From NCBI GenBank assembly GCA_003223455.1, contig QHVE01000049.1, positions 1-36,355 of the forward strand: a DNA stretch of 36,355 nucleotides, in the 5' to 3' direction. Numbering within the stretch: position 1 is the stretch's first letter; each line of letters starts with the position of its first letter. The translations under genes were made by a program, and so were the position numbers. This DNA comes from Gemmatimonadota bacterium (GTDB lineage Bacteria > Gemmatimonadota > Gemmatimonadetes > Gemmatimonadales > Gemmatimonadaceae). Shown here in pieces: positions 1 to 36,355 of the stretch. The notes under the pieces are model-generated. The model was not told the DNA's origin. It saw only the letters and a program-made list of their open reading frames with translations, and made no database searches.

Positions 1-1005
1 GCCGGCGAATCGGCCGGCGCGCTCAGCGTGATGTACCTGATGGCCTCTCCGCTCGCGCGCGGTCTGTTCGCGAAGGGGATCGCCGAGAGCGCGTACATGA
101 TCTCCACGCCGGCGCTCAAGACTGCGGTGCACGGCGCGCCGTCGGCCGAGCAGGCGGGCATGACGCTCATGCATCAGCTCAAGGCGACCGACCTCGCGGC
201 GATGCGCGCGATCCCCGGCGACCAGATCACCGCCGCCGCGGCCGGATTCGGCTACGGTCCGTGGGGCGCCGTCGACGGCCACGTGCTGCCCGACCAGCTC
301 GTGAACGTGTTCGACCAGGGGAAGCAGGCGCGCGTCCCGCTGCTCGCGGGGTTCAACAGCGGCGAGATCCGCTCGCTCACGGCACTCGCCCCTCCCGTGC
401 CCGCGAGCGCGGCCGTGTACGAGAGCGCGATTCGCGAGCGCTACGGCGATCTCGCCGACGCGTTCCTGAAGCTCTACCCGTCCGACAATCTCAAGGAGAG
501 CATCTTCGCGACGACGCGCGACGCGCTCTATGGCTGGACCGCCGAGCGACTCGCTCGCAAGCAGGCCTCGCTCGGCGTGTCGTCGTATCTCTACCTGTGG
601 GACCACGGCTACCCCGCCGCCGACGCGGCCGGCCTGCACGCGTTCCACGCGAGCGAGCTTCCATACGTGTTCGACACATTCGACGGCACGCCGCCGCTCT
701 GGCCGAAGAATGCGCACACGCCCGCGGAGGACGCGCTCGCGCACGCGATGGGCGACTACTGGACGAGCTTCGCGCGCACGGGCCGGCCGCAGGCGAAGAG
801 CGCACCCGACTGGCCGGCGTACGCGCCCGACGCGCGCTACATGCACTTTGCCGCGACGCCGACCCCCGAGCGCAATCTGATGCCCGGGATGTACGACCTG
901 AACGAGGCGGTGATGTGCCGGCGCAGAGCCAACGGGACGCTCTCGTGGGGCTGGCTCGTCGGTCTCTGGGCGCCGGCGAAGCCGGCCGATGCCGCGGGCT
1001 GCTAG
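1..1005 (+). CDS. Type B carboxylesterase, 3' part (5' end outside window)
   Basis: This is the C-terminal part of an alpha/beta-hydrolase that cleaves carboxylic esters. The reading frame is open from base 1, so the gene begins outside the window. The first codons read AGESAGAL, the nucleophile elbow of type B carboxylesterases, with the catalytic serine at visible residue 4. The other triad members are probably Glu about residue 122 (GFNSGE) and His about residue 216 (HASELPYVF), both in the family's usual context. About 334 residues are visible out of a usual 500-550. Its TAG stop shares a CTAG palindrome with the stop of the convergent acyl-CoA synthetase gene. The substrate cannot be read from the sequence. 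Confidence 0.9.
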   Translation, partial: AGESAGALSVMYLMASPLARGLFAKGIAESAYMISTPALKTAVHGAPSAEQAGMTLMHQLKATDLAAMRAIPGDQITAAAAGFGYGPWGAVDGHVLPDQLVNVFDQGKQARVPLLAGFNSGEIRSLTALAPPVPASAAVYESAIRERYGDLADAFLKLYPSDNLKESIFATTRDALYGWTAERLARKQASLGVSSYLYLWDHGYPAADAAGLHAFHASELPYVFDTFDGTPPLWPKNAHTPAEDALAHAMGDYWTSFARTGRPQAKSAPDWPAYAPDARYMHFAATPTPERNLMPGMYDLNEAVMCRRRANGTLSWGWLVGLWAPAKPADAAGC

Positions 1006-2600
1006 CGCCTGACCGACCGGCCTCCGATGCGTCCGCTCGCGTAGTCGGCGCGCAGCCGCTGCTTGTCGATCTTGCCCGTGGCGGCGAGCGGCATCGACTG
1101 CACCTGCGCGATCTCGTCGGGCAGCCACCACTCGACGAGCTTGCCGCGCAGACTGCCGAGCAACTCTTCGGTGTCGAGCTCGTGCCCCTGGCGCGGCTCG
1201 ACGATCAGCACGGGACGCTCGCCCCACTTCTCGTCCGGCCGTCCGATCACCGCCGCGGCACCGACGGCGGGATGACGGCCGGCGATGACCTCGATCTCGG
1301 TGGGGTTGATCCATTCACCCCCCGACTTGATGAGGTCCTTCGACCGGCCGCAGAGCGAGAGATTGCCCGCGTCGTCGATCATCGCGAGATCGCCCGTGTC
1401 GAAATACCCTTCCTCGTCGAGCGCGTCGCTGGTCGCCTTGAAGTAGCGATCGACGACCGCGGCACCCTTGACGCGCAGATGCCCGACGACGCCGCGCTGC
1501 TGCGGCAGCGTCACGCCGTCGGCGTCGGTGAGCTTGAGGTCGAGGCCCATCGTCGGGCGTCCGGAGTTGACCTCGGCGCGCGCCGCACCTCGCGGCGCGA
1601 CCGTGCCGATCGGCGAGATCTCCGTCATCCCCCAGCTCGTCTGCACCTCCGCGCCCAGGCGATCCTCCAGTCTTCGAATGAACGCGTCCGGACAGGTGGA
1701 GCCGCCGATCATCACGCGCTCGAGCGCCGGCAGCTCACCGCCGTCTCGATCGAGCTGGTCGAGCACGCCGAGCCACACCGTGTACACGCCCACCGCGGCG
1801 GTCACGTTCTCGTCGCGCAGTAGCCGAGTGAGGCTCGGGCCATCCGTCGTGCGGCCGGGCAGCACGAGCTTGGCGCCCACCGCGGGCGCGGCGAAGGGAA
1901 AGCCCCAGCCATTGGCGTGAAACATCGGCACGGCGAGCAGCAGCGTGTCCCGTGCGGTGAGCGCGGTCGCATCGGCCTGCAGCGCGCGGAGCGTGTGCAG
2001 GTAGTTGGAGCGATGCGTGTACAGCACGCCCTTCGGTTTGCCCGTCGTGCCCGAGGTGTAACACAGTCCGGCCGGAGTCTCCTCGTCGAACGCGCCCCAG
2101 ACGACGGGCGCTCCCTTCTCCGCGAGCAGCGTCTCGATCGGCCACACCGGAATGTCGGCCCGCGTCGACGCAACGGGTGGTGGCTCGTCGAGCACGACGA
2201 TCTGCTCGATCGTCGGACACCGTGGAAGCAATTGCTGCGCGAGTGGCAGGAGCGAAGCCGCAACGGCCAGCACACGGTTTTCCGCCTCGTTGACGATCTG
2301 CGCGAGATGGTCGACCGTCAGCCGGGGATTGAGCGTGTGACAGACCGCGCCCATCCCCATCGCGGCGTAATACACCTCGAGATGATGCCGCGTGTTCCAC
2401 GCGAGCGTTCCCACACGGTCGCCGAGCTGCAGTCCCAGCGCGGCGAGCGCGCCCGACAGACGATTGCTGCGCTCGCGCAGCTCCGCGTAGGTCGTCCGTG
2501 CGACGACGCGACCGGCGTCCGCCTCGACGAGCTCTCGGTCCCCGAACCACTTGGCGGCGTGATCGAGAAACTTGTCGACGGTGAGGCGGTACGTCTGCAT
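1002..2600 (-). CDS. AMP-dependent acyl-CoA synthetase (fatty-acid-CoA ligase type)
   Basis: This 532-residue member of the ANL adenylating superfamily activates a carboxylic acid with ATP and transfers it to coenzyme A. The P-loop-like A3 motif YTSGTTGKPKG lies at residues 181-191. Further on are WGMTEISP, the ATP-binding YFDTGDLAMID, the hinge GRSKDLIKSGGEWINPTEIE, and TGKIDKQ near the C-terminus with the expected catalytic lysine. Length and motif order are typical of complete medium- or long-chain acyl-CoA synthetases. The start MQTYRLTVDKFLDHAAKWFGD aligns with the family's usual N-terminus. The gene is convergent with the carboxylesterase and the stop codons overlap. Chain-length preference is unknown. 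Confidence 0.93.
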   Translation of the reverse strand: MQTYRLTVDKFLDHAAKWFGDRELVEADAGRVVARTTYAELRERSNRLSGALAALGLQLGDRVGTLAWNTRHHLEVYYAAMGMGAVCHTLNPRLTVDHLAQIVNEAENRVLAVAASLLPLAQQLLPRCPTIEQIVVLDEPPPVASTRADIPVWPIETLLAEKGAPVVWGAFDEETPAGLCYTSGTTGKPKGVLYTHRSNYLHTLRALQADATALTARDTLLLAVPMFHANGWGFPFAAPAVGAKLVLPGRTTDGPSLTRLLRDENVTAAVGVYTVWLGVLDQLDRDGGELPALERVMIGGSTCPDAFIRRLEDRLGAEVQTSWGMTEISPIGTVAPRGAARAEVNSGRPTMGLDLKLTDADGVTLPQQRGVVGHLRVKGAAVVDRYFKATSDALDEEGYFDTGDLAMIDDAGNLSLCGRSKDLIKSGGEWINPTEIEVIAGRHPAVGAAAVIGRPDEKWGERPVLIVEPRQGHELDTEELLGSLRGKLVEWWLPDEIAQVQSMPLAATGKIDKQRLRADYASGRIGGRSVRR

Positions 2601-2691
2601 GCGCTACGCGAGCTCGTGGATCGAGTTGATGGATGCTCCATGCCGTGCGCGATGGCCGGGACGCGACCGGCGTGCGCGCACATGGACGGCC

Positions 2692-3582
2692 TCAGTGTAC
2701 ACGCTTCGCACGTGACACGACGGTGCCGTCTCGCTGCAGCTCGAACCCCTCGGCTCGCCCGCTGACCAGCTGGAACACCACCGCGAGGTCGGCATCGGTC
2801 CAGTACTGCCCGTCCGCCGAGCGGAGCGCGCGGGTGAATTCGTTGTCGGGGCCGGCGGGGTTGAGCATGAAGTCGCGAAGTGGCGCGAAAGGATTGGTGG
2901 TATCGCGCCAGTGCAGAGTGTCGCTCACCTCGGCGACGTCCAGGAGTACGTGGGTGTCGCCTTCTCCGGATCCCCCTTTCACCTCGAGGTCATAGTGTCC
3001 CAGGTAGCGCGCACGTTCGGCGCGATCCGTGAGGAGCTTGAGCGGCGGCGCGATCATCGTGAGATGAAGCGGTATCGCCAGCCGCCCCCACCGCATGCGC
3101 AGCGTCGTCTCGCCGCCCTGGATCTCGGGGAAGTCGAAGGTGAGAATCTCCGTCGGCGCAGCGCTGTCCGGTCGCACGGTGAGGCGGAGCTGCTCGTCGG
3201 TGGAGTCCGGGCGCGCCATGTGGAACAGGTGCCACGTGCGGTGGAACGACAGCGTCCACACGTCGCGGTCGACGAGAGCCCAGAGTGAGTAGCGTCCCTT
3301 GGGCAGGGGCTTTCCCTCGACGAAGATGTCGTGGTCGACCTCCAACGTGGTCGCCCAGTTCGCGCCGAGCGCCCAGATCCTGCCCCGCTCCACGACGCCA
3401 CTGTCGCCGAATAGCGTGCGGCCGCGCGCGACGGGGCGGTAATACTCGACCGTGATCGTCGTCGACTTGACGGTCTGCGCGACGACGGCCTTCTCGCTCA
3501 ACCGGCCTTGAGCGCGGCAGGGAAGTGCGCCGAGACAGGCCAGCGCGAGTGCGGCAGCCGATGCGATGGTGGAGCGCGTCAC
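2692..3582 (-). CDS. Secreted DUF2911-family protein
   Basis: DUF2911 proteins are exported proteins of unknown function common in Bacteroidota and Gemmatimonadota. The frame stays open further upstream, but that extension overlaps the S41 peptidase gene. I chose the GTG at 3582, preceded by GGAGG, because it gives a clean signal peptide (TRSTIASAAALALACLGALPCRAQ). The diagnostic stretch follows: VEYYRPVARGRTLFGDSGVV, then IWALGANWATTLEVDHDI and GKPLPKGRYSLWAL. The predicted precursor is 296 residues. The gene lies 109 bases downstream of the S41 peptidase on the same strand and may share its transcript. No enzymatic residues are recognisable. Confidence 0.85.
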   Translation of the reverse strand: MTRSTIASAAALALACLGALPCRAQGRLSEKAVVAQTVKSTTITVEYYRPVARGRTLFGDSGVVERGRIWALGANWATTLEVDHDIFVEGKPLPKGRYSLWALVDRDVWTLSFHRTWHLFHMARPDSTDEQLRLTVRPDSAAPTEILTFDFPEIQGGETTLRMRWGRLAIPLHLTMIAPPLKLLTDRAERARYLGHYDLEVKGGSGEGDTHVLLDVAEVSDTLHWRDTTNPFAPLRDFMLNPAGPDNEFTRALRSADGQYWTDADLAVVFQLVSGRAEGFELQRDGTVVSRAKRVH

Positions 3583-3691
3583 GCGCCTCCGCGGGAGAGG
3601 GACCGTCGTCGATTGGCTGGTATGATGATCCGAACGACGGCCCCACGCGAGGGTCTCCGAAGCTCGCGGGCCGACGGCGGCGACGCGCGAC

Positions 3692-5182
3692 CTATCTGCT
3701 GCTGTCACTCGATGCGAGGGCGGCAATCCACTCTCGCAGCCCCCGGTCATCATCCATTCGTCCGGTCCAGCGAATATCCGGAGGAAGACCGCCAAGAGAG
3801 CTGCGCGGTTGTCTGATGATGGATACGGGGATCCGGTACCAGCCGAGCCCCGACGGCAGGTTGAAGGGACCAACCGATTCGCCGTACACCTCGTTCTGAC
3901 CCGACGCTTCGCCGACCTGGATCGCCCCCATTCGCTTGAGCGTGTTCATGACCACGACGCCGGAGCTGAAGCAGCCCGCATCGGTGAGGACGAACACCTT
4001 GCCGGTGTACGCCGACTTCGGCACGAGCGACGGGCGCGGCTTCGGCCGACAGCACTCGTCCTGATAGAGGCCGTCCTCCTTCGCCGCGGCGATCGTGTCG
4101 CCCAGCTCGCGCCAGTACCGTGCGATGTCGACGAAGTCCGGCCCCTGCGAGGCATACTCGGCTGCGGCGGCGTGCATCTTCGCGGCGGCGGCCTGGGAGC
4201 GACGCCAGTACTTCCCGTGGTCTGCCGGGTTGGAGGACTGCGTCGCCAGACGACGGGCTTCGACCGCTTCCTTCCCCCAGAGAATGGAGGCGAACCGTTC
4301 TCCCCAGGTGGAGTTGCCTCCGCCATTGCCGCGCAGATCGAACACCACGTACGGCGCCGACCGGAGCATCGCCTGCTTCGCGAGCAGCTCGGACTCGAGT
4401 GCCTTCAGCGCCGTCTCGTTCTTGAAGTTGCCGAACCGCACCCAGGCGTGGCCGTCGGGAGCGAAGGCGACGTCGATCGGGCGGGACGTCGCGCCGCGTC
4501 GCAGGTACGGCGCGAGCAGCGGCTGCATCTCGACGGAGGAGATCGGGCGCCATTCCAGCGTCACGTCGACGAGCGTTCCATTCCGACGGAACCGACACCA
4601 CTTCGCCGGTGGAGGACCGTCGAGTCTGTATGTCGTGAAGGCTCGGAACGCCTGCCTGATGCGCTCGGGCTCCTTCGACCAGTCGACCGTCTTCCGATCG
4701 AGTCGTTGCTCGAGGAATTTCTCGGCCGGCTGTCCATCACAGCCGACGAGCTCGGCCCCCTCCGGCGGATTGCTGTCCGTTGCCGCACTCGATGACGATG
4801 GGCGCCGGACGACCCATCGCCCACCCTGACCGTCGATCAGGAAGCCGGGCCAGCGCAGCTGCGTCGGGACGACGGTGAACGTGATGCCCGTATGTCCGTC
4901 CCTGAAGCTCGTCACGAGCGACTGCATGATCTCCATCCAGTCGAGGAAGGCGGCGGCCTCACGAGCGTGCTCGGTCGCGGTCTCGCACGCCCGGTCGACC
5001 TGGTTGGCGAACCTCGGCGACAGCGGATCGACCATCCCCGGATGCACCCCGCGGATGTCGGTGCAGAACGCTTCGACGTCCTTCGATGCGATGTTCGCCC
5101 ACGGCGACGACACGGGGCCGTCCGAGAGCCAGGCAGCGGCGGCCACCCCGACGCACAGAAGAGCTGGCAGATGACGTCCCAT
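3692..5182 (-). CDS. S41-family (C-terminal-processing-like) serine peptidase
   Basis: This is a predicted exported peptidase of the tail-specific protease/interphotoreceptor retinoid-binding protein fold, 496 residues. An N-terminal hydrophobic stretch (LPALLCVGVAAAAWLS) looks like a signal peptide. The core motifs are FDLRGNGGG in the middle and TDAGCFSSG about residue 400, where the serine after CF is the expected nucleophile. The following GEASGQNEVYGES and the late LPSGLGWYRIPVS match the end of S41 domains. No PDZ domain is evident, as in the short CtpA-like and tricorn-core-like members. It is transcribed away from the operator-like element at 5230-5261. Confidence 0.87.
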   Translation of the reverse strand: MGRHLPALLCVGVAAAAWLSDGPVSSPWANIASKDVEAFCTDIRGVHPGMVDPLSPRFANQVDRACETATEHAREAAAFLDWMEIMQSLVTSFRDGHTGITFTVVPTQLRWPGFLIDGQGGRWVVRRPSSSSAATDSNPPEGAELVGCDGQPAEKFLEQRLDRKTVDWSKEPERIRQAFRAFTTYRLDGPPPAKWCRFRRNGTLVDVTLEWRPISSVEMQPLLAPYLRRGATSRPIDVAFAPDGHAWVRFGNFKNETALKALESELLAKQAMLRSAPYVVFDLRGNGGGNSTWGERFASILWGKEAVEARRLATQSSNPADHGKYWRRSQAAAAKMHAAAAEYASQGPDFVDIARYWRELGDTIAAAKEDGLYQDECCRPKPRPSLVPKSAYTGKVFVLTDAGCFSSGVVVMNTLKRMGAIQVGEASGQNEVYGESVGPFNLPSGLGWYRIPVSIIRQPRSSLGGLPPDIRWTGRMDDDRGLREWIAALASSDSSR

Positions 5183-5229
5183 CGGATTCTCGTCCTGTAG
5201 GAGGTGAACGCTCCGTTCCGATCGTGAGT

Positions 5230-5261
5230 GCTAATATTCTAGCATATGCTAAAAAAATAGC
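5230..5261. promoter_or_regulatory. Phased palindromic operator-like element
   Basis: An AT-rich island contains GCTA and TAGC tetramers in strict symmetry: GCTA at 5230, TAGC at 5240, GCTA at 5248 and TAGC at 5258, so each outer pair is separated by six bases and the centre by four. The core TAGCATATGCTA (5240-5251) is a perfect 12-base palindrome. It resembles the TTAGCAAGCTAA site known for SlyA/MarR-family repressors. It lies 47 bases upstream of the S41 start and about 155 bases upstream of the hydroxylase start, so it could control either or both. No MarR or TetR gene is present in the window. Confidence 0.5.
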
Positions 5262-5271
5262 AATACGGCCG

Positions 5272-5309
5272 AAAAAAGGTCCGGCGAGGGGCTCGTGCCC
5301 CCGCCGGAC
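5272..5309 (-). terminator. Strong hairpin followed by T6 on the minus strand
   Basis: GTCCGGCG (5279-5286) and GGGGC (5288-5292) pair with GCCCC (5297-5301) and CGCCGGAC (5302-5309). This gives a 13-base-pair stem with one bulged A and a TCGT loop. Read on the minus strand, the stem is followed immediately by six T, the form of an intrinsic terminator. No minus-strand gene ends just before it: the preceding interval is occupied by the plus-strand hydroxylase. It would stop antisense transcription before the S41 promoter. Confidence 0.5.
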
Positions 5310-5415
5310 GGCGTTCGATCATCGTGGCCAATGGATAGTATCACCGGCTCGGGGGCTTGCGGCAAGGCCTCCGGGCGAGCCCAAACTTCGCGCTCATTCC
5401 GAGCCAGGAGTTGCG

Positions 5416-6888
5416 ATGACCGAACATGCAGTGGTGATCGCCGGCGGCGGTCCGACGGGACTGATGCTCGCGGGCGAGCTGGCGTTGGCGGGCATCGACG
5501 TTGCGATCGTCGAGCGGCGCGCCAGCCAGTCTCTCCTCGGGTCGCGCGCGGGCGGTCTGCACGCGCGCACCATCGAGATGCACGATCAGCGTGGTATCGC
5601 CGACCGGTTCGTCTCGCAGGGACAGACCTATCCGGTCGCGGGCTTCGCCATGATCCAGCTCGACATCAGCGACTTCCCGACCCGGCGCAACTACGTCCTC
5701 GGGCTGTCCCAGAACCACATCGAGCGCATCCTCGCCGAATGGGTGGCGGAGCTGGGGGTGCCGATCCATCGCGAACGCGACGTGACCGGCTTCACACAGG
5801 ACGACACCGGCGTCGACGTCGCGCTCTCCGACGGCCAGTCGCTGCGCGCGGAGTATCTCGTCGGGTGCGACGGCGGACGCAGCGTGGTCCGCAAATCAGC
5901 CGGCATCGACTTTCCCGGATGGGATCCGACGATGAGCTGGCTGATCGCCGAGGTGCAGACGACCGAGGAGCCAGCGTGGGGATTTCGCGTCGACGCCGTC
6001 GGCAGCCACGCCATCGGGCGGAGGGAGCCCGACGGGCCGGTCGGGATCGTGCTGACCGAGAAGCACGTCGCGGACTCCAGGAGCGAACCGACGCTGCGCG
6101 ACGTCAGCGAGGCGCTGATCGACATCTACGGAACCGATTTCGGGATCCACAGTCCGACCTGGATCTCGCGGTTCACCGACATGACTCGGCAGGCCGCGAC
6201 GTATCGCGACAGACGCGTCCTTCTCGCCGGCGACGCGGCGCATGTCCATCCACCGGTGGGTGGACAGGGGCTCAACATCGGTGTGCAGGACGCGGTGAAT
6301 CTCGGGTGGAAGCTGGCGCAGGTGGTGAAGCGGACGTCGCCGGACAGTCTCCTCGATACGTACCACGCCGAGCGCCATCCGGTCGGCGCGCGTGTGTTGA
6401 AGAACACGATGGCGCAGGTCGCGCTTCGCCGACCCGACGACCGCAGCAGGGCGCTGAGCGACAAGGTCACCGAGTGGCTGAAGATGGACGGGCCTCGCCG
6501 AACACTCGCCGCCGAGATGTCCGGCCTCGACGTGCACTACGACTTCGGGCCCGGACATCCTCTGCTCGGGCGTCGCGTGCCCGATCTCGACCTCGTCACC
6601 GCCGACGGAGCGTTGCGCGTATTCTCCCTGCTCCACCGCGCGCGACCGGTGCTGCTCAACTTCGGCGAGCCCGGTGAGTTCGACATCACGCGCTGGGCAG
6701 ACCGGGTGCAGATCATCGACGCGAAGTACGATGGGACGTGGGAGCTGCCGGCGATCGGAATGGTGACTGCTCCGACCGCCGTACTGATTCGTCCCGACGG
6801 GTATGTGGCCTGGGTGGGAGACGTCACCCAGGACACGGGGCTCGGCGACGCACTCACCACCTGGTTCGGGCCGGCGGCGGCGGCGTAG
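5416..6888 (+). CDS. FAD-dependent aromatic hydroxylase (rifampicin-monooxygenase-like)
   Basis: This class A flavoprotein monooxygenase uses NAD(P)H and oxygen to hydroxylate an aromatic substrate, in a family that includes polyketide hydroxylases and rifampicin monooxygenase. The 490-residue protein starts at the ATG preceded by CAGGAG with five bases spacing; the open frame further upstream has no homology. It shows the FAD dinucleotide fold GGGPTG (residues 10-15), the DG motif GCDGGRS (150-156) and the GD motif LLAGDAAHVHPPVGGQGLN (about 269-287). A C-terminal thioredoxin-like segment ends in an IRPDGYVAWVG motif, as in PgaE- and RebC-like enzymes. LHARTIEMHDQRG near the N-terminus is close to Rox-type enzymes. 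Substrate is unproven. Confidence 0.88.
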   Translation: MTEHAVVIAGGGPTGLMLAGELALAGIDVAIVERRASQSLLGSRAGGLHARTIEMHDQRGIADRFVSQGQTYPVAGFAMIQLDISDFPTRRNYVLGLSQNHIERILAEWVAELGVPIHRERDVTGFTQDDTGVDVALSDGQSLRAEYLVGCDGGRSVVRKSAGIDFPGWDPTMSWLIAEVQTTEEPAWGFRVDAVGSHAIGRREPDGPVGIVLTEKHVADSRSEPTLRDVSEALIDIYGTDFGIHSPTWISRFTDMTRQAATYRDRRVLLAGDAAHVHPPVGGQGLNIGVQDAVNLGWKLAQVVKRTSPDSLLDTYHAERHPVGARVLKNTMAQVALRRPDDRSRALSDKVTEWLKMDGPRRTLAAEMSGLDVHYDFGPGHPLLGRRVPDLDLVTADGALRVFSLLHRARPVLLNFGEPGEFDITRWADRVQIIDAKYDGTWELPAIGMVTAPTAVLIRPDGYVAWVGDVTQDTGLGDALTTWFGPAAAA

Positions 6889-6899
6889 AGCGATCGCGA

Positions 6900-7619
6900 T
6901 CAGCGTGCGCGTTCCACTTCGCGGAGACGATCGAGCCAGGCGTGCGCGTCATGACTCATCGTGAGCGCGTGGACGAGCCACGCGCGCGCATCCGGCGCGA
7001 GGTGCGGTGCCGCGTTGCGAAAATCCTCGTCGTCGATCGCCCGTGGGGCGTTCGACTTGTAGAGCAGCACGATCTCGGGTGACAGGTAGGGCGCGACGGC
7101 GTCGTGATGTATGGCCGCGGCGAGCGGCAGCTCGATCCGCCTGTCTCGACGATGGATCCATGCGCCGTGCGCGCGATCGTTGAGCAGGAACTCCACCTGC
7201 CTCCCATCGGGATCGCGGGCGTGGAGCTCGTGCAGCGGGAGCTCGAGGTACTCGCCGCGTCGCCACGGCCGGAGCCGATCCGACTCGGCGACCGACAACT
7301 CCCAGTCTGCCAGTGCGGTGTGCAGCGCGGGCTGCTGGTCGCGCCACACTGCGATGTCGACGTCCTGGTGTGGGCGCGTGATCCGGCCGAGGAAAAGGTC
7401 GATCGCCCAGCCGCCGGCCGCAGCCCATTCGACGCCGGCGCGCGAGAGCACCGCACCCACGCGAAGGAACAGAGGATCGATCGAACCGGAGAGGAGCTTC
7501 GCAGCGATCCCGCGCTGGCGAACTGCGGCCGCGTCTGAAGCGCGACTGCGCGTCATCGCAGGCACGTCGGCGCTGGTCGCTTGCCGAAAGCGGACGCCGC
7601 GCGCGGGATCGCTGATCAC
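6900..7619 (-). CDS. Aminoglycoside/lincosamide nucleotidyltransferase-like protein with GNAT-like N-terminus
   Basis: The protein has 239 residues from a GTG start, which lies 16 bases after the stop of the upstream membrane-protein gene. Residues 69-92 carry GGWAIDLFLGR followed by RPHQDVDIAVW, the nucleotidyltransferase motif of ANT(2'')- and Lnu-like enzymes that transfer AMP to antibiotic hydroxyls. The two aspartates of DVD (86-88) are the expected metal ligands. Residues 9-29 (VRFRQATSADVPAMTRSRASD) read like the first strand and helix of a GNAT acetyltransferase, but the rest of that fold is absent. No strong Shine-Dalgarno is seen for this start or for Met22. It converges with the hydroxylase, stops 11 bases apart. 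Resistance activity is inferred only from the family. Confidence 0.75.
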   Translation of the reverse strand: MISDPARGVRFRQATSADVPAMTRSRASDAAAVRQRGIAAKLLSGSIDPLFLRVGAVLSRAGVEWAAAGGWAIDLFLGRITRPHQDVDIAVWRDQQPALHTALADWELSVAESDRLRPWRRGEYLELPLHELHARDPDGRQVEFLLNDRAHGAWIHRRDRRIELPLAAAIHHDAVAPYLSPEIVLLYKSNAPRAIDDEDFRNAAPHLAPDARAWLVHALTMSHDAHAWLDRLREVERAR

Positions 7620-7635
7620 GGATGCCGGATCTGCG

Positions 7636-7998
7636 CTAGCTGATCCACACGCCGAGGGCGACGCCGAGACCGGCGAACAGCGCCGTCAGGGCCGACAACA
7701 CTCCCACCAGCGTCGCCGCTGCGCGCACGGCTCTGAGTACCCGCACGGTCGCCGATGATGAGCCGTGTGCGCGTTCGCGCAGCTCGCGATCGGCGATCCC
7801 CCAGAAACCGAATGCGACGAGGCTGAGCGCCACTCCCGCGAGGCTGATCCAGCCAGTCGGGCGCCACGTGGCCACGCCGATCGCGAGCAGCGAGCCGCCC
7901 ACGACGTCGAGCACCAACCGGCCGTCCGACGCGGCGCGGGCGCGCGCGACGAGAAACTCGGAGAGGCTGGCGTCGGGACGCAACGCGGGATTCATCAT
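7636..7998 (-). CDS. Small membrane protein, three predicted helices
   Basis: This 120-residue protein of unknown function starts at paired ATG codons (MMNPALRPDASLSEFLVARA); the longer upstream frame overlaps the zinc-ribbon gene and is not used. Three hydrophobic segments are visible: LVLDVVGGSLLAIGVATW, WISLAGVALSLVAFGFWGIA and a C-terminal LVGVLSALTALFAGLGVALG. A charged loop (DRELRERAHGSSS) separates the second and third. It sits 22 bases after the zinc-ribbon gene and 16 bases before the nucleotidyltransferase gene, so the three probably share a transcript. Confidence 0.65.
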   Translation of the reverse strand: MMNPALRPDASLSEFLVARARAASDGRLVLDVVGGSLLAIGVATWRPTGWISLAGVALSLVAFGFWGIADRELRERAHGSSSATVRVLRAVRAAATLVGVLSALTALFAGLGVALGVWIS

Positions 7999-8020
7999 CG
8001 CTGTCTCACGATTCGATCGA

Positions 8021-8212
8021 CTAGTTCGATGCTGCATCGCCGCGGCGTTCGTCGGCGCACTTGCGGCAGATCCAGCGCGATCGCGGAGTCGCGGCGTGCG
8101 CTTCCGGCACGATCGGCCCGGTGAGTTGCATCCATCCCGTCCTGCCACAGATCACGCACTTCCCCGGCGGAACGACCTGATCGGCCGGCTTCAGCTTCTG
8201 ATACCATGACAT
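8021..8212 (-). CDS. Small double-CxxC zinc-ribbon protein
   Basis: This 63-residue protein has CVIC at residues 19-22 and CRKC at 49-52. The spacing and the preceding aromatic residues (MSWYQKL, RWIC) suggest a zinc ribbon that binds one Zn. The ATG is preceded by GGAG seven bases upstream, which supports real translation. The role is unknown; such proteins can act in nucleic-acid or protein contacts. It lies between the broken ankyrin-like gene (45 bases upstream) and the small membrane protein (22 bases downstream). Confidence 0.7.
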   Translation of the reverse strand: MSWYQKLKPADQVVPPGKCVICGRTGWMQLTGPIVPEAHAATPRSRWICRKCADERRGDAASN

Positions 8213-8257
8213 GGGAGATCTCCACTCTCGGCGCGCAGGCGGGACCGACGTCCGAAA

Positions 8258-8827
8258 TCAGGCCCTGATGATATCAGCTATTCCCTGACCCACCATACTT
8301 TCGGTGACCGTTCTGCCTCGCCCGTCCGTGTCGCTCGGACGAGCGCCGTGCTCCACCAGCAGGCGAACGATCTGCCATCGCTGCTCCGTCGCGGCGGTGG
8401 TTCCGCTCCCCCCGCGCCCGGTCTGCAAAAGTCACTCGATCGGAAGCTCGCCGGTCACGGCACATGCGGCGTGACCCACAACGCGATCGCCGCCCTTCAA
8501 CCGCGACGCGGTCGGCTGCCAGCCGCGCGCCAATCGATCCTGCAGCAGCTCGTCCGCCGTCGGTCGATGATTCCAGACGGCGACCGCCGTCACGGAGCCG
8601 AGTCAGCTCGTGTCGAAGCTGAGATAATGCGTCGGACCGAACGGCACGACGACGTCGTGCGTGTATTCGTCCTGCGTGACGATCTCGGACACGTTCAGCG
8701 GCGGATGCATCGCGCGCCCGGCCGCCAGTACATCGGCGAGTGTGAACGCGGCGCCGAACATGGCTCGGGCGCGATCGAGGATCGCGGCGTCGGCGCCGTG
8801 AACGGCGCGAAGGGTGATTTTCCGCAT
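8258..8827 (-). pseudogene. Ankyrin-repeat-like gene interrupted by two in-frame TGA codons
   Basis: From the ATG at 8827 (GAGGA four bases upstream) one frame runs 190 codons to TGA at 8258-8260, interrupted only by TGA at 8603-8605 and TGA at 8430-8432. All three segments look like one protein: MRKITLRAVHGADAAILDRA up to THYLSFDTS; then LGSVTAVAVWNHRPTADELL up to TGELPIE; then LLQTGRGGSGTTAATEQRW with IVRLLVEHGARPSDTDGRGR, a recognisable ankyrin repeat. Each TGA is one transition from TGG (Trp) or CGA (Arg). TGA is a normal stop in neighbouring genes, for example in the overlaps at 9610 and 29180, so genome-wide recoding is excluded. Nonsense decay is the simplest reading. The first 74 codons could still give a short product. 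Confidence 0.6.
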
Positions 8828-8994
8828 GGAGTCCTCGCGGCCCAATATGCGGCTTCGCCGGCGGCATGCACCAGCCGACGCTCGCGTGCCGTCCGGCTGG
8901 TTGGCCGGATCCGTCCGCTCTCCGCCCGGCCGCACCCGCGCGCCGATGGCCGGATGCGCCCATCGTTCGGGTGTATCATTCACCCGGAGATCAC

Positions 8995-9612
8995 ATGCTC
9001 ACGTCCGCCGATGTCCCGCTCGCCGAGTCCGCGCTCCTCGTCATCGACGCGCAGGCGTCGTTCACCGTGACGCCGCGCTGGGCGCGTCGCGCGAACCCCG
9101 CGTTCGACGCGAACGTCGCCGCGCTCGTCGAGGCGCACCGCTCCGCGGGACTGCCCGTCTTCTACTTCCTCCATACCGACGGCGACGCCGAGTTCGCGCT
9201 CGGCAGCCCGCACCTCCGGCTGATGGACTTTCTCACCCCGCGCGCCGACGAGCCCGTGTTGGTCAAGAGCACGCGCAACTGCTTCACCAGCACGACACTG
9301 CAGGCTCGGCTCGTCGCACTCGGCGTGCGCCGCCTCGCGATCACCGGAATCCAGACCGAGCAGTGCTGCGAGACGACGGCGCGGCTCGCGGCGGACCTCG
9401 GCTACGCCGTCGACTTCGTCGTGGATGCGACCGACACGTTCCCGATCGCGAACACCGACGTGCCCGGCGAGGCGCTCGGTGTGGAGGCGGTGGTCGAGCG
9501 CACGGTGTACGCGCTGCGCCGCCGCTTTGCGCGCATCGTGACGACGGCGGCGCTCGTTGAGGAGCTGTCGGCGACGACTGCCGCTGCTCCGGCGCCGGAG
9601 CTCGTCGCGTGA
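8995..9612 (+). CDS. Isochorismatase-like cysteine hydrolase
   Basis: This 205-residue protein belongs to the isochorismatase/nicotinamidase superfamily, which hydrolyses amides or enol ethers through a Cys-Asp-Lys triad. The triad is visible as Asp18 (LLVIDAQASF), Lys91 (LVKSTRNCF) and Cys124 in GIQTEQCCETTAR. The start is the ATG preceded by GGAG five bases upstream; an upstream open extension overlaps the divergent gene region and lacks homology. The stop overlaps the GTG start of the GlxA-type regulator by four bases, so the two are translationally coupled. The substrate is unknown. Confidence 0.88.
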   Translation: MLTSADVPLAESALLVIDAQASFTVTPRWARRANPAFDANVAALVEAHRSAGLPVFYFLHTDGDAEFALGSPHLRLMDFLTPRADEPVLVKSTRNCFTSTTLQARLVALGVRRLAITGIQTEQCCETTARLAADLGYAVDFVVDATDTFPIANTDVPGEALGVEAVVERTVYALRRRFARIVTTAALVEELSATTAAAPAPELVA

Positions 9613-10580
9613 GTGGACGACCGCGGCGCGTCGTCTTCGCGCTCTTCCCCGGGTGCGAGGTGATGGACGTCGCGGGACCGTTGCAGGCGTTCCACGAGGC
9701 GGCGGAGTTCGGGGTGCCGTACGAGATCGTGCACGCGGCGGCGACGCCGACCGTGCGCACCGCGCAGGGGCTCGACTTCGCCGGCCTCGTCCCCTTCCCC
9801 GAGGTCGGTCCGGACGACCGCGTGATCGTCCCGGGCTACACGCTCGCCGACACGCGTCCCCCGCGCGCGCTCATCGCGTGGGTGCGGCGCGCCGCGGCGG
9901 CGGGCGCCGAGGTGTGCTCGGTATGCACGGGCACCTTCGTGCTCGGCGAGGCGGGGCTGCTCGACGGACGGCGCTGCACCACGCACTGGAAGCGTGTGCG
10001 CGAGCTGCAGCGCCGGTTCCCGCGCGCGACCGTCGTCGGCGACCGGCTGTTCGTCGAGGACGGCCCGGTGACGAGCAGCGCGGGGATCGCGTCGGGGATC
10101 GACATGGCCCTCGCGATGCTCGAGCGCGACGGCGGCCCCGTGCTCGCCTCGTCGGTCGCGCGCGAGCTGGTGGTCTACATGCGGCGCGACGGGAGCCACG
10201 CGCAGGAGAGTGTCTACCTCGATTACCAGACCCACCTGAGCCCCGGCGTGCACGTCGTCCAGCAGCATCTCGTCGCCCACCCTGAGTCGACCGAACGGTT
10301 GAGCGAGCTGGCGCGCATGGCGGGAATGAGCGAGCGGACGCTCACGCGCGCGTTCCGCCTCGCGACGGGGATCTCGGTCCGCGCCTTCCGCGAGCGCCTC
10401 CGCCTCGAGCGCGCGCGCGACCTGATGCGGAACCCGACGATGACGATGGACGCGATCGCGTCGGCGTGCGGCTACGCCGACGCGCGACAGTTGCGACGTC
10501 TCTGGACCGCGCGACGCGGAACGTCGCCGCGGGCAGGTCGGCACGTGACGACGGGAACTACCGCCGTTCGCTCGTCATGA
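9609..10580 (+). CDS. GlxA-type AraC-family transcriptional regulator (DJ-1/PfpI sensor domain)
   Basis: This 323-residue regulator has two domains. Residues about 7-175 form a DJ-1/PfpI (class I glutamine amidotransferase-like) domain with the elbow CSVCTGTFVLGEAGLLDG around Cys106. From about residue 215 on lies a C-terminal AraC double helix-turn-helix, with LARMAGMSERTLTRAFRLATG and ACGYADARQLRRLW as the two DNA-reading units. Such proteins sense small metabolites and usually activate nearby catabolic genes. The GTG start overlaps the isochorismatase stop (GTGA), so it is made with the enzyme and may control the same transcript. Its TGA stop forms TCATGA with the stop of the convergent gene. 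Confidence 0.9.
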   Translation: MSGRPRRVVFALFPGCEVMDVAGPLQAFHEAAEFGVPYEIVHAAATPTVRTAQGLDFAGLVPFPEVGPDDRVIVPGYTLADTRPPRALIAWVRRAAAAGAEVCSVCTGTFVLGEAGLLDGRRCTTHWKRVRELQRRFPRATVVGDRLFVEDGPVTSSAGIASGIDMALAMLERDGGPVLASSVARELVVYMRRDGSHAQESVYLDYQTHLSPGVHVVQQHLVAHPESTERLSELARMAGMSERTLTRAFRLATGISVRAFRERLRLERARDLMRNPTMTMDAIASACGYADARQLRRLWTARRGTSPRAGRHVTTGTTAVRSS

Positions 10581-11009
10581 TTCGCTGACCTTCGGCGACG
10601 CGAGCGATGCGACCGCCGCGTCGATGCCGCGACCCACCTCGACGTCCTGCATGTAGAGCCGTCCCCACGTGATCCGGTCGTCGCGCACGCCGAAGATGCA
10701 CACGCCACACATCTCGAGGCGTGAACCGTCGGCGCGCGTCCCCGTCCACCGCCACTCCACCCACACGCCCTCCGCCATGACCGCGCTGGCCACGATCGTC
10801 GCGCGGAAGTCGGGCAGCCCCGAGAACATCGCGGCCCAGTTCCGCTCCACCTGCGCGACGCCGCGGAACCGTCGATCGGGATGGGCGGGCTGCTCGCTCT
10901 CGTAGTCGGGATCGAAGCACGCGACGAACGCGGCCAGATCATGGGCATTCATCGCGGCGTTGATCCGCGCGAGGAGGGCAAGCTTTGCGTCGTTCCCTGT
11001 CGCGTCCAT
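10575..11009 (-). CDS. NTF2-fold (SnoaL-like) protein
   Basis: This 144-residue protein has the SnoaL/NTF2-like pattern: an N-terminal helix pair (ARINAAMNAHDLAAFVACFDPDYESEQP), then the conserved FRGVAQVERNWAAMFSGLPDFRATI, and a beta-rich end (VWVEWRWTGTRADG, GVCIFGVRDDRITWGRLYM). Members are polyketide cyclases, ester cyclases or ligand binders, and the sequence does not decide which. GAGGAG lies just upstream of the ATG. The gene starts 22 bases after the GNAT gene ends, which suggests a two-gene operon. Confidence 0.8.
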   Translation of the reverse strand: MDATGNDAKLALLARINAAMNAHDLAAFVACFDPDYESEQPAHPDRRFRGVAQVERNWAAMFSGLPDFRATIVASAVMAEGVWVEWRWTGTRADGSRLEMCGVCIFGVRDDRITWGRLYMQDVEVGRGIDAAVASLASPKVSES

Positions 11010-11031
11010 CGCACTCCTCAGCTAGCGGATG

Positions 11032-11493
11032 TCAGGCGGCTGGGCCGTCGAGCGACTTGCGGAAGTACAGCCGGCGATGGCCGGGCGGGAATCCCTCGAG
11101 CACGCCGAACACCGTGTACCCCTCGCGCTCGTACAGTCCCGGGGCCTGGAAGTCGAACGTGTCGACCAGCACGGCTACACAGTCGCCACGGCGAGCCTCG
11201 GCTTCTGCCGCGCGCAGCAACGCCCGCCCGAGCCCTCGGCGCCGGTGCGCCGCGTCGACCCAGAGCAGATGGATGACCAGCCACCGCCACGCAGTTCCGC
11301 CGACCAGCCCCGCGATCACCTCGCCCTCGGCGTCGCGCACGCTCAGGACGAGGGGCGTCTGATTCGGCTCACCGGCCTGCTCGCGGTTGTACGCCAGCAA
11401 TCCGCCGAGCACCGCGTGCTGGACGGCCTTGATCGCGTCGGCCTCCGACTCGAGACGCACCGTGGGATCGGCCGAGGGTGCAGGATCTGTCAT
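11032..11493 (-). CDS. GNAT-family N-acetyltransferase
   Basis: This 153-residue GCN5-related acetyltransferase moves an acetyl group from acetyl-CoA to an unknown amine. The acetyl-CoA pyrophosphate loop is HRRRGLGRALLRAAEAEARRGD, which fits the R/Q-x-x-G-x-G/A rule. The end VDTFDFQAPGLYEREGYTVFGVLEGFPPGHRRLYFRK is the usual C-terminal half and is close to members annotated as acting on small molecules. The first gene of a pair with the NTF2-fold protein downstream. Confidence 0.85.
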   Translation of the reverse strand: MTDPAPSADPTVRLESEADAIKAVQHAVLGGLLAYNREQAGEPNQTPLVLSVRDAEGEVIAGLVGGTAWRWLVIHLLWVDAAHRRRGLGRALLRAAEAEARRGDCVAVLVDTFDFQAPGLYEREGYTVFGVLEGFPPGHRRLYFRKSLDGPAA

Positions 11494-11599
11494 GTCATTC
11501 GATAGATGTGCAGGTCACCGCCCGCTGCTCGAGGCGAGCTGTGAGGCGATCAACCAATGTGACCGCGCAGCCTGTACGCGCCAGGTGTCGGGAACAGGG

Positions 11600-11629
11600 T
11601 TGGTCACCGCACCGACTGTTGCCTACCTT
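11600..11629 (+). promoter_or_regulatory. Possible promoter giving a near-leaderless glycosylase mRNA
   Basis: TTGGTC (11600-11605) and TACCTT (11624-11629) are spaced by 18 bases, a tolerable sigma-70-like pair. The -10-like box ends only ten bases before the ATG at 11640, and no Shine-Dalgarno is visible. If used, the transcript would have almost no leader. This is pattern matching only. Confidence 0.25.
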
Positions 11630-11639
11630 ACACTGCTTC

Positions 11640-12098
11640 ATGCGTCTCTGGACCATCCATCCGCGCCATCTCGACGCCGCCGGTCTCGTCGCGCTGTGGC
11701 GCGAAGCGCTCCTCGCGCAAGCGGTGCTGCTCGGTCGCACGCGCGGCTACACACGGCACCCGCAGCTCCAGCGGTTTCAGACCGTCGCCGATCCGGTCGC
11801 GTCCATCACGGGCTACCTTCGCGTCGTCGCCAACGAGGCCACATCGCGCGGCTACACGTTCGACACGACGCGCATCGTGCCATCCGCAAGTCCGGTCGGT
11901 CGCATCGCCGAGACCAAGGGGCAGCTCCAGTACGAGTGGGAGCATCTCGGTCGCAAGCTCCAGCGTCGATCGCCCGCGTGGTACAGCGATCGAGTTGCCG
12001 GTGCGAAGCCGACGGCGCATCCGCTGTTTCGCATCGTTGCGGGCGGGGTGCGCGACTGGGAGCGCGCGGTGGCGAACGAGGAAGCTCGGGGCAGGTAA
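11640..12098 (+). CDS. Pyrimidine-dimer DNA glycosylase family protein (T4 endonuclease V-like)
   Basis: This 152-residue protein matches the bacterial Pyr_excise group, which removes UV photoproducts by base excision. The family's N-terminal pattern is clear: MRLWTIHPRHLDAAGLVALW, then REALLAQAVLLGRTRGYTRH and PQLQRF. Further on is YEWEHLGRKLQRRSP. The ATG at 11640 is chosen because the conserved domain begins exactly there; the frame open upstream to 11478 has no homology. In T4 endonuclease V the residue after Met is the nucleophile, whereas here it is Arg, as in this bacterial subfamily, so the catalytic residue cannot be assigned by analogy. It converges with tspO. Confidence 0.82.
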   Translation: MRLWTIHPRHLDAAGLVALWREALLAQAVLLGRTRGYTRHPQLQRFQTVADPVASITGYLRVVANEATSRGYTFDTTRIVPSASPVGRIAETKGQLQYEWEHLGRKLQRRSPAWYSDRVAGAKPTAHPLFRIVAGGVRDWERAVANEEARGR

Positions 12099-12120
12099 AG
12101 CTGTTCTTTGGGTGGCGTCT

Positions 12121-12624
12121 CTACAGCAGACCGGGGTTGCGCTGCCAGATCGCCCCGGTCAACGCCGTGGCGAAGCTCGCCCAGGCGAGGTATGGCGCGA
12201 GCAACCACCCTGCCAGCGGCCGCACTCGTCCGAAGAGCCACGAAGTGCTGGCCACGGCGAGCCAGAGCAGCGCGATCTCACCGAACGCCAGCGCGCCTCG
12301 TCGCCAGGCGAAGAAGAGCCACGTCCAGAGCGCATTCAGCGCGAGCTGGCCGACGAACAGCGCCAGTGCACGCCGCCGCGCGGCAGGCTCGTGCGGCGGC
12401 GCGAACGGGGCGCGCCACACGAGCCAGGCCGCGACGCCCATCAGCAGGTAGAGCGCGGACCACACCGGACCGAATACCCAGCCCGGTGGCGCCCAGGTCG
12501 GCTTCGCCAGTGCGCCGTAGAAGGTGCCCGCGTCGCGCGAGGCGATCCCACCGACGGCGCCTGCCGTCACAGCGAGCGCTACCCAGCCGAGGAGCGACAA
12601 CCAACTCCGCGTGGGCTGCGACAT
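12121..12624 (-). CDS. tspO: TspO/MBR-family tryptophan-rich membrane protein
   Basis: This 167-residue five-helix integral membrane protein belongs to the translocator protein/peripheral benzodiazepine receptor family, which binds porphyrins and takes part in tetrapyrrole and stress responses. The signature LAKPTWAPPGWVFGPVWSAL is followed by YLLMGVAAWLVW; later helices include ALFVGQLALNALWTWLFFAW and LAGWLLAPYLAWASFA. The start MSQPTRSW is chosen because the family's first helix begins right after it; the longer frame overlaps the VOC gene. It lies 13 bases after the VOC gene on the same strand and is probably co-transcribed. Confidence 0.92.
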   Translation of the reverse strand: MSQPTRSWLSLLGWVALAVTAGAVGGIASRDAGTFYGALAKPTWAPPGWVFGPVWSALYLLMGVAAWLVWRAPFAPPHEPAARRRALALFVGQLALNALWTWLFFAWRRGALAFGEIALLWLAVASTSWLFGRVRPLAGWLLAPYLAWASFATALTGAIWQRNPGLL

Positions 12625-12637
12625 CAACGTCCGACGC

Positions 12638-13042
12638 TCAGGCGCCCTTGTTCTTCTCGTCCCACCGCATCGGCTCCCAGAGCTCGATCTTGTTGTCGTC
12701 CGGATCCATGATCCACGCGAACTTCCCGTTCTCGTGCGACTCGGGTCCCTGGATGATCGCCACGCCACCCGCACGCAGCTGCTCCAGCATCTCATCGAGG
12801 TCGTCGACGCGGTAGTTGATCATGAACGACGACGTGCTCGGGCTGAACCACTTGCTGTCTTTCCCCGCGACGTGCCACACGGTGAGGCCTCCATCCTCGG
12901 CCTTGTCGTCCGGCCATCGGAGGACGGCGCCGCCGAAGTCCGCCAGCGGCATGCCCAGATGCTTCTGATACCACGCCGCCAGGGCAGCGCGGTCGCCCGT
13001 GCTCTTGAAGAACACGCCGCCGACTCCGGTGATCTTCGCCAT
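12638..13042 (-). CDS. VOC-family (glyoxalase/dioxygenase fold) protein
   Basis: This 134-residue protein has one vicinal-oxygen-chelate module pair. It starts MAKITGVGGVFFKSTGDRAA with LAAWYQKHLGMPLADFGG, and ends with FAWIMDPDDNKIELWEP, the typical beta-strand with the Glu metal ligand. Close relatives are annotated only as glyoxalase/bleomycin-resistance-like, and the substrate is not predictable. First gene of a probable pair with tspO. Confidence 0.88.
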   Translation of the reverse strand: MAKITGVGGVFFKSTGDRAALAAWYQKHLGMPLADFGGAVLRWPDDKAEDGGLTVWHVAGKDSKWFSPSTSSFMINYRVDDLDEMLEQLRAGGVAIIQGPESHENGKFAWIMDPDDNKIELWEPMRWDEKNKGA

Positions 13043-13124
13043 CGTCCTCTCCTATTGATCCAGCCGCGTGATGCCGACTTCTGGCGCGAGCGACCGCTCG
13101 ACCATGCGGCTCACCGATCTCTCT

Positions 13125-15536
13125 CTACAATCCGGCGCGCCGAGCGATCGACTCGAAGCCCGGATCACCCCGCAAAGACACGAACTCTGCATTCACCTTT
13201 ATGGTCGGGATGTTCGCCGAATGGGCAGCGCGCGCGCGCTCGAGCCACGCGAGGGCGTGGGGGCGGTCACCGACCGCGGTGTACGCGATGGCGAGCCAGT
13301 ACCCGTCCACGTACTTCGTGCGCGCCTCGGCTTCGATCGCGGCGATCTCCTCGCGCGCGCCCGCGGAGTCGCCCGAAAGGGCCAGCGCCCTCGCCAGTAG
13401 AGCGTGCCCTCCGGCACTTCTGCCCTGACCACCGAGACGCTGCCGGATCAGCGCGGCTGCCTCCTTGAAGCGACCCTCGGCGGCCAGCAGCTGAGCGTCG
13501 CACCTCCTTCCCCCGACCTCCGTATATCGCCGACAGTACGCTCTCGCGAGATCCATCCTGCCTTCACCCAGGCTGATCGCCACCGCGGGACTGAGGAGCA
13601 GGCTCGAGAGCGGGTTCTGTCGGAGGGAACGACTCACCACCGCGAGCGCCGAGTCGGGCATTTCCAGCGACCAGAGGTGCCAGGCGTATCCCGCGCTCGC
13701 CATCGCGTTCGTGGAATCGATCGCGAGGGCGCGGCGGAATTCCGACCCCGCTTCGCCATACCTGCGCTCGTACACACCGCGTACGACGCCGAGCATCGCG
13801 TGCGCCTCCGCCGACTGAGGGTCGAGCGCCGCCGCCCGACTCACCGCCCCCCGGATGTGAGGAAGCGCCTCGTCCGGCGCGACGTAGACGTCGGCGAGGT
13901 TGAACCACGAATCGGCCACCGCGATCCATGCATCCACATAACCGGAGTCGAGCGCGATTGCCTCTTCGGCGAGGCCGATCGCCTGGCGGAACGACTTCTC
14001 ATCGACGCTCTGATTGTTGATGAACGCCGCGCGCTGAACGAGATCGTGCGCCTCGATGCTCTTCGTCGGCGGCGCCGCCTTCCGCGAGTCCGTGGCCGGC
14101 ACCACGCCGCCATCGAGCACGGCGGCGATCGCATTGGCGATGGAGTCGTGAAGCTGGAAGACCGCCCGCTCGTCCTCGTCGTACTTCCGCGACCAGCGTA
14201 CCGTCTCGTTGGCGACGTTGACGAGCGAGACCGTCACGCGAAGGCGTCCCGCGGCTCGACCGACGGTGCCCTCCACGACGTTTGCCGCCTGCAGCCGGTC
14301 CCCGGCTTCCTTGGCCGTGCGCCCTCGGAGCGCAAAGGCGGAGCTGCGCGGCACGACCGTGAGACGACCGACGCCCGCCAGCGCCGCCGTGAGGTCGGTC
14401 GCCATGCCGTCGGCGAGATACGCGTTGGCGGTGTCGGCGCCGAGGAGCTCGAACGGGAGCACGGCAATCTTCCGCTCGACGGGTGCTGCGGTCAGCGGGG
14501 CCGCGCCGAGACCGTCCCGGTGTGAAACGGAGCGCCACACGCCGACCGCGGTCAGTCCGAGAACGCCCGCGGCAATTCCGATCCACGTCAGGCGACGCGT
14601 CGTCGCGGCTCCGGAGGCGGGCGCGGCTCGTTGGATGCCTGGAGCCGCCGTCGTCGGCGCGGTCCCGCCGCTCGGCGTCAGGAGCTCGTCGAGCGCGTGC
14701 ACGATCTCGCTGGCGCTCTGCGGTCGATCGGCCGGCCGCTTCTCCAGGCAGCGCATGACGAGCGCGGCGAGTGCCGGAGGAATCGCCGGGCGGCGCCGGC
14801 CGATGGGCTCCGGCATCTCGGTCACGTGGGCCGCGAGCAGAGCACTCGCCGATCGTCCGATGAACGGAGGCTGGCCGGTGAGCAGCTCGTACGCCAGCAC
14901 GCCGAACGCGTAGATGTCGGCGCGATGATCGACTGCCGGGTCCGCGCTCGCCTGCTCGGGCGACATGTAGGCGGGAGTTCCGAGCGCGACGCCGAGCGAC
15001 GTCACCGAATCCACCTTTCCGCGCCCGGGCGCGTCGTTGCCGGCGGCGACGATCGCCTTCGCCACCCCGAAGTCCGTGACCATCGCGCTGTCGCCGGACA
15101 TGAGCACGTTGTCCGGCTTGATGTCGCGATGGACGATGCCGTGCGAGTGGGCGTACCCGAGTGCGGACGCGATCTCACGCAGCAGCCGAACCGCCGCATT
15201 CACGGGCAGCTCACCTTGCCGCGCGAGCCGCGATCGCAGCGACTCGCCTTCGACGAACGGCATTGTGAAGTACGGGACGCCGGCCGCCTCGCCCGCACTC
15301 AGCAGCGGCACGATGTGCGGGTGCTGCAATCGCGCCGCGAGGGAGATCTCGCGCTGAAACCGCTCCGCCGACAGCGCGGCCGCCGTGTCGGGCGGGAGCA
15401 GCTTCACCACCACACTTCGGGACAGTGCCGTATCGGTCGCGAGAAACACACGCGCCATCCCACCGCCGTCGAGCTCACGGTCGACGTGGTAGGATGGTTC
15501 GAGCGCTGAGAAAATTTGGGACTGAAGGTCGCTCAT
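13125..15536 (-). CDS. Membrane Ser/Thr protein kinase with FlgO/TolB-like and TPR sensor region
   Basis: This is an 803-residue Hanks-type kinase receptor. The kinase domain spans about residues 16-275, with the glycine loop DGGGMARVF (23-31), ATP lysine Lys45, HRDIKPDN (136-143), DFG (155-157) and TPAYMSPEQ (187-195). All catalytic residues are present. A single transmembrane helix follows near 317-336 (GIAAGVLGLTAVGVW). The outer part begins with IAVLPFELLGADTANAYLADG, a domain common in adenylate-cyclase/kinase-TPR proteins, and continues with TPR-like helical repeats from about 500 to the end (AEAHAMLGVVRGVYERRYGEA). This architecture is very common in Gemmatimonadota and Acidobacteriota. 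Targets are unknown. Confidence 0.92.
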   Translation of the reverse strand: MSDLQSQIFSALEPSYHVDRELDGGGMARVFLATDTALSRSVVVKLLPPDTAAALSAERFQREISLAARLQHPHIVPLLSAGEAAGVPYFTMPFVEGESLRSRLARQGELPVNAAVRLLREIASALGYAHSHGIVHRDIKPDNVLMSGDSAMVTDFGVAKAIVAAGNDAPGRGKVDSVTSLGVALGTPAYMSPEQASADPAVDHRADIYAFGVLAYELLTGQPPFIGRSASALLAAHVTEMPEPIGRRRPAIPPALAALVMRCLEKRPADRPQSASEIVHALDELLTPSGGTAPTTAAPGIQRAAPASGAATTRRLTWIGIAAGVLGLTAVGVWRSVSHRDGLGAAPLTAAPVERKIAVLPFELLGADTANAYLADGMATDLTAALAGVGRLTVVPRSSAFALRGRTAKEAGDRLQAANVVEGTVGRAAGRLRVTVSLVNVANETVRWSRKYDEDERAVFQLHDSIANAIAAVLDGGVVPATDSRKAAPPTKSIEAHDLVQRAAFINNQSVDEKSFRQAIGLAEEAIALDSGYVDAWIAVADSWFNLADVYVAPDEALPHIRGAVSRAAALDPQSAEAHAMLGVVRGVYERRYGEAGSEFRRALAIDSTNAMASAGYAWHLWSLEMPDSALAVVSRSLRQNPLSSLLLSPAVAISLGEGRMDLARAYCRRYTEVGGRRCDAQLLAAEGRFKEAAALIRQRLGGQGRSAGGHALLARALALSGDSAGAREEIAAIEAEARTKYVDGYWLAIAYTAVGDRPHALAWLERARAAHSANIPTIKVNAEFVSLRGDPGFESIARRAGL

Positions 15537-15626
15537 CCGTGGCCCGACCGAGACGTCCGAACATACGGCTCGGCCCGGCGGAGGTCTACGCGTGCGCCGA
15601 AAGCGCAGCGTGGACTGCGGTCGCTG

Positions 15627-17132
15627 TCATGGACGCCGGAGCTCCGCCCAGTAGCTCACTCGGCCGTCCGTCCCCGTCGCGGCAGGCGGACGCACGGTCG
15701 CCACGCCGCCCCAGCCACCTCTGTATGGCGCGAGATACAGCCTGATCTCGCGCTGGATCCCCGACGGCGCGGCCGCTTCGAGGTCACCCGAGATGCGAAC
15801 CACGAGCTGGCGACCGAGTCGCGCCGAACCGGAGTCGCTGCGCGTCCCGATCGTCGCGCGCACTGTGCCGATGGAGTCGATCACGAACGTCACCGGCACT
15901 TTTCCACCTGCCGCGTGCACCGCGCCCGTCCACCGGCCAGTCGTGGCCGAGTCGAGCATCCTCGGCGCTGCTGGGGGAATCGTCGGCGCGGGCGAGGCAG
16001 CGCGCCGCTGGGCCACGACTCCATCGGCATACCTGGGCAACAGCGCACCGAGCGTCGCATCCACCGCGCTGCTCGGAAAGCCCACGCCCCGGTTCACGAG
16101 CAGTACCACCGCGATTCGTTCCGACGGAATCATTCGCAGCCACGTCGATGCGCGGTCGTTGCCGCCTTGCGCCAGCACGGACCGGTAGCCGAAGCGATCC
16201 TCCTCGATCCACCAACCCAGTCCGTACCGTGAACTGGGCTGGTCCGTCGGCACGGTTGCGCGTTGCATGTTGTCGATCGCCGAGTCGGTGAGCACCGCGC
16301 GCTGGTCGCGCCGGTGCGCCTTCATGTGGAAGGCAGCGAACAGCGCGAGGTCGTGCGCGCTGGAGTAGCCCCGCGCGGTGCGATACTCCGTCGGCGTGCC
16401 GATTGGCTCGCGGACCAGGCCCCGCAAGGGGGTGTTCGGCACGACCGCGAGCCGCGCTTCCGCCGAGTCGAGTCCGAACGACGAGTGCGTCATGCCGAGC
16501 GGACGGAAGATCTCGTCGCGCATCAGGTCGCGGGCGGACTGGCCCACGGCGCGCGCCAGCGCTTCCGTTGCGATGAAGTAGCCGACGTTGGAGTAGTCGA
16601 ACTCGATGCCGGGCGGCCGCGCGACGATACCGTAGTCGCGGATCGTCTGGTCGGCCGTCGGGAAGTGACACGCCGACGCGGGGCGACCGGTGTCACATCC
16701 GAGGTCGAACGTGCTCACGCCCGCGGTGTGCGTGAGGAGCCGGCGCAGCGTCACGCCGCGGACGTCCCACACGGGGCTCGAGACGCTCGTGGTGCGCAGA
16801 TAGTCGTTGACCGGCTTGTCGAGATCGACGCGGTGCTGTTGCTCGAGGACGGCAGCCAGCGTCGCCTCGATCGTCTTGTTCAGGGACGCGAGCTGAAAGG
16901 GTGAATTCGGCGTCGCACGCAGGCCGTTGGCGCTGTCTGCCCAACCAAAGGCTTCCTCCCAGATGATCTTCCCACCGCGCACCACGGCGACGGCGGCGGC
17001 GGTGGCCTTTTCATTCGCCAGCCCTTCGCGAATGAGGCGGCGCGCTTCTGCGAAGTCCGGCGCGTTCTGCGGACGTTGCGCGGCAAGGGCTGGAGCGAGG
17101 GTCAGGCACAAGCCGGTGGCCAACGAACGCAC
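15627..17132 (-). CDS. Secreted class C beta-lactamase-like serine hydrolase
   Basis: This is a 501-residue precursor of the serine beta-lactamase/DD-peptidase superfamily. The GTG start at 17132 has GGAG six bases upstream and gives a signal peptide (RSLATGLCLTLAPALAAQ); an upstream frame to 17213 is not needed. Catalytic motifs are SLNK at residues 83-86 and YSN at 180-182. The third, KTG-type box is not obvious, as in many esterase-like members. About 130 residues after the catalytic domain form a separate beta-rich module (RWTGAVHAAGGKVPVTFVIDS). It could be an esterase or D-aminopeptidase rather than a true beta-lactamase. Confidence 0.87.
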   Translation of the reverse strand: MRSLATGLCLTLAPALAAQRPQNAPDFAEARRLIREGLANEKATAAAVAVVRGGKIIWEEAFGWADSANGLRATPNSPFQLASLNKTIEATLAAVLEQQHRVDLDKPVNDYLRTTSVSSPVWDVRGVTLRRLLTHTAGVSTFDLGCDTGRPASACHFPTADQTIRDYGIVARPPGIEFDYSNVGYFIATEALARAVGQSARDLMRDEIFRPLGMTHSSFGLDSAEARLAVVPNTPLRGLVREPIGTPTEYRTARGYSSAHDLALFAAFHMKAHRRDQRAVLTDSAIDNMQRATVPTDQPSSRYGLGWWIEEDRFGYRSVLAQGGNDRASTWLRMIPSERIAVVLLVNRGVGFPSSAVDATLGALLPRYADGVVAQRRAASPAPTIPPAAPRMLDSATTGRWTGAVHAAGGKVPVTFVIDSIGTVRATIGTRSDSGSARLGRQLVVRISGDLEAAAPSGIQREIRLYLAPYRGGWGGVATVRPPAATGTDGRVSYWAELRRP

Positions 17133-17288
17133 GCAATTCTCCGCGCTGAGGACGGACGTTCGACAGCCGGTGGTTCGCGATGGTTGGCGCGTTACATGTG
17201 GCGCCGGACGCAACCTCGCGTCGGCCTGATGCGTGAGCTGACTCGTCTCGGCCCCATGTATGCAGCGCGGGACCAGGGAGGTGTGACC

Positions 17289-17741
17289 ATGGACCAGAAA
17301 GACACGGAAGCGCCGGGCGTGCTGGGCCGAGGCGGCTCCGGCGTCAAGGAACGGCGCCCGATCGTCAAGGGGCTTTGGGGCGTCCGATACCAGGTCAAGG
17401 ATGTTGCACGGTCTGTCGCGTTCTATACGCAGCAGCTTGGTCTCGCCCTAGATCAGCAACGCTTGCCAGCCTTTGCGCAGGTATCCGTCGGCAGTCTCAA
17501 GCTCATTCTCAGTGGCCCGGGCGCCTCGGGATCGCGACCCATGCCGGGCGGAGGCCCGCAAGAACCCGGTGGATGGAATCGCGTGATTCTTCAGGTAGAC
17601 GATCTCGCTTCGCGGATCACGGAGTTGAAACAGGCCGGGCTTCGTTTTCGCAATGACATGGAGGTCGGCCCGGGCGGCAAGCAGATCCAACTCGAAGACC
17701 CCGACGGTAATCCGATCGAGTTGTTCGAGCCGGCTCGCTGA
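17289..17741 (+). CDS. VOC-family protein with N-terminal extension
   Basis: This 150-residue protein has a single VOC domain. The start ATG has GGGAGG seven bases upstream. A charged, flexible extension (DQKDTEAPGVLGRGGSGVKE) precedes the domain, which runs from VRYQVKDVARSVAFYTQQLG to IQLEDPDGNPIELFEPAR. The terminal Glu is the expected metal ligand. GPGASGSRPMPGGGPQEPGG is a Gly/Pro-rich loop inside the domain. It is divergent from the serine hydrolase and converges with the downstream hypothetical gene. Confidence 0.85.
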   Translation: MDQKDTEAPGVLGRGGSGVKERRPIVKGLWGVRYQVKDVARSVAFYTQQLGLALDQQRLPAFAQVSVGSLKLILSGPGASGSRPMPGGGPQEPGGWNRVILQVDDLASRITELKQAGLRFRNDMEVGPGGKQIQLEDPDGNPIELFEPAR

Positions 17742-17758
17742 CGCACGCCGAGTAATCT

Positions 17759-17788
17759 TTCGGCGGCGCGCCTCGCGGCACAGCCGAA
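17759..17788. terminator. Hairpin between convergent genes
   Basis: TTCGGC (17759-17764) pairs with GCCGAA (17783-17788), with a GC-rich loop that contains GGCGCGCC. It sits between the stops of the convergent VOC gene and the hypothetical gene. There is no clear T-run on either side, so a terminator role is only suggested by position. Confidence 0.3.
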
Positions 17789-17792
17789 TGGA

Positions 17793-18305
17793 TCACTGGC
17801 GGGTCAGTTTCACCCGGGCGAACGGACGCCGGCCGCGTGCGTCGTCGTTGTCCATGTGCCACGCCCACGTGTCCGTCGCCCGGTCGTATGCGAATGTGTT
17901 GTGGAAGTGGTCCGTCGGCGACGTCGTGAAGACGAATGGGATCGAGTCTCCGACCGCAGCAGCCTGGCCCACGCCGGCCGGATTGAACGCGTTGTAGTCG
18001 GTGTTGTCGAGCCACAATGCCGCGTACTCGTGGGTATGCGGGTCTCGCACGAGGTACACGATCGCCTCGTATGCGGGCGTCCCGCCGGACGTGCGCTCGC
18101 GCGAGACTTCGTGCATCTGCACGTACTCCCCGTTGAGCACCCACTCGAACGTCACGTCGTGGACGACGTTCTTCCCCGCCATCGGGCCACGAAGCACCCA
18201 GCGACCGATCAGGTGATTCAGCAGCGCGTCGCGCTGGGGTGACTGCGCGCGGAGCGGTGCGACCAGCAGGAGCCCCGCGAGAAGGAGGACCGAACGCTTC
18301 GTCAT
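17793..18305 (-). CDS. Secreted hypothetical protein (DUF1579-like beta-barrel)
   Basis: This 170-residue precursor has a clear signal peptide (MTKRSVLLLAGLLLVAPLRAQ). The mature part begins DALLNHLIGRWVLRGPMAGK and continues with alternating strands (VTFEWVLNGEYVQMHEVSRE, YLVRDPHTHEYAALWLDNTD). The pattern resembles DUF1579/lipocalin-like domains that measure or bind small ligands, but I do not recognise a defined function. An earlier Met at 18326 is possible. No strong Shine-Dalgarno is seen at either. It stands alone, 120 bases after the creatininase-like gene. Confidence 0.7.
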   Translation of the reverse strand: MTKRSVLLLAGLLLVAPLRAQSPQRDALLNHLIGRWVLRGPMAGKNVVHDVTFEWVLNGEYVQMHEVSRERTSGGTPAYEAIVYLVRDPHTHEYAALWLDNTDYNAFNPAGVGQAAAVGDSIPFVFTTSPTDHFHNTFAYDRATDTWAWHMDNDDARGRRPFARVKLTRQ

Positions 18306-18425
18306 TGCGCGCCCGTTTCGTTGCATGTCGGCACATGGACGATGCTGTGGTCGGGTACTACAGAAGTGCCCCGAATCGTTGTTCCGCGCGATGGCCATGC
18401 ACCGCCTCTGGATCGCCGCCGACGG

Positions 18426-19313
18426 CTACTGCGGAGTGTTCAACGGGTGCTTGCTCCGCTCGTAGAACTCGTTCTGCAGCCGCAGACTTTCCTGGTCCGC
18501 CTTGACGGCGCGGATCGACGCCACGATCGCGTTGATCCACGTCTTCGCTTCGAACTCGCCGAGCTCGCGCGACGCAACCGCGCCTTCGCCGGCGTAGTGA
18601 TTCGGGTAACGCGCGTACCACCAGATGCCGGTGTACAGACCCTCCGGCAGCTTCACGCGCGCCTGATCGGCTCCCGATTCCTGCGTCGCCCGGTCGAGGT
18701 GCACGAGGTCGGGGCGCGCGATCATGCTCATCGACGTCTCGCTCTCCCCCGCGTGCTGATCCGTCGCGCGGTTCGACCGGTGCTGTGGTTCGCCCGCGCC
18801 GCTCCGGGCCAGCCCCTGCACGTACACGACGTAGTCGTGCGGCGCCTCGAGCTGCGACTGCGCGAAGAACGGGAGGAGGCTCGTGTTGCCGCCGTGCCCG
18901 TTGACGATGATGATCTTCTTGCAGCCGTTGCGGCCCATCTCGTCCGCCGTCTCCTGCAGCATCTGGAGCTGCAGCGCTCGGCTGTACGCGACGGTTCCGG
19001 GCTCGTGCTTCGCCTCGAAGATCTGGCCGAAGTAGTACTCGGGAAACACGACCGCGTACTCCTGCTGCGCCGCATTGAGCGACACGTACCGCACGTTGAG
19101 CAGGTCGTTGCCGAGCGGGAGATGCGGCCCGTGCTTCTCCATGATGCCGAAGGGAAGCAGGCACGTGCCCTGTGCGCGCGTGATGGCATCGCGGAAGTCG
19201 GCTGCCGTCAGCTCCTCCCAGTGCACTGAAGGGCGTGCTGGCGCGGCCGGTGTCTGTGCCGATACGGTCGACGCGAAGAGGAGAGCGATGGAAAGCAACG
19301 ACGATCTGCGCAT
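18426..19313 (-). CDS. Secreted creatininase-family amidohydrolase
   Basis: This 295-residue precursor has a signal peptide (MRRSSLLSIALLFASTVSAQ). The start ATG has TGGAG five bases upstream. The creatininase family hydrolyses cyclic or formyl amides with two metal ions. Expected ligands are in PFGIMEKHGPHLPLGND (Glu59, His61, Asp70) and NGHGGN (138-143, His140), with a further Glu probably in AGESETSMSM. Most creatininase-like enzymes are cytosolic, so an exported member is less usual, though it is known in this lineage. The substrate is not predictable. Confidence 0.88.
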   Translation of the reverse strand: MRRSSLLSIALLFASTVSAQTPAAPARPSVHWEELTAADFRDAITRAQGTCLLPFGIMEKHGPHLPLGNDLLNVRYVSLNAAQQEYAVVFPEYYFGQIFEAKHEPGTVAYSRALQLQMLQETADEMGRNGCKKIIIVNGHGGNTSLLPFFAQSQLEAPHDYVVYVQGLARSGAGEPQHRSNRATDQHAGESETSMSMIARPDLVHLDRATQESGADQARVKLPEGLYTGIWWYARYPNHYAGEGAVASRELGEFEAKTWINAIVASIRAVKADQESLRLQNEFYERSKHPLNTPQ

Positions 19314-19459
19314 GTGTGCTCCATTGCTGGTGTGCGGCTGATTGTAGCAGCCGATCGGGACGTGGCTAGGGGCACGACGGCGCACTGGGGCCGAAAGCCG
19401 ACGGCGCTCACGCCACGGCGCCGTATCGGCGCAACCGATGCGCCATGCGTGATCGGGCC

Positions 19460-19879
19460 CTACAGCTTCGCGAGCACTTCCACCATGGCCGGCGAAATGT
19501 CCGAGTGGTGATGGACCATTCGCCACCCCTCGCTTTCGCGTCGGTAGACATTGGTGACCCGGTGCTTGAAGGCGACTGGCTGTCCGCCAAGCTTGCAGCC
19601 GCCCTGCTCCACACCGAGTTCATACGCGACATCGCCCTCGACGCGGATGAGCTGATCCCGCAGATCGATCTTGCCGTCCGCGGCGATTCGAGCGAACTGC
19701 TCGAACGAAGCCTTCACGGCGTCCCAGCCAACTTCGCGACCGTCGATCGGGTGCTGCGCCGACACCTCCGGCCCGTGCGACCAGGCGCTGGCCATTGAAC
19801 CGGCATCGCCGTTGGCCATCCGGTTCAATGCGGCGTAGAACTGCTGCGACGCGTGACGTACCTCTTCTTCTGCTGACAT
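19460..19879 (-). CDS. NTF2-fold protein (SgcJ/SnoaL-like, DUF4440 type)
   Basis: This 139-residue protein starts MSAEEEVRHASQQFYAALNR, with GAGGAG about ten bases upstream. The core pattern is NGDAGSMASAWSHGPEVSAQHPIDGREVGWDAV, then strands ending KHRVTNVYRRESEGWRMVHHHSD. That ending (WRMVHHHxS) is diagnostic for the SnoaL-like domain group. It may be a ligand-binding or isomerase-type enzyme. It is one of four NTF2-fold genes in the window and is not in an evident operon. Confidence 0.83.
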   Translation of the reverse strand: MSAEEEVRHASQQFYAALNRMANGDAGSMASAWSHGPEVSAQHPIDGREVGWDAVKASFEQFARIAADGKIDLRDQLIRVEGDVAYELGVEQGGCKLGGQPVAFKHRVTNVYRRESEGWRMVHHHSDISPAMVEVLAKL

Positions 19880-20037
19880 GAGCTGTTCTCCTCTCGGTGT
19901 CGAACCGGTGAAGCAACCATGGTACAACGAACTGAGACTCTAGTCCCGCGCGCTCGCCGTGCGCACCACTCGTCCGTCGGAGTGAAAAGCACGAGGTCGC
20001 CGGGATCACCCGGTTCCTTTCTCGTGACATTCTCCCC

Positions 20038-20553
20038 TCACGGCACCGCCGCCGACGCGCAACCGGCGCCCGAGCAGGAGAGCGCCACGTAGACCTCGCC
20101 ACGGATCAGCCACCGGTTGCCCCGCTTGACCCACTGCGCGGCGTAGCGTCCACGGATCAGCGCCGGTCCATCGGCCCGCCCGAGGTGTCCGATCCACGTT
20201 CCCTCTTCATATGCCAGCGGCCAGTGGGCGCTCATCACCACACTCACCGGCTCGCGCTGGTAGATGAGCTCCTCCCCCCGTGCGACTGCACCCGAGTCGG
20301 GGTCGAACAGCCGCTTGTAGGCGTCCCGGCCGGTGACGAGGGCGCCGAGCCCGCGGCGAATCTCGACGTCGTCGGTCCAGAAGCTCGCGATGGCCGCCGT
20401 GTCCAGCACCGCGATCGCGCGGTTCTGCGCCGCGCGCGCCGAGCGCACCGCCCTCGCCTCGACGTCCTCGGTTCGCTGCGCGCCCGAGGAGACAGCCGTC
20501 CTCCCCGCACAGGCGGCGAGCGCGAGAAGCGCACTCAGGGCGAGGTATTTCAC
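20038..20553 (-). CDS. Lipoprotein with NTF2-fold (DUF4440-like) domain
   Basis: This 171-residue lipoprotein precursor has a GTG start giving VKYLALSALLALAACAGRT, with a lipobox L-A-A-C. Earlier starts in this frame extend into the divergent promoter region and destroy the signal, so I reject them. The mature part has the DUF4440 helix-strand pattern: AAQNRAIAVLDTAAIASFWTDDVEIRRGLG, then GRDAYKRLFD and WVKRGNRWLIRGEVYVALSC. The gene is divergent from the second kinase gene with a 151-base shared promoter region, so the two may be co-regulated. Confidence 0.75.
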   Translation of the reverse strand: MKYLALSALLALAACAGRTAVSSGAQRTEDVEARAVRSARAAQNRAIAVLDTAAIASFWTDDVEIRRGLGALVTGRDAYKRLFDPDSGAVARGEELIYQREPVSVVMSAHWPLAYEEGTWIGHLGRADGPALIRGRYAAQWVKRGNRWLIRGEVYVALSCSGAGCASAAVP

Positions 20554-20704
20554 GGGAGTGCGCGGCGGAGCGGCGAAGAATTCAATTTGATCCTCTCCGA
20601 TGTTCAGCGTGCGTTCTCTGCACCGACCTCGCCGCATTTGGCGTGCGTAGCCGTTCGGCACTAACCTACACGGTGCGCGACGGTGCACTCGAAAATCCAT
20701 CAGC

Positions 20705-22087
20705 ATGGATATCGACACGCTGCGGCTCAGGCTCGAGGCGGCGCTCGGAGAGCAGCTTCAACTCGGTCCCCTCCTGGGTCAGGGAGGGTTCGCCGCCGTA
20801 TTCCGCGCACACGATCCCTTCCTCGAGCGCGACGTCGCGATCAAGGTGCTGGATCCGTCGCTCGCCGTCGACGCCGCTCTCGAGGAGCAATTCCTCCACG
20901 AAGCTCGGACAATTGCCGCGGCCGAGCATCCACACATCGTGCCGCTGTACTCCGCCGACTCGACCGGAGGACTGCTGTATCTCGTCATGCGGCTCCTCCC
21001 CGGTCGCTCTCTCGAGGATCGGATCGCCGAGGGAAAGCTCCCGGCGGCGGAGGCGGCGAGGATCGCGCTGGAGTGCGCGCGCGCACTGGCCGCGGCGCAT
21101 GCCGTTGGCGTCGTGCACCGTGACATCAAGCCGGCGAACATCCTGCTCGACGCCAACGGCAACGCGACCGTCACCGACTTCGGGATCGCGCTCGTCACCT
21201 CCCGACCGGCGCGCGATCCTCTCGGATCGACCGCGGGCACGCCGCATTACATGAGTCCCGAGCAGTCGCTCGGCGAGCCAGTCGATGGGCGCTCGGACGT
21301 CTACGCGTTGGGTGTCGTGCTGTACGAGATGCTCACTGGCACGTGTCCTTTCCCGGGGCGCAACGCCGCGGAGGTGATGGCGAAACACATCTCGGCGCCC
21401 ATCCCCAGGCTGTCGGAGCGTGAGCCCGAGACGCCGGTGGCGCTCGTTCGACTGGTGGACCGCATGCTGGCCAAGGACCCGGCGGGGCGACCGAATGCCG
21501 CCGAGCTGGTGCAGGAATTGACCGCGGCGAGCACGCCGGACGGGCTCCTGACACCTTCCCAGGTTCGACGTCGACGCTGGAAGCGCCGCGGCATCTACGT
21601 CGCGATCGCCCTGGCTGGCGCGATACCCGTGATCGTCATCGGCGTGCGCATCGCATTCCGGATGATGGCGTTCCTGATGGGGAGCGGCGGCGGTGCCGAT
21701 CCCGCGTTGCTCGAGTCGGGTGGCGCTGTGCCGGATTCGATCGTGCGCCTGGCGCGAGAGACGGGGAGCGTGGGCGTGAACGAGCGCGTGGGGCTCGTCT
21801 TCATCCAGGCCAATCACACGTTCGCGGATGCGTTGCTGCTGACCGACTCGGCGATCATTCGCCGCAGGCCCAGGGGCACGATTCGGCGCTCGCTCCAGCA
21901 GAGCGACATCAACCTACAGCCCCTCCCACGTGGCGGGTCGGCGGGCGGCTTCCTCATCGTGAAGCAGAAAGGGGCGGCGCCCGATACGCTCTATGACGAC
22001 TTGAGCGGCCAGGAGGCGCTTCGGTTGGCGAGTGAGTTCACGACGTGGGGGCGCGCGCAGAAGGCGCGGCATCCCTCCCCCAGGTAG
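20705..22087 (+). CDS. Single-pass membrane Ser/Thr protein kinase
   Basis: This 460-residue Hanks-type kinase has its domain at about residues 18-285: GQGGFAAVF (25-33), Lys47, HRDIKPAN (138-145), DFG (158-160) and TPHYMSPEQ (179-187). All catalytic motifs are intact. A transmembrane helix lies near 297-318 (YVAIALAGAIPVIVIGV) after a basic stretch (RRRRWKRRG). The remaining 140 residues are extracytoplasmic and lack PASTA, TPR or IAVLPF modules. They include a segment ADALLLTDSAIIRRRPRGTI that I do not recognise. It is divergent from the lipoprotein gene. No Shine-Dalgarno is visible before the ATG. Confidence 0.9.
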   Translation: MDIDTLRLRLEAALGEQLQLGPLLGQGGFAAVFRAHDPFLERDVAIKVLDPSLAVDAALEEQFLHEARTIAAAEHPHIVPLYSADSTGGLLYLVMRLLPGRSLEDRIAEGKLPAAEAARIALECARALAAAHAVGVVHRDIKPANILLDANGNATVTDFGIALVTSRPARDPLGSTAGTPHYMSPEQSLGEPVDGRSDVYALGVVLYEMLTGTCPFPGRNAAEVMAKHISAPIPRLSEREPETPVALVRLVDRMLAKDPAGRPNAAELVQELTAASTPDGLLTPSQVRRRRWKRRGIYVAIALAGAIPVIVIGVRIAFRMMAFLMGSGGGADPALLESGGAVPDSIVRLARETGSVGVNERVGLVFIQANHTFADALLLTDSAIIRRRPRGTIRRSLQQSDINLQPLPRGGSAGGFLIVKQKGAAPDTLYDDLSGQEALRLASEFTTWGRAQKARHPSPR

Positions 22088-22325
22088 TCGCGCCGGCGGA
22101 TTCAGATGGAGAGTTGCCCTGTGCGAGTCGCGACTGAAGGCGCCGCAAGCCGCCTGCGACGAACTCGCGATAGCCGTCCTCGGGGCAGCACAGAGCTGCG
22201 CCACCGGGAGATGATCGCAGCACCCGTCCAGCGTGTCGCCTCCCACCTGAGCTCAGCGGCAGGCGAGTAGCTTTCGTCCTTTCGTGCCCTACGTCGCTCC
22301 CGACCTGTCGCCGCTTGCCGCCCCC

Positions 22326-22784
22326 ATGAAGCTCTGGCTCGATGCCGACGCCACGCCCCGCGATGTGAAGGAGATCTGCCTCCGGGCGTCGAATCGTCTC
22401 GCGCTCGAGACGCTCCTCGTGGCGAACCAGCGGTTGCTGATTCCACCGGGCTACGTGCACGTCTCGGTGGTACGCGTCGATGGTGGACCGGACGTGGCCG
22501 ATCGCTACATCGCCGAGCATGCCAATTCCGGCGACGTAGCCGTGACGGCGGACATCCCGCTCGCTGCCCTGCTGGTGCCCAAAGGTGTCGTCGTGCTCGA
22601 CCCGCGAGGCGATGAGTACTCGGCGGAGAGCATCGGCGAACGCCTCTCGGTCCGTAACTTCATGGAGAGCCTCCGCGGAGCCGGGATCGAGACCGGCGGC
22701 CATGCGGCCTATGGACCGCGTGAGAAGCAGGCCTTCGCGAACGCGCTCGATCGGGCACTCACCAGGTCTCGCGGCAGGCGCTGA
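22326..22784 (+). CDS. YaiI/YqxD-family protein (DUF188, PIN-like)
   Basis: This 152-residue protein belongs to a family of cytosolic putative nucleases. The start MKLWLDADATPRDVKEICLRA is the family's invariant N-terminus, so I prefer it over the GTG at 22284. Further signatures are VDGGPDVADRYIAEHANSGD, VAVTADIPLA, VVLDPRGDEYSAESIGERLS and HAAYGPREKQAFANALDRAL, in the right order and length. The acidic residues of DAD and DIPLA are the likely metal site. Biological role unknown. Confidence 0.9.
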   Translation: MKLWLDADATPRDVKEICLRASNRLALETLLVANQRLLIPPGYVHVSVVRVDGGPDVADRYIAEHANSGDVAVTADIPLAALLVPKGVVVLDPRGDEYSAESIGERLSVRNFMESLRGAGIETGGHAAYGPREKQAFANALDRALTRSRGRR

Positions 22785-22877
22785 CGGCGCCGCGGGACGG
22801 CTGCGTGGAATACGCGCCGCCGCGCCAACCGGCGAGGAAGTAGCCTCTTCTCTAGTGCCGCGGTCCCGTCCGGTGCA

Positions 22878-23570
22878 TCACGGTGCCGTATCGTCGGCAG
22901 CGGGATGGAAGAAAAAGAAGATGTTCGTCGGATTGTCGCCGCTGATCTGGCCCGGGAGCGTTGCCTGCAGCCTCCGAACGGTCTCGAGCGACGGCGCTGC
23001 CACGATCTGATTCCACACCGACGCGTTGAGCACGCGGATGTTGACGGTCCGGTGCCATCCAGCCTGCCGGCTCGTGATGATGTGACTGTGGGGAGCGCGG
23101 GCGACGGTGGATACGCCGGGAATGTTGAGCCGCGTGACGTCGATCATCGGTGGATGGTTGGGACAGAGCGGCTCGCCCGGGCAGTGCAGCGTCGCAGGAT
23201 TCGCCGGCGTGAATCCGATCGGCGCGATCGCGTAGATGACGGGGATCGGTCCGCCGCGCGGAAAGTCCTCGGGCAGCGCACCGATCTCGCACCCACTCGG
23301 CGCGACACTCGAGGGCGGCTCCTCGCAGAAGTAGGAGCGCGTGTACCGGAGCTGGACTGCCTTGCCGTCGAGCCACGCTCCGATGAACGCCTTCGTGTCG
23401 CCGGCTGCGGAGTTGGGGTCGCGACCAGCGGCTACCTCCATCGCTCGGGGAGCCAGTCGAGGAGCATCGATTCCACCCGACGTGCTCGAATCCATACATG
23501 CCACGACCGTGAGCCCGAGGACGGCTGCGCCCCGGATTGCGGCGCGCCGGCCGCTCAGATGAGCTGACAT
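22878..23570 (-). CDS. Secreted lipoprotein of unknown function
   Basis: This 230-residue protein starts at the ATG with GGGAGG seven bases upstream. The N-terminus (GRRAAIRGAAVLGLTVVACMDSS) has arginines and a lipobox V-V-A-C. The mature part has several short Cys-containing segments (FCEEPPSSVAPSGCEIG, HCPGEPLCPNHPPMIDVTRL) that could form disulfides. It ends with an unusual FFFFHPAADDTAP. I recognise no family; the C-terminal region NIRVLNASVWNQIVAAPSLE suggests a beta-sandwich. It converges with the YaiI/YqxD gene. Confidence 0.6.
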   Translation of the reverse strand: MSAHLSGRRAAIRGAAVLGLTVVACMDSSTSGGIDAPRLAPRAMEVAAGRDPNSAAGDTKAFIGAWLDGKAVQLRYTRSYFCEEPPSSVAPSGCEIGALPEDFPRGGPIPVIYAIAPIGFTPANPATLHCPGEPLCPNHPPMIDVTRLNIPGVSTVARAPHSHIITSRQAGWHRTVNIRVLNASVWNQIVAAPSLETVRRLQATLPGQISGDNPTNIFFFFHPAADDTAP

Positions 23571-23726
23571 TCTGTTCCTCCCTGTGTGTGTTGACACGAG
23601 AGGCGGATGTCGCGACCTCGTGTTGCCGACAACCTGGCCACCAGGGCTCATCGGCAACTCAGCGAACGATCAGCGCTTACTCAGAGTTCTCGTAGGCGGC
23701 GTCGAAAATGCTGCCTGACCGCGCCG

Positions 23727-24272
23727 TCAGGTGGGCGGCGGGACGTGCGCAACCCGAGGAGCGCGCTCCATGAACACCCAGTGCGCCTTGTACTCGTCGG
23801 GGATCTCGCTCTCGGGATAGGCATCGATGTCGACGAACCCGTGCCGTCTATACAAGGCATGCGCGGAGCTCAAGAAATCAGGACTGTCCAGTCGGACTCG
23901 CACGTAGCCGGCCTTCTCGGCCTCGGCGAGCAGACGCTCGAGCATCGCGCGTCCGGCTCCAGCTCTCCGGTGAGTGGGCTCGACGTACATTCGCTTGATC
24001 TCCGCGATGTCGCTTGCGATCCGCTGGAGGCAGCCGATGCCGCACGCACGTCCATCGCTGACGGCGAGCACGATCTGGCCATGCGGCGGCTGGAACTTGT
24101 GGATGCTCGCGAGATCCCGTTCGACGGCTTCGCGCACTGGAAGCCGAAAGCCATGCCGCGCTTCCATCTCGTCATTTCCCCACGAGAGATACTCGAGCCA
24201 GAGGCGCGCCACGTCGTCGCGATCACGTGCAAGGTCGGCGAGTCGCACCTGGACGCTGTCATTTTCGCTCAT
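23727..24272 (-). CDS. GNAT-family N-acetyltransferase
   Basis: This 181-residue acetyltransferase has the GNAT core: IVLAVSDGRACGIGCLQRIA, IAEIKRMYVEPTHRRAGAGR with the acetyl-CoA loop RRAGAGRAML, and LDSPDFLSSAHALYRRHGFV. The DEYKAHWVFMER end is typical of this group. The acceptor is unknown. The start codon is an ATG with a weak GAAGA upstream. It is not in an obvious operon, and a 367-base gap separates it from the next gene. Confidence 0.87.
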   Translation of the reverse strand: MSENDSVQVRLADLARDRDDVARLWLEYLSWGNDEMEARHGFRLPVREAVERDLASIHKFQPPHGQIVLAVSDGRACGIGCLQRIASDIAEIKRMYVEPTHRRAGAGRAMLERLLAEAEKAGYVRVRLDSPDFLSSAHALYRRHGFVDIDAYPESEIPDEYKAHWVFMERAPRVAHVPPPT

Positions 24273-24639
24273 GGCGATCTTCGCTCCGCGATGAAACCGT
24301 CGGCTCGTCCAGACCGCCCGCCCCGAGGTCGTGGGCAGCCAGGTGCTCGCTCAGAAAGTGGCCGTTCGCTACGGACATCGAGCACAGTGCCACAACTAAC
24401 ACCGAACGCGCGCCATGGCCAGCACGGCGTGGGTTGAACGGCAGACGGCATATCGACCGCTGATGGTGAGGGACATTCACTTCCTCGGTGATTGCGGGTG
24501 AAGTGTCCAACGGGAGCATGCACGAGCATGTCGCGCGGTCAGCACGCTCTCGGCTACGATCGGCCGCTCTTGCCGGGCACGCGAACCGACGTTACGATCG
24601 CGCCCCGACAAGGTTTCCCATCTCGCGCCGGAGCGGCCG
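24273..24639. other. Intergenic stretch without a supported gene
   Basis: No ORF here has homology, a good start site or coding-like composition. It must hold promoters for the divergent GNAT gene and NTF2-fold gene. One inverted repeat is visible at 24471-24508: GGACATTCAC pairs with GTGAAGTGTCC with one extra base and an 18-base loop. I see no strong sigma-70 boxes. Confidence 0.6.
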
Positions 24640-25029
24640 ATGAGTGTACCGACCCTTCAGGCGGCATATGCCGCTCTCGCGAACAACGATCCCTCCGTGC
24701 TCTTCGGGGCCATGGCGCCCGACATCCAGTGGCATCAAGCCCAGGGCAACCCGCTGGCCGACCGCAACCCGTACGTCGGCGCGCAGGCAGTCGGCGAAGG
24801 CGTGTTCGGCCGGCTCCTCGCCGCCATCGACGACTTCACCGCGGTACCCGATCGCTTCGTCGATGGCGGCAACGACGTCGTCGTGCTCGGTCACTACGGC
24901 GGGACGATGAAGCGCAGCGGCGCCAAACTGGACGCGCTTTTCTGCCATGTCTATCGCTTCGAGGGCGATCGGATCGTCTCGTTCCAGCAGTTCACGGACT
25001 CGGCGCAGTGGGCGCGGCTGATGCCGTAG
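24640..25029 (+). CDS. NTF2-fold (SnoaL-like) protein
   Basis: This 129-residue protein has the ketosteroid-isomerase-like/SnoaL fold. It starts MSVPTLQAAYAALANNDPSV, has MAPDIQWHQAQGNPLADRNP and GAQAVGEGVFGRLLAAIDDF, and ends with LDALFCHVYRFEGDRIVSFQ, a standard final strand. The ATG has GGAG six bases upstream. Close relatives are described only as nuclear transport factor 2 family proteins. It stands alone on the plus strand between minus-strand genes. Confidence 0.85.
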   Translation: MSVPTLQAAYAALANNDPSVLFGAMAPDIQWHQAQGNPLADRNPYVGAQAVGEGVFGRLLAAIDDFTAVPDRFVDGGNDVVVLGHYGGTMKRSGAKLDALFCHVYRFEGDRIVSFQQFTDSAQWARLMP

Positions 25030-25047
25030 CGGGGCGCCGGCGGCGGC

Positions 25048-25380
25048 TCACGGGCTTCTGATCTCGTCCACCGTGCGCATCTCACGCAGTCGAGCTTGCG
25101 CATCGAAGACGATCTGCTGTTCCGTGACCGTGGTGATCCCGCCGTGTCGAGCTACCTTCCGCCCCCACGTCACGACCGAGGTTCCCTCGGCCGTGGAATC
25201 GATCGAGAACTCCAGCCCGAGCCGTCGCAGGTGCACTACTGCGGCCGCCAACGGCATGCCTGGCGGGAAGTCGCGGCCCAGCGCGCGCTCGATCGCGGCA
25301 CGGCGCTGCCAACGCGGAACGAATACGACCGCCGCTGTCCCCACCGCGACGAGCACGACGGCGAAGATCACGAGGCGCAT
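25048..25380 (-). CDS. Small membrane-anchored hypothetical protein
   Basis: This 110-residue protein has one N-terminal transmembrane helix (MRLVIFAVVLVAVGTAAVVFV) and a soluble tail (ERALGRDFPPGMPLAAAVVHLRRLGLEFSID). The tail resembles the short helix-strand units of proteins annotated only as hypothetical. A GTG at 25398 would add six residues. It lies 24 bases after the DUF1801 gene, same strand, and is likely co-transcribed with it. Function unknown. Confidence 0.6.
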   Translation of the reverse strand: MRLVIFAVVLVAVGTAAVVFVPRWQRRAAIERALGRDFPPGMPLAAAVVHLRRLGLEFSIDSTAEGTSVVTWGRKVARHGGITTVTEQQIVFDAQARLREMRTVDEIRSP

Positions 25381-25404
25381 CGTGAGGCTACCACGCACCG
25401 CGCG

Positions 25405-25902
25405 CTACGCGAGTCCTTTCACGCGCCTGTAGTACGCGATGTACTCCTTCGGCGTCGACATGGCGATCACGGTCGCGACGGAGGTGAGCTCGAGATCATC
25501 GAGCTGCTTGAAGTGCAGACAGCACTTCCCCATGTCGAGCCGCTTCCCGGCTTTCTTGAAAGCGTCGACGAGAAGCTTTTCGGAGAACGGCGGGGTGTAC
25601 TTGCCGTTCGAGCTGTCGTACGTGCCCATGAGGTAGAGCGAGTTGTAGCTCTTCTGCGCGCCGAGGCCCACGTAGCTGAGCGGCTGACCGTTGTGCGTGT
25701 CGGAGAACTCCTCGAGCGGAATTCCCCAGTTGATCACGCCCCAGTTCATGAACTCGGCGTATCCCTTGGGGATGTGCCGGCGGACGAAGGCGCGAGCCTC
25801 TTCGATCACCGTGCGCTTTTCCGGAGTGAGCGAGGCCAGGTAGGCGGCCACGGTGGTGGGGCGAGCGGCCTTCGCCTTCGAGCGTGAGTTGCTGGCAGCC
25901 AT
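25405..25902 (-). CDS. DUF1801 (YdhG-like) protein
   Basis: This 165-residue protein begins with a Lys/Arg/Ala-rich tail (AASNSRSKAKAARPTTVAAY), then the DUF1801 core: LTPEKRTVIEEARAFVRRHI, FMNWGVINWGIPLEEF, LSYVGLGAQKSYNSLYLMGT and DMGKCCLHFKQLDDL. The DUF1801/YdhG fold is related to frataxin-like proteins; the biochemical role is not established. The ATG has GAGGA eight bases upstream. The longer frame to 26025 lacks homology and is not used. Confidence 0.87.
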   Translation of the reverse strand: MAASNSRSKAKAARPTTVAAYLASLTPEKRTVIEEARAFVRRHIPKGYAEFMNWGVINWGIPLEEFSDTHNGQPLSYVGLGAQKSYNSLYLMGTYDSSNGKYTPPFSEKLLVDAFKKAGKRLDMGKCCLHFKQLDDLELTSVATVIAMSTPKEYIAYYRRVKGLA

Positions 25903-26053
25903 CGACCTGTTCCTCGTGCGTGGGTGTTCCGACCGGGTCGCGTCGGTTGTCGCGCCGCTTCGCGGCCTCACCGACACGTCGAACGTGACCGTTCCAAATC
26001 GACCGAAGCTTCGAGAAAGCCGCAAGCTGTCGCACTATTCCATCGCCGCCTTG

Positions 26054-26452
26054 TCAACGTCTGCGTTCGTCAGGCGGCTCGTCGTACGGCAAGTCGTCAG
26101 GTCGACACCCGACGTGATCGGGCGCCGGATCGGTGGCGAACTGCACGGCGTCGATCGCGTCTCGGCCCAGTACCAGTGCCTTGGTTACGCGATGCATGCC
26201 GTCCATGACGGCGCCGTCCGACGCGCGAATGATCGGATAGGCCAACTCCGCCTCGAACACGAGGCGGACGTGGGTAGCAAACGAGCGCCACGTCGGGGCT
26301 TCGTCCTCGCCGAAGAAGTGCTCCTCGAGTTCCCGAATCTCGGTGAGCGGGACAGACCGGACGGGAAGATCGCGAGTGAGATCGACGAGTCGATCCACGT
26401 CCCAGGCGAGCAAACCGCGCGGAGATTGACGAAAGAAATACTGCTTGCGCAT
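26054..26452 (-). CDS. Small stand-alone ParB-like (ParB/sulfiredoxin-fold) protein
   Basis: This 132-residue protein begins MRKQYFFRQSPRGLLAWDVD, then RLVDLTRDLPVRSVPLTEIRELEEH. The region PIIRASDGAVMDGMHRVTKAL fits the ParB/sulfiredoxin-fold nucleotide-binding motif (D-G-x-H-R). There is no helix-turn-helix domain, so it is not a plasmid-type ParB. Small proteins of this type occur as isolated genes in many soil bacteria and in integron cassettes. An upstream Met at 26479 is possible; neither start has a clear Shine-Dalgarno. Function unknown. Confidence 0.7.
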   Translation of the reverse strand: MRKQYFFRQSPRGLLAWDVDRLVDLTRDLPVRSVPLTEIRELEEHFFGEDEAPTWRSFATHVRLVFEAELAYPIIRASDGAVMDGMHRVTKALVLGRDAIDAVQFATDPAPDHVGCRPDDLPYDEPPDERRR

Positions 26453-26569
26453 GCCGGACTGGAAAGGCGGAGCCGTCATCGAGCGTGGGCACCCCAAGGA
26501 TAGCCGCCCATTGCAACCGTGCCGTCCATTCGCCATCGGGCACAACCATTGAACACCCAAGCTGCTCGA

Positions 26570-27058
26570 CTAGAGCGTTAGCGGCGGCCGGCCCCGGGAA
26601 GGGAGGATTCGTACGCGAGCGCCGAGCGCGTCGGCAGCGACTTCGAGAGAAATGCCGACGTTGATCGCATACTCCGTGGCCCAGTGCAGGAACTCCTCGC
26701 GGCTCATCGAGTACTCCGATGTCCCCGACTTGAATCGGATCGGCCCGTACTCGACACCGAGCGCTGCGAGCTTTTCCGCGTAGTACCGCACCTGGGTGGC
26801 GACGCCGTGGCCGACGACCTGTTTGCGCGCTTCGTCCAATGCGTCGATCGTCCATAGCCCGAGCATTCCCGGCTCGAGGAGCGGCGCCACCAGCAGGGGC
26901 TTCGCCAGAGCGCCGAGCCTCGCCCGCGCGCTGACCCAATCGAGGCGCTCGCCGCCGGGCCACAAGAGCCACGAGTCCGGCGCCAGAGGTACGTCGGGGC
27001 GTGCGTACGATTGGGCGCGTCGGACGATCTGCAGGGTGAGCTCCGCGCCGGTGTCCAT
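26570..27058 (-). CDS. Hypothetical 162-residue protein, probable integron cassette gene
   Basis: I do not recognise this protein. It starts MDTGAELTLQIVRRAQSYAR and has a mixed alpha/beta pattern, with WLLWPGGERLDWVSARARLG, ALAKPLLVAPLLEPGMLGLW and EFLHWATEYAINVGISLEVA. No signal peptide or membrane helix is evident. The ATG is 19 bases after the right-hand core (GTTAGCC, minus strand) of the attC-like site at 27078-27163, which is where a cassette gene would start. Near its 3' end the minus strand reads CGCTAACG, a possible degenerate left core. The Shine-Dalgarno is weak. Confidence 0.55.
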   Translation of the reverse strand: MDTGAELTLQIVRRAQSYARPDVPLAPDSWLLWPGGERLDWVSARARLGALAKPLLVAPLLEPGMLGLWTIDALDEARKQVVGHGVATQVRYYAEKLAALGVEYGPIRFKSGTSEYSMSREEFLHWATEYAINVGISLEVAADALGARVRILPSRGRPPLTL

Positions 27059-27376
27059 CGAGTAGATCCGTGTGGCTGGCTAACGCCCGAGTCACCCGCG
27101 AACGAGTCAAATAGGAGCGCGAACGAATCCCGCGCAATCCGAAAATCGTTCGTCGGGTTCGATGTATGGTCGCCGCCGCGGCGTCGCACATCGAGGATCA
27201 AGGCAGCCCTGGCACGCGGACGACGAACCCATGTGTGCGCGTCACCACGCGCCTCTTTCGAATACCCTCTTGCGCCGGCATTCTCTCATGGCGTTCTAAT
27301 GGCCCGCATGCCAAAATATTAGCTCCCAAATCGACCCATCCGTTCGGACGGTAGTTCCTACCCGCAGCCCCCGGAA
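27059..27376. other. Intergenic stretch with attC-like site and kor operon promoter region
   Basis: The left half holds the attC-like site (27078-27163). The right half must carry the promoter of the plus-strand oxidoreductase operon. A locally AT-rich patch (CCAAAATATTAGC, about 27311-27323) lies 55 bases upstream of the operon's ATG and may be part of it. No Shine-Dalgarno precedes the ATG at 27377. No supported gene is present. Confidence 0.5.
27078..27163 (-). repeat. attC-like integron recombination site (candidate 3)
   Basis: Read on the minus strand, the right core is GTTAGCC (27084-27078), preceded by TGACTCGGGC, which closely follows the known attC right-half consensus ending CTCVRRCGTTAGSC. 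The arms CCCGCGAACGA (27095-27105) and TCGTTCGTCGGG (27146-27157) pair with one unpaired base, the hallmark of attC L boxes. An inner GCGCG/CGCGC stem (27117-27121, 27131-27135) closes the hairpin. The left core is ATCGAAC, degenerate. A minus-strand gene starts 19 bases beyond the right core. Confidence 0.6.
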
Positions 27377-29182
27377 ATGCCTGGTCCAGCCGACGTCGCC
27401 CGCCCGGACTACTACCATAAAGTGGTCGACTGCCAATGGGCCTGCCCGGCGCACACCAATGTGCCCGAGTACCTCCGGTTGATCGCCCAGGGTCGCTACA
27501 CGGAGTCCTACCTCCTCAACCGGGAATCCAACGTCTTCCCGGGCATCCTCGGCCGGACCTGCGACCGCCCCTGCGAACCGGCATGCCGGCGAGGACGCGT
27601 CGACGGAACGCCGGTCGCCATTTGCCGGCTCAAGCGCGTCGCCGCCGACCTACGCGACGACATCACCGAGTACCTCCCCAAGGCGCCCTCCATTCGGAAC
27701 GGCAAGCGCATCGCGCTCATCGGCGCCGGACCGAGTTCGCTCACCGTCGCGAATGACCTCCTCCCCATGGGCTACGAGGTCGTGATCTACGAGCAGCACC
27801 CGCGCGCCGGCGGGCTGATGCGCTTCAACATCCCCTCGTTCCGCCTGCCCGAGCAGGTCCTCGATGATGAGACGAACTACATCATCGACATGGGCGCCGA
27901 GGTCCATTACAACACGAAGGTCGAGAGCCTGAAGGGGCTCCTCGACGACGGCTTCGACGCGGTCTACGTCGGCAGCGGCGCGCCGAAAGGAAAGGAGCTC
28001 GATATCCCGGGCCGCTGGGACGACGCCGCAAAGAGTCATATCCACATCGGCATCGAGTGGCTCGGATCCGTTCATTTCGGGCACATCGACACGATCGCGC
28101 CGCGCGTGCTCATCATCGGCGTCGGCAACACTGCCATGGATTGCTGCCGCACCTCTCGGCGGCTTGGCGGCGTCGACACGACAGTCGTCGCGCGTCGCTC
28201 GCGTCCGTATTTCAAGGCGTCGCCGTGGGAGCTCGAGGACGCGGAGGAAGAGACCATCCACATCGTCGAGAATCACGCGCCCAAGCGGTTCGTGATCGAG
28301 AATGGCAAGCTCGTCGGCATGGAGTTCGAACAACTCGTGTGGAGTGAGAAGGACGGCAAGCAGGTCAGCACTGTGACTGCCACCGTCATCCTGCCGTGCG
28401 ACGAGGTCATTCTCGCCATCGGTCAGGACAACGCGTTCCCCTGGATCGAGCGCGACATCGGCATCACGTTCGACAAGTGGGGCATGCCGGTGGTCGACAA
28501 GGTGACGATGGAGAGCACGCGCGCCGGTGTGTTCTTCGGCGGCGACGCTGCATGGGGTCCGCAGAACATCATCTGGGCGGTGGAGCACGGCCATCAGGCG
28601 GCCATCTCCATTCACCAGCATTGTGAGGGACGTCCGGTCACCGACCGTCCGCCACAGGGCATGCACCTCGAGAGCACGAAGATGGGCATGCATGCGTGGG
28701 CGTACTCGAACGACTTCAATCCGTCGCCGCGCGCGAAGATGCAGCACGCGGAGCTGGTCGAGCGCTTCTCGAAGCTGGGGCTCGAGGTGGAGCTCGGCTT
28801 CACGGCCGAGCAGACGGCTACTGAGGTCGAACGCTGCCTCAACTGCGATATCGAGACACACTTCGCGTCGAAGCTCTGCATCGAATGCGACGCGTGCGTC
28901 GACGTGTGTCCGGTGAGCTGCCTCACCATCACGCCGAACGTGGAGTCGGAGTTCGACCTGCGAACGACGCTGTCGGCGCCGGCGCTGAATCTCGCGCAAC
29001 CGCTCTATGTGTCCGAGTCCCTGCCACAGACGAAGCGCGTGATGGTGAAGGACGAAGATATCTGTCTGCACTGCGGACTGTGCGCCGAGCGCTGCCCGAC
29101 GGCGGCGTGGGACATGGCGAAGTTCGCGCTGGTGATCCCGTATGCGTCGGCAATGGATGCTCCGGTGGCGGTCAACCCATGA
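27377..29182 (+). CDS. GltD-like FAD/NAD(P) oxidoreductase with two C-terminal [4Fe-4S] clusters
   Basis: This 601-residue flavoprotein resembles the small subunit of glutamate synthase. The N-terminal cluster domain has Cys19, 23, 62, 66 and 70 (CQWACPAH, GRTCDRPCEPAC). The FAD fold is GAGPSSLTVAN (116-126), the NAD(P) fold GVGNTAMDC (248-256), and the FAD-closing motif FFGGDAAWGPQNIIWAVEHG. The C-terminus carries two ferredoxin motifs, C501xxC504xxC507xxxC511P and C563xxC566xxC569xxxC573P. It should pass electrons between NAD(P)H, FAD and ferredoxin-type clusters. Its stop overlaps the next start (ATGA), so it is probably the dedicated electron partner of the ferredoxin oxidoreductase. No Shine-Dalgarno is visible. 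Confidence 0.9.
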   Translation: MPGPADVARPDYYHKVVDCQWACPAHTNVPEYLRLIAQGRYTESYLLNRESNVFPGILGRTCDRPCEPACRRGRVDGTPVAICRLKRVAADLRDDITEYLPKAPSIRNGKRIALIGAGPSSLTVANDLLPMGYEVVIYEQHPRAGGLMRFNIPSFRLPEQVLDDETNYIIDMGAEVHYNTKVESLKGLLDDGFDAVYVGSGAPKGKELDIPGRWDDAAKSHIHIGIEWLGSVHFGHIDTIAPRVLIIGVGNTAMDCCRTSRRLGGVDTTVVARRSRPYFKASPWELEDAEEETIHIVENHAPKRFVIENGKLVGMEFEQLVWSEKDGKQVSTVTATVILPCDEVILAIGQDNAFPWIERDIGITFDKWGMPVVDKVTMESTRAGVFFGGDAAWGPQNIIWAVEHGHQAAISIHQHCEGRPVTDRPPQGMHLESTKMGMHAWAYSNDFNPSPRAKMQHAELVERFSKLGLEVELGFTAEQTATEVERCLNCDIETHFASKLCIECDACVDVCPVSCLTITPNVESEFDLRTTLSAPALNLAQPLYVSESLPQTKRVMVKDEDICLHCGLCAERCPTAAWDMAKFALVIPYASAMDAPVAVNP

Positions 29183-30981
29183 GCGGCATCAACGACTTCG
29201 CGTTCAAGATGGCGACGGTGAATGGCACGGGTTCGGCGAGTGCCAACAGCCTGCTGATGCAGGCCATCTTTCGCATGGGCGTGCCCGTCACCGGGAAGAA
29301 TCTCTTTCCGTCGAACATTCAGGGACTGCCGACGGTCTACGAGATTCGCGTCAGCAAGGACGGCTACACCGCACGGCCGCATGAGGTGGATCTCGTCGTG
29401 GCGCTGAATCCGGCCACCTACGCGAAAGACGTCGCGTCGGTGCGGCCCGGCGGCTACCTGCTGTACGACTCGTCGTGGCCCCTCGAGCCAGAGCTCGTGC
29501 GTGAAGGCATCACGATACTCGGCGTTCCGTTCGGGAAGCTCTGCGTCGAGCACTTCCAGGGCGACCGCGACCGCACGCTGCTGCGCAATATCGTGTACGC
29601 CGGCGCGCTCGCCGCGCTGCTCGACCTCGACATCGCCCTCATCGGTCGGATGCTGGTGCAGAAATTCTCGAAGAAGCCACGGTTGCTCGACGCCAACAAC
29701 ACCGCGATCCGATTGGGCTACGACTACGCGCGAGCGCACTACGAGTGCCCACTGCCGTTCCATCTCGAGCGGATGGACGCCACCAGCGACTTCATCATCA
29801 TCGACGGCAACACCGCCGCTGCACTCGGTGCCGTCTTCGCGGGCGCGACAGTGGGTGCATGGTATCCCATCACACCGTCGACGTCGCTGATGGAAGCGTT
29901 CACGATGTTCTGCCGCCAGTATCGCACCGAGCCCGGCACCGGACTGGCGCGGTACTGCATTCTTCAGGCGGAGGACGAGCTCTCCGCCGCGGGCATTGCC
30001 ATCGGTGCGGGCTGGGCGGGCGCGCGCTCCTTCACGAATACATCGGGACCCGGCATCTCGCTGATGCAGGAGTTCATCGGGCTGGCGTACTACACGGAGA
30101 TTCCGACCGTCGTCTTCGACATCCAGCGCACTGGTCCGTCCACCGGAATGCCGACGCGCACGCAACAGGCGGACCTCCTCTCGCTGGCGTACGCGTCACA
30201 CGGCGACACCAAGCACATCGTGCTCTTCCCGTGCAGTCCGGAGGAATGCTTCTATCTGAGCGTCACGGCATTCGATCTCGCCGATCGCTTTCAGACGCCG
30301 GTGTTCGTCGCGAGCGATCTCGACATCGGGATGAACGACTGGATGTGCAAGCGCCTTCAGTGGGACGACAGCTTCCAGCCGGATCGCGGCAAGGTGCTGG
30401 ATGCGGACGATCTCGCGACGGTGAAACGGTTCTCCCGCTACTTCACCGAGGACGACGATGGCGTCGCGCCGCGTACGCTGCCCGGCGTGCATCCGGCCGG
30501 CGCGTATTTCGTGCGCGGCTCGGGACACGACAAGCACGGGCAGTACACCGAGGACTCCGACGCGTATCAGGAAGTCGTCGATCGGCTGAGGCACAAGTTC
30601 GCGACGGCGGCGCATTCCGTTCCGCCGCCGGAATTCATCAATGGCGACGCCGGCGCGGACATCGGTATCGTCACGATCGGCGGATGTCGCGCCGCGGTGC
30701 TGGAAGCGATCGACCGTCTGCGCGCCAAGGGCATCAACGCCGACTACATGCGCATCAAGGCATTCCCCTTCGGGCCGCAGGTCAGGGCGTTTCTCGATGC
30801 GCACGCGAAGGTCTTCGTCGTCGAGCAGAACCGCGATGCGCAACTGCGCACGCTGCTCACCGCGGAGACGGGTTTCCCGCGTGACGCCATGACGCCGGTG
30901 CTCGACTACGGCGGCATGCCGCTCACGGCACAGATCGTCGTCAACGCAGTCGCCACGCAGGTGCAGCAGGTGCCGGCATGA
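29179..30981 (+). CDS. korA: 2-oxoacid:ferredoxin oxidoreductase, fused gamma-alpha subunit
   Basis: This 600-residue subunit joins the gamma and alpha domains, as in KorA-type enzymes that decarboxylate 2-oxoglutarate or another 2-oxoacid to an acyl-CoA. The gamma domain begins GTGSASANSLLMQAIFRMG (16-34). The alpha domain has YPITPSTSLMEAF (229-241), QAEDELSAAG (263-272), TSGPGISLMQEF (288-299) and DIQRTGPSTGMPTRTQQAD (314-332), the usual CoA/TPP-contact motifs. The frame is open far upstream inside the previous gene, but the ATG at 29179 overlaps its stop in ATGA and begins the homology. Substrate (2-oxoglutarate, pyruvate or branched-chain oxoacids) cannot be fixed from sequence. Confidence 0.92.
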   Translation: MSGINDFAFKMATVNGTGSASANSLLMQAIFRMGVPVTGKNLFPSNIQGLPTVYEIRVSKDGYTARPHEVDLVVALNPATYAKDVASVRPGGYLLYDSSWPLEPELVREGITILGVPFGKLCVEHFQGDRDRTLLRNIVYAGALAALLDLDIALIGRMLVQKFSKKPRLLDANNTAIRLGYDYARAHYECPLPFHLERMDATSDFIIIDGNTAAALGAVFAGATVGAWYPITPSTSLMEAFTMFCRQYRTEPGTGLARYCILQAEDELSAAGIAIGAGWAGARSFTNTSGPGISLMQEFIGLAYYTEIPTVVFDIQRTGPSTGMPTRTQQADLLSLAYASHGDTKHIVLFPCSPEECFYLSVTAFDLADRFQTPVFVASDLDIGMNDWMCKRLQWDDSFQPDRGKVLDADDLATVKRFSRYFTEDDDGVAPRTLPGVHPAGAYFVRGSGHDKHGQYTEDSDAYQEVVDRLRHKFATAAHSVPPPEFINGDAGADIGIVTIGGCRAAVLEAIDRLRAKGINADYMRIKAFPFGPQVRAFLDAHAKVFVVEQNRDAQLRTLLTAETGFPRDAMTPVLDYGGMPLTAQIVVNAVATQVQQVPA

Positions 30982-32033
30982 CGTCGATCGCCAAACCGCC
31001 CATTCGTCATCCCGGGCTGAAGACCAATTCACTCGGGCTCACGCCGCGCGACTATGAAGGCGTGATGTCCACGCTCTGCGCCGGTTGCGGACACGACTCC
31101 GTGACCGCCGCGCTCGTGCAGTCCATGTGGGAGCTCGCCATTCCTCCCCACCGCGCGGCGAAGATGAGCGGCATCGGCTGCTCGTCCAAGACGACCGCGT
31201 ATTTCATGAAGCAGTCGCACGGCTTCAACTCCGTGCACGGGCGCATGCCGTCGGTCGCCTCCGGCGCGAACGCCGCGAATCGCGCGCTCACCTACATCGG
31301 CGTCTCGGGCGACGGCGATTCTCTGTCGATCGGACTCGGCCAGCTCTGTCATGCGATCCGGCGGAACGTGCGCATGCTGTACGTGATCGAGAACAACGGC
31401 GTGTACGGACTCACGAAGGGTCAGTTCTCGGCGTCAGCGGATATCGGCTCGACGTCGAAGAAGGGCGACGCCAACGTTCAGCCTCCGATTGACCCCGTCC
31501 TGCTTGCGCTCACGCTCGGCGCCACGTTCGTCGCGCGCGGCTTCTCGGGCGACAAGGCCCAGCTCATTCCGATCCTGAAGGCTGGGCTATCGCACAATGG
31601 CCTCGCGCTGGTCGACGTCATCTCACCGTGCGTGACCTTCAACGATCACGAAGGCTCCACGAAGAGCTACGCGTTCACCCGCGAGCACGAGGTGGAGATC
31701 GCCGCGGCCGATTTCGTTCCGCTGCGTCGAGAGATCACCATTCCGGCGAGCGATACCACGGTGCAGGTGGTGCAAATGCACGATGGAAGCACCGTGCGCT
31801 TCCGCCGACTCGAGGACGGTTACGATCCGACGAACCGCGATCTCGCGTATGCCCACGTACGCGCGTGCCAGGCGCGTGGCGAGATGGCGACGGGACTCCT
31901 GTTCATCGACGAGAACGGTGCCGACATGCACGCGGTGGCGAAGACTGTCGATACGCCGCTGGCGGAGCTGCCGTTCGAGACGCTGTGCCCGGGGCAGACG
32001 GCGTTGCAGGCGTTGATGGAGAAGTATCGATAG
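30978..32033 (+). CDS. korB: 2-oxoacid:ferredoxin oxidoreductase, beta subunit (TPP and [4Fe-4S])
   Basis: This 351-residue subunit binds thiamine pyrophosphate and one [4Fe-4S] cluster. LCAGCGH (33-39) opens the domain; the TPP/Mg motif is GDGDSLSIGLGQL (111-123), followed by ENNGVYGLTKGQ (138-149). Cys34, Cys37, Cys68 and Cys218 have almost exactly the spacing of the four cluster ligands in the two-subunit archaeal-type enzyme. The start overlaps the korA stop (ATGA). The enzyme acts in the cytosol with KorA, passing electrons to ferredoxin or to the flavoprotein encoded first in the operon. Confidence 0.93.
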   Translation: MTSIAKPPIRHPGLKTNSLGLTPRDYEGVMSTLCAGCGHDSVTAALVQSMWELAIPPHRAAKMSGIGCSSKTTAYFMKQSHGFNSVHGRMPSVASGANAANRALTYIGVSGDGDSLSIGLGQLCHAIRRNVRMLYVIENNGVYGLTKGQFSASADIGSTSKKGDANVQPPIDPVLLALTLGATFVARGFSGDKAQLIPILKAGLSHNGLALVDVISPCVTFNDHEGSTKSYAFTREHEVEIAAADFVPLRREITIPASDTTVQVVQMHDGSTVRFRRLEDGYDPTNRDLAYAHVRACQARGEMATGLLFIDENGADMHAVAKTVDTPLAELPFETLCPGQTALQALMEKYR

Positions 32034-32187
32034 AGCGGAACGACCGGTACCGCGGGAACTGAATGGAAGGCGTTCGGACGCACTCCGCCGGGCGAGCACT
32101 TTGGAGAGCGGCTCGAGGAAGCGTCCGAGCGAGGTGCGTCGTGCTACGCCGCCGATGCCGCCATGTGCCGGCGCGCCGAAGCTCCCG

Positions 32188-32688
32188 TCACTTCACGCGC
32201 GACAATCGGATGGTAAACGTGAGCTTCTCGCCGTTGTACGTCCACGGCCCCGAGAGCTCCAGCGTGTCGCGCTGCACGCGATATCCCACGACGTCCCATT
32301 GCCCTTCATCGGCAGGATCCAGGGATAGGATGTTCTCCATCCGCACCATGTGCTTCGCGGTGTCGCACTCGTAACGTCCTGCATGCGCGCTCGCCCCCTC
32401 GAACGTGTCGCGCAGCTCGGTCGGGGTCACGGTTTCGCGCTTCCACGTGCGACCGTTCGGCATGATCGTCGACGACATGTAGCCGCTGCTGGTGAAGATC
32501 AAGAGGCCACTATAACCGGCGGCGGGGCCCGTCTTGATGAGCGAGCCGTCGGGACGATGGTCGACTTCCTCCACCAAGCGCCACACGCCTTCCACGGCAG
32601 TGTCGCGCTGTTGTGCGTTGAGGGCGGCGGGGTTGCCGGTCGCGCGGATGATCAAAACGACCAGGGCAAGTACGTGCTGCGGGCGCAT
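32188..32688 (-). CDS. Secreted lipocalin-like-domain protein
   Basis: This 166-residue precursor has a hydrophobic N-terminus (MRPQHVLALVVLIIRATG) ending near NAQQRD. The mature part begins VEGVWRLVEEVDHRPDGSLI, has GYSGLLIFTSSGYMSSTIMP and ends YRVQRDTLELSGPWTYNGEK, the pattern of the small bacterial lipocalin-like domain that usually carries the WxL and ltFtssGyms motifs. A TTG at 32736 would extend it by 16 residues; I prefer the ATG at 32688. It converges with the kor operon, which ends 154 bases away. Confidence 0.78.
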   Translation of the reverse strand: MRPQHVLALVVLIIRATGNPAALNAQQRDTAVEGVWRLVEEVDHRPDGSLIKTGPAAGYSGLLIFTSSGYMSSTIMPNGRTWKRETVTPTELRDTFEGASAHAGRYECDTAKHMVRMENILSLDPADEGQWDVVGYRVQRDTLELSGPWTYNGEKLTFTIRLSRVK

Positions 32689-32800
32689 CGTCAGGTCGTC
32701 GTCTCGCTGAAGGGTGATCTGTCGAGGGTCGGGCAAGCCATCGGGCAGCGCCTATCCGCCGCACTGTCACCCATCATCCTGTTGCTCAGACCAGCAACGG

Positions 32801-33070
32801 TCAGACGTGATAGATGGCCCAGCCGCACACGCCCGTGACCAATGCCCAGTAGGTGCGGGCCACTGCGACGTACCAGGGTAGCAGGCGCCGGCCCTGCGCG
32901 TCGTAGTTCGCCGCATCGCGCCGCGCGGCGACCGCCGCGCGCGTGAACGCCAACGCCTGGCTGGGGTCGGGACGGTCGATGCGATGCTCCACCAGCTTTG
33001 ACGTCAGCACGATGCGTGCTTGGCCCAAGACGAACCAAGCCGCGACGAGCGCGAGACTATAGCTAGACAT
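32801..33070 (-). CDS. Small two-helix membrane protein, probable integron cassette gene
   Basis: This 89-residue protein of unknown function has a first hydrophobic segment SLALVAAWFVLGQARIVL and a second near the C-terminus (VARTYWALVTGVCGWAIYHV). The middle is charged (EHRIDRPDPSQALAFTRAAV). The ATG at 33070 has GGAGGG eight bases upstream. The right core of the attC-like site (33098-33092) ends 22 bases before it. The stop TGA lies in GTCTGAC, which differs by one base from a standard left core, but no complete attC follows it. Confidence 0.7.
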   Translation of the reverse strand: MSSYSLALVAAWFVLGQARIVLTSKLVEHRIDRPDPSQALAFTRAAVAARRDAANYDAQGRRLLPWYVAVARTYWALVTGVCGWAIYHV

Positions 33071-33091
33071 CGCGACACCCTCCACGCGTGC

Positions 33092-33188
33092 GGCAAACGC
33101 CAGAGTTCACTTGCAAGCGAATCGATAGCATGCGGCGGCGAAGCCGCCGCAACCGAAGATCGCTTGCCAAGTGCAACGCACGTCAGGG
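33092..33188 (-). repeat. attC-like integron recombination site (candidate 2)
   Basis: Arms GTTCACTTGCAAGCGA (33105-33120) and TCGCTTGCCAAGTGCAAC (33160-33177) pair along 16 bases with two single unpaired bases, the typical attC pattern. The apex is a perfect 9-base-pair hairpin TGCGGCGGC/GCCGCCGCA with a GAA loop (33131-33151). On the minus strand the left core is CCCTGAC and contains the GrpB stop codon; the right end AACTCTGGCGTTTGCC follows the attC right-half consensus with a T in place of A in the core. The cores are atypical, the folded form is convincing. Confidence 0.68.
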
Positions 33189-33737
33189 TTCACGGTCGCG
33201 ATACATGCCCCGTGCCTTTGCCTGGCGCAACATCTCGTGAACGAATGCCGTCTTGCCATCGATGTAGGCCTCACGATCCCGCGGATACTTCTGCGCCAGC
33301 ATGTACTTCAGCGACGCGTATGCGCCCGCGACACCATCATCTGCACGAAGGAGATCGCGGAATGCGACATGATCCTGCCAAAAGCTGCCGCGGAACTGCG
33401 CCAGGTGAAGGTGGTACTGGCGCGGATCGCCTCGCCGAAAGAACTGGCGGCCGGGAATTCCTTGCTCGCCGCGATAGGTGTAACCTGCATCTTGCAGGGC
33501 CGCGATCAGGCGCGGGAGTTCCTCCAAATGACGCCAACCCGCAAGAATGTCAACGATCGGCTTGGCGCATAGGCGAGGTACTGCGGTGCTCCCCGTGTGC
33601 TCGATCACAAGCACCAAGTTGGCTGCCGCGAGCGTCTCCCGAATGCGTTCGGCCTCCTGCGCGAACAGGTCTACCCATCGGGGATCGTGTGGCATGACGC
33701 GAACGGTCCCTGACTCGAGTCCCAGCGGAGTATCCAT
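33183..33737 (-). CDS. GrpB-family protein, probable integron cassette gene
   Basis: This 184-residue protein belongs to the GrpB/UPF0157 family, which has a nucleotidyltransferase-like fold. Its signature is VRVMPHDPRWVDLFAQEAER, then VIEHTGSTAVPRLCAKPIVD (the G-S-T-A-V-P motif) and RQYHLHLAQFRGSFWQDHVA. The biochemical role of the family is poorly defined. GGAG lies eight bases before the ATG; a GTG one codon earlier (33740) is equally possible. It sits between two attC-like sites: its start is about 20 bases from the right core of 33757-33894, and its TGA stop is inside the left core of 33092-33188. That is the exact layout of a mobile gene cassette. Confidence 0.88.
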   Translation of the reverse strand: MDTPLGLESGTVRVMPHDPRWVDLFAQEAERIRETLAAANLVLVIEHTGSTAVPRLCAKPIVDILAGWRHLEELPRLIAALQDAGYTYRGEQGIPGRQFFRRGDPRQYHLHLAQFRGSFWQDHVAFRDLLRADDGVAGAYASLKYMLAQKYPRDREAYIDGKTAFVHEMLRQAKARGMYRDREP

Positions 33738-33756
33738 CACGAGCGCTCCGGGTGAA

Positions 33757-33894
33757 GCCTAACGCTCGAGCTCAGTTGCAACTGACCAGCTCAATATGCA
33801 GCTCACCCGCGTGAGCGCACTACCATCTCGATAGGCGCTGCACCGCAATGCTTCGGACGATTTCGCGCTCGTCAGCTGCAGCGATTCGTTGGGC
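33757..33894 (-). repeat. attC integron recombination site (candidate 1, best)
   Basis: Minus-strand reading begins with left core GCCCAAC (33894-33888), spacer GAATC, then L box GCTGCAGCTG. It ends with L box CAACTGAGC, spacer and right core GTTAGGC (33763-33757). The L boxes pair with one extra G on one side, the hallmark of attC hairpins. The right end (CTGAGCTCGAGCGTTAGGC) and the left end both fit the long-known degenerate attC consensus at most positions. The central 80 bases contain further self-complementary segments such as CAGTTGCAACTG. The GrpB gene starts about 20 bases beyond the right core. Confidence 0.75.
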
Positions 33895-33958
33895 AGCACG
33901 GCGTGCGGCACGGCGCCGCTGCGGTGGATCATGGCGTCCTGCTCAACCATAAGCGCAT

Positions 33959-35827
33959 TCAAGACCGACGCGGCAAGGCGGCGCGCACGTACTCGTCGAC
34001 ATTCCTGGCCAGCACGTCCAGGGGCACGTTGCCGCCCAGGACCACGGTGTCGTTGAACGCCTTGATGTCATACCTGGAACCGAGGGCGGTCATCGCGCGC
34101 TGACGCTGTCGAAGGATCTCGCTGTGGCCAACCTTGTAGCCGCACGCCTGTCCCGGCCAGGCGCAGTAACGATCGACCTCGCTCGCCACCTCCAGCGGAT
34201 TCGACCCGTTGACGTCGACGAAGAACTGCACTCCCTGCTCTCGCGTCCACCGCTTGGCGTGGATCCCCGTGTCCACCACGAGCCGGCAGGCGCGGAACGC
34301 CAGCGATTGGAGGAATCCAAGGCGCCCTGCCGGATCGTTCTCGTAGGCCCCGAACTCGTCGGCGAGCTGCTCCGCGTACAGTCCCCAGCCTTCCGAGTAC
34401 GCATTGAAGCCAAGCAGCTGGCGGATGAGCGGCATGCCGTGCGTGTACTCGCCCTGCCAGATGTGGCCGGGAATCGACTCGTGAAACGCGAGATCGGGAA
34501 GACTGTATTTGCTGTGCAGGCTCGTGGCGCGCAGGTTCAGCCAGAAACGACCCGGGATCTTGCCGTCGATTGATCCGGCGCCGCCGTAGGCGGCCGGCGC
34601 GCCGGGCTCCTCCTCGGGCGGCAGGCGCTTCACTTCCATGTTGGGATGCACGAGCGTGTTGAACATCCGCGGCATCTGCCCGCGCACCCACGCGAGCTTC
34701 GCCTCGATGAACGCGAAAATCTCCGCCCGGCCCGCGTCGCCTTCCGGGAACTGGTATTTGGGATCCTTCGCCAGCGCCCTCATACGATCCCCGACCGATC
34801 CCGATGTATAGCCCATCGGCCTGAGGATCGCATCCATGCGTGCATGCAGATCATCGAGCTCGCGCCGTCCCATTTCGTGAATTTCGTCCGGCGACATCGC
34901 CGTCGTCGTCGACGCCTTCAGGGCGTATCGATAGTACGCATCGCCGCGCGGGCGAGCCCAAACACCCGCGTCCATCGTCGCGACCGCACGCTCCTGCTGA
35001 AGTTCGGCAATCTGGCGCTCGAGCGCGGGTGCAACTTCCTGCGTCGCGATCGCGCGCGCGCGCTGCGCCCAACTACCCGCAATGTTCTTCGTCCGCCGCT
35101 CGAGCGACTCGACGAGCGATGCACCCTCACGCGCATTCCTCGCCGCCAGGCCGAGCTGGCCGACGGCCTTGTCGATGAGGAACGCCGGCGGTACGAGTCC
35201 CATCGCTCGCGCCGACTGCATGCGGCCAAGCTCTCCGTCGAGCTGTCTTACATAGAGCTGGAGCCGAGCCAGGTATGCCTCGGCATCCGAAGCATTCCCG
35301 ACTGGATGGTCGCTGTCGAGGAACCTTGGCGTGTCGAGGTACGCCCCGACGTTCTGAATGACGACGTAGGGTGTGTTGCGGTAGCCGCCGACGGCCACGT
35401 CGCCGTACGGAATCGAGAATCCCTCGAGCGCGGTGGCGTACGCACTGCGCACCACCTCCACGCTCGTGCGCGTGGCGAAAGACAACGGCGTCGTGTCGAT
35501 CGCGTTGGCACGCGCGAGGTCGGCGCGGACCTGCGCGGCGACGCGTTGCGTGCCGGCCGCCGAGCGGTCGCCGAGCCGAGCGCGCAATCCGGCGCGCGCG
35601 CCGATATCGATACCGAGGCTCGTCGCACTTTCGGGAAAGAGCCGCAGAAACGCTTCACCGATGTTGTCGAGGACCGCGAGGGCGGCCTCGTCCGCGGGTG
35701 AGGGTGACGGTGATGGTGACGGCGACGTCACGCGTCGGCCCGCGGCGCAGCCGGGCAGCAACGGAAGCACGGCGGCGGACGCGAGGGCGGCAAGCAGCTG
35801 TCGTCGGTTCAGTGAAGCGTCGCTCAC
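33959..35827 (-). CDS. DUF885-family putative metallopeptidase with Tat-type lipoprotein signal
   Basis: This exported protein of about 622 residues begins with a GTG giving VSDASLNRRQLLAALASAAV and LPLLPGCAAG, a twin-arginine signal that ends in a lipobox. The frame is open to 35926, but that extension (SFASTGILFDSPAAW) precedes the signal and is unlikely. A Ser-Pro repeat linker (SPSPSPSPSP) follows. The DUF885 core carries AFHESIPGHIWQ about residue 449 and AYSEGWGLYAEQL after it, the likely metal-binding motifs of a gluzincin-like peptidase. Peptidase activity is predicted for the family, not shown here. It ends 64 bases before an attC site, so it may be the preceding cassette, although it is longer than typical cassette genes. 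Confidence 0.85.
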   Translation of the reverse strand: MSDASLNRRQLLAALASAAVLPLLPGCAAGRRVTSPSPSPSPSPADEAALAVLDNIGEAFLRLFPESATSLGIDIGARAGLRARLGDRSAAGTQRVAAQVRADLARANAIDTTPLSFATRTSVEVVRSAYATALEGFSIPYGDVAVGGYRNTPYVVIQNVGAYLDTPRFLDSDHPVGNASDAEAYLARLQLYVRQLDGELGRMQSARAMGLVPPAFLIDKAVGQLGLAARNAREGASLVESLERRTKNIAGSWAQRARAIATQEVAPALERQIAELQQERAVATMDAGVWARPRGDAYYRYALKASTTTAMSPDEIHEMGRRELDDLHARMDAILRPMGYTSGSVGDRMRALAKDPKYQFPEGDAGRAEIFAFIEAKLAWVRGQMPRMFNTLVHPNMEVKRLPPEEEPGAPAAYGGAGSIDGKIPGRFWLNLRATSLHSKYSLPDLAFHESIPGHIWQGEYTHGMPLIRQLLGFNAYSEGWGLYAEQLADEFGAYENDPAGRLGFLQSLAFRACRLVVDTGIHAKRWTREQGVQFFVDVNGSNPLEVASEVDRYCAWPGQACGYKVGHSEILRQRQRAMTALGSRYDIKAFNDTVVLGGNVPLDVLARNVDEYVRAALPRRS

Positions 35828-35939
35828 GAGGGTGAGTCCCAGGAGGAATGGAATATCGCGCACGGTCTGACGAGCGAGCCAAGCCGCAGGCGAATCAAAC
35901 AAGATGCCCGTTGATGCGAAGGACACCGCGCGCGGATCA

Positions 35940-36005
35940 GGGCAACGAGCAGGGGCAACGAGCAGGATTCGATAGCGCCGTCGTCAGCTTCAGCTTTCGT
36001 TAGCC
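35940..36005 (-). repeat. Possible degenerate attC (candidate 4) with tandem 13-base repeat
   Basis: On the minus strand GGCTAAC (36005-35999) contains the TAA stop of the dihydrofolate-reductase-like gene, as a left core should, and the following GAAAGCTGAAGCTGACG resembles the attC left half. The right half is poorly complementary. It ends with two adjacent copies of CTGCTCGTTGCCC (35965-35953 and 35952-35940), each with a GTTGCCC core-like end. The tandem pair may be a duplicated right end. Confidence 0.4.
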
Positions 36006-36355
36006 GCGCGCGCGCCGGTAGTGCATGGCGAGGGCGCCGTTGCGGAGCTGCTTCGCCGAGACCAGCTCGAGCCGTCGCGTACTGGGCAGCCCGTTCTGGT
36101 ACAGGGTCGGGCCGTGGCCGGCGATTCTCGGGTGGACGAGAAACTTGTATTCGTCGATCAGGTCCAGCCGATCCAGCTCGGTTGCGAGCTTGCCGCTACC
36201 GAGGAGCACGCCGGCCGGCGTCGCGTTTTTTAGCTTCTGCACCCCCGTGCGCAGGTCGCCGGCGATGTGGTGGCTGTTGGTCCACGGGAAGTCCGTTCGC
36301 GTCGACGACACCACGTACTTCGGCTTGGCCTCCAACTTGACCGCCCACTCGCGCA
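36000..36355 (-). CDS. Dihydrofolate reductase/RibD C-terminal-like protein (5' end outside window)
   Basis: About 118 residues of the C-terminal part are visible; the frame runs to the window edge, so the start lies outside. The sequence KPKYVVSSTRTDFPWTNSHH, then GVLLGSGKLATELDRLDLID and EYKFLVHPRIAGHGPTLYQN, matches the DHFR/RibD-like reductase family that is usually annotated as dihydrofolate reductase family protein. It probably binds NADPH (GSGKLA loop); the substrate is not known. The TAA stop lies inside a left attC-like core, so this may be the first cassette of the group at the right edge. Confidence 0.85.
   Translation of the reverse strand, partial: REWAVKLEAKPKYVVSSTRTDFPWTNSHHIAGDLRTGVQKLKNATPAGVLLGSGKLATELDRLDLIDEYKFLVHPRIAGHGPTLYQNGLPSTRRLELVSAKQLRNGALAMHYRRARG

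Follow-up and report, generated by a model that had tools for sequence, protein, structure and literature searches.

Does a reading frame broken twice by the same stop codon belong to a gene in decay, or to a gene in which one of the stops is meant to be read? The question is raised by a 36,355-nucleotide stretch of DNA from a Gemmatimonadota bacterium, called the window here as a whole and corresponding to contig 7 of an assembly of 4.96 Mb in 127 contigs that is 96% complete. The minus strand of positions 8258-8827 holds one frame that begins with an ATG at 8827, runs through two TGA codons (hereafter called TGA1 and TGA2) and ends at a third TGA, 8258-8260. An earlier note on this DNA had joined the three segments into a single 189-residue ankyrin-like protein, and had offered recent decay, sequencing error or programmed read-through as the cause. 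Both in-frame TGA codons are indeed present, TGA1 at 8603-8605 as the note had placed it and TGA2 at 8432-8434, two bases away from the 8430-8432 that it gave. The peptide it quoted, IVRLLVEHGARPSDTDGRGR, is found in the translation of the third segment. We propose a different gene. Judged from sequence comparison, the locus almost certainly holds an intact selenoprotein gene in which TGA1 would encode selenocysteine (Sec) and TGA2 would end translation, and, beyond it, a piece of an ankyrin gene (Table 1).

Table 1. Features of the locus, with positions counted along the window
Feature	Positions	Strand	Basis
Predicted selenoprotein gene, 131 residues plus stop	8432-8827	-	Translation; ATG 8825-8827, Sec75
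TGA1, most likely the selenocysteine codon, residue 75	8603-8605	-	TGA column in 42 loci; Cys in stop-free homologues
SECIS-like hairpin, 6-bp stem, GGTC loop 8582-8585	8576-8591	-	Covariation, RNAalifold, core MFE, synonymous constraint
GAGGA, Shine-Dalgarno-like, upstream of ATG	8832-8836	-	Sequence reading
TGA2, probable ordinary stop of the selenoprotein gene	8432-8434	-	Variable homologue ends; ankyrin similarity starts 9 bases beyond
In-frame stretch with ankyrin gene 3' remnant (DNA similarity 8271-8422), predicted to lie outside the protein	8258-8431	-	Match to L007

The extent of the protein

When a collection with a single genome for each species was searched, 16 relatives of the window protein emerged, in metagenome-assembled genomes (MAGs) and isolates labelled Gemmatimonadota, Acidobacteriota, Myxococcota (Nannocystis and others) and Planctomycetota. 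These relatives are 40-59% identical to the window protein in the alignment and cover its residues 1-129, with one match reaching residue 162. A family profile built from 17 sequences likewise matches the window protein over residues 1-129, at 182.7 bits. With relatives in four genome sets, the first two segments of the frame form one conserved protein, beyond chance. The plasmid collection and the viral contigs gave no relative.

Where the homologues stop varies: among 40 sequences the end, by TGA, TAA or TAG, mostly falls 49-69 residues past TGA1; the exceptions are L026 (39 residues) and L085 (33 residues). The window protein, ending 56 residues past TGA1, fits this range. In the Nannocystis pusilla copy (L026:5187-5303), conservation of the C-terminus breaks off about 25 codons past the TGA, a pattern that resembles a frameshift or polishing error.

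The ankyrin likeness is confined to positions 8271-8422, which resemble the 3' terminus of an ankyrin gene from a genome of the same genus (L007), with 121 of 152 bases identical (∼80%). In L007 the ankyrin open reading frame is a separate gene of 246 residues, free of stops. The similarity begins only 9 bases past TGA2; the ankyrin-like DNA thus excludes TGA2, for which the normal stop of the gene is the best interpretation. Unlike ankyrin-repeat proteins, the stretch after this stop offers one partial repeat, which remains below the Pfam gathering scores (14.2 bits versus 22.7 for Ank and 13.1 versus 21.1 for Ank_4). A G+C-rich fold after TGA2 (-18.8 kcal/mol) is formed by DNA common to no homologue.

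Were both TGA codons read, the product would have 189 residues, with Sec and an ankyrin-like tail. No other stop closes the frame before 8258 and the tail does look like peptide, but the homologues end variably near TGA2, the tail occurs in no homologue examined and its DNA corresponds to the 3'-terminal part of a separate ankyrin gene; we consider this reading very improbable. The single ankyrin-like protein is best replaced by a protein of ∼131 residues and a fragment of a neighbouring gene that lies in frame by chance, TGA2 being an ordinary stop and the tail belonging to another gene. The earlier note had also named a finding that would speak against it: homologues that end at the first TGA with nothing homologous downstream. 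The homologues do not behave so at TGA1, and roughly do at TGA2.

The TGA1 column and the codons beyond it

In all 16 relatives from the species collection the frame is interrupted by a TGA where the window has TGA1, and the surrounding residues resemble FDTTULGAVTAVAVW. The family profile was also run on samples of three phyla. In the sample of the window's own phylum, 9 of 395 genomes (its own genome counted) have the family, all nine with TGA. The Myxococcota sample has it in 29 of 329 genomes, 22 with TGA and seven as weak, stop-free matches. In the Planctomycetota sample of 294 genomes it occurs in six: three have TGA, two are stop-free and one (G842) is frameshifted. The frameshift in G842 (L102, L105) falls precisely at the Sec codon site while both halves are otherwise well conserved, and may be an assembly artefact or a true loss. 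Once contigs found twice were dropped, 42 stop-bearing loci remained, the window included. The stop at the first position is TGA in all 42, never TAA or TAG, across Gemmatimonadota, Acidobacteriota, Myxococcota and Planctomycetota, and the carriers include a complete genome and further isolates of Nannocystis.

The stop-free homologues are equally uniform at this model column. They are distant (16.9-32.8 bits), and all nine have Cys. Trp or Arg, which the earlier note had proposed as the sign of decay, occurs in none of them.

Selection on the protein continues past TGA1. The comparison of codon diversity covered 39 distinct sequences and left out L100 and L101, which were identified last. Over codons +10 to +25 mean pairwise diversity is 0.376 at the first codon position, 0.328 at the second and 0.619 at the third, and this excess at the third position therefore indicates protein-level selection downstream of the TGA. 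By contrast, codons +6 to +8 (Ala-Val-Ala) are nearly frozen (GCG in 37/38, GTC in 38/39, GCC in 35/37), with a synonymous entropy of 0.17-0.30 bits versus mostly 0.8-2.1 bits elsewhere. Nearby conserved residues do vary synonymously (Pro +14, 1.56 bits; Arg +23, 2.06 bits).

Decay and sequencing error were natural first thoughts for a draft-assembly contig with two in-frame TGA codons and a tail that truly is a gene remnant: the locus would be a pseudogene, one ankyrin-like protein struck by two nonsense changes. For TGA1, however, the conservation of the codon refutes this reading, since the same stop occupies one column in 42 loci of four phyla, a complete Nannocystis genome among them. The Cys of the stop-free homologues, together with the synonymous constraint and a covarying hairpin past the TGA, also argues against it, and we give it next to no credence. 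From the three causes offered, only programmed reading survives, for TGA1 alone and in the form of putative Sec insertion.

The hairpin and the selenocysteine machinery

The frozen codons coincide with the loop and inner stem of a hairpin, gACGGC-GGTC-GCCGTc, and RNAalifold, run on 17 and on 40 sequences, picked the identical 6-bp stem both times. Across the 39 distinct sequences 95.3% of stem cells are paired. Shuffling lowers this to 85.1%, with none of 500 shuffles reaching the observed value, and stems slid along the alignment as a control pair in 78.6% of cells or fewer. Cells changed on both sides number 19 where 4.4 are expected, and such changes affect four of the six pairs (GC25/CG9; CG31/UA3/AU1; GC35/CG2; AU34/GC2); relatedness among the sequences inflates these covariation figures, although the slid controls lie well below.

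The constraints published for bacterial SECIS elements (bSECIS) are a loop of 3-9 nt with G in its first two positions, an upper stem of 4-16 bp, a spacing of 16-37 nt and an MFE of at most -7.5 (PMC13188914, Fig. 2 legend). The window hairpin agrees with each of them: a 4-nt GGTC loop, a 6-bp stem, 17 nt from TGA to loop and a core MFE of -10.8 kcal/mol. The loop of E. coli fdhF is GGUC as well. Folded alone, the window's 51 nt do no better than shuffles (z -0.03), and we discarded window-only folding as evidence for a SECIS. Two of the 39 distinct sequences, both from Myxococcota, retain the TGA but have a broken stem (L069 and L082, with one and two of the six pairs left), and the loop of L069 differs too. 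These two may use another SECIS, or may be losing it.

The genome that carries the window has the complete machinery for Sec. Its tRNA-Sec (L093:696-792, anticodon TCA) scores 72.8 bits, and SelB (367.1 bits, cut-off 242), SelA (538.7 bits, cut-off 268) and SelD (370.3 bits, cut-off 125) are all above their cut-offs. The selD gene (L110:1501-2418), ∼100 bases from the tRNA-Sec gene, itself has an in-frame TGA within CAGUAAK, at the UxxK site listed as the Sec site of SelD in a selenoprotein review (PMC13188914). This TGA is therefore an internal control, indicating that the genome decodes TGA as Sec. A second SelA-like piece (G000:C112:25572-26216, L109) directly follows the full-length selA; it scores 291 bits, spans model positions 9-228 and lies in a frame of 375 amino acids.

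The machinery also accompanies the family elsewhere. A tRNA-Sec match scoring over 65 bits was obtained in 13 of the 15 remaining homologue genomes; the other two, both Planctomycetota MAGs, gave no such match and have SelA. Of 18 TGA-form genomes, 15 have SelA above its cut-off, G060 has a partial match and G064 and G066 have none; many TGA-form genomes are MAGs that may be incomplete. Within Myxococcota, SelA is found in 20 of 22 TGA-form genomes (missing from G560 and G709) compared with 206 of 329 in the whole sample (Fisher p 0.005, uncorrected for kinship), and in only 2 of 7 genomes with the Cys form (p 0.003 against 20/22).

TGA1 could in principle be recoded in another way, as Trp by a suppressor tRNA or by simple read-through, because an open frame across a TGA leaves the residue unnamed. 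We regard this as scarcely credible: the alternative residue is Cys rather than Trp in nine of nine homologues, a SECIS-like hairpin is present, and the genome itself has the full Sec machinery with a Sec-type SelD. Owing to the conserved TGA/Cys column, the hairpin and the machinery of its own genome, TGA1 is most likely a Sec codon. On this reading, SelB carrying Sec-tRNA-Sec would bind the hairpin just past TGA1, selenocysteine would be inserted at residue 75 when the ribosome meets TGA1, and translation would stop at TGA2.

The family, its structure and its possible role

The locus resembles known bacterial selenoproteins, as the review describes them (PMC13188914), in its in-frame UGA, in a bSECIS with G at the start of the loop and a spacing within 16-37 nt, in the Sec/Cys pair, and in the Sec machinery of the genome. 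We conclude that it probably represents a new family of bacterial selenoprotein that is decoded in the usual way.

We found no earlier account of the family. Table 1 of the 2026 review lists 119 prokaryotic families or subfamilies, none with a name or motif like QDEYTHD...DTTULG...GWxPT (PMC13188914), and the accessible portions of the literature searched (including PMC13188914, PMC12013277, PMC9312934 and PMC5029168) hold no description of it. This comparison leaves out some older hypothetical families that have neither model nor accession, such as GOS_A. An NCBIfam scan of 17 members yielded no convincing match above the curated cut-off, and Pfam scans no convincing family for the protein; weak Pfam and NCBIfam matches to RPEL, DUF3558 and Nif11 leader (1/17) we put down to chance.

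The distant Cys forms (L086-L092, L103, L104) have motifs such as TQGEFHHDVV...STNCNGG in Myxococcota and VTCDGE or ATCSGH in Planctomycetota. They share the His-Asp, the Sec/Cys column, the Gly and the Pro with the TGA form, and match at 98.5% probability in a profile comparison, though the family profile had itself served to collect the set and the match is not independent. They differ in having no TGA, and SelA is missing from five of the seven Myxococcota genomes with the Cys form. Two of them were scanned against Pfam, and no family exceeded its cut-off.

AlphaFold2 gave a confident model of the window protein (pLDDT 91.1, pTM 0.84), with the element order b-a-a-b-b-b-b-a-b-b-a. The product is probably a small, single-domain, cytosolic protein. 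Structure searches with the model gave no meaningful match, the best being E 0.12 in Foldseek and Z 4.5, over 60 residues, in VIA-align, and a PDB sequence search had no match at E up to 1; the missing structural relative of a predicted model would be no proof of a new fold.

The columns invariant in the Cys set are His57, Asp58, Sec/Cys75, Gly77 and Pro89. The 17 aligned TGA-form sequences likewise show no variation at Asp58, the Sec column, Gly77 or Pro89, and almost none at His57. These residues common to both forms suggest that Sec is the reactive residue. The window protein lacks a UxxC or CxxU motif. As to a thioredoxin-like fold, like that of the thioredoxin-fold selenoproteins, the analysis observed this lack, the element order given above and no clear PDB match. 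Its only cysteine, C122, belongs to a wider pattern: 33 of 40 TGA-form sequences have a Cys 46-47 residues past Sec, 29 of them as GxxxC and four others (L022, L081, L082 and L083) outside that motif. C122 could be a resolving partner in a selenenylsulfide redox cycle. By analogy with most selenoproteins (PMC13188914), our best guess at the role is a thiol/selenol redox enzyme.

Taken together, it is quite likely, if less secure than the gene itself, that this is an undescribed family of Gemmatimonadota, Acidobacteriota, Myxococcota and Planctomycetota whose fold has no clear solved relative, whose Sec75 is backed by the conserved His-Asp and a distant resolving Cys, and whose Cys forms reside mostly in genomes without SelA. 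Standard annotation cuts short or skips such genes, and the lineages that carry the family are thinly covered by the selenoproteome literature that we found. The family would add a probable selenoenzyme, with naturally occurring Sec and Cys forms that can be compared. The gene is present in named Nannocystis strains, N. exedens DSM 71 among them, and direct testing is therefore possible.

All-against-all blastp over the locus flanks revealed no conserved gene partner beyond the genus Nannocystis. In three Myxococcota loci (L106, L107 and L108), the gene is divergent from a neighbour that we take, from its motif, to be a HAD-like phosphatase gene, and lies ∼3-13 kb from selA and close to what are presumably rplI and rpsR. 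We set this arrangement aside as a functional link, because it resembles a regional order common to related genomes.

Follow-up and report, generated by a model that had tools for sequence, protein, structure and literature searches.

Genes and attC sites of the window

The window (the whole stretch of DNA analysed, 36,355 bases) is the entire contig QHVE01000049.1 (C7) of a 4.96-Mb genome assembled in 127 contigs, and its host lineage is Gemmatimonadaceae. An Rfam scan gave zero matches of any kind. A series of minus-strand genes and attC sites is present at the right end of the window, ordered from that end as RibD-like gene, attC, DUF885 gene, attC, GrpB gene, attC, 89-aa open reading frame (ORF) and half attC. 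The right end of the contig falls inside a cassette, where the RibD-like gene is cut at position 36,355. The features are listed below. Bit scores and E-values of the attC sites were obtained with the covariance model R1 described in the next section, and the E-values are rough because the calibration of the model was shortened.

36000 to 36353, minus strand: probable cassette with a gene for a RibD_C (dihydrofolate-reductase-like) protein, truncated at its 5' end where the contig stops (Pfam PF01872, E 1.7e-7)
35865 to 36005, minus strand: degenerate attC (33.8 bits, E 4.6e-6; R'' GGCTAAC, R' GTCAGAC)
33959 to 35827, minus strand: DUF885 gene, large cassette with an attC on either side (Pfam PF05960, E 9e-152)
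33757 to 33894, minus strand: attC at the junction where the DUF885 cassette ends and the GrpB cassette starts (46.8 bits, E 4.4e-9; R'' GCCCAAC, R' GTTAGGC)
33183 to 33740, minus strand: GrpB (UPF0157) cassette gene (Pfam PF04229, E 4.7e-48; GTG at 33740 or ATG at 33737)
33092 to 33188, minus strand: attC of the GrpB cassette (41.1 bits, E 9.5e-8; R'' CCCTGAC, containing the GrpB stop; R' GTTTGCC)
32801 to 33070, minus strand: 89-aa ORF, next cassette gene, start 21 nt past R' of attC 33092-33188
32783 to 32806, minus strand: degenerate half attC (R''-L''), GTCTGACCGTTGCTGGTCTGAGC, read from the sequence and under the R1 threshold
27376 to 32033, plus strand: NAD(P)/4Fe-4S and 2-oxoacid:ferredoxin oxidoreductase genes, a 4.6-kb operon and not a cassette (Pfam)
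27078 to 27174, minus strand: attC with R' GTTAGCC and a degenerate R'' (27.9 bits; E 1e-4 against the window and 0.015 against the genome)
26570 to 27058, minus strand: 162-aa ORF, probable cassette gene, start 19 nt past R' of attC 27078 (from the ORF list and its position)
25978 to 26071, minus strand: candidate attC, degenerate, where the ORF at 26054-26479 ends (14.1 bits, E 0.16, not significant)

As the initial annotation had proposed, GrpB has the anatomy of an integron cassette; it lies within a partly worn array. The cassette comprises 665 bp (33098-33762), and the GrpB stop codon TGA (33183-33185) lies within R'' of attC 33092-33188, in agreement with its earlier placement in the left core of the second site. 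The right core had been placed 20-22 bases before a gene start; the distance from R' is 21 nt for the 89-aa ORF, and for GrpB it is 16 nt to the GTG or 19 nt to the ATG past R' of attC 33757-33894. The stop codon TAA of the RibD-like gene lies inside R'' of attC 35865-36005. The 89-aa ORF terminates with a TGA that falls within the R''-like sequence GTCTGAC, after which comes the half attC; the L'-R' half was looked for after the 89-aa ORF and was absent. One gene per attC in a fixed orientation, with the stop near R'' and the start near R', was found for the RibD-like gene, GrpB and the 89-aa ORF. The DUF885 cassette spans 2.1 kb between crossover points, with the DUF885 stop 64 bp from R'', and the gene counts as a cassette owing to attC 35865-36005. 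The array contains at least four cassettes, carrying the RibD-like, DUF885, GrpB and 89-aa protein genes. The feature as originally delimited included both of its claimed attC sites but was drawn too narrowly, leaving out the two further sites at 35865-36005 and 27078-27174. A perfect 12-bp inverted repeat connects the region after the 89-aa ORF (32745-32756) with the loop of attC 33757 (33830-33841).

The oxidoreductase operon is located on the opposite strand between the attC at 27078 and the remaining attC sites, a position that was counted against an array. The operon is chromosomal. It is kept in congeners but in other surroundings, where none of the flanking genes of the window accompany it. 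The oxidoreductase shows 69-77% identity over the protein to most congeners having one, and 92% over part of it in one congener. Assignment of the contig to this genome from another organism by faulty binning might be considered in an assembly split into 127 contigs, but is very improbable given these matches to congeners and the Gemmatimonadaceae type of the attC sites. In the region 26540-26600, the plus-strand sequence CCAAGCTGCTCGACTAGAGCGTTAGCG resembles an attC L'-R' half in the opposite orientation.

Covariance model and support for the attC sites

Loci bearing intI were gathered from relatives, attC sites were picked out there by scanning for motifs and stems, and an alignment was made of 40 of these sites. 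The covariance model R1 was trained on those 40 sites from other genomes only, with zero window sites inside, and was run on the window with filters off. The named structure was kept in 94.4% of the cells of the alignment, and two-sided (compensatory) changes were present in 15 of the 22 pairs; when the partner was slid by 1-3 columns as a control, paired cells fell to 23-41%. The scan of the window gave four attC matches, all on the minus strand, with a next best score of 14.1 bits. Control loci of relatives, 90 kb in all, gave no match at E <= 1. R1 also picks up attC sites of proteobacterial chromosomal integrons (e.g., Nitrosomonas, locus L199). Among the matches listed from the genome-wide scan were two more attC sites, located at C94:7522-7620 (58.8 bits) and C2:864-963 (41.3 bits). 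The compensatory changes, the matches to an independently built model and the clean controls were counted in favour of an array.

Both minus-strand attC sites that the initial annotation had placed around GrpB were recovered by the covariance scan it had suggested, with significant scores under a model built from the attC of relatives. When the DNA of 33757-33894 was read on the plus strand, the score was only 7.5 bits. The unpaired bases described earlier in the paired arms are extrahelical bases (GCT[G]CAGCTG[A]CG in 33757-33894 and GTT[G]CACTTG[G]CAAGCG in 33092-33188) positioned as in the attC of relatives. The pairs of R and L boxes with extrahelical bases that characterize attC sites are present, the R boxes of 33092-33188 being degenerate.

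Both sites were also folded as single strands. The site at 33092-33188 has a strong fold (z -4.8), but only 3 of 7 positions match between its R boxes, and its R'' is eroded. The site at 33757-33894, as free DNA, folds no better than shuffles (z -0.8), which was counted against an array, and its minimum-energy fold differs from the attC fold. The fold of attC 35865-36005 was also no better than shuffles (z 0.4). Because the longer of the two sites flanking GrpB lacks a fold signal and the shorter has mismatched R boxes, support for the window attC sites comes from covariance and homology and not from raw folding energy. Minimum-energy folding was dropped as the main test because energy by itself would have been misleading: true array sites of relatives fold well, unlike the long site of the window.

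Such structures could instead be hairpins formed by chance, or transcription terminators that separate ordinary genes of the chromosome, given that GC-rich DNA yields many hairpins and that the folding energy of the longer site is not significant. This explanation, already disfavoured, is extremely improbable in view of the matches to an independent model, obtained on the correct strand only and with E-values of 1e-7 to 4e-9, and of the core and spacer sequence common to arrays beside intI.

Integrase and attI-like sites of the genome

A profile search of the contigs of the genome, a check that had also been recommended, identified an intact integrase gene (intI) on the minus strand of contig C23 (C23:709-1644; TIGR02249, 408 bits, cut-off 265). 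In the IntI tree, the encoded integrase groups with Gemmatimonadaceae IntI at 100/100, and two of the rows next to it are Gemmatimonadaceae MAGs with named records. An attI-like core, TAATTNGCGTTARR, is located directly after intI on C23, and the core TAATTNGCGTTA or a close variant after the intI stop is common to most congeners aligned. A strict attI-core pattern gave two sites in the whole genome (C23 and C94), and the reversed control gave 0. Thus a putative attI adjoins intI on C23, which is a feature of complete integrons. A perfect 14-bp inverted repeat (GCAGCCTATTCTGC / GCAGAATAGGCTGC) lies between intI and the attI core on C23 (L001:467-562) and is partly kept on C2.

The cassette had been described as lacking a nearby integrase. 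The window indeed contains no intI, but this absence may be an assembly effect, because the contig ends inside a cassette and the genome has a full intI. The array and the intI contig C23 are both cut by contig ends, and no contig joins intI to the window array.

Contig C94 (L065:7121-7620) carries a lone attI-like core, TAATTGGCGTTAGG, followed by a gene for a 122-aa protein with its stop in R'' of the strong attC (58.8 bits), after which come another gene and, near 8785, the R''-like sequence GGCTAAT. Contig C2 (L064:864-1627) carries a 79% copy of the C23 attI region with a degenerate core, followed by a glyoxalase gene and an attC; this stretch is probably what is left of a second platform after the loss of its intI. 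No match to the intI profile was found on C94 or C2. A dispersed integron in which one IntI would serve several docking sites (the C23 attI, the lone core on C94 and the C2 copy, the latter two without intI) is a rather unlikely arrangement, in a bacterial family whose integrons are as a rule inverted.

Integrons of relatives

An IntI scoring above the curated cut-off was found in 62 of the 119 relatives searched. In the 28 loci of relatives having both intI and attC, all attC sites (89/89) are located 3' of intI on the same strand, the strand of each site being its better-scoring one. As a control, R1 was run on named genomes and, in 20 loci that come almost exclusively from Proteobacteria, placed attC on the other strand and 5' of intI; since these loci were found by the same model, the method does not force the inverted-layout result. 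The inverted-integrase layout, with intI and cassettes running in the same direction and attI 3' of intI, therefore occurs in the relatives. In the genome under study, the evidence for this layout consists of the attI core and the first gene on C23. The loci L039:1-8669 (genome G024) and L046:10827-19676 (genome G023), with 17 and 15 attC sites beside intI, respectively, are good reference arrays for Gemmatimonadaceae integrons. The IntI of the genome, the attI-like core and the arrays of relatives, with 15-17 attC sites beside intI in the same layout, were counted in favour of an array in the window.

Integrons are best known from Proteobacteria. The Gemmatimonadaceae and their order constitute a sizeable reservoir of cassettes for which few descriptions exist, and a stretch read there contains up to 17 attC sites. 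A lineage-specific attC model finds such cassettes, also where assemblies break inside arrays.

Distribution of the cassette genes and signs of exchange

The GrpB gene was found in 18 of the genomes searched, its own included, and in 2 of 9 congeners. Homologues of the 89-aa ORF were found in only two other relatives (1 of 9 congeners), and close homologues of DUF885 occur in other genera only, with none in the genus. The presence of these three genes is therefore patchy within the genus, and they vary between close relatives as cassettes do. The same gene order without cassette variation in related genomes, named at the outset as an observation that would speak against a cassette, was not the case. 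The patchy cassette genes and a gene order around the operon that is not shared with congeners were counted for an array. The same cassette had been expected beside other attC sites elsewhere. This expectation failed for GrpB, as a scan of the GrpB homologues of relatives gave no attC within about 1.5 kb, a result counted against an array, and it holds only loosely for DUF885, whose homologues (79% and 73% identity) in other genera adjoin attC sites but are not framed by them.

If cassettes move as circles, R'' is expected to match the 5' core of its own cassette, so that such a match is a mark of cassette exchange. In the relatives, R'' fitted the 5' core of its own cassette better than the 3' junction core in 35 cases, equally in 15 and worse in 3 (p 4e-6). 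R'' of the GrpB cassette agrees with this rule (5/7 against its own 5' core, 3/7 against the 3' core). That of the DUF885 site is contrary to it (4/7 and 6/7, respectively) and was counted against an array.

Origin and state of the array

The right end of the window is, with high probability, part of a chromosomal integron cassette array, which would have been built by the IntI encoded on C23 and whose sites may still be able to recombine. The IntI would bind attC in the form of its folded bottom strand and exchange strands at G|TTRRRY, so that cassettes would be excised, or inserted at attI. With attI just 3' of intI, the intI gene would be read toward the array.

The low-scoring sites with their broken cores suggest that the stretch is ageing, distal or dispersed. 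As a version of this reading that does not exclude it, the array may consist of immobile relics, with sites decayed beyond the reach of IntI. The window sites score 28-47 bits, against 59 bits for the site on C94 and 60-88 bits for many array sites of relatives, R'' and R' cores are broken, two sites fold poorly, and a half attC is present at 32783-32806. The right-hand sites nevertheless retain L stems and extrahelical bases, and the GrpB cassette retains its 5/7 match between R'' and its own R'. Complete immobility is given somewhat less than an even chance.

The cassettes may also form a separate cluster without intI (CALIN), inserted at a distance from the main integron, instead of being the distal part of the C23 array. 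Such a cluster would fit the additional attC sites without intI on C2 and C94 and the chromosomal nature of the operon that separates the attC groups. However, contig ends truncate both the C23 array and the window array, and the directions of the two are compatible, which makes a single array equally possible, and a separate cluster is given slightly less than an even chance. The cassette array of the window is in either case confirmed as part of an inverted chromosomal integron or as a dispersed cluster of its cassettes. Elements of this kind are ordinary and known, whereas few descriptions exist for the lineage.

Comparison with known systems

The phylum Gemmatimonadota is already listed among integron-bearing phyla, although in the available text of PMC8618304 it is named only, without anatomy. 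The window array, which comes from the same phylum as the integrons of that source, thus adds a member to a known kind. The literature search found no text describing the anatomy of Gemmatimonadota integrons.

The inverted-integrase layout has been reported for Treponema (PMC3607928, PMC10500605), and archaeal attI sites have also been reported downstream of intI (PMC9668308). The integrons of Treponema denticola share with the array described here the TTRRRY cores and one gene per attC, whereas the present array belongs to another phylum and has attC sites of about 90-140 nt with the lineage-typical core GCCTAACGAANCGTTGCAGCTGACG. On the IntI tree, the orientation label takes two changes, and integrases of the inverted layout do not form one clean clade.

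A CALIN is defined in PMC8618304 as a cluster of attC sites lacking an integrase, which the attC sites and cassettes of the window resemble in having no intI. The sites at 33092, 33757 and 35865 form such a cluster, with two or more attC inside 4 kb and intI missing from their vicinity, although the absence of intI may reflect the contig end. The genome described here differs in having an intact intI elsewhere and a contig that ends inside the array.

Canonical proteobacterial chromosomal integrons, such as that of Nitrosomonas (L199), share the IntI family and the attC fold with those of the Gemmatimonadaceae. Their attC sites are located 5' of intI on the opposite strand, unlike those of the Gemmatimonadaceae.
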